In this document: piece after piece, positions 1 through 36,667 of the stretch
Numbering within the stretch: the stretch's first letter is position 1
How the letters are laid out: each line of letters starts with the position of its first letter
From: Hydrogenothermaceae bacterium
GTDB taxonomy: Bacteria > Aquificota > Aquificia > Aquificales > Hydrogenothermaceae
Assembly (NCBI GenBank): GCA_015519975.1
Contig: WIAL01000003.1
Coordinates: 1-36,667, forward strand
DNA length: 36,667 bases
Direction of reading: 5' to 3'
Position numbers and translations under genes: made by a program
Notes under the pieces: model-generated
What the model was told of the DNA's origin: nothing
What the model saw: only the letters and a program-made list of their open reading frames with translations
Database searches by the model: none

Positions 1-410
1 ACTCTAATTGCTTTTCTGTATCCTTCAGGGTGAGGCATACCAAAGTTTCTTTCTATTTTTTCTTTCGTATCTTTCCCTTTTTCCTGTCCTATTACACATA
101 CAGGCTGTCCATCAAAAAATGCAAACCCTGCAACTATTGCTTTATCATCACCAAATCTTCTATCTCCATGTAGTTCTATAAAATCGGTAAAAATGTTATT
201 TATATAATCAAGTGCATGGGGTCTTCTTGGATGTCTTGCAAGCTGAACCTTTTCCCATGCAGACATTTTATTTTTTATCTCTTTTGCAAGCTGTTTAAAC
301 TCTCTTCTAAGTTTTATAAGATCATTTAAATACTCTTTTTGTCCTTCTTTTACTTTTTTTCTATAAATTTCTATTTTGTCCTGTAACTTCCTCAGCTCTT
401 GAATATCCAT
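1..410 (-). CDS. accA: Acetyl-CoA carboxylase carboxyltransferase alpha subunit, 5' part (truncated by window edge)
   Basis: Translating the complement from the ATG at 410 gives about 136 residues that run off the left edge. The N-terminus is a charged helix beginning [14 protein letters not shown]. It is followed by the AccA signature [19 protein letters not shown] (about residues 52-70), then [11 protein letters not shown] and [13 protein letters not shown] near the edge. AccA pairs with AccD to transfer the carboxyl group from carboxybiotin to acetyl-CoA, the first step of fatty acid synthesis in the cytoplasm. The start lies only 7 bp after the stop of the upstream cation exchanger gene, so it is probably the last visible gene of the alaS-rpsA transcription unit. 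The family is recognised from conserved blocks; the C-terminal half is outside the window. Confidence 0.95.
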
Positions 411-417
411 GCTGACC

Positions 418-1422
418 TCATCCTGTTAATCCATTTCCTGTTAATATCATATAAATATAAGTTAAATAAAAAATAATGCCAAATGTTAATCCAATAGGTA
501 TAAGTTTTTTTCCAGCAAATGACAATGTCATTACAAAAGATGCAGCAACAACTGCGAATATTCCTGATATTAAAGCAAGTCCTTCTATATTCCAATCTGT
601 AAATAAAACACCAAAACTTACAGGTATAGTAGACTGGAAAACCATTGCTCCGCTAATATTACCAACAGCAAGAGAGTCTTTTCCTCTCCACACCCATAAA
701 ACACTATTTACCTTTTCAGGAAGTTCAGTTGCAACAGGTGCAACTAAAAGTGAGAATAAAAGTGGAGAAAAGCCAAATGATAAACTTATTTTTTCTATAC
801 CTTCAACAAACATATGTGCCCCGCCAATCATTAAAACAAGCGCAACTACAACTTGAAACACCATAATAAACAAAGATGGATTTTCTGATTTTGGAGCAAA
901 ATATAGATGTTCTACTTCTTCCATTTCATTACTTTCTGCTTTTAATGTCAGGTAGACATAAAAAATGTACAGTGAAAGTAAAAATACAGCTGTCAAAATT
1001 CTAATTTCAGGAGATTCAAAAGGTACTATGAATAAAGCTACGGTATAAGCAAACAGGAAAAATGCCAGATCCCTTCTTAATCCAGTTTCTTCTATATCTA
1101 TTGTTAATTTTCTTTTTTTAAGTAAAAAAGCTATTATCACCGTTATCCCAACTAAAGGAAAGGCAAGTGTGGAAAGCATAAAAGGAGCACCTAAAATTGC
1201 CCCTACACCTATATCATGCCCTGTTTCAGCAAAAAATAAAACTGCTATAATTGGAAGGATAGTTTCAGGCAGTGCTGTACCAACTGCGGCAAGGACACTG
1301 CCTGTAAAATTTGTTGATAAATCCAGTTTGTCCCCAATAGCTTCTATTCCGTTTGTGAAAAGCTCACCGGCAACAAGTATAAATACTAGTCCTATTATAA
1401 AGAAGAGGATATCTATTATCAC
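418..1422 (-). CDS. CaCA-family Na+/Ca2+ exchanger-like membrane transporter
   Basis: This 334-aa protein is almost entirely hydrophobic, with about ten predicted membrane segments. It shows the two inverted alpha repeats of the calcium/cation antiporter superfamily: [10 protein letters not shown] with nearby GAILGAPF in the N-terminal half, and [10 protein letters not shown] with [14 protein letters not shown] in the C-terminal half. The acidic residues in ALPE and TELPE are the expected cation-binding positions. It should sit in the inner membrane and exchange Na+ or H+ for Ca2+ or another divalent cation; the substrate cannot be read from sequence. The start is GTG, and it overlaps the rpsA stop as GTGA, suggesting translational coupling. 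A central hydrophilic stretch rich in Glu (about residues 165-180) is the likely cytoplasmic loop between the repeats. Confidence 0.88.
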
Positions 1423-3104
1423 TCTTTATTATTCTCCTTTTCTTTTAATTTAGCTTTTATCAGCTCTCCGAGAGTACCAAGACCTTCACCTTTAGGTTTT
1501 AACTGCTCAAGTTTCTCTTTAAGTTTTTGCTGTTCTTCCTTTTTCTTTTTAAGTTTTTCTTCCTTTATCCTGTCAAGTTCTAATTTTTTGATACTAAGTA
1601 CTATATCGTGTCCTTTTATTTTTGTAATTTTTGCTTCTATTTCCTGTCCAAGAGATAGCTTATCACTTGGAATTTCGATTCTTTCTCTTGATATTTCACC
1701 AACAGGTATAAATCCTTCGACATCTTCTGCAAGTTCAATTATTGCTCCTCTGTCTATAAGCTTTATAACTTTTCCTGTAACCACATCTCCTACTTTGTGA
1801 GACTGCAGGAAAGTTTTCCATGGATTTTCTTTAAGTTGCTTTAGTCCAAGCTTTATTTTGTCTTTTTCTTTTCCAAGAACTACAAATGTTGCTTCTTTTT
1901 TACCTTTTAGAACCTGCGAAATGTTTTTTATTTTTGGATTCCATGTTGCATCTTCAAGATGAAGTATACCTTCAATTTCTCCAAGGTCTATAAATGCCAC
2001 TTTTGTTTTAATATCTTTTATTTTTGCTGTTATTGTTTCACCTTCAGGATGTTCTTTTAAGAATTTATCAAGAGGATTTTCCACAGCCTGTTTTATTGAA
2101 AGTTTTAATTTTTGATTTTCTCTGTCAAGTTCTATAATTTTTGCCTGTATTTCCTGTCCTTCTTTAAACTTAGATTTGAATCTTTCAGGGTGTAAATGGT
2201 CTGTTTCAGATTTGTGAATAAATCCCTGCAGGTTATCCACTTTTACAACAAGACCGTAAGGGTTTATTTCTTTTATAACTGCTTTAACTATATCTCCTTC
2301 GCTGTATGGAAATTTTTCCCACGGGTTTTCTTCTAATGCTTTTGTTGAAAGGATTAATTTTTGTTTTTCTGCATCTTTTTGAACAACTTTAGCTTCTATT
2401 TCCTGTCCTTTTTGAAGCTGAGAGACAGATTTTTCCCTATCCCATGAGTAAAGAGAAGCAGGTAGGAATCCATATATTAAATCTCCGATAATAACAACTG
2501 CACCGTTATCCTGTACTTTTACAACTTTCGCGGGAATTGTCATATCTTCTTCTATTTCTGACCAGAGCTTTTCTTTTTTCTTTTGTTTTTCTTCTTCTAA
2601 TACTTTTTTACGGGATACAACTATATTTGGTATTTTTCTGTTTTGATCTAGTTTTAAAATGTAAACTTCAAACTCTTCAGGTAAATTTTCTTCTTTTCTT
2701 AATCCTGATTCCGAGTAAGGTAAAAATGCCTGTATTCCTCCTAAATCAACTAAAAATCCTTTTTCAAGCTGTTTTTTTAATTTTGCAGGTACTTTCTCTT
2801 GATTTTTATAAGCATTTTCAACTTTTTCAAGGGCTTCTCTGAAGATTAGAGGTTTTCTTGAAAGCAAGTTATATCCTTCTGGCGTTCTTTTTCCTGTAAA
2901 AACCGCCTTTATTTTTGCTCCTTCTTGCAGGTCTTCAACTTCTTCCTTGTTTATTACACTTTCTGTTTTTTGCCCAACATCTACAAAGGCGTATTTATCT
3001 GCAAATTTTACAATTTCACCTTCTAAAATATCACCTTTACGGTAATAAGTTAAATCTTCTGATTCTTCCAGAAGTTTTTCAAATTCATTTTCATAATTTT
3101 CCAT
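1419..3104 (-). CDS. rpsA: 30S ribosomal protein S1, six S1 domains
   Basis: The protein has six consecutive S1 (OB-fold) RNA-binding domains, with the usual GxxVxGxV ... G.. GF(I/L)P ... G(Q)E(I)xAKI pattern. Domains 3-6 are the best conserved, and the C-terminus is lysine/glutamate-rich. It brings mRNA to the small ribosomal subunit. The open frame extends to 3137, but the ATG at 3104 (protein starting MENYENEF) is preferred. It has a GAGGT Shine-Dalgarno about 8 nt upstream, while the upstream ATG lies in an AT-only stretch without one. From this start it is 561 aa, close to the usual S1 length. Its stop overlaps the exchanger start by 4 bp. The 72-bp gap before it, after the nucleotidyltransferase gene, is the only place in this unit where an internal promoter would fit. 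Confidence 0.93.
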   Translation of the reverse strand: MENYENEFEKLLEESEDLTYYRKGDILEGEIVKFADKYAFVDVGQKTESVINKEEVEDLQEGAKIKAVFTGKRTPEGYNLLSRKPLIFREALEKVENAYKNQEKVPAKLKKQLEKGFLVDLGGIQAFLPYSESGLRKEENLPEEFEVYILKLDQNRKIPNIVVSRKKVLEEEKQKKKEKLWSEIEEDMTIPAKVVKVQDNGAVVIIGDLIYGFLPASLYSWDREKSVSQLQKGQEIEAKVVQKDAEKQKLILSTKALEENPWEKFPYSEGDIVKAVIKEINPYGLVVKVDNLQGFIHKSETDHLHPERFKSKFKEGQEIQAKIIELDRENQKLKLSIKQAVENPLDKFLKEHPEGETITAKIKDIKTKVAFIDLGEIEGILHLEDATWNPKIKNISQVLKGKKEATFVVLGKEKDKIKLGLKQLKENPWKTFLQSHKVGDVVTGKVIKLIDRGAIIELAEDVEGFIPVGEISRERIEIPSDKLSLGQEIEAKITKIKGHDIVLSIKKLELDRIKEEKLKKKKEEQQKLKEKLEQLKPKGEGLGTLGELIKAKLKEKENNKE

Positions 3105-3176
3105 TTTATTTACCTCATAAACAGTATCTTTTTTCATTTTTTATATAATTTTCAATCTTATTTATTATATCTAAAC

Positions 3177-6156
<2,980 letters not shown>

Positions 6157-6160
<4 letters not shown>

Positions 6161-6321
6161 GTATTTTTATCATTATCTTCATGCTGTGTTTGATACCATT
6201 TTTTATCCCTTTCATCGACTACTGTTCCTTTTTTGCTCCAGTAAATCATCAAAAAGAAAATAATCCCGAACATAAGTCCAAATACAACAATAGTCAAGAT
6301 CAATTCAAATGTTTCATTCAT
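6157..6321 (-). CDS. Small single-TM membrane protein (54 aa)
   Basis: The complement from the ATG at 6321 encodes 54 residues. There is a short periplasmic start (MNETFEL), one strongly hydrophobic helix ILTIVVFGLMFGIIFFLMIY (residues 8-27), then a charged cytoplasmic tail ending KKWYQTQHEDNDKNT. GAGGT lies about 6 nt before the ATG, which supports real translation. The shape resembles CcoQ/FixQ-type cytochrome cbb3 oxidase accessory subunits, but no oxidase gene is nearby and no diagnostic motif exists, so the name is withheld. The gene lies between the insertion element right end (6374) and alaS, so the element insertion may have separated it from its original promoter. Confidence 0.65.
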
Positions 6322-6373
6322 ATCTCTTACCTCTGTGTTGGTTGACGGTTTAATATTTTAGATTATTTTGAAA

Positions 6374-6520
6374 GTGAACTACGCACCGACTAAAGTCGGT
6401 GGCTTCTCAGGGAGGCTGTTCGCCTTCGGCTCACCTTATCCCTGATAGGTGGTCACCACACCTTGCTACCCCTATCTGTCCATATACTCGGACAGACTTA
6501 GGGCTACTTGCTAATTTTCC
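6374..6520 (-). ncRNA. Predicted omegaRNA scaffold at the tnpB 3' end
   Basis: In TnpB elements the guide RNA scaffold overlaps the 3' end of tnpB and stops at the element right end, with the guide taken from flanking DNA. Here the terminal part of the frame has a poorly protein-like C-terminus (CGDHLSGIR), followed by two short hairpins: GCCGAAGGC (6422-6430) and CACCGAC-TAAA-GTCGGTG (6384-6401). The element would end near GTTCAC (6379-6374 on the minus strand), and the guide would start at 6373. The start of the RNA is a guess. Confidence 0.35.
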
Positions 6521-7789
6521 AAATACTCTAATCCTTATTACTTGCTTTAACCCTGTAATGCAATCGTAAAAACTCTTTTTAAACTTCTTTAGTATGTTCC
6601 TTGCTCCGTTTACATCTGCATTTACAAAACCTAATATACTTTTAAATAGCCCCCTATATTTCCTTGCTTCAGGTATGTAGTTTTCTTTGCTGACAGCTAC
6701 TTTCTTTAAGCTGTCCACACCTGAAGTATAGCTCTCATCTACTAAAACCGTCTTTATCCCATATTCACTTGCTTTGTATTCTATTTGCTTTGATACTCTG
6801 CCGTGTGGTAAAAGACTAAGCATTTGGTCTATTATGCTGGATAGCTTACTTTCTTTGCTTTTACTCTCCTGGAGTTTACCTATTACGATAGCCCCTACAT
6901 TGTATCTTTTAGCAAGCTCTACTATCAAATTTGAAACTTTATGGCTAAAGTCTCTTATTAGGTTATTTATTCTCTTTTGTATCCTGTGGAGTATCTTATC
7001 TACTTTGCTTGTTGAAAGTCCTTTGTTTAATAGATTATTTCTTTTCTTTTGCCATTTCGCTAACTTCTTTAGGTATTTTCTTAATATTGACTGTATTCCT
7101 TTTCCATCTACTATATAGCTTATTGGCTGGTTTTCTATTACAACAGTTGCAAAGTTTGATACTCCGTAGTCTATTGCTAAGGCTTTATTTGTTTGTGGTA
7201 TTAGTTCCTCTATTTTCTTCTCATATACTATGTTTAGCCTGTATGTTGTATTTCCGTATGCTTTATAGGGTGTGATTTGTATATTTAGTATGTTTAACTG
7301 GCTTAAGTTTAACCCTGTTTCTATTCTCAGGTAGTCTATATCTATTCCGTGTTTTTCTTTTAGATGCTGTTTTAGTTCCTTTGATAGGCTTAGTCTTATT
7401 GTATTCCCTTCAATTGTAAATCCTGTTTTATCGTAAATTACTGGTCTGTGTGGCAGTGATTTTTTGTTGTATTTTGGTGGTTTTACTGGTGATGGGTATT
7501 TTTCTGGTTTTTGCAAATATTTAAAGAAATTCTGCCAGCCTCTTGATAGTTCATCTAAAACAATTTGGGCTGTTCTACTTTGCAGGGATTTTTTATGTAT
7601 AGATGTATCTTTTAGCTTATTGTATAGGTCAAATTTATTTGGTTTTGCCAGTTTATTTTTCACAAGGTAGTTTGCCTCATTCCATAGTTTTCCTGCATGG
7701 TAGGTTAAATAGCCTAATACTATGTTTGTGGTTGGGTCTATATTATTTAGCTCTATTCTTAAGCTTCTTTTTACTCTTAAACTTTCCAT
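6431..7789 (-). CDS. tnpB: TnpB-like RNA-guided nuclease, variant without zinc ribbon
   Basis: This 452-aa OrfB/TnpB family protein has a basic N-terminal wedge/REC region and a RuvC-like core. RuvC-I is ALAIDYGVSNF with D207, and RuvC-III is NADVNGARNIL with D392. The usual RuvC-II glutamate position reads GAIVIGKLQ, with Gly/Lys instead of Glu. The usual CxxC...CxxC zinc ribbon is replaced by the ESYTSGVDSL type (E352) and RGLFKS. That belongs to a known TnpB subgroup with an ESYTS motif; E352 could substitute as the acidic residue, by analogy with reported rearranged active sites. The final 30 or so residues are translated through the presumed omegaRNA region. The start is ATG at 7789. It stands alone between an unrelated small gene and the porin gene. 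Confidence 0.88.
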   Translation of the reverse strand: MESLRVKRSLRIELNNIDPTTNIVLGYLTYHAGKLWNEANYLVKNKLAKPNKFDLYNKLKDTSIHKKSLQSRTAQIVLDELSRGWQNFFKYLQKPEKYPSPVKPPKYNKKSLPHRPVIYDKTGFTIEGNTIRLSLSKELKQHLKEKHGIDIDYLRIETGLNLSQLNILNIQITPYKAYGNTTYRLNIVYEKKIEELIPQTNKALAIDYGVSNFATVVIENQPISYIVDGKGIQSILRKYLKKLAKWQKKRNNLLNKGLSTSKVDKILHRIQKRINNLIRDFSHKVSNLIVELAKRYNVGAIVIGKLQESKSKESKLSSIIDQMLSLLPHGRVSKQIEYKASEYGIKTVLVDESYTSGVDSLKKVAVSKENYIPEARKYRGLFKSILGFVNADVNGARNILKKFKKSFYDCITGLKQVIRIRVFGKLASSPKSVRVYGQIGVARCGDHLSGIR

Positions 7790-7897
7790 TTTTTGATTAT
7801 CCTATTGTAAACTAACGAAAAAAAGCAAGCCTTTTAAGAAAAAATGTAAAATTAAACGCTAAAAGGGTTTTTACGGCTTACGCCTTCTTTGAAGTAT

Positions 7898-7952
7898 CCC
7901 ATTTCTAATAATTCTTTGAATTAGGTGAGTCGAGAGGTGAACAAGAAATGGG
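7898..7952. repeat. Unexplained inverted repeat with internal hairpin
   Basis: CCCATTTCT (7898-7906) and AGAAATGGG (7944-7952) are perfect 9-bp inverted arms. Inside lies a second small palindrome, AATTC-TTT-GAATT (7910-7922), and a stretch containing GTGAAC (7937-7942), the same hexamer that ends the insertion element on its right side (6374-6379). It lies between the presumed element left end and the porin terminator. It could be an insertion-element relic, a structured RNA or a protein-binding site. Nothing similar repeats elsewhere in the window that I could see. Confidence 0.5.
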
Positions 7953-7989
7953 TTTTAGAAAGCAAAAAATTTCTATAAAAATGTTTAAA

Positions 7990-8018
7990 AATAAAAAAAA
8001 GGGGCTTAAAGCCCCTAA
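7990..8018 (-). terminator. Rho-independent terminator of the porin gene
   Basis: On the minus strand GGGGCTT-T-AAGCCCC (8015-8001) forms a perfect stem followed at once by eight T residues and a further T-rich run (8000-7990). It lies about 55 bp past the porin stop. Confidence 0.9.
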
Positions 8019-8042
8019 GATGGTATTAGGTTTAGCAGAAGC

Positions 8043-8061
8043 ACAGGGGAATTTCCCCTGT
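8043..8061 (-). repeat. Second hairpin after the porin stop
   Basis: ACAGGGGAATTTCCCCTGT is a palindrome with 9-bp arms and a single central base. It begins about 10 bp after the porin stop codon and precedes the true terminator. It has no T tract of its own, so protection of the mRNA 3' end is a likelier role than termination. Confidence 0.6.
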
Positions 8062-8070
8062 AAACTTTAT

Positions 8071-9021
8071 TTAAAATGTTAATCCAGCTTCTACTCTGAA
8101 TACTGTATTTGAGTCATCAGTAAATCCTGCAACTGTTTCAGCATTGTCATAGTCGTAATAGAAAACTTCAGCTCTTAAGTATCCAGATTTGAAATTGTAT
8201 GTTGGAGTTACAGCTAAATCCCATCCTTTATTTCCATAAGCGCCAGAACCGTTATCATCAAAAGATTCCACTCTTATAGGTAAAGAGATATTCCCCATTT
8301 TTGGAATTACATAAAATGCAACACCATATCCGTTGTCATTGTCACCTATTTGATAGTCAAAGTTAACTGCTAAGTCAAGGCTGTCAGTTGCAGCTGTAGA
8401 TAAAATTACGTCTACAATATCTGGTTCTGAAGGATTATTTTTGTCGTAGTATGAAACAACATAGTCAGCAATTCCTAAAGAACCTTTAGATCCTAAAGAC
8501 CATGCTCCGTCTTTTCCATCATCGTTAACTTCACCAAATACATTAATACCTTCTGCTACAGAGTAAGTTAATCTTGCTCCACCATAGTAAACAGGCTGTC
8601 CACCCCAGATTCTTGCAATAGTTATGTTAGGATTTGCGTAAGTGTTTGCAACTTCGTATCCAACATTAGTAGCAAGTACACCAGCGTCAAGAGTTACACC
8701 TTCCATTGGGACAATGCTTAGGTATCCGTATTGGAAACCAAATTCTTCATTAGAACCACCTAATTTCCCAGATGTTGAAGCACCATTTGCTGGTAAAAAT
8801 CCAAATGCTGCTGTAAACCCAATATCTCCAGTTTCAGCTGGTTTTGAAAGTTCCACTAAAAAGTTTGTTACTTCAAATCCTTCAGCTGTTGAATCAGCGT
8901 ATTTGTAACCTGCAGAAAATCCACCGTGTACTTCTACAGGAAGTTTAAATGTTACTTCTGCAGCCGATACAGCTCCAGCTAAAAGTCCTGCTGCTGCAAG
9001 TGTTCCTACTAATTTTTTCAT
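8071..9021 (-). CDS. Outer-membrane beta-barrel porin, BBP2/OmpL-like
   Basis: This 316-aa protein has a clear Sec signal peptide (MKKLVGTLAAAGLLAGAVSA, cleavage near AEV). The mature part alternates polar and hydrophobic residues with many Gly, Asn, Asp and aromatic residues, and it ends in Phe (VEAGLTF), the usual BAM recognition end. The segment LDAGVLATNVGYEVANTYAN followed by PVYYGGARLTYSV resembles the putative beta-barrel porin-2 (OmpL-like) family. It should form a channel in the outer membrane; what passes through is unknown. Translation starts at ATG with a strong AAAGGAGGT about 7 nt upstream. It has its own promoter and terminator, so it is probably an abundant monocistronic product. 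It lies immediately after amtB. Confidence 0.82.
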   Translation of the reverse strand: MKKLVGTLAAAGLLAGAVSAAEVTFKLPVEVHGGFSAGYKYADSTAEGFEVTNFLVELSKPAETGDIGFTAAFGFLPANGASTSGKLGGSNEEFGFQYGYLSIVPMEGVTLDAGVLATNVGYEVANTYANPNITIARIWGGQPVYYGGARLTYSVAEGINVFGEVNDDGKDGAWSLGSKGSLGIADYVVSYYDKNNPSEPDIVDVILSTAATDSLDLAVNFDYQIGDNDNGYGVAFYVIPKMGNISLPIRVESFDDNGSGAYGNKGWDLAVTPTYNFKSGYLRAEVFYYDYDNAETVAGFTDDSNTVFRVEAGLTF

Positions 9022-9057
9022 GAATGTTACCTCCTTTAACTTAGTTTAAAACTGTAA

Positions 9058-9066
9058 ATTATAGCA
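9058..9066 (-). promoter_or_regulatory. Extended -10 promoter of the porin gene
   Basis: On the minus strand TGCTATAAT (9066-9058) is a perfect extended -10 element (TGn-TATAAT). The region 17 bp upstream (GATATA) matches the -35 consensus poorly, which an extended -10 can tolerate. Transcription would begin near 9051, giving a leader of about 30 nt with the strong ribosome binding site. Confidence 0.6.
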
Positions 9067-9087
9067 CATTAAATAATTAATATATCT

Positions 9088-10380
9088 TTATAAGTTAAAT
9101 CCTCTTTCTCCGTGAGTTGCTTCATCAAGTCCCATTGTTTCAGTTTCTTCATCAACTCTAGCACCGCCAGTTACTGCAGACGTTATGAAGTAAAGGATAG
9201 CTGTCATAATAGCTGTGTATACAATCGTGAATAATATAGATTCAACCTGAACTATTATCTGTCCTACTCTATCTCCATTTTGAAGTGGTGAACCATCCCA
9301 TGCAAGAGACTGAAGAGCAAAAAATCCAGTTGCTAAAGCACCCCATATACCAGCCATTCCATGAACACCAAAAGCATCTAAAGAATCATCGTAGCCAAGA
9401 GCTTTTTTGAGTACGTAAACACCAAACCATCCAACTACACCGGCCACAAGCCCAATAATTAAAGCCCCACCTGCATTAACGAATCCTGCTGCTGGAGTAA
9501 TTGCAACAAGACCAGCTATAGCACCTGAGGCAGCACCAAGTAAAGTTGGTTTTTTAGCTGTAATCCATTCCATCACAACCCAGGAAATAACTGCTGCAGC
9601 AGTTGCTAGATTTGTAGTTAAAAGTGCCACACCTGCTACTTCATTTGCTCCAAATGCTGAACCTGCGTTGAATCCAAACCATCCAAACCAAAGTAACCCT
9701 GCTCCAAGAGCTGTTAGTACAACAGAAGATGGAACTATAGCTGTTTTTCCATAATCTTTTCTTTTTCCAAGTAAAAGTGCTAAAACAAGACCTGTAACCC
9801 CTGCATTAATATGAACAACTGTACCACCTGCAAAATCTAAAGCTCCAGCGTTGAATAAAAATCCACCACCCCAAACTGTATGTGCTATTGGAGCATAAAC
9901 AAAAGTAATCCATAAAATAACGAAAATTACCCAGCTTATGAACTTCATTCTTTCAATTACTGCACCAGCTGCAAGTGCGATAGTAATAGCTGCAAAAGTT
10001 GATTGGAAAGTTGCAAATACCCATTCAGGATAAGTTCCACTTAAAGTCTTATAATCAACACCATTCATTAAAAACTTGCTTAATCCACCTACTATTGCAT
10101 TTAATCCTCCACCTTCTGTAAATGCAAGAGAATAACCCCATAAAAACCATACTACTATAGCTACAGCATAAGCCATTAAAACCATCATTACTGTGTTAAC
10201 CACGTTTTTAAATCTTGTCATACCACCGTAAAATAAGATGAGACCACCAACAGTCATTAAAACAACAAAAGCTGTAGCAGTAATCATCCATGCAGTATCA
10301 CCTGTGTCAAGTTTTGCTTCTTCTGCAAATGCTGCAAAAGGAAGCAGTAAAGAAAGAATAGATAAAATTTTACTTTTCAT
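9088..10380 (-). CDS. amtB: Ammonium transporter, Amt family
   Basis: This 430-aa protein has an N-terminal signal-like segment (KILSILSLLLPFAAFA) and about eleven membrane helices. Family motifs are LILFYGGMTRFKN near the N-terminus, ALDFAGGTVVHINAG (first pore His) and FGVHGMAGIWGALATGFFA (second pore His). It conducts ammonia/ammonium across the inner membrane. The open frame can be extended to a TTG at 10386, but the ATG at 10380 is preferred: AGGAGG lies 7 nt upstream, whereas the TTG is almost on top of it. It follows glnB by 44 bp on the same strand. That is the usual glnB/K-amt pairing, in which the PII trimer plugs the transporter when nitrogen is plentiful. Expression should follow the sigma-54 promoter upstream of glnB. 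Confidence 0.96.
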   Translation of the reverse strand: MKSKILSILSLLLPFAAFAEEAKLDTGDTAWMITATAFVVLMTVGGLILFYGGMTRFKNVVNTVMMVLMAYAVAIVVWFLWGYSLAFTEGGGLNAIVGGLSKFLMNGVDYKTLSGTYPEWVFATFQSTFAAITIALAAGAVIERMKFISWVIFVILWITFVYAPIAHTVWGGGFLFNAGALDFAGGTVVHINAGVTGLVLALLLGKRKDYGKTAIVPSSVVLTALGAGLLWFGWFGFNAGSAFGANEVAGVALLTTNLATAAAVISWVVMEWITAKKPTLLGAASGAIAGLVAITPAAGFVNAGGALIIGLVAGVVGWFGVYVLKKALGYDDSLDAFGVHGMAGIWGALATGFFALQSLAWDGSPLQNGDRVGQIIVQVESILFTIVYTAIMTAILYFITSAVTGGARVDEETETMGLDEATHGERGFNL

Positions 10381-10424
10381 AGTCAAACCTCCTATTTGTT
10401 TAATTTTTTATCTTAAATATCTCA

Positions 10425-10895
<471 letters not shown>

Positions 10896-10902
10896 TTAAA
10901 AC

Positions 10903-10941
10903 TGCACATATATTGTGCATATATTGAATTAAAGTTGTGCA
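10903..10941 (-). promoter_or_regulatory. NtrC-type enhancer: one full palindrome plus a half-site
   Basis: TGCACATATATTGTGCA (10903-10919) is a 17-bp palindrome of the form TGCAC-N7-GTGCA, the NtrC consensus layout. A second, weaker copy with one intact arm, GTGCA, lies at 10925-10941, its centre 22 bp (about two helical turns) away. Both lie about 90-130 bp upstream of the sigma-54 promoter, in the normal enhancer range. The outer end reaches the gap just before the recR stop. Confidence 0.7.
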
Positions 10942-10944
10942 GGA

Positions 10945-11544
10945 TTATAATTTTTGTTTTCCTTCCAAAGCCTTTGATAATGTGAATACATCTGCATTTT
11001 CAAGTGTTGCACCAAATGGAAGACCGTAAGCTATTCTTGAAATTTCCACATTTTTGCCTTTTAAAAGGTTATATATATATGTAGCTGTCGCTTCTCCTTC
11101 TACTGTAGGGTTCGTAGCAATTATTATTTCTTTAACTCCTTCTAATCTATCTAAAAGTGAGCTGATATTTAAATCTTCTGCTGTTATTCCTTCTAAAGGA
11201 GATAATTTTCCGTGGAGTACGTGGTAAAGACCTTTATATTTTCCTGTCTTTTCTATAGCAAAAGCATCAAAAGATTCTTCAACTACGCATATGGTTGTTT
11301 TATCTCTTTCCTCAGAAGAGCATATTTCACATACTTCTTCTTCAGTTAAAACTCCGCAGATTTTACACGGATGTATTTTTTCCAAAAGCTCAAGGAGAGA
11401 TCTTATTGTTTCTATAGATTCTCCTTTTGGAAGTTTTAATAAATTTTCAATAAACCTTTGCGCGGATTTTTCTCCATAACCTGGTAAATTACTTATGTGC
11501 TCTATTGCATTTTGAAGTGCTGAAGGTAAAACTGCTTTTTCCAT
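10945..11544 (-). CDS. recR: Recombination mediator RecR
   Basis: This 199-aa protein is of usual length. It has the N-terminal helix-hairpin-helix segment LPGYGEKSAQRF, the zinc finger CKICGVLTEEEVCEIC (about residues 57-72) and the Toprim segment TICVVEESFDAFAIE. It also has the C-terminal Walker-like part TNPTVEGEATATYIYN. RecR acts with RecO/RecF to load RecA at gaps. Its ATG overlaps the ybaB stop by one base (TAATG), the common dnaX-ybaB-recR arrangement. The glnB control region begins right after its stop. Confidence 0.97.
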   Translation of the reverse strand: MEKAVLPSALQNAIEHISNLPGYGEKSAQRFIENLLKLPKGESIETIRSLLELLEKIHPCKICGVLTEEEVCEICSSEERDKTTICVVEESFDAFAIEKTGKYKGLYHVLHGKLSPLEGITAEDLNISSLLDRLEGVKEIIIATNPTVEGEATATYIYNLLKGKNVEISRIAYGLPFGATLENADVFTLSKALEGKQKL

Positions 11545-11876
11545 TAAAATAAATTCCCAAGTCCTGGAATATTTGATGGAAGACCAGATGCTTTAGCCAT
11601 TTTTTCACTCATAACTTCTTTTGAACGAACGTTAGCTTCGTTTAAAGCAGAAATAAGTAAATCTTTTAATACTTCTGCATTTTCTTCGTTTAAAAGAGAT
11701 TTATCTATTTGAATATCTAAAATTTCTCCAAGCCCATTTTCTACTATTTTAACCATTCCACCGCCGACTTCAACTATGATTTCTTCATTTTTTAACTCTT
11801 CTTTTGCTGTTTTTATATTTTCCTGCATATCTTTTAGCATTTTCATCATATTTCCAAGGTCACCAAAATTAAACAT
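11544..11876 (-). CDS. ybaB: YbaB/EbfC family nucleoid-associated protein
   Basis: This 110-aa protein has the family layout: an N-terminal methionine-rich helix (GNMMKMLKDMQENI), a central beta sheet VEVGGGMVKIVENGLGEILD, and a C-terminal helix DLLISALNEANVRSKEVMSEKM with the GLPSNIPGLGNLF tail. It forms a DNA-binding dimer. It lies between dnaX and recR, its usual position, with AGGAGG overlapping the dnaX stop. Confidence 0.95.
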   Translation of the reverse strand: MFNFGDLGNMMKMLKDMQENIKTAKEELKNEEIIVEVGGGMVKIVENGLGEILDIQIDKSLLNEENAEVLKDLLISALNEANVRSKEVMSEKMAKASGLPSNIPGLGNLF

Positions 11877-11881
11877 ATATC

Positions 11882-13339
11882 TTATTCCTCCTTATAATTA
11901 ATTATTTTTCCTTCAAAAAGTTCTAAGACTTTATCAACAGCAGGATCTCTTTCCTTTTTCTTTTTAACAGTCTTTTTAGGAGCATCTATTTTAACAATTT
12001 CTACAGGTTTTTGAAAATGCTTTTTTATAACATCCTTTTTTTCAATTATTGTGTCGTATATTAATTCTGGGACACCTATTTTCACTAAACTCTCTGATAT
12101 ATCTATTTTAGATTTTTTGAGTCCTGAAGAAACAAGTGTACCTGCTTCTTTGCCTATATTCATTATAATCTTTTGTAGATCTACTGCAGTATATGAAGTT
12201 GCATCTGCACTTTCTTCTTTTTCTAAAACAGGTTTTGAAATAGTTTCCTCTGTTTTATTTTCTACGGCCTTTGCATCTTTTATATTTTCAAGCTCTTTAA
12301 TGTATTTTATTTTTAAAACAGCAAGTTCATATACATTTTTTTCATTTGAAAGTGTTCTTGCTTCTATCTGGGCTTTATTGAAAACAGACTGCAGATATAT
12401 CAAGTACTTAATATCTTCTTTTTCAAATATATCATCTTTTTCTTCTAAAGATAAATTTAAAAGACAGCTGTGAATTTTATCTGTCATCTGCTTCCAAAAA
12501 ACATTTAGATCATATCCTTCTTTATATAGTTTTTCTAAAAACAAAATAGATTCTTTTATATTTCTTTCTTTTAAACTTTTTAGGAATTTATTTACTATAT
12601 TTTCAGGTATTACACCTAATACTTCTTGAGCAGCTTTTAAAGTGACATTTGCATTTGAGTATGTAACTACTTGGTCTAGAATGCTTGCAGAATCTCTGAC
12701 TCCACCCTGACTGTACTTTGCAATTAATTCTAAAGCTTCTTCTTCATAAGGGATATTTTCATTTTCTAAAATACTCTTTAAATATTCTTTAATTTCATTC
12801 TCTTTAATTGGTTTAAAAATAAATATTTGTGTTCTTGAACGGATAGTATCTGGAATTTTATGAAGTTCTGTTGTAGCTAAAATAAATATATTTTTAGGAG
12901 GTGGTTCTTCTAATGTTTTTAATAAAGCATTGAAAGCCTCCCTTGTAAGCATATGAGCTTCATCTATTATGTAAACTTTATATCTTCCTTTTATTGGAGC
13001 ATAATTTACATTATCTTTAAGGGCTCTTATATCGTCTATTCCTCTATTTGAAGCTGCATCTATTTCATACATATCTGGAAATGAACCTTTATCTATTTCA
13101 AGGCAATTTTCACATTTTCCGCATGGGTTTTCTGTAATTCCTTGTTTACAGTTTAAACTTTTTGTTATTATTCTTGCGATGGTTGTTTTACCTACGCCTC
13201 TAGGTCCTGCAAAAATATATCCGTGTGAAACTCTGTTTAGTTTTACAGCATTTTTCAATGTGTTGACGACATGTTTCTGACCAACTACAGAATTAAAATC
13301 TTTAGGTCTATATTTTCTTGCAAATGGTTCATAAACCAA
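11882..13339 (-). CDS. dnaX: DNA polymerase III subunit gamma/tau
   Basis: This 485-aa clamp-loader ATPase begins FARKYRPKDFNSVVGQ. It has the Walker A GPRGVGKTTIAR (about residues 45-56), the zinc cysteines C..PCGKCENC (about 65-80), Walker B IDEAHML and the arginine finger segment IRSRTQ. The C-terminal third is variable and lysine-rich, shorter than in E. coli tau (643 aa). The start is TTG with GAGG 8 nt upstream. It loads the beta sliding clamp at the replication fork. I looked for a programmed frameshift site near the lysine-rich end and found no convincing slippery heptamer in the right phase. Confidence 0.96.
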   Translation of the reverse strand: MVYEPFARKYRPKDFNSVVGQKHVVNTLKNAVKLNRVSHGYIFAGPRGVGKTTIARIITKSLNCKQGITENPCGKCENCLEIDKGSFPDMYEIDAASNRGIDDIRALKDNVNYAPIKGRYKVYIIDEAHMLTREAFNALLKTLEEPPPKNIFILATTELHKIPDTIRSRTQIFIFKPIKENEIKEYLKSILENENIPYEEEALELIAKYSQGGVRDSASILDQVVTYSNANVTLKAAQEVLGVIPENIVNKFLKSLKERNIKESILFLEKLYKEGYDLNVFWKQMTDKIHSCLLNLSLEEKDDIFEKEDIKYLIYLQSVFNKAQIEARTLSNEKNVYELAVLKIKYIKELENIKDAKAVENKTEETISKPVLEKEESADATSYTAVDLQKIIMNIGKEAGTLVSSGLKKSKIDISESLVKIGVPELIYDTIIEKKDVIKKHFQKPVEIVKIDAPKKTVKKKKERDPAVDKVLELFEGKIINYKEE

Positions 13340-13390
13340 AACTTTTACCTCAAAATTTTGTATTATCTTTAAATATATGTATTATTAAAA

Positions 13391-14170
13391 TTATATCCAA
13401 TATGCTTTTAGATTACCTTTTAACCAGTCCCAGAGTATTTTCTTTGCAGTTCTTTCGTAATCTATTTCTCCTCCAGATATTTTGTAGTTTAACTTTTCTC
13501 CTATTTTTTCAAGCATTTTTACAGGATCGTTTTCTATTTTTACTTTATAAGTTTTTTCTAAACTTTCAGGAGATTTTTCTATGACTTTTTCTAAAAATTT
13601 AATTGCTGTTTCAACAGGATCTTCCAGTTTATCTGGAATCCATGCACCTTTTTGGGCCAAATCTTCAGGAAGTTCAAGTGTTATTATTCCTGGAGTATCA
13701 ATTAAAAATATATCCTCGCCGAGCTTTATAAGCATTTCTCCTCTTGTCATTCCAGGTTTTGGTGACGTGGTTGCTACTTTCTTTTTCTTTAATGCATTAA
13801 TAACAGAAGATTTACCTACATTTGGATATCCTAGTACTCCTACTTTTATAATTTTTTTCTTTTTGGCATATTCTCTTAACAAGTTCAAAAGCTCTTTTAC
13901 ACCTTTATTATTTTTAGCTGAAAATACAATAACCGGATATTCTTTTTCAATCTCTTTTTTTATTTTTTCTAAAAAATTTTTAGGTACTAAATCTGATTTG
14001 TTTAAAATAATTATTAAATCTTTATTTCTCCCTTTTGCAAGCTGTTCAACTACTTTATTTCGTGTTTCAAAAGGAATTCTTGCATCAACAACCTGCAGTA
14101 TAACATTTGCATCTTTTAAAACTTTTTTTGCTATGCTTTTTTCCCGAAGCCATTCTCTGGGCTTACTCAA
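13391..14170 (-). CDS. rbgA: Ribosome biogenesis GTPase, YlqF/RbgA family
   Basis: This 259-aa GTPase has circularly permuted G motifs. G4 (ILNKSDLVP, about residue 55) and G5 (VFSAK) come before G1 (GYPNVGKSSVINAL, about 114), then the switch-I region TSPKPGMTRG and G3 DTPG. This order is diagnostic of the YlqF/YawG family. RbgA assists late 50S subunit assembly. The start is TTG at 14170, chosen because AGGAG lies 7 nt upstream; no ATG is available nearby. It diverges from lptD and leads the minus-strand run towards dnaX, 51 bp away. Confidence 0.93.
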   Translation of the reverse strand: MSKPREWLREKSIAKKVLKDANVILQVVDARIPFETRNKVVEQLAKGRNKDLIIILNKSDLVPKNFLEKIKKEIEKEYPVIVFSAKNNKGVKELLNLLREYAKKKKIIKVGVLGYPNVGKSSVINALKKKKVATTSPKPGMTRGEMLIKLGEDIFLIDTPGIITLELPEDLAQKGAWIPDKLEDPVETAIKFLEKVIEKSPESLEKTYKVKIENDPVKMLEKIGEKLNYKISGGEIDYERTAKKILWDWLKGNLKAYWI

Positions 14171-14187
14171 AATTTACTCCTATGGTT

Positions 14188-14193
14188 TATAAT
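14188..14193 (+). promoter_or_regulatory. Possible lptD promoter -10 box
   Basis: TATAAT lies 31 bp before the lptD ATG in the 48-bp divergent gap shared with rbgA. No good -35 box is visible at 17 bp (the nearest is TTACTC with a 19-bp spacer). The facing strand also has a TATA-like sequence for rbgA. Confidence 0.35.
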
Positions 14194-14218
14194 AAATTTC
14201 CTAATATAGTTATAGGGG

Positions 14219-16234
14219 ATGTATTTGGCAAGGTTTTTAACGATAATTATTTTAACATTATTTATATATGCAGTATCTTTTGCTGATAAAGTCTTAATAG
14301 AAGCAAAACAAATTCAAAAAATATCTGACAGTCTTGTTATTGCTAAAGGTGAGGTTGTTATTAAATATAAAGATATAACTATTAAATCATCTCAAATAAA
14401 ATATTATCCAAAAGAAAAAAAACTTGAATATAATGTTCCCACTGAAATTATTTCTCAGAAGTTTTATATAAAGTCTAATAAAGGATTTTATAACTTAAGA
14501 AAAGAAAAAGGGGAGTTTTACAATGTTTCTGTTGTTTTGGAGAAAAAATATTTCATAAAAGCAAAAAAGTTAACTAAAGATAAAGAATGGATTTACTTTG
14601 AAAGTGCAAAATTTTCAAACTGTCCGTTTAATCAATATGACTGGTTTGTTTATTCAACAAGTGGAAAAGTTAAAAAGAATGATTATTTACATGCAAAAAA
14701 TGTAATATTTAGCTTCTGTAAGTTACCTGTTTTTTATACACCTTATTTTTTATATCCTACATCTTCAAGAAAAACAGGGCTCCTTCCAATTTCTTTTGGG
14801 CAGGACACTTATAATAACTTAATTTTAAAAATTCCTTTTTACTGGGCTATAAATAGAAGTTCCGATACTACTATTAAATTTGACTATAGAGATAAACAAG
14901 GAAAAGGTTTAGATATTGAGTACAGAAAAATTTTTTCTGCAGATACTAGTTTTAAATTAAACACTTTTTACTTTAAAGAAAATGAAAATGCTTCTTGGTG
15001 GGAAGGAAGGCCTGTAGGGAGATTAAAACAAAGATGGCTTTTAAAAGCAGGAGGAAAATCTGAAAGTATTAAAAACACAAAAATATTTTTAAATTTAAAT
15101 CTTCCAAGTGATTCTTATTTTTATGAGGATTTTTATAACACTTCTCCGTTAAGATATCTTTCTTATACAAAATCTCAGCTTTTAACATTAACAGATACAC
15201 AGGATTTTTCACTTGAAACAAATTTTGATTTTATATATGACTTAACAACTCCCACAAATGAGAATTCTCTTCAAAGGCTACCTGAAGTCAGATTTTACTG
15301 GAAAGAGAGGTCTTTATTTAAAAATGTTTATTATGATTTTTTAAGTGTTAATACAAATTTTTATAGAGATGCAGGAGTTAGAGGATTAAGATCAGATAAC
15401 ACATTAAGATTAACTATGCCTATAACTTATAAATATATAACCAACTTTTTTGAATTTTCACCACGGGCTACACTTTATTATCTTAACAATACAGACAAAA
15501 ATAAGACCCCGTCTCGAAACTTGATATTTTTAAGGAATAGAACTGGGTTAAATATTTTCAAAAATTACGATACGTTTACACATACGGTAATACCTTACAT
15601 AGAGTTTAGTTATATCTCTAAAGTAAACCAAGAAAAGCTTCCTGTTTTTGATAAAGAAGATAGAGTAAACGAGAAAAAAGACATTGATTTTTATTTAAAT
15701 AATATTTTAGATTTTCAAAATAACGATTTTTTTAGATGGACAATTTCTACAGGATATACATTTTTAAAAAATTATTATATAGGAGATACTTCTTATAAAG
15801 GTCATAGAAAGCCTTTGATAAATGGTTTATTTTTTAAGATAAAAGGTTTTTCTGGTGAAAATTCTTTATATTATGATTTTAGTAAAAAGCAAATAAGTAG
15901 ATCAATATCAAGCCTTTCTGTTCCATTGTCTAGGTATTTGAGTTATACTATTTCCCATTCTTTCGATAACAACTCTACAAACCAGCTTCTTCATTCAATT
16001 AGTACTAGATTTAAACTTTTTAGAATTAACGCGTCTATATTAAATAACATTAAGGAAGGTTATGTACAACAAAAAAGGGCGAATATTACATTAGATAGAG
16101 GGTGCTGGTATTTAAGTTTTAACTATATGGAGGATTATAATAAAACTACTAATAAAACTTATAAAGTTTTAACATTGACTTTAAATATAGTTCACTTCAA
16201 TTATAATTTTCCTTTAATAAAGCCAGAGCAGTAG
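14219..16234 (+). CDS. lptD: LPS assembly outer-membrane protein LptD (OstA/Imp)
   Basis: The protein is about 670 aa with a signal peptide (residues 1-22, ending VSFA). Next comes an OstA/LptA-like beta-jellyroll domain (about 23-135, KGEVVIKYKDITIKSSQIKYYP), and then a long beta-barrel with the LptD block LPVFYTPYFLYP...SRKTGLLP (about 175-195). LptD inserts lipopolysaccharide into the outer leaflet, fed through LptA, so the organism makes LPS. The ATG at 14219 directly abuts the AGGGG sequence. The in-frame TTG at 14225 has better spacing, so the true start may be two codons later. It runs convergently into the IclR gene with no gap. Confidence 0.9.
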   Translation: MYLARFLTIIILTLFIYAVSFADKVLIEAKQIQKISDSLVIAKGEVVIKYKDITIKSSQIKYYPKEKKLEYNVPTEIISQKFYIKSNKGFYNLRKEKGEFYNVSVVLEKKYFIKAKKLTKDKEWIYFESAKFSNCPFNQYDWFVYSTSGKVKKNDYLHAKNVIFSFCKLPVFYTPYFLYPTSSRKTGLLPISFGQDTYNNLILKIPFYWAINRSSDTTIKFDYRDKQGKGLDIEYRKIFSADTSFKLNTFYFKENENASWWEGRPVGRLKQRWLLKAGGKSESIKNTKIFLNLNLPSDSYFYEDFYNTSPLRYLSYTKSQLLTLTDTQDFSLETNFDFIYDLTTPTNENSLQRLPEVRFYWKERSLFKNVYYDFLSVNTNFYRDAGVRGLRSDNTLRLTMPITYKYITNFFEFSPRATLYYLNNTDKNKTPSRNLIFLRNRTGLNIFKNYDTFTHTVIPYIEFSYISKVNQEKLPVFDKEDRVNEKKDIDFYLNNILDFQNNDFFRWTISTGYTFLKNYYIGDTSYKGHRKPLINGLFFKIKGFSGENSLYYDFSKKQISRSISSLSVPLSRYLSYTISHSFDNNSTNQLLHSISTRFKLFRINASILNNIKEGYVQQKRANITLDRGCWYLSFNYMEDYNKTTNKTYKVLTLTLNIVHFNYNFPLIKPEQ

Positions 16235-16903
16235 TTATTTACTACTTAGTTTATTTGATACTCTTCCTGCTATATCAAGAAGTTTTTCTTTAAATTCTAA
16301 AATATTTGAAGGATTTAATCTACTTATAGGAGCTACTATTGAAATGGCAGCCTTCGGAGTTTTATCATCCCAAAGAACTGTAGATATTTCCGAAACTTCT
16401 GGTTCAAGACCCTCAAAGTCATACTCAACAATATAATCTGCCTTTTTTAGTTTCTTGGCCTTTAAAAGTGCTTTTCCAGGAGCAGCTGTTTCTGCTGAGT
16501 ATCTTTTACCTATCCTTGAATGTACCAGAACTGACCTATTTGCTTCTTCGGCATATATATAAACTAAATCTGTATTATGTAAAACAGAAATATATACAGT
16601 TTCATTGAACATATTTCTTAATTCTTTTAAAAACGGTTTTGCTTCTTTTAAAAATCTCAGTCCCCTTAAGTATGCATATTCCAAATAAAGAACTTTCTTT
16701 CCAAGTTTATAATGACCTGTTTCCTCTTCCTGCTCTATAATACCTTCAACCTGAAGTGTAGCAAGTAATCTAAAAACGTTATTTTTATTTAATCCTAAAA
16801 GTTTGCTAAGTTCCGTTACTCCTACCTCATCTTTTTCTTTCAGAATTTCTATTAAATCTAAAGCCTTTTCTAATGAACTTTTGCTTTCCTTTTTCTTTAC
16901 CAA
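16235..16903 (-). CDS. IclR-family transcriptional regulator
   Basis: From the TTG at 16903 (SD AGGA 8 nt upstream) the product is 222 aa. It has an N-terminal winged HTH (SLEKALDLIEILKEKDEVGVTELSKLLGLNKNNVFRLLATL, about residues 10-50) and a C-terminal IclR effector domain with RSVLVHSRIGKRYSAETAAPGKALLA-type sequence (here GKALLKAKK). The open frame extends to 17086, but that part overlaps miaA and is spuriously hydrophobic, so it is rejected. The effector and targets are unknown. It diverges from miaA across a 70-bp AT-rich gap and could regulate that operon or itself. It is a little shorter than typical IclR proteins (about 250 aa). Confidence 0.88.
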   Translation of the reverse strand: MVKKKESKSSLEKALDLIEILKEKDEVGVTELSKLLGLNKNNVFRLLATLQVEGIIEQEEETGHYKLGKKVLYLEYAYLRGLRFLKEAKPFLKELRNMFNETVYISVLHNTDLVYIYAEEANRSVLVHSRIGKRYSAETAAPGKALLKAKKLKKADYIVEYDFEGLEPEVSEISTVLWDDKTPKAAISIVAPISRLNPSNILEFKEKLLDIAGRVSNKLSSK

Positions 16904-16973
16904 GTTAGAAGTCCTTTTATTTTGTTTAAATATTATTATTTTATAAATAACGAAAAATGTAAAGGTTAATAAA

Positions 16974-17912
16974 TTGTATACAGATAAAATTATAGTAATT
17001 ACAGGAACAACTGCAACTGGAAAAACGGAAAAGTCTATACAGCTTGCCAAAAGGCTTAATGGAGAAGTTATAAGTGCAGATTCCATGATGGTCTATAAAT
17101 ATATGGATATTGGTACTGCAAAGCCTTCAATTGAAGAAAGGGAAGGAATACCTCATTATTTAATAGATGTTGTTTATCCTGATGAAAATTTTGATGTTAA
17201 AGATTTTGTCAACCTTACCTCACAAAAAATTAAAGAGATAAAAGAAAAAGGAAAAACACCTATTATAGTTGGTGGAACGTGGCTTTATATTCAAAGTCTG
17301 CTTTACGGTATATCTGATGCACCTGAAGGAAACTGGGAAATTAGAAACAATCTTTATAAAGAAGAAAGTAACATCTTATATAAAAAATTAAAGGAAGTTG
17401 ATCCTGTATATGCATCAAGAATACATCCAAATGATAAAAAAAGAATTGTAAGAGCCCTTGAAGTTTATTATATTTCTGGAAAACCTTTTTCTTCGTTCCA
17501 TAATGAAAGTAAAAAACCACAGTACGACTTTGTAGGTTTTGTTTTTGAAAGACCTAGAGATGAGATTATGGAAAGAATAGAAAAAAGAGTTGATTTAATG
17601 TTTAAAGCAGGGCTTTTAGATGAAGTTAAGTTTTTGATTGAAAAAGGGTATGAGAAAAGTATAACTTCAATGCAGGCTATAGGATATAAAGAGCTAATTC
17701 CTTATTTTAAAGGAAAAACTTCTTTAGAGGAAGCAAAGGATCAGATAATAAAAAATACTAAAGATTTTGCAAAAAGACAGATCAGAACTTTCAGATCAAA
17801 ATTTAAAGACAAAAACTGGGAGTTTATTGATATAAAATCTGAAAATAATTTGATAAACTATATATTAGAAAAAATAAAAAAGGAGGAAATGAAAAATGAA
17901 CATACAGGATGA
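16974..17912 (+). CDS. miaA: tRNA dimethylallyltransferase MiaA
   Basis: This 312-aa enzyme transfers a dimethylallyl group to A37 of tRNAs that read UNN codons. It has the P-loop GTTATGKTEKS (about residues 11-21), DSMMVYKYMDIGTAKPS, GGTWLYIQSLL and SMQAIGYKEL, all family signatures. The start is TTG with AAAGG 8 nt upstream. It heads a conserved miaA-hfq-hflX cluster, and its last 17 bases overlap hfq. A promoter should lie in the 70-bp gap shared with the IclR gene; TATAAA-like sequences are present but not decisive. Confidence 0.96.
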   Translation: MYTDKIIVITGTTATGKTEKSIQLAKRLNGEVISADSMMVYKYMDIGTAKPSIEEREGIPHYLIDVVYPDENFDVKDFVNLTSQKIKEIKEKGKTPIIVGGTWLYIQSLLYGISDAPEGNWEIRNNLYKEESNILYKKLKEVDPVYASRIHPNDKKRIVRALEVYYISGKPFSSFHNESKKPQYDFVGFVFERPRDEIMERIEKRVDLMFKAGLLDEVKFLIEKGYEKSITSMQAIGYKELIPYFKGKTSLEEAKDQIIKNTKDFAKRQIRTFRSKFKDKNWEFIDIKSENNLINYILEKIKKEEMKNEHTG

Positions 17913-18084
17913 AATTTTAAATGAGATAAAGGAAGAGGAAAAAGAAATAACAATTTACCTTACAAGAGGTACAAGAATTACGGGGAAAATAGTTGCTGTA
18001 GACCAGTTTACTATTCTTGTTGATGTTGCAGGTGAAAAACAACTTATTTACAAGCATGCAATAAGTACAATTGTCATAGACTAG
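17896..18084 (+). CDS. hfq: RNA chaperone Hfq, short form
   Basis: This 62-aa Sm-like protein has Sm1 TIYLTRGTRITGKIVAVDQFTILV split over about residues 20-43 and the Hfq-specific Sm2 end YKHAISTIV (about 52-60). Position after miaA is the conserved one. The N-terminus lacks the usual QDxFLN form but keeps QDEILNEI. There is no C-terminal tail. The start ATG at 17896 lies within miaA with AGGAGG 9 nt upstream. It should form a hexamer that binds small RNAs and mRNAs. Confidence 0.9.
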   Translation: MNIQDEILNEIKEEEKEITIYLTRGTRITGKIVAVDQFTILVDVAGEKQLIYKHAISTIVID

Positions 18085-18148
18085 CCTTGCAATTTTTACT
18101 TTTTTCATTATTTTGAGTTTATTCACTAAACTTAAACTTTAAAATTAA

Positions 18149-19261
18149 ATGAGAGCGATTTTAGTTGGCGTAAAAACAAAAGACAAAACAGAAGAAGAAG
18201 TTAAAGAGTCTTTATCTGAGCTTGAAGGTCTTGTAAAGGCAGTAAATGGTAAAGTTATAGGAAAACTATACCAAAATAAAGAAGTGGCAGACCCTGCCAC
18301 TTACATTGGGAAGGGAAAAGCTTACCAGCTTAAAGAGCTGGTGGAAGGAACTGAAAGTGATTTTGTAATTTTTGATGCTCCATTATCACCGGTTCAGATT
18401 TCTAATCTTGAAAATATTTTAATGGTAGATGTTTATGACAGAACAGATTTGATACTTTCTATATTTTCACAAAGAGCAAGAACAAGACAGGCAAAACTTC
18501 AGGTAGAACTTGCACTGCTTGAGCATGAACTTCCAAGAGTTTATGGACAGAAAGGTAAGAAACTTTCCCGTATTGGAGGAGGATTTAAAACAAAAGGTGC
18601 AGGTGAAAAATACGGAGAAATAAAGGCAAGAACAATAAAAAATAGAATAGCTTCCATAAAAAAAGAGATAGAAAAGATAAAAAAACAACGCCAGCAACAA
18701 AGAAAATGGAGAAATAAAAACCCTAATATTTTCAAAGTTGCACTGGTGGGATATACAAATGTTGGAAAATCTACACTTTTAAAAAGATTAACAAAAAGAG
18801 ATACTTTTATATCAGATCAACTTTTTGCTACCCTTGATACAAAGACATCTTTCATAAATTTTCCTGATATAGGGAAGAAAATTCTTCTCACCGATACAGT
18901 TGGTTTTGTAAAAGATATGCCACAGGAGATAATGGACGCATTTATGGCAACCCTTGAAGAAGTTGAAGAGGCAGATTTAATTCTCCATGTTGTTGATGTG
19001 TCAGATGAAAACTGGCCTAAAAAGGTGGAGCAGGTTGAAAGAATACTTGAAAAAATAAATGTAAAAGATAAAGAAACTGTTCTTGCTTTAAACAAAGTTG
19101 ATAAGGTTATACCTTCTGCTGAGCTCTTAGAACATACTGACGATGCAGTTTTATCGGGAGATAAGGAAGCTGTTATAATATCAACAGAAAAAGGGTGGAA
19201 TATAGATAAACTTTTTGATATTCTGAAAAATAAAGCTTCTTTGGAAAAAGTAGGAGGATAA
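18149..19261 (+). CDS. hflX: GTPase HflX
   Basis: This 370-aa protein has the HflX N-terminal glycine-rich domain (YIGKGKAYQLKELV; FDAPLSPVQISNLE; VDVYDRTDLIL). A coiled-coil linker with RIGGGFKTKGAGE follows, then a G domain: G1 GYTNVGKSTLLKRL, G3 DTVGFVKDMP, G4 NKVD. It binds ribosomes and splits stalled or heat-damaged 70S particles. It follows hfq by 64 bp. No Shine-Dalgarno sequence precedes the ATG, so the transcript may be leaderless or weakly translated. A downstream start would cut into conserved sequence and is unlikely. Confidence 0.95.
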   Translation: MRAILVGVKTKDKTEEEVKESLSELEGLVKAVNGKVIGKLYQNKEVADPATYIGKGKAYQLKELVEGTESDFVIFDAPLSPVQISNLENILMVDVYDRTDLILSIFSQRARTRQAKLQVELALLEHELPRVYGQKGKKLSRIGGGFKTKGAGEKYGEIKARTIKNRIASIKKEIEKIKKQRQQQRKWRNKNPNIFKVALVGYTNVGKSTLLKRLTKRDTFISDQLFATLDTKTSFINFPDIGKKILLTDTVGFVKDMPQEIMDAFMATLEEVEEADLILHVVDVSDENWPKKVEQVERILEKINVKDKETVLALNKVDKVIPSAELLEHTDDAVLSGDKEAVIISTEKGWNIDKLFDILKNKASLEKVGG

Positions 19262-19263
19262 TT

Positions 19264-19614
19264 ATGGAAGACTGCATTTTTTGTAAAATAGCGCAGAAAG
19301 AAATACCGGCAGATATTGTATATGAAGATGATTTAATGATGGCATTTAAAGATATAAACCCACAGGCAAAAGTTCATGTTTTATTAATCCCAAAACTTCA
19401 CATACCTAATAACCTTTACCTTGAAGGTGCACATAAACCTTTAGTTGGGCATATTATTTTAAAAGCAAATGAGATTGCTAAAAAATTAGGAATTGCTGAG
19501 ACAGGCTTTAGACTTATAGTTAACTGCGGAAAAGACGCTGGGCAGGAAGTTTTTCATTTACACTGGCATTTGCTTGGAGGAGAACCGCTAGGTAAGTTGG
19601 TATGCAAGAAATGA
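19264..19614 (+). CDS. HIT-family nucleotide-binding hydrolase (HinT type)
   Basis: This 116-aa protein begins MEDCIFCKIAQKEIPADIVYEDD and has the histidine triad VFHLHWHLLGGEPLG at the C-terminus. These are the signatures of the HINT branch, which hydrolyses purine nucleoside phosphoramidates and adenylylated intermediates. CIFCKI also gives the Cys pair seen in some members. It has GGAGG 7 nt upstream, overlapping the hflX stop, so it is co-translated. The last 13 bases overlap the next gene. Confidence 0.95.
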   Translation: MEDCIFCKIAQKEIPADIVYEDDLMMAFKDINPQAKVHVLLIPKLHIPNNLYLEGAHKPLVGHIILKANEIAKKLGIAETGFRLIVNCGKDAGQEVFHLHWHLLGGEPLGKLVCKK

Positions 19615-20189
19615 AAACAGTAGACACAAGAGGGTTATTTTGCCCGCTTCCTTTAACTATAGTTTCGAAAGAACTTAAAAATATAGACGTTGGAGAAAAA
19701 TTAAAAGTTTTAGCTGATGATAAAGCATTTAAAAAGGATGTTTCAATCTGGGCTTTTGAAACAGGAAATAAGCTTGTAGAGTTTAAAGAAGAAAACGGAG
19801 TTTATATAGCTGTAATAGAAAGGGGTAAAGGTTTTAAAGGCGAAAGTATATGGGATAAAATAAAATTTGTGTCTCTTGGTGTAAAACTTCATGTTAAAAA
19901 GCATCTCCTAGATATATTTTTTACAAAAAAACCAAAATATTTGATTACATTTGTTTCTGTAGCTGAAGGTTTAAGAGCAGATAAATGGATTCAAGAAAAT
20001 AAAAAAAATTTTAAATATACTATGCTTCCTGTACCAAAGGAAATATATCCCCACTGCGGGCTCGTTTTTGGTACAAAAAACAAAGAAGAAGCTTTAAAGA
20101 TTTTTAATACTTTAAAAGATGCAAATTTTGCAGTTGAAGATATTCATGTAGTAGATAAAAAGAAAAACTACCCAAAGCTCGAGGTATAA
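19602..20189 (+). CDS. TusA-DUF3343 fusion, predicted sulfur carrier
   Basis: The 195-aa protein has two parts. Residues 5-72 form a TusA/SirA fold with the carrier motif GLFCPLPL (C14), the residue that carries persulfide in TusA. Residues about 108-188 form a DUF3343 domain with MLPVPKEIYPHCGLVFG and C152, described in the family as a putative Se/S carrier domain. A basic linker (KLHVKKHLL) joins them. Two cysteines in two carrier-like domains suggest an internal sulfur relay, which is inference. An alternative start is the ATG at 19611. It overlaps the HIT gene and is followed after 1 bp by a BFD-like ferredoxin gene. Confidence 0.8.
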   Translation: MQEMKTVDTRGLFCPLPLTIVSKELKNIDVGEKLKVLADDKAFKKDVSIWAFETGNKLVEFKEENGVYIAVIERGKGFKGESIWDKIKFVSLGVKLHVKKHLLDIFFTKKPKYLITFVSVAEGLRADKWIQENKKNFKYTMLPVPKEIYPHCGLVFGTKNKEEALKIFNTLKDANFAVEDIHVVDKKKNYPKLEV

Positions 20190-20190
20190 T

Positions 20191-20400
20191 TTGGAAGATA
20201 TTCTAGTTTGTGAATGTAAAAACATTAGCTTAAAAGATGTCCTAGAATGTATTAACAACGGGTGTGATTCTGTAGAGGAAATACAAAAAGAACTTCCTGT
20301 TGGTCAGGTTTGCAGTATGTGTTTATCATCTAAAAACGACCTCCAAGGAGAAAAACCTATACATCTTGATAAATTACTAAAATCAATAAAGGGAAAATAA
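20191..20400 (+). CDS. BFD-like [2Fe-2S] protein
   Basis: This 69-aa protein has the cysteine layout of bacterioferritin-associated ferredoxin-type domains: C7-x-C9 (VCECKN) and C41-x2-C44 (QVCSMC), with helices between. It should hold a [2Fe-2S] cluster. Two further cysteines (C20, C25) are present. The start is TTG with GAGG upstream in the end of the TusA-DUF3343 gene. The neighbour suggests an electron or sulfur transfer partner rather than a bacterioferritin partner. Confidence 0.82.
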   Translation: MEDILVCECKNISLKDVLECINNGCDSVEEIQKELPVGQVCSMCLSSKNDLQGEKPIHLDKLLKSIKGK

Positions 20401-20401
20401 A

Positions 20402-21271
20402 ATGGAAAAAATTGTATGTATTTACCATAAAAATTGTACTGATGGTACAACAAGTGCTGCTGTTTTGTTGAAAAAATTTCCAAACTGTAAATTATTTCCA
20501 CTTGGGCATAATTATAAAGAAGATGATATTAATCAGATACTTGAAGAAACTGATGAAAATACAATCGTTTATATTGTAGATTTTTCTTTAAAACCAGATG
20601 ATCTGGAAAAACTTTTAAAAAAGGCAAAAAAAGTAGTAAACATAGACCATCATATTGGAGTCAAAGAAATTTTACAGCAGTTTGCAGAAAAGTATCCAAA
20701 TTTTGAATTTGTTTTCGACAACCACTCTTCTGGAGCTTCTTTGACATGGAAATACTTTTTTGGTGAGCCTGTGCCGTGGCTTATTAAATATGTTGAAGAC
20801 AAAGATATATGGAAATGGGAATTTAAAGAAGATACAAAATATGTTGATGCTTACTTGATCATGCTTACAGATAAACCTGAGGAACTTAAAGAATTAATAG
20901 ATAAAGATATAAATGAAATAAAAGAGAAAGGAAAATTAATATCTGAATTTATAGATTATTTGATTGATAGATTTGTTGAAAATGCAAATCCAACTTATAT
21001 TAAAATAGATAATTATATTGTTAAGGCTTTTAATACAGGACTTTTTCAATCTGAAATTGGTAATATTTTATCAAAAAAGTATAATGAGCCGGTTGCTCTT
21101 TTTAGCATAAATGGTGATTTTGTTAAAATAAGTTTTAGAAGTGTTGAAGGTCAAAATTTAACTGCCTTGCAGCTTGCAAAGGCTTTAGGAGGCGGTGGTC
21201 ATAAACATGCTGCAGGTGCTGGTGTAAGTTTAACAGAGTTTTGTAATATGGTAATGCAAGGAGGTAATTAG
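20402..21271 (+). CDS. DHH/DHHA1 family phosphoesterase
   Basis: The protein is 289 aa. The DHH domain has IYHKNCTDGTTSA (D15), IVDFSL and the DHH motif NIDHHIG. The DHHA1 domain ends with GGGGHKHAAGAGVSL. The metal-binding Asp/His set is complete. The form resembles nanoRNase (NrnA/NrnB) and related short-oligonucleotide or cyclic-nucleotide phosphoesterases. It may degrade pGpG or other dinucleotides, which would fit the c-di-GMP genes downstream, but the substrate cannot be read. It starts 1 bp after the BFD gene stop and ends directly at the TetR gene start. Confidence 0.85.
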   Translation: MEKIVCIYHKNCTDGTTSAAVLLKKFPNCKLFPLGHNYKEDDINQILEETDENTIVYIVDFSLKPDDLEKLLKKAKKVVNIDHHIGVKEILQQFAEKYPNFEFVFDNHSSGASLTWKYFFGEPVPWLIKYVEDKDIWKWEFKEDTKYVDAYLIMLTDKPEELKELIDKDINEIKEKGKLISEFIDYLIDRFVENANPTYIKIDNYIVKAFNTGLFQSEIGNILSKKYNEPVALFSINGDFVKISFRSVEGQNLTALQLAKALGGGGHKHAAGAGVSLTEFCNMVMQGGN

Positions 21272-21874
21272 GTGATAAATTCTCAAGATTTCGAAAAACT
21301 TTCTACTAAAGAAAAAATTGTAAAAGTAGCGGCTCATATTATAGTTACAGAAGGTCTTAGAAAGTTTACTGCAAAAAATATCGCATCTTATCTTGGGATA
21401 ACAGATGCTGCTATATTTAAGCATTTCCCTACTATGGATGATATCATTCTTACAATAATTAATGATTATGTTTCAAAATGTAGTAAAAGTGCAGAAATTG
21501 GGATACAAAAAGGAAAAACAGTTAAAGAAAAACTTGAAGAAGTGCTAAGAGCACATATTCAGGTTTTAGAAGAAACAGAAGGAGCTGTTCCAGTTTTATG
21601 TTTTGAGTTTTCAAGGTCAGAAAACGAAAAATTCACAAAAATACTTCACTCTTTTATTCAAAATTATAAAAAATTACTATCAGAAGTTATTGAAGAAGGA
21701 CAAAGAGAAGGTGTTATTAGGAAGAATTTAAATCCAGAAGAAACTGCAATGTTTATACTTGGCTCTATTCAGGCCAAAGTTTTTGCAAAAGTAATTGAAA
21801 AAAGAGAAGGGCCTGTAGTTCCAAATCCTGATATTTTTATTGAAGAAATATTTTATGGAATAATGGAAAGATGA
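21272..21874 (+). CDS. TetR/AcrR-family transcriptional regulator
   Basis: This 200-aa protein has an N-terminal TetR HTH: KEKIVKVAAHIIVTEG, then FTAKNIASYLGITDAAIFKHF (recognition helix about residues 35-54), and a helical C-terminal ligand domain with RSENEKFTKILHSF. The start is GTG with AAGGAGGT 6 nt upstream, directly after the DHH gene stop. The ligand and targets are unknown. It is probably co-transcribed with its neighbours. Confidence 0.9.
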   Translation: MINSQDFEKLSTKEKIVKVAAHIIVTEGLRKFTAKNIASYLGITDAAIFKHFPTMDDIILTIINDYVSKCSKSAEIGIQKGKTVKEKLEEVLRAHIQVLEETEGAVPVLCFEFSRSENEKFTKILHSFIQNYKKLLSEVIEEGQREGVIRKNLNPEETAMFILGSIQAKVFAKVIEKREGPVVPNPDIFIEEIFYGIMER

Positions 21875-22170
21875 AGAAATTTTTAGTTTTACTTTTAATA
21901 TTTTCTTTTTCTTTTGCTGGTACGAAGGATAATTCTAAAATAGATGAAGGTCTTGAAAAGATAAAAGAAGGAATAAATATTATCTTAAATGAAATAGATA
22001 AAGAAACCGATAAAAAAATAGATGAGATAAAAGAAAAATTAAAACAATTAACAAAAGAATTAAATAAAGAAAACCTCAAAGAAAAAAGAAAAGAGATAGT
22101 AAATAAAATAAAAGAATTAAAAGAAATTTTAAAAGAGTTATTAGATGAAAAAGAAAAGCATGAAGTCTGA
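21871..22170 (+). CDS. Small secreted Lys/Glu-rich coiled-coil protein
   Basis: This 99-aa protein has a signal peptide (MKKFLVLLLIFSFSFAG) followed by a nearly continuous helix of Lys, Glu, Ile, Leu and Asn with heptad-like hydrophobic spacing. I do not recognise the family. It is predicted to be periplasmic. It overlaps the TetR stop by 4 bp (ATGA), so it is probably translated with the regulator and may be its target or partner. No cysteine is present. Confidence 0.65.
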   Translation: MKKFLVLLLIFSFSFAGTKDNSKIDEGLEKIKEGINIILNEIDKETDKKIDEIKEKLKQLTKELNKENLKEKRKEIVNKIKELKEILKELLDEKEKHEV

Positions 22171-22924
22171 ACTTGAAAAAGAATTTCAAGTAAAATGCTC
22201 AAAATGTAATGATACAGGATGGATACATAAAGGTAATCTTGTATATAGATGTCCCTGTCGTTTAGTTAAAATCACAGATAGCATAAGTCAAAGAATGAAA
22301 ATTCCTAAAAGATACAAAGATAAAGATATTTCTAATTTTAAACCAATAGAGAGATACGGGCATCATTTTGTCCTAGAAAAAGTTAAAAACTATATAAATT
22401 CACCTTTTTATAAGGAAGGAAAAGGATTAATTTTTATAGGACCTCCGGGAGTTGGTAAAACTCATCTTGCCGTGTCCATACTTAAAGAGTTTTTCCTGAA
22501 AAGAGGAATAGTTGGGCTTTTTAGGGACACAAAGACACTTTTATTTGATTTAAAATCAACTTTTGATGGTTCTGCTTCAACAAGGGAAATACTTGAAGAA
22601 GTTCTTGAGGCACCTATTTTAGTACTTGATGATTTAGGTTCAGAAAGGCTTTCTGACTGGGCAAGGGATATACTTCATTACATAATTATTCAAAGATATA
22701 ATGAGTTAAAACCTATAATAATAACTACAAATTTAGAACTAAAGTCAGAAACAGAAATAGATGACTCCTTAGAAGAACGAATGGGAAAACCTATTATCTC
22801 AAGAATACTTGAGATATGCGAACCTATACATATGGCTGGAGAAGATTTAAGAGGAAAGCCTGAAGATTACCTTGAGCAGCTTGATGAGAAAGAGGAGGAT
22901 AGACTTGAGGAAAGCATCAGTTAA
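22145..22924 (+). CDS. DnaC/IstB-like AAA+ ATPase, predicted helicase loader
   Basis: This 259-aa protein has an N-terminal zinc-like module CSKCNDTGW...CPC (about residues 18-37). The AAA+ core follows: Walker [13 protein letters not shown] (about 99-110), Walker [15 protein letters not shown], sensor 1 ITTNLE and the arginine-finger region [11 protein letters not shown]. This is the DnaC/DnaI loader form. It is not near an insertion element, so a chromosomal replication role is likely. The frame overlaps the previous gene by 26 bp; the internal ATG at 22160 is an alternative start. Its end overlaps hisB. Confidence 0.88.
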
Positions 22925-23492
22925 AAGAGAAACAAAAGAAACACAAATAGAACTTGAGATAAATCTTGATGGTACAGGTAAGTATAGTATAGATACCCCA
23001 GTAGGTTTTTTTAATCATATGCTTGAAAGTTTTTCAAAACATTCACTTATAGATTTAAATGTTATGGCAAGTGGTGATGTTCACGTAAGCCATCACCATA
23101 CTGTTGAGGATACAGGAATAGTTTTAGGAGAGGCTGTAAGAAAAGCACTGGGAGATAAAAAAGGTATAAAAAGGTTTGGATATTCTATTATTCCTATGGA
23201 TGAAGCCCTTGCAATGTGCTCCATTGATTTATCAGGTAGACCTCTTTTATTTTATGATGATTTAGGATTAAGAGGAAAAATCACAGAGTTTGATTTTGAA
23301 CTTATGGAAGAGTTCTTTAAAGGTTTTGCTTTATCAGCAGGAATTACAATGCATTTAAAGGCATTAAGTGGAAAAAATTTACATCATATAGCAGAAGTTT
23401 TAATTAAATCTTTTGCCGTTGCCCTTAGAAATGCAGTTGAAATTGACCCAAGAAGGCAAAATGATACTCCCTCAACAAAAGGAGTTTTATGA
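22905..23492 (+). CDS. hisB: Imidazoleglycerol-phosphate dehydratase
   Basis: From the TTG at 22905 the protein is 195 aa, the usual monofunctional length. AGGAGG lies 6 nt before that TTG, and the conserved start [18 protein letters not shown] follows. Metal-binding motifs are [23 protein letters not shown] and [11 protein letters not shown]. It dehydrates imidazoleglycerol phosphate in histidine synthesis. The frame is open to 22872, but that segment lies in the loader gene and has no ribosome binding site. No other his gene is adjacent, so the pathway is scattered here. Confidence 0.95.
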
Positions 23493-24100
23493 TGGATAGA
23501 AAAAAAAGAATTCTTGAGATATTAAAAGAAAAAAATGAAGTTACTGCTAAAGAACTTGCAAACCTTTTTAAAGTTTCAGAAATGACTATTTATAGAGATA
23601 TAAAACAACTTGAAAAAACAGGTGAAATTATAAGGAAGCATGGTTCTATTCTTTTAAATACAAAGGAAAATAAAGACTCTAAAACAGTCGATACATGCCC
23701 AATTTGTGAGAAAGCTATAACAAGAGCACATCCTTATAAAATAGTTATAGAAGGTAAAAAAACTTTAGAAGCTTGCTGCGAGCATTGCGGATTTTTACTG
23801 CATCAAAAGTATGAAGATAAAGAAGTTTCAGCTATTACTTATGATTTTATTACAGAAAATCCTATCACTGCTTTTAATGCGTATTTTGTAGTTGGAAGTG
23901 ATGCACAGCCTTGCTGCAGCCCAAGTGTAATACCATTTTCTTCTAAAGAAATGGCAGAAAAATTTGCTAAAGGTTTTGGAGGTAAAGTTTTAAATTTTAT
24001 AGATGCTTATAATGAAATTGTAAACAGCATGAACCTTAATCTAAAAAGTTGCTGTTCAAACAATGTTCAATCAATCAAACTTTCTGATATTAAAAAATGA
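23489..24100 (+). CDS. DeoR-type HTH fused to Cys-rich NosL-like domain, candidate metal-responsive regulator
   Basis: The protein is 203 aa. Residues 4-55 are a DeoR-type winged HTH ([41 protein letters not shown]). The rest is unlike a DeoR sugar-phosphate sensor: it has nine cysteines, C70 and C73 (CPIC), C96, C97 and C100 (CCEHC), C142-C143 (PCCSP) and C188-C189 (SCCS). The segment around YFVVGSD...[24 protein letters not shown] resembles NosL-like copper-binding proteins. A thiol-binding metal sensor (copper or a similar soft metal) is inferred. It overlaps the hisB stop, and AAAGGAG lies upstream. The second ATG at 23492 is an equally good start. Confidence 0.72.
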
Positions 24101-25263
24101 TAAAGGGTTTCAATATAGCAAAACAGTATATTTACGCTGGAAATAATAAAGTAGAAGGATGTGAGCTTTTTTTTAGAGGTAAAAATAAACAGAATTTTTT
24201 CCATGCAACTTTAATCACTTTTAACTATTTAATTGAACATCTTAAATTGAATAAGTATGTATTTATAAATGTAGATAAACATTTTTTATTAAGTGATTTA
24301 CCTCAAGTTTTTCAGCAGGAAGGAAAAATTGTTTTTGAGCTTATGGAAGATATAGAAATTAATCAAAATATTATAAATAGAATAGAGAGTTTAAAGGAGA
24401 AAGGATTTTTATTTTCCATAAATAATTTTAACCTTATAAAACATGAAGATTTATTAAAGGTTTTAGATTTTGCAAAAGTAGATATAAAAGACGATGAGAG
24501 AATATTTAAAAATTTAAATGCTCTAAAATTAAATAATATAAAACCTATTGCTTTTAAAATTGAGAATGAGATTTTTTATAAAATTGCCCAAAAATTAGGT
24601 TTTGAGTACTATCAAGGGTACTATTTTTCTTATCCTGAAGAAGAAACTTTTAATTTGAAAGAAGAAAATCAAAAGCTTATTTTAAAGTTGATAAATGGAG
24701 TCGTAAGACAGGAGCCTATTAATAAAATAGAAGAATACTTTAAATTATCTCATAAATTGGTTACTGGCCTTTTAATTTATATTAACTCTGCATATTTTGG
24801 TTTCAGGTCAAAGATAGACTCTTTAAAAAGAGCTATTTCTATTTTAGGATATAAAAATTTAGAGAAATGGCTTCTTTTTCAACTTTTTTACAGTAATAAA
24901 AATTTAACTTTACTGCTAGAAAAGGCATCATTTAGAGGAAAGCTTTTAGAATTTATAACTGAAGATATTATGCCAGAATTAAAAGACAATGCTTTTTTAG
25001 TAGGTATGCTTTCTGTGATTGAGAAACAAAGCATTTTAAAAGAATTGGAGCTTGAGGATAAAGTGCTAAATGCTTTAATACATAGAGAAGGTTTATTAGG
25101 AGAACTTTTAACACTAATAGAAGAAAGTGAAAAGGGAAAATTTGAGAACCTGGAAAAGTTAATGGAAAAATATCATATAGATGCTAAAAAGCTTATGGAA
25201 TATGAATTAAAATCTTTTTCATGGTTTGAAAGGATGAAAATGGAAATTCAAAATGTTGGATAA
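24097..25263 (+). CDS. Degenerate EAL-HDOD signalling protein (YuxH-like)
   Basis: The protein is 388 aa. Residues about 8-180 match an EAL fold: GCELFFRG (E23) in place of the EALLR block, FINVD (N58), VFELMED (E81) and YYQGYYFSYP (Q173). The metal-binding DDFG is replaced by INNFNL (N109-N110), so phosphodiesterase activity is unlikely. Residues about 190-270 are an HDOD domain (KLINGVVRQEP; LIYINSAYFGFRSKIDSLKRAISILG). EAL-HDOD proteins of this kind bind or relay c-di-GMP signals. It overlaps the DeoR-like gene by 4 bp (ATGA) and the next gene by 11 bp. Confidence 0.85.
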   Translation: MIKGFNIAKQYIYAGNNKVEGCELFFRGKNKQNFFHATLITFNYLIEHLKLNKYVFINVDKHFLLSDLPQVFQQEGKIVFELMEDIEINQNIINRIESLKEKGFLFSINNFNLIKHEDLLKVLDFAKVDIKDDERIFKNLNALKLNNIKPIAFKIENEIFYKIAQKLGFEYYQGYYFSYPEEETFNLKEENQKLILKLINGVVRQEPINKIEEYFKLSHKLVTGLLIYINSAYFGFRSKIDSLKRAISILGYKNLEKWLLFQLFYSNKNLTLLLEKASFRGKLLEFITEDIMPELKDNAFLVGMLSVIEKQSILKELELEDKVLNALIHREGLLGELLTLIEESEKGKFENLEKLMEKYHIDAKKLMEYELKSFSWFERMKMEIQNVG

Positions 25264-26344
25264 AAGCCTTATTCTTGAGCTTTTACACTCTAAAAGATAC
25301 AAAGAGATTTTAAATATTGCAGAAAAAAATAAAAGTTATATTGAAATTCCTGTACATAAAGGGTTTCAAAGATATATTTATGAACGAAGAAACATTTTAC
25401 TTGAGCATATTTTTAAAAAGTATAAGCTGTCTCGTAAAAAGATTTATTTAAATAAAAAGTTAAAAAATTTGATTGTAAACCAAAAAAGGAATAAAAAATA
25501 TTTAAACTTTTACTTTTTGGTAAATCAATTTGGTTATATACCTAACTTAAATGGTTATGAAAGATTTCTGATAATAAATTATCTTTTATATAAAACAAAA
25601 AAAGAAAAACTATTTGCTCATCCTATAAAAGCTGTATTTTGTGATACCGAAATTGAATTTTCTTCTCCATTTTTTTCAAAATTATTGCTTTCTTTTGATG
25701 AAAACTACATTTGTAAGAAAGAAATATATGTACCTTTTAATAACTTTTTTAAAAACATTTTTTTAAATGCAGATATTTTAACATGGGACATACTTGTTGC
25801 TGCAGTTAATATAAATAATCTCAGCAGTGTTGTTAATTTATATAAGTTTACCAAACAAAAACTTATTTCTCCTACTTCGTTTAAGCAAATAGAACCGTAT
25901 AAAACAAGAGTTAATTTGTTAATTGAAAGATTTAATATAAATGAAAATTGGCTTAATCAAAACAATAAAGAGACTCATTTTTATGTACCATCTGAGTTTT
26001 ATTCTGTGGACTCTAAAAATGAATTTTTAAAAAGGGTTTTTTACTACATCTTTTACATAGGACAGATTAAATATCTAAAAAAAGATAAAAAACCTATAAA
26101 AATTATTTCTCTTCTTTCAAATAGTGGTGTTGATTTTCAAAGATTAAAAAATCAAAAAGGTTTTCCTTTTATTGAATATAAACTATTTAGTGCTTTAGAG
26201 AAAGTATCAGATTATTTTTCATTAGATATAAATGAAGATTATAAAAATTTTGAACAATTTCTGGAAAGTAAGATATATATATCTCCAACAAAGACTTATA
26301 GAGAATTTATTGGTAATGTATTAAAGAGAAAAAATGTTGTATAA
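25253..26344 (+). CDS. Hypothetical protein, basic, no recognised domain
   Basis: This 363-aa protein is rich in Lys, Asn, Phe, Tyr and Ile. I see no signal peptide, clear membrane span or known motif. The N-terminal 60 residues are basic and helical (KRYKEILNIAEKNKSY; YERRNILLEHIFKKYKL). The middle has an acidic/aromatic part around AVFCDTEIEFSSPFF. It overlaps the EAL-HDOD gene by 11 bp, with the SD inside that gene, so the two are likely made together. It may be a partner of the c-di-GMP proteins, but that rests on position only. Confidence 0.7.
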   Translation: MLDKSLILELLHSKRYKEILNIAEKNKSYIEIPVHKGFQRYIYERRNILLEHIFKKYKLSRKKIYLNKKLKNLIVNQKRNKKYLNFYFLVNQFGYIPNLNGYERFLIINYLLYKTKKEKLFAHPIKAVFCDTEIEFSSPFFSKLLLSFDENYICKKEIYVPFNNFFKNIFLNADILTWDILVAAVNINNLSSVVNLYKFTKQKLISPTSFKQIEPYKTRVNLLIERFNINENWLNQNNKETHFYVPSEFYSVDSKNEFLKRVFYYIFYIGQIKYLKKDKKPIKIISLLSNSGVDFQRLKNQKGFPFIEYKLFSALEKVSDYFSLDINEDYKNFEQFLESKIYISPTKTYREFIGNVLKRKNVV

Positions 26345-26393
26345 ATATGTAAAATTCAAATATATTCTTTTCTTAAATATAGCAAAGATACTG

Positions 26394-26399
26394 TAGAAT
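26394..26399 (+). promoter_or_regulatory. Possible promoter for the c-di-GMP enzyme pair
   Basis: TAGAAT lies in the 106-bp gap before the DUF3365-GGDEF-EAL gene, the largest gap in this part of the plus-strand run. A poor -35 match (TCTTAA at 26371) has a 17-bp spacer. The prediction rests mainly on the gap size. Confidence 0.25.
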
Positions 26400-26450
26400 A
26401 TCACCTCTGATAAGATTTACTATCTATCTTTAGAGTTTTAGGGATTTGCC

Positions 26451-29009
26451 ATGAAAAAAATTACTCTTAAGAAGCTTCTTATTATATATGTCTTAGCTAT
26501 GTCATTGATTGTTTTTCCTTTCTTATATTTTGAAATAACAAAAATTTTTAATTCTTCATTTGAAAAAAATGCAACAGAAAATGCAAAATCTGTAGCAGAA
26601 CAAACCTTTAACTCTATGTTTCAAATTATGAAAAGAGGCTGGAGCAGGCAGGATTTAATTGAGTTTTTAAGTAGTATAAAAAATTCACAAAAGAATTATG
26701 ATATAGAAATCTACAGGACAGAGATTGTAGAAAAACTATTTGGAAAAATAAACCAGCCGTCTTTTGATAAAGAAATTCTTAAAACTATAAGAGAAAAGAA
26801 ATCTGTTATAAATAAAGAAAGTGGAATTTTACGATATATTATGCCATTAAAAGCAAAACAAGTATGTTTAAAATGTCATGTAAACGCAAAAATTGGAGAT
26901 GTTCTTGGAGTAGTGGAGGTTAAATATAACCTTGGTAAGTTTTCTTCATCTGCAGAAAAAGAGTTTTCTAAGGCTTTACTTCTTACTATTCCTCTGCCTC
27001 TAATTGTTGTTATTCTCATCGGATATTTCATAACTGAAAGAATAAAAACAGGTTTAAAAAAATTAAATGGAACAATAGAAGACATATCTGAGGTAGAAGA
27101 CTTTAAGAAAATATTAAAAGAAGACATTAACTTTATGTTTGATGAATTTAATGAGCTGTTTGAAGATATTAAAAAGATTGTACAGAAATTATGTGATATA
27201 GCAGTTGATAAAGAAATACTTGAGTTTGAGATAAAGCTTTTGGAAAAGTTTATATTAACATCTGATGTAATTAAAGACTGGAAAGAATACGTAATGATGT
27301 TGCTTGCAGAGATAAACAAAGTTATACCTACTTATAGTATATTTTCCATATTTAAAGAGGAAGGAGTATATGAAGTTGAAGTTTTTTGGATTGGAAAACC
27401 ATCCGATAAATTAAGAATAAAAGCAGAAGAAATACTTAAAGAGAAAATAAGAGAACATTTTGCTTTAAAGCATGAAGATATTCTGGAAATAAACCATAAC
27501 ATAGCTGAAAAAGACAAATGTATTTTAAATCTTAATAACAATGAAATAGATTATCAGGTGAAAACGCTATTTTTAGAAAATCCAAGAATAGGTGGAATTG
27601 TTGGTGTCGGTGTACAGCCAGATGTTAAGAAAGATAGGACAAAACTTCTTGTTATAGAAAGCGTACTATCTACATTATTAAATGTCGTAGGTTCAGTAAA
27701 GGCAATATACAAATATACAAAAGACCTTGAGTATTACGCTACAAGAGACCCATTAACAAACCTTTACAACCAGAGGGTTTTCTGGGAACTGGCAAATTAT
27801 GAAATAGAAAGAGCAAAAAGACATAATTATGAATTTTCTCTGCTTGTTATAGATTTGGATAATTTTAAATCTATAAATGATAGTTATGGTCATGACTTTG
27901 GAGACAAATTTTTAGTTGAAGTTGCTGACCTTTTAGAACATACAGTTAGACCTGGAGATGTTGTTGCAAGATATGGTGGTGATGAGTTTGTGATTATACT
28001 GCCTGAAACTAATTCAGAAGGAGCATATATTGTAGCAGAGAGAATATTAAAAACTGCCGAGAATTTCTTTGTAAGTGCTCCAGATGGAAAAAATCTTAAC
28101 CCAAGATTTTCAATAGGAATAGCAACTTATCCAAACCATGCAGACAATATAAAGGATCTTTTTTCTATAGCCGATACAATGATGTATAAAGCAAAGATAT
28201 GCGGAAAAGGTCAGGCAAAAATTCCAACGGAAGAAGATATAACAGAGTTTTTAGAAAAGGAGAATAAACTTAGCGTTGCCTTAATAGAAGCTATAAATAA
28301 TAAAAATATAATTCCTCATTTTCAGCCTATAATCAATGTAAAAAATAATAAAATAGAGGCCTATGAAGTTCTTAGCCGTATAGAAATTGATGGGGAGCTT
28401 GTATCTGCTGCAAGGTATATTGAAATAGCAGAAAAAACAGGACTTGTATTTAAAATGGATTTACTTTTAATGGAAAAAGCTTTTCAAAAATTAAAAAATA
28501 AGAAAGAAAAAATATTTATAAACTTGACTCCTAAAGCTTTGATAGTTTCAGATTATTTATCAAAAGTCAGAGAACTTATAAAAAAATATAACATCTCACC
28601 AGAAAGAGTGGTTTTTGAGATTACAGAAAGAGATACTATTAGAAATTTCTCTTTACTGGAGAAGTTTGTTTACCAATTGAAAGACATAGGGTTCAGATTT
28701 GCAATAGACGATTTTGGAAGTGGATTTTCATCATTTTACTATGTTAAGCAACTTCCAATAGACTTTGTGAAAATAGAAGGAGAATTTATAAAAAACTTGG
28801 TAAAAGATGAAAAAGATAAAGCTTTTGTAGAAAGTATAGTAAGTTTATGCCAGAAACTGGGAATAAAAACAATTGCTGAATTTGTTGAAGATAAAGACAT
28901 TCTTGATGCAGTTAAAGAATTACATATAGATTATGCTCAAGGATACTACATAGGAAAACCGCTACCTAATGTTATAGAGGAGGTTTCGGAAAGTGAAAAA
29001 GATATCTGA
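26451..29009 (+). CDS. Membrane c-di-GMP enzyme: CxxCH sensor domain-GGDEF-EAL
   Basis: The protein is 852 aa: TM1 (about 8-27), a periplasmic domain (about 30-165) with a heme-c motif C139-x2-C142-H143 (DUF3365/Tll0287-like), TM2 (about 175-194), a helical and GAF-like linker (200-425), GGDEF (430-590) and EAL (605-845). GGDEF is intact (RYGGDEF, 508-513) with the RxxD product-inhibition site (R500, D503). EAL has E639 (YEVL), N691, E723, DDFGSG (753-758), K774, E810 and Q830, so it may be active as a phosphodiesterase. A bifunctional redox or gas-responsive enzyme is inferred. AGGGA precedes the ATG. It overlaps the next gene by 17 bp. Confidence 0.87.
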   Translation: MKKITLKKLLIIYVLAMSLIVFPFLYFEITKIFNSSFEKNATENAKSVAEQTFNSMFQIMKRGWSRQDLIEFLSSIKNSQKNYDIEIYRTEIVEKLFGKINQPSFDKEILKTIREKKSVINKESGILRYIMPLKAKQVCLKCHVNAKIGDVLGVVEVKYNLGKFSSSAEKEFSKALLLTIPLPLIVVILIGYFITERIKTGLKKLNGTIEDISEVEDFKKILKEDINFMFDEFNELFEDIKKIVQKLCDIAVDKEILEFEIKLLEKFILTSDVIKDWKEYVMMLLAEINKVIPTYSIFSIFKEEGVYEVEVFWIGKPSDKLRIKAEEILKEKIREHFALKHEDILEINHNIAEKDKCILNLNNNEIDYQVKTLFLENPRIGGIVGVGVQPDVKKDRTKLLVIESVLSTLLNVVGSVKAIYKYTKDLEYYATRDPLTNLYNQRVFWELANYEIERAKRHNYEFSLLVIDLDNFKSINDSYGHDFGDKFLVEVADLLEHTVRPGDVVARYGGDEFVIILPETNSEGAYIVAERILKTAENFFVSAPDGKNLNPRFSIGIATYPNHADNIKDLFSIADTMMYKAKICGKGQAKIPTEEDITEFLEKENKLSVALIEAINNKNIIPHFQPIINVKNNKIEAYEVLSRIEIDGELVSAARYIEIAEKTGLVFKMDLLLMEKAFQKLKNKKEKIFINLTPKALIVSDYLSKVRELIKKYNISPERVVFEITERDTIRNFSLLEKFVYQLKDIGFRFAIDDFGSGFSSFYYVKQLPIDFVKIEGEFIKNLVKDEKDKAFVESIVSLCQKLGIKTIAEFVEDKDILDAVKELHIDYAQGYYIGKPLPNVIEEVSESEKDI

Positions 29010-31443
29010 CAAAGTTTTAAAGGATATATTTAACCAGTTTTACCAGATAATTTTGTCAAATGACCATCTAAGGATTTTTTTTAAAGATGAAGAACAGGTA
29101 AAACAGGTTATTGAAAAGCAAATAGATAACATAAAGTCAGCACTAAAAGAAGATGAAGAAGCTCTAAAAAACAGATTTGTAAAAGTTGGCAAACTTCATT
29201 TTGACATAGGCGTTCCTTTTTATAGCTTTATATTTGCTTTCAATATTTTACATAACCTTTTTAAATCAAGCGTAGAAGTAAAAGAGTTAGATAAATTTTT
29301 TAGCATAATAAAAAATTATGCGGCAAAAGGATATTTATTATCTTATATAGATAAACATGCCAACATTCTTATTCCATTTTATATAGACCTGAAAAAAGAA
29401 AAGGTAAAAGAAAACGATTATGAAGGATATTTAGAAATGCATATATTCTTTATGCTGAATTTAACTTCTGCTATAAAAGAAAAAAATTATGATTTTCCTG
29501 TTATAGATGCAGAAGAATGTCCTTTTGATTCATGGCTTAATACAAAGGAAGCAAGAGAACTTTTAAAGGAGGATTACTCTTTAGTTAACATTTCCCACAA
29601 AAAAATTCATAAACTTGCAAGAACTTTATTAAAATCTCTAAGCAGTAAAGATTATATCTTGGGCGTTAATCTATACAATGAAATTATGGATTCTTCTCTC
29701 ACAATTCTTTCCTATATAAGAGCTCACAGAGAAAGTATATTACTTGAGAAAAAAGGCAAACTTCAAAATATTGTCAGGAAACTAAGAAAACTTTCTGAAC
29801 ATGATGTTATAACTGGACTTCATAATGAAGTCAGACTTTCCAAAATCCTAAATATACAGTTAAGAACTAAGAAAAAATTTTTTATTGCTGCTTTTGATGT
29901 TGATGATTTTAGATATGTAAATCAAGTTTACGGATTTAAGATTGGTAATCTTCTTTTAAAACAAATGGCTGATGTAATTAAGCAAGAATCACAAAATAGA
30001 AAAATATTTAACTTTAAAATTGGAAGTAATACATTTATTTCTATTATTTTTGAAAAAGATGCTCAAGACTTTATAAAAAGACTAAAGAAAAAAATTGAAA
30101 ATATAGAAGTTGAAACAAAAATAGAAGGTCATTCTGTTAAATTCTTTCCGAAAATAACAACCGCATACATGAGAATAGACGAAATAAATAGTTTTACTTC
30201 ACCAGATGAAGTAATAGAAACATTAGAAATTGTTTTACATAGAGGTAAAATAGAAAATAGAGGGGGTATTGTTGAGTATAATCCGGAAATTGATTCAAAA
30301 CTTGAAGTAGCAAAGCTACTTGATAAACAGATTTTCTTAGGATTTGCCATAAAAGAAGAAAAAATAGTTCCTTATTTTCAGCCTATTTTTGATTTAAACA
30401 CAGGTAAAATTTTTGCCTATGAAGTTTTGTTTAGGATAGAAGATAACGGTAGAGCCCTACCAGCAGGTGATTACATAGATGTGGCTTATAAAACTGGACT
30501 TATTGTAGAAATTGACAAAGCTGTTCTTAATTATTTAAAAGGCAATTTAGATAAATTAGAAGGGTTTAATCTTTTTATAAACATTTCCGCTCCATTTGTT
30601 AAGGATAAGGATTTTTTAGAATTAACACCTGACATTTGTAATTGTGTATACGAAATAACAGAGCAAATAGCTGTAGATAATATTGATAAATTAAAAAATC
30701 TTGTAAAAAACTCTAATGTTAAAATGGCTCTGGATGATTTTGGCTCTGGATATTCTTCTATAAAGACTGTTGTAGAGCTTACAACAGGAGGTGTAATAAA
30801 TTATCTGAAAATAGATGGCTCTTTAATAAAAGATTTAAATAAAAGTAAAGAAAATTTTTATATAGTTGAAAGTGTCGTGAAAATGGCAAAAACTTTAGGG
30901 TTAAAAACTGTTGCTGAATTTATTGAAAATGAGGAAATATTAAAAACAGTAAAACAGCTTGGAATAGACTATGCTCAAGGATTTTATTTAGGAAAACCTA
31001 AGCCTTTATCAGAAATTGTTATGCTTGAACATTTTTATAATAGAGAGTACTTTTTGAAACAGTTAAAAAGGGAACTCGCAAGAGTAAAAAGATACAAAAG
31101 GAATCTAAGTATATTGAGAATAGATATAAAGAATAATGTGCCTGATGATGATATTTTTATTTTTGCAGAAAGCATATCAAACAACCTGAGGATAACCGAC
31201 CTTTTTGTCAAATGGGATAAGCATACACTTTTAATAGCTGCCCCAGAAATAAGTAAGGAAAATGCAAAAGGCATTAAAAGAAAAGTTTTAAACCTATCTA
31301 AAGAACTATCTAAAAAGAATGAAATTACTCCTGTAGATATATCAACTGAAATTTTTGAAATAACTCCAGAAACAAAAGTAGAAAATGAGAAGGAAGTTAT
31401 AGATGGTGTGTTAGGAGAGTTTAAGTTTGAAGAAAAAGTATGA
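28993..31443 (+). CDS. Soluble c-di-GMP protein: globin-like-CZB-like-degenerate GGDEF-EAL-degenerate GGDEF
   Basis: The protein is 816 aa. Residues 1-130 resemble a globin-coupled sensor, with KVGKLHFDIGVPFYSF giving candidate proximal His H69. Residues about 145-245 match the zinc-binding CZB layout: H150, C176 (ECPFDSW), H202 and H206 (H-x3-H). A first GGDEF fold (268-430) has lost its motif (FKIGSNTFISI). EAL (455-670) keeps E477 (YEVL), N530, E554, DDFGSG (581-586), K606, E642 and Q662. Residues about 680-775 look like a second, eroded GGDEF (VKRYKRNLSILRIDI; DLFVKWDKHTLLIAAPE). It is likely a c-di-GMP phosphodiesterase controlled by gas and/or zinc. The start is GTG with GAGGAGG 9 nt upstream. 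It overlaps the previous gene by 17 bp. Confidence 0.8.
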   Translation: MKKISDKVLKDIFNQFYQIILSNDHLRIFFKDEEQVKQVIEKQIDNIKSALKEDEEALKNRFVKVGKLHFDIGVPFYSFIFAFNILHNLFKSSVEVKELDKFFSIIKNYAAKGYLLSYIDKHANILIPFYIDLKKEKVKENDYEGYLEMHIFFMLNLTSAIKEKNYDFPVIDAEECPFDSWLNTKEARELLKEDYSLVNISHKKIHKLARTLLKSLSSKDYILGVNLYNEIMDSSLTILSYIRAHRESILLEKKGKLQNIVRKLRKLSEHDVITGLHNEVRLSKILNIQLRTKKKFFIAAFDVDDFRYVNQVYGFKIGNLLLKQMADVIKQESQNRKIFNFKIGSNTFISIIFEKDAQDFIKRLKKKIENIEVETKIEGHSVKFFPKITTAYMRIDEINSFTSPDEVIETLEIVLHRGKIENRGGIVEYNPEIDSKLEVAKLLDKQIFLGFAIKEEKIVPYFQPIFDLNTGKIFAYEVLFRIEDNGRALPAGDYIDVAYKTGLIVEIDKAVLNYLKGNLDKLEGFNLFINISAPFVKDKDFLELTPDICNCVYEITEQIAVDNIDKLKNLVKNSNVKMALDDFGSGYSSIKTVVELTTGGVINYLKIDGSLIKDLNKSKENFYIVESVVKMAKTLGLKTVAEFIENEEILKTVKQLGIDYAQGFYLGKPKPLSEIVMLEHFYNREYFLKQLKRELARVKRYKRNLSILRIDIKNNVPDDDIFIFAESISNNLRITDLFVKWDKHTLLIAAPEISKENAKGIKRKVLNLSKELSKKNEITPVDISTEIFEITPETKVENEKEVIDGVLGEFKFEEKV

Positions 31444-31562
31444 AGAATTTCTTAAAAATTATGAAGAAGAGTTTGTAAAATAATTATCTACATTGAATAA
31501 AAAATGAAATCTCTAATGGTCTTAAAGAGCTTATAGATAATTTAATTGATGTGGTTATATAA
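31427..31562 (+). pseudogene. Possible remnant of a small gene
   Basis: Two fragments in different frames have normal-looking codons. A TTG with AGGAG upstream opens an 18-codon frame (MKKKYEEFLKNYEEEFVK, stop at 31483). A later piece in another frame reads KNEISNGLKELIDNLIDVVI and stops at 31562. They may be parts of one decayed gene, or chance. The family is unknown. Confidence 0.22.
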
Positions 31563-31595
31563 TAGATTATCAACATTTTAATTCAGGAGAAAAAT

Positions 31596-32543
31596 TTGAA
31601 TATAGTCTTCTGGGGAACGCCAGATTTTGCTGCTGAAAGTCTAAAAGCACTTTTAAACTCAAAACATAAAGTTTTAGCTGTTATAACACAGCCAGACAAA
31701 CCAAAGGGAAGAGGAAAAAAATTAACACCTCCGCCTGTAAAAGTTGTTGCACAGGAAGCAGGAATACCTGTATTACAACCTGAAAAAGTAAAAAGTAATG
31801 AACAGCTTTATAACCAGTTAAAAAAGTTAAATCCAGATATATTTATTGTAGTTGCTTATGGAAAAATACTGCCAAAAGAAATAATTGAACTTCCAAAGTA
31901 TAAAACCATAAATGTCCATGCCTCACTTCTTCCTGAATTTAGAGGGGCTGCGCCTATACACAGAGCAATACTTGAAGGAAAAAATAAAACAGGCGTTTGT
32001 ATAATGGAGATTACAGAAGAACTTGATGCAGGAGACGTATATGCCTGCAGAGAAGTTGAAATTACAGATGAAGATGATATTGTTTCATTACATGATAAAT
32101 TGGCAAAAGAAGGTGCAAAGCTTTTACTTGAAGTTTTAGATAAGATAGAAAAAGGAGAAATTCAGAAAAGTCCTCAAGAACACGAAAAAGCAACTTATGC
32201 TAAACCAATAAAAAAAGAAGAAGGAAAAATAAACTGGGAAAAATCTGCAAGAGAAATTTTCAATCAGATAAGGGCTTTTAAAGTTTGGCCTAAAGCATTT
32301 ACAAAATTTGGAGACAAAGAAGTGAAAATATTGGAAGCTAAAGTCTTAGATGAGAACTCTCATGGAAATGCAGGGGAAATTGTTGATATTGTTAAAGGAA
32401 AAGGAATCGTAGTACAAACAGGAAAAGGTAGACTTTTAATAGAAAAAATGCAGTTTCCAAACTCTAAAGCAATATCTGCAGATGATGCAGTTAGAGGATA
32501 TCATATTAAAACTGGAGAAAAATTCGGAGGTAATAATGAATAA
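31596..32543 (+). CDS. fmt: Methionyl-tRNA formyltransferase
   Basis: This 315-aa enzyme formylates initiator Met-tRNA. It begins [20 protein letters not shown] and has the loop [19 protein letters not shown] and the catalytic block [20 protein letters not shown] (Asn/His/Asp set with LDAGDV). A C-terminal OB-like domain has [17 protein letters not shown]. The start is TTG with AGGAG 6 nt upstream. It follows the large globin/EAL gene after about 150 bp; TATAAT (31558-31563) in the gap may be a -10 box, although no good -35 is seen. The stop overlaps the next gene. Confidence 0.96.
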
Positions 32544-32991
32544 AATATTTAGTTTTTTAGTAGCCTTGTCTCTTGTTTTTACAGGAATATCCTATGCTAA
32601 AGGTTTTAAAATGGGAGGCTTTAAATCCTACAAATCATATAAAAGTTATAAGAGTCAATCTACATTAAAACCTGGGAATGAGCCTGTCTCTAAAAAATAC
32701 GATACTCAGAAATTAAAAAATAAATTTAATGCAAATCAGTCTAAATCAACAAAAGCTGCTCAGAAAAATTACAGAAACAAGCCTTCTTTCCTATCTAATC
32801 CAATATTTAAATGGCTAATTGGCGGAATGATTTTTGGAGCCATTTTATCTATGTTAATGGGATATGGATTTCACTTTGGAATGCCGGGAGTACTTGAGAT
32901 TTTATTGATTATAGGTATTGGATATTTAATCTATAAAGCTATAAAATCTTCAAAAAGAGAAGAAAGTTATAATTTAGATGGGCAAAGATAA
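32536..32991 (+). CDS. Membrane protein resembling the N-terminal part of bacterial Tim44-like proteins
   Basis: From the ATG at 32536 (SD GGAGGT 5 nt upstream) the protein is 151 aa. It has a signal peptide ([18 protein letters not shown]) and a Ser/Tyr/Lys-rich low-complexity part ([16 protein letters not shown]). A linker follows, then two membrane segments (about residues 95-112, [17 protein letters not shown], and 118-135). The arrangement resembles the region before the Tim44 domain in bacterial Tim44-like proteins, but the Tim44 domain itself is missing. The open frame reaches up to 32482, inside fmt, but the ribosome binding site decides the start. The function is unknown. Confidence 0.7.
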
Positions 32992-33742
32992 TATTATGGA
33001 AAATGAAAAATTTGTTATCTGGGGAAGAAATCCTGTTATTGAGGCCATAAAGTCTGGTAGAAGTTTAGAAAAAATACTTATAGCCCACGACAGCCACATT
33101 CCAAAGCAGATTTTAAAACTTGCCGAAGAGAAAAAGATAAAAATTCAAAAAGTTCCAAGAAAAAAAGTTGAAGAACTTGCAGGAACTAAGAAAACTCAGG
33201 GAATAGTTGCTTTAGTATCCCCTATTTCTTATTGGGATGCTACTAAACTTATGCAAAAAACCATTGAAGAAAAAGGCTTTTTAGTCTTTTTAGACCACAT
33301 AACAGACCCTCAAAATGTAGGAAACATTATAAGAACAGCTGAAGTTTTAGGAGCTTCCGGAGTTGTTCTGCCGCGAGAAAGATCAGCCCCTATAAATGAA
33401 GTTGTTGTGAAAGGTTCTGCAGGAGCAGTTTTTCATTTGCCAATAGCTAAAGTTTCAAGCTTGAGGGATAGCCTTGAAAAATTCCAAAAATTAGGAGGCT
33501 GGATACTTGCCATTGAAAAAGGAGGTAAGCCTATACATAAATTAAAGTTTCCATTTCCTTTAGCACTTGTTTTAGGTTCAGAAGGAAAAGGAACATCTAA
33601 ATCAATAATAAAAATGGCAGATATTATTGCAACAATTCCTATGAAAGGTAAAATAACATCTTTAAATGTTGCATCTGCCGGAGCAATAGGTATGTGGGAA
33701 GTTGCTAAACAAAACTGGATAGAGGTAGGTAAAAATGAGTAA
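32978..33742 (+). CDS. rlmB: TrmH/RlmB-family rRNA 2'-O-methyltransferase
   Basis: This 254-aa SPOUT enzyme has the N-terminal substrate-binding domain (IWGRNPVIEAIKSG). The catalytic domain carries motif 1 DHITDPQNVGNIIRTAEVLG (about residues 108-127), motif 2 LVLGSEGKGTS and motif 3 SLNVASAGAIGMWE. The form fits RlmB, which methylates G2251 of 23S rRNA, though other TrmH-group specificity is possible. The start is ATG at 32978, overlapping the previous gene by 14 bp. The ATG at 32996 is an alternative. Neither has a strong ribosome binding site, so coupling to the upstream gene is likely. Confidence 0.9.
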   Translation: MGKDNIMENEKFVIWGRNPVIEAIKSGRSLEKILIAHDSHIPKQILKLAEEKKIKIQKVPRKKVEELAGTKKTQGIVALVSPISYWDATKLMQKTIEEKGFLVFLDHITDPQNVGNIIRTAEVLGASGVVLPRERSAPINEVVVKGSAGAVFHLPIAKVSSLRDSLEKFQKLGGWILAIEKGGKPIHKLKFPFPLALVLGSEGKGTSKSIIKMADIIATIPMKGKITSLNVASAGAIGMWEVAKQNWIEVGKNE

Positions 33743-34337
33743 ATTTGATCAACTTGCTAAAGAATGGGATGAAAAGCCTTTAAGAGTTGAAAATGCAAAA
33801 AAAATAGGACAGGCAATAATTGATAATATTCCTTTGTCTAAAGACTGGGTTGTTATGGATTTTGGAGCCGGAACAGGTCTTTTGACATTTTATATACAGC
33901 CTTTTGTAAAGCAGATAGATGCTGTAGATAACTCACAAGGAATGCTTGATGTTTTAAAAGAAAAGGCAGAAAAGGCTGACGTGAATAATATAAATCCTGT
34001 TTTAAAAGATTTAGAAAAAGATAACCTTGGTGAAAATAAATACGATCTTATTATAAGCAGTATGACACTTCATCATATAAAAGATGTAGAAAAGTTTTTA
34101 GAAAAGCTCTATAAAGCTCTAAAAGAAAGTGGATATATTGCTATAGCCGACCTTGAAGAAGAAGAAGGAACTTTCCACTCTGATAATGAAGGTGTTCATC
34201 ATTTTGGTTTTGATAAAGAAAAGGTTAAAGAGCTATATGAAAGGGCAGGCTTTAAAGATATAGATGTATTTACAGTTAATGTAATAAATAAGGAAGGAAA
34301 AGATTATCCTGTGTTTTTAGCAATTGGAAGGAAATGA
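33735..34337 (+). CDS. Class I SAM-dependent methyltransferase
   Basis: The protein is 200 aa. The SAM-binding fold has motif I VVMDFGAGTGLLTFYI (about residues 38-53), motif II AVDNSQGML and motif IV DLIISSMTLHHIKD, in the UbiE/MerA-like class. A C-terminal pattern HHFGFDKEKVKELYERAGF is typical of small-molecule methyltransferases. The substrate cannot be read. AGGTAGGT lies before the ATG, which overlaps rlmB by 8 bp, and the stop overlaps the next gene by 4 bp. Confidence 0.88.
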   Translation: MSKFDQLAKEWDEKPLRVENAKKIGQAIIDNIPLSKDWVVMDFGAGTGLLTFYIQPFVKQIDAVDNSQGMLDVLKEKAEKADVNNINPVLKDLEKDNLGENKYDLIISSMTLHHIKDVEKFLEKLYKALKESGYIAIADLEEEEGTFHSDNEGVHHFGFDKEKVKELYERAGFKDIDVFTVNVINKEGKDYPVFLAIGRK

Positions 34338-34537
34338 AAAATCCTAAAGAAATAGCTTTAGATAAAATCTGGAACATACTTATAGCCCTTTTAATAGGAG
34401 AAGTTGGTATAGCCTATAACTATAAGCCTGAAAATTTACCTTGGTTGATACTTGGATTAATTGCTATATTATTTATAGTAGCAATAATATTTATATTGTC
34501 TTATAAAATAAGCGCAGAAAACAAAGAGGAAAAATAA
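34334..34537 (+). CDS. Small two-TM membrane protein (67 aa)
   Basis: It has two membrane helices: NILIALLIGEVGIAY (about residues 14-28) and LPWLILGLIAILFIVAIIFI (about 35-54). A short loop lies between them and a charged tail (SAENKEEK) follows. The ATG overlaps the methyltransferase stop (ATGA), and the previous gene ends in GGAAGG, which can serve as ribosome binding site. I do not recognise it. Confidence 0.6.
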   Translation: MKNPKEIALDKIWNILIALLIGEVGIAYNYKPENLPWLILGLIAILFIVAIIFILSYKISAENKEEK

Positions 34538-34538
34538 A

Positions 34539-34634
34539 ATGGATACAGGATTAATATTTGCAGCATTATCAATAATATCTGTCATTTTCTTAGGATTTCT
34601 AATAGCTTTCTGGATAAAACCAAAACACAGTTAA
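34539..34634 (+). CDS. Tiny single-TM protein (31 aa)
   Basis: ATG at 34539 opens 32 codons: a short start (MDTG), one hydrophobic helix LIFAALSIISVIFLGFLIAF (residues 5-24) and a basic end WIKPKHS. The upstream AAAGAGGAAAAATAAA gives a ribosome binding site 9-10 nt before the ATG. It begins 1 bp after the two-TM gene stop and 6 bp before murF. Small oxidase-associated subunits have this shape, but no oxidase is nearby. Confidence 0.5.
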   Translation: MDTGLIFAALSIISVIFLGFLIAFWIKPKHS

Positions 34635-34640
34635 TTAAGT

Positions 34641-35930
34641 ATGTACCTAAACCAAGTAGCCAGTATAACCAATGCAAGATTTAAAAATTTAATTAATAAA
34701 AAAGTTAAAAGATTCATCATAGACTCAAGACAGGCAACAGAAGGAGATTTCTTTGTTCCGTTAAAAGGAAATAATGTAGATGGTCATCAGTTTATAGATG
34801 AAGTTTTTAAAAAAGGAGCTTCTGGTAGTTTTTCCTCAAAAAATATTGAAAAGGGTAATGTATTAGTTGTTGATGATACATTAAAAGCTTTAACTGATAT
34901 TGCAAAGTACAAGAAAGATTTTATAAACATAAAAATAGGAATAACAGGAACGGCAGGAAAAACAACAACGAAGGAAATTTTATCTTATCTTTTATCGTAC
35001 TTTTATCCAGTTTACTACACAAAAGGAAACTATAACAACCAGATAGGACTTCCATTAACCCTCGCAAATATAGATAAAAATTACAGGTACGGTATTTTTG
35101 AGCTGGGAGCAAGTAAAAAAGATGATATTTCATATTTAACAAATATTTTAAATCAGGATATTGCAGTAATAACAAATGTTGGATATGGACATACAGAAGG
35201 ACTCGGAGGATTTGAAAGAGTCTTAGAAGAAAAGAAAAACATACTAAAAACGGCTGATTTTAAAGTAGTTCCCCAGTGGCTAAACGTAAATGGGAAAAAC
35301 ATAAAAACGTTTGGATATGAAGATGCAGATATTACTATAAATTATGTTTGGCTTTCACAAAGTGGAACAAAGGGAATTGTAGAATACAAAAGAAAAAAAT
35401 ATGAAGTTTTCATTCCAGTTTTCAATAAAAATATTCTTGAAAATATAGCAATCTCTATCCTAATAATGGATTATTTAGGACTTGATTTTGAAAAATCTCT
35501 AGATGCTCTAAAGGAATTTTCTCCATTAAGCGGTAGAGGAAAAATAATAAAACATGAAAATCTGACAATAATCGATGATACCTATAATGCAAATCCAACT
35601 TCAACTAAAACAGCAGTTGAGACACTGTCTGATTTAAAAAGCAAAAAAATACTTGTTCTTGGTGATATGAAAGAACTTGGTGAATTTTCTAAGGAAAAAC
35701 ATGAAGAGATTGGAAAGTATATATTAAGTTCAAACATTGACAGGATATATTTACATGGAGATGAAGTTAAGCATATTTATGAAATTATAAAAGATCAGAA
35801 AGAAAGCTATTTACTCTCTAAAGAAGAAATAGCCTATTATTTAAAAAAAGAAAAAGAGCCGTCTTTTGTGTGGATAAAAGGCTCAAGAAGTATGAAAATG
35901 GAAGATATTATCCATTTACTGAGACAGTAA
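34641..35930 (+). CDS. murF: UDP-N-acetylmuramoyl-tripeptide--D-alanyl-D-alanine ligase
   Basis: This 429-aa Mur ligase has an N-terminal domain with FIIDSRQATEGDFFVPLKG. The ATP-binding motif is GITGTAGKTTTKEIL (about residues 100-114), and the central and C-terminal motifs are VLEEKKNI and IIDDTYNANPTSTKTAVE. It adds D-Ala-D-Ala to the peptidoglycan precursor in the cytoplasm. Its ATG lies 6 bp after the tiny TM gene; no strong SD is visible. It is not in a dcw cluster here. Its last 15 bases overlap the convergent pyrB gene. Confidence 0.94.
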   Translation: MYLNQVASITNARFKNLINKKVKRFIIDSRQATEGDFFVPLKGNNVDGHQFIDEVFKKGASGSFSSKNIEKGNVLVVDDTLKALTDIAKYKKDFINIKIGITGTAGKTTTKEILSYLLSYFYPVYYTKGNYNNQIGLPLTLANIDKNYRYGIFELGASKKDDISYLTNILNQDIAVITNVGYGHTEGLGGFERVLEEKKNILKTADFKVVPQWLNVNGKNIKTFGYEDADITINYVWLSQSGTKGIVEYKRKKYEVFIPVFNKNILENIAISILIMDYLGLDFEKSLDALKEFSPLSGRGKIIKHENLTIIDDTYNANPTSTKTAVETLSDLKSKKILVLGDMKELGEFSKEKHEEIGKYILSSNIDRIYLHGDEVKHIYEIIKDQKESYLLSKEEIAYYLKKEKEPSFVWIKGSRSMKMEDIIHLLRQ

Positions 35931-36667
35931 AAATTTATAAATAGCCATACGTGTAAAAAGACCATTTTCAACCTGGTCTAAAATTAAACTTCTATTTCCA
36001 TAAACAAGCTCACTTTGAATTTCAACTCCTCTATTTACAGGTCCAGGGTGCATTATTACTGCATCATCTTTTAGCATGTTAACTCTATTTTGATTAAGTC
36101 CATATTTTATGGAATACTCATTTAATGTTGAGAAAAATGGCTTTGTTTGTCTTTCAAGCTGTATTCTTAAAAATATAACAACATCTTTATCTTTTATTGC
36201 CTTGTCTAAATCTGTATAAACCCTATCAAATTCAAAAACTTCAAGATGTCTAGGGGTCATAGTTTGAGGAGCACATAAATATACCTTTGCTCCAAGTTTA
36301 TTAAAAAGTTTCACATCAGACCTTGCAACCCTGCTGTGGAGAAAATCTCCAACAATTAAAATATTGAGTCCTTCTATTTTTCCTTTTTCTTCAAGTATTG
36401 TAAAAGTATCAAGCAAAGCCTGTGATGGATGTTCGTTTGCTCCATCTCCTGCATTTATAACGTGGGATTTTACCTCTTTTGCCACTAAAGCAGGGGCTCC
36501 TGACATAGAGTGCCTCATAACTATAAAATCAGACTGCATTGCTTCCAAAGTTTTTATAGTATCGTATAAAGTTTCTCCTTTCTTTACAGAAGATGTGGAA
36601 GCTGAAATGTTTATTGTATCTGCTCCAAGTATTTTACCTGCAAGCTCAAAAGATGTTCTTGTCCTTG
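35916..36667 (-). CDS. pyrB: Aspartate carbamoyltransferase catalytic subunit, C-terminal part (truncated by window edge)
   Basis: The frame is open to the right edge and enters from outside the window. It reads TRTSFELAGKILGADTINIS at the edge, the carbamoyl-phosphate loop of PyrB, followed by SASTSSVKKGETLYDT, MRHSMSGAPAL, HPSQALLDTFTI and MHPGPVNRGVEI. The enzyme makes carbamoyl aspartate in pyrimidine synthesis. The ATG at 36548 is internal and not the start. No regulatory chain (pyrI) is seen in the window. It is convergent with murF, with a 15-bp overlap of coding ends. Confidence 0.95.
   Translation of the reverse strand, partial: RTRTSFELAGKILGADTINISASTSSVKKGETLYDTIKTLEAMQSDFIVMRHSMSGAPALVAKEVKSHVINAGDGANEHPSQALLDTFTILEEKGKIEGLNILIVGDFLHSRVARSDVKLFNKLGAKVYLCAPQTMTPRHLEVFEFDRVYTDLDKAIKDKDVVIFLRIQLERQTKPFFSTLNEYSIKYGLNQNRVNMLKDDAVIMHPGPVNRGVEIQSELVYGNRSLILDQVENGLFTRMAIYKFLLSQ

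Follow-up and report, generated by a model that had tools for sequence, protein, structure and literature searches.

The gene at positions 28993 to 31443 probably encodes a c-di-GMP-degrading enzyme under the control of a likely heme-based (gas) sensor and a likely zinc/oxidant sensor, as judged from its sequence. It lies in a 36,667-nucleotide stretch of a Hydrogenothermaceae (Aquificota) bacterium contig (WIAL01000003.1), hereafter called the window. We read the protein as a cytoplasmic c-di-GMP phosphodiesterase whose tandem N-terminal head gates the enzyme in response to heme-gas and zinc/redox signals, and we give this reading a probability of roughly 0.6. That the two inputs form a gas/metal AND/OR gate on c-di-GMP breakdown is speculation.

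Gene and domain architecture

28993..31443, + strand: whole gene, encoding globin, CZB, predicted dead GGDEF, EAL and predicted dead GGDEF in this order (ORF translation, Pfam)

The open reading frame encodes 816 amino acids and starts with GTG. Just five more codons are open upstream of this start, which rules out a longer N terminus. From N to C terminus, the modules are a globin (residues 1–135), a CZB domain (about 143–240), a GGDEF (262–430), an EAL (446–675), and a second GGDEF (684–795). An earlier note, made from the sequence alone, had proposed such a five-module c-di-GMP protein, and Pfam, segment searches, profile alignments, AlphaFold2 (AF2), and Foldseek all bear this out. The profile search that it had suggested (PF11563, PF13682, PF00990, PF00563) gave a mixed result. 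In the full protein, EAL was found at 3.4e-46 and GGDEF at 4.8e-22 in two stretches, while Protoglobin and CZB remained below the gathering cut-offs. Taking the full protein and the isolated segments together, each module scored better than chance in Pfam, with globin and CZB slightly below the curated thresholds. AF2 modelling of residues 1–260 plus one relative reached a pLDDT of 83. The AF2 model of the full-length protein was poor (pLDDT 60.5) and was used solely for the secondary-structure pattern at the C terminus.

The globin segment

28993..29397, + strand: globin-coupled-sensor-like domain, residues 1–135, helices B, C, E, F, G, and H (Pfam, DosC profile match, AF2, Foldseek)
29041..29043, + strand: Y17, aligned with the distal Tyr43 (B10) of DosC (profile alignment)
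29197..29199, + strand: H69, aligned with H98 of DosC, its proximal heme ligand (profile alignment, AF2)

Protoglobin (PF11563) was matched over residues 5–98 of the full protein at 5.2e-4, with 20.5 bits against a cut-off of 25. The isolated globin segment gave 3e-5, and in a six-frame genome scan the score was 25.8, above the 25-bit cut-off. A head profile built from residues 1–250 of the protein and five relatives gave a match to the DosC globin of E. coli (4.5e-5), which placed Y17 on Y43 and H69 on H98, the proximal heme ligand. Tyr43 and Leu65 are given as distal-side residues of DosC (references in PMC8846402).

The AF2 helices of this part (6–22, 24–27, 33–51, 55–71, 76–93, and 97–135) can be read as helices B, C, E, F, G, and H, without A. 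In the model, H69 falls close to the end of helix F (55–71), as the proximal histidine of globin-coupled sensors should be. A globin fold near residues 1–130 had been anticipated in the earlier note, and the model supplies helices B to H; the fold is incomplete in that A and pre-A are absent. Correspondingly, positions 1–28 of the Protoglobin model are unmatched, the match begins at 29, and the first modelled helix is B-like. When the AF2 model was compared with the PDB by Foldseek, the top five matches were sensor globins (AfGcHK, DosC) with probabilities of 0.97–1.00, at weak E-values of 0.34 at best. We infer that the globin would bind heme, with H69 as the predicted ligand.

The CZB segment

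29419..29712, + strand: CZB domain, residues about 143–240 (Pfam, alignment with DgcZ 3T9O, AF2)
29440..29442, + strand: H150, predicted zinc ligand 1 (alignment)
29518..29520, + strand: C176, predicted zinc ligand and redox cysteine (alignment)
29596..29598, + strand: H202, predicted zinc ligand (alignment)
29608..29610, + strand: H206, predicted zinc ligand (alignment)

CZB (PF13682) was matched over residues 150–212 of the full protein at 5.8e-5, with 23.8 bits against a cut-off of 29.4, and the isolated segment came closer (2.4e-6, 28.3 bits), still below 29.4. The head profile matched DgcZ (3T9O) weakly (E 0.08), with the four metal ligands in register. H69, H150, C176, H202, and H206 are present just as the earlier note had named them, and in the alignment with DgcZ, the last four follow the 3His/1Cys ligand order of CZB domains. 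The DgcZ spacing that had been proposed along with them needs correction, since the intervals in DgcZ, as counted in the alignment, are about 30, 27, and 4 residues (H22, C52, H79, H83) versus 26, 26, and 4 here. The cysteine motif of CZB domains is CX(L/F)GXW(Y/L) (PMC8262984). Its counterpart here, CPFDSWL, has Asp in place of the near-universal Gly and fits at the other positions; a sister clade has CNLGRWF and similar motifs. The AF2 helices 143–162, 177–182, 185–217, and 221–258 would suit a CZB bundle, and no CZB structures were among the 50 PDB matches that Foldseek listed for the model. From the ligand set, we infer that the domain would bind zinc through H150, C176, H202, and H206.

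Globin-CZB heads in Aquificota

The protein is not isolated: N-terminal globin-CZB tandems are present in about 60 proteins of Aquificota, and of 136 genomes of this phylum, 61 gave matches to the globin-CZB profile. In sister proteins, globin and CZB lie in a single reading frame and both score above their Pfam cut-offs (e.g., G023:C2, with a CZB score of 37.7 versus 29.4, G032:C26, and G030:C2). This removes most doubt about the architecture and rules out a chance origin of the globin and CZB calls. We aligned 62 family members: 39 with EAL, 19 complete ones without EAL, and 4 fragments or incomplete frames.

Retention of the two sensor sites differs within this family, which bears on whether gas is sensed at all. 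A phosphodiesterase gated by zinc or redox state only, with the globin as a vestigial, heme-free dimerization scaffold and the CZB as the sensor, appears rather unlikely to us. It can draw on the CZB ligand quartet, complete in 52/62 members versus a histidine equivalent to H69 in 16/39 of those with EAL, and on the missing A helix. It can also draw on the closest intact homologs, the Persephonella-group proteins L003/L032 and L002/L031, from which H69 is absent: one close ortholog has Ile at this position, and most of the N terminus is gone from the other. In L031, little of the globin is left, and Gln replaces H202. Against this, the window protein has kept both H69 and Y17, and the heme histidine is present in 14 of the 19 cyclase-type members. 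Moreover, its globin is 33–39% identical to that of the Persephonella 657-aa clade, in which the heme residues are intact, and this exceeds the identity of its CZB to that of any relative compared.

The same globin is 23% identical to that of an ortholog. We considered a domain swap with the 657-aa clade as the source of the globin and rejected it, because faster decay in the orthologs explains the identities equally well. The tree of the head also counts against a swap, as it groups the window protein with its orthologs at 98% SH-aLRT. Compared with the orthologs in G028 and G030, the GGDEF and EAL domains are 60–64% identical (60–63% for the first GGDEF alone), while the globin and CZB regions are 23–33% identical. 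Together with the residues lost in the orthologs, this indicates a rapidly changing head in front of a dead GGDEF and a live EAL that are both conserved.

Output domains

29776..30282, + strand: first GGDEF, residues 262–430, predicted catalytically dead (Pfam, alignment)
30022..30036, + strand: GSNTF in place of GGDEF, residues 344–348 (alignment)
30328..31017, + strand: EAL domain, residues 446–675, full catalytic set (Pfam, alignment)
31042..31377, + strand: second, shortened GGDEF, residues 684–795, KWDKHTL in place of RYGGDEF (Pfam, AF2 secondary structure)

Active diguanylate cyclases (PF00990) carry GG(D/E)EF, and the two sites here have GSNTF and DKHTL. Both motifs are thus eroded, as had been claimed, with GSNTF and WDKHT standing at the GGDEF sites. 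The C-terminal 141 amino acids alone matched Pfam GGDEF at 4.4e-10 (40 bits, above the cut-off), and the helices and strands in the C-terminal part of the poor full-length AF2 model follow the order expected of a shortened GGDEF. Among the members aligned, this second GGDEF occurs in the window protein, with traces left in one relative (G040).

The EAL catalytic residues (PF00563) are all present, in agreement with the earlier note (E477, N530, E554, E557, D581, D582, K606, E642, and Q662), and this set is invariant across 14 relatives. A dead cyclase next to a live phosphodiesterase is therefore the reading that the sequence supports. As the first dead GGDEF is as well conserved as the EAL, it may well have a structural or regulatory role.

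EAL-type c-di-GMP receptors usually lose their catalytic residues, and dead GGDEFs occur beside EAL in known GGDEF-EAL receptors. A LapD- or FimX-like receptor in place of an enzyme would account for the two dead GGDEFs on either side of the EAL as usual companions. We regard it as very improbable, because the metal and catalytic residues are all present here and in every complete EAL member of the family. That the gene is a decaying sensor with little present function is hardly credible: its homolog in G040 is a broken remnant with traces of the second GGDEF, the ortholog heads are eroded, and the C-terminal GGDEF is shortened, but all 816 codons are open, the first GGDEF and EAL have kept their identity to the orthologs, and no catalytic or zinc residue has been lost.

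Across the family, the GGDEF is dead in 39/39 EAL members and an intact GGEEF is found in 19/19 complete members without EAL. The EAL catalytic residues are kept in 38 of the 39; the remaining member is an incomplete reading frame. One globin-CZB sensor thus seems to be wired to opposite outputs. The tree of the head has only about two switches of output type, which points to few old events and not to many independent ones. A Fisher test for association between dead GGDEF and EAL (p 2e-12) was set aside for this reason, as the members are not independent. Cyclase-type and phosphodiesterase-type members often occur in one genome (e.g., G007, G023, G030, G026, and G028). We propose tentatively, at somewhat less than even odds, that Aquificota use globin-CZB as a dedicated sensor with two inputs, gas and zinc/oxidant, and that its paralogs carry either an active cyclase or an active phosphodiesterase with a dead cyclase domain, so that the same cues would act on opposed enzymes in one cell.

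Neighbouring genes

26451..29009, + strand: upstream partner, a membrane protein with a Tll0287-like/heme-c-type sensor (CLKCH) and intact GGDEF and EAL (ORF, Pfam)

The upstream gene (26451–29009) and the window gene (28993–31443) overlap by 17 bases, and the two are thus probably co-translated. The sensor of the upstream protein is also Mcp40H-like and holds CLKCH, a heme-c-type motif. The pair is kept in three relatives; G028 and G030 have the two genes side by side. In these two genomes of the Persephonella group, the pair is followed by a gene for a soluble MCP-CZB (TlpD-like) chemoreceptor (L031:3976-5307, L032:4720-6000), which ties the cluster to chemotaxis there. Further upstream in the window, 24097–25263 encodes an HDOD protein whose EAL is partial and degenerate and which is likely to be one more c-di-GMP-related regulator. 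It overlaps by 11 bases with a gene for a 363-aa protein (25253–26344), for which no Pfam match was found at 1e-4.

Proposed mechanism

For the gas- and zinc-gated phosphodiesterase, the following course can be envisaged. Heme would be held by H69 with Y17 at the distal side, and the globin would report O2 or another diatomic gas. The CZB domain, with zinc on H150, C176, H202, and H206, would report the zinc level or the oxidation of C176. The packing of the helical head would shift when gas binds the heme and when the CZB takes up zinc or its cysteine is oxidized, and the long helix 221–258 would carry these changes into the dead GGDEF. The latter could serve as a dimerizing or regulatory spacer through which the EAL dimer is opened or closed, and the state of this dimer would set the rate at which c-di-GMP is converted to pGpG. 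Binding of O2 to a globin can stimulate phosphodiesterase activity, as described for DcpG and the Vibrio GCS-HD-GYP protein (PMC10882959), and zinc on the CZB of DgcZ can inhibit the output enzyme (PMC8846402, PMC8262984). The two proteins, if co-translated as is probable, would adjust the same c-di-GMP pool, as DosC/DosP (DgcO/PdeO) do in E. coli. At the level of the family, globin-CZB heads on an active-looking cyclase or phosphodiesterase would give opposite outputs from related inputs.

Comparison with known systems

The earlier note knew of no other protein that combines gas and zinc sensing with a phosphodiesterase between two dead cyclase folds. This uniqueness does not hold, since AFE_1712 is a Protoglobin-GGDEF-EAL-CZB protein conserved through the Acidithiobacillia (PMC6416229), and globin is among the domains reported in CZB proteins by a CZB census (PMC8262984). 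The presence of globin, CZB, GGDEF, and EAL in one protein is thus already known; here, the domain order is another one and the family belongs to the Aquificota. In the order described for the AFE_1712 type, CZB is C-terminal, after the EAL, whereas in the window protein it lies between globin and GGDEF, and a dead GGDEF is added at the C-terminal end. Our search of the open-licence literature turned up no paper that describes the N-terminal globin-CZB tandem or its opposite-output use in Aquificota.

DgcZ (YdeH): In this E. coli protein, CZB likewise precedes GGDEF and the 3His/1Cys ligands have the same order. Unlike the window protein, DgcZ lacks globin and EAL and is active as a cyclase, and the Gly of its Cys motif corresponds to Asp here.

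DosC/DosP: This O2-sensing couple of E. coli resembles the present case in having a globin-coupled sensor act on c-di-GMP and a GGDEF-EAL output in DosP. However, DosC has neither CZB nor EAL, and DosP senses through a PAS heme domain.

DcpG: This protein of Paenibacillus dendritiformis is a globin-controlled GGDEF-EAL with phosphodiesterase activity in the O2-bound form. Both of its catalytic domains are active, and no CZB is mentioned where it is cited in PMC10882959.

GCS-HD-GYP: This c-di-GMP phosphodiesterase of Vibrio fluvialis is also under globin control, with HD-GYP instead of EAL, and no CZB is mentioned for it (PMC10882959).

Bacteria often put one sensor before one c-di-GMP enzyme, and the combination of cues is poorly known. 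The family offers natural pairs in which homologous globin-CZB heads precede an active-looking cyclase and an active-looking phosphodiesterase, frequently within a single genome, and natural variants that keep the zinc site and lose the heme histidine. Signal integration and sensor loss hence become directly testable in a heat-loving bacterial lineage.

Further globin loci

One viral scan and two plasmid scans found no relatives in viral sequences or plasmids, and a scan of genome contigs gave one locus, L046 of Persephonella. There, a member of the 656–659 aa globin-CZB-GGDEF-EAL clade is found between atpD-like and tsaD-like genes (L046:2370-6882). The genome of the window also has other globin loci. 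A small contig (L132:263-640, − strand) carries a 125-aa globin fragment that resembles cyclase-type heads and ends abruptly, either a misassembly or a gene remnant. L133:226-2874 (− strand) encodes a Protoglobin-PAS-GAF-GGDEF-EAL protein of 883 aa. L131:434-1330 (− strand) encodes a Protoglobin-PsiE membrane protein, and globin proteins of similar size are widespread in relatives.
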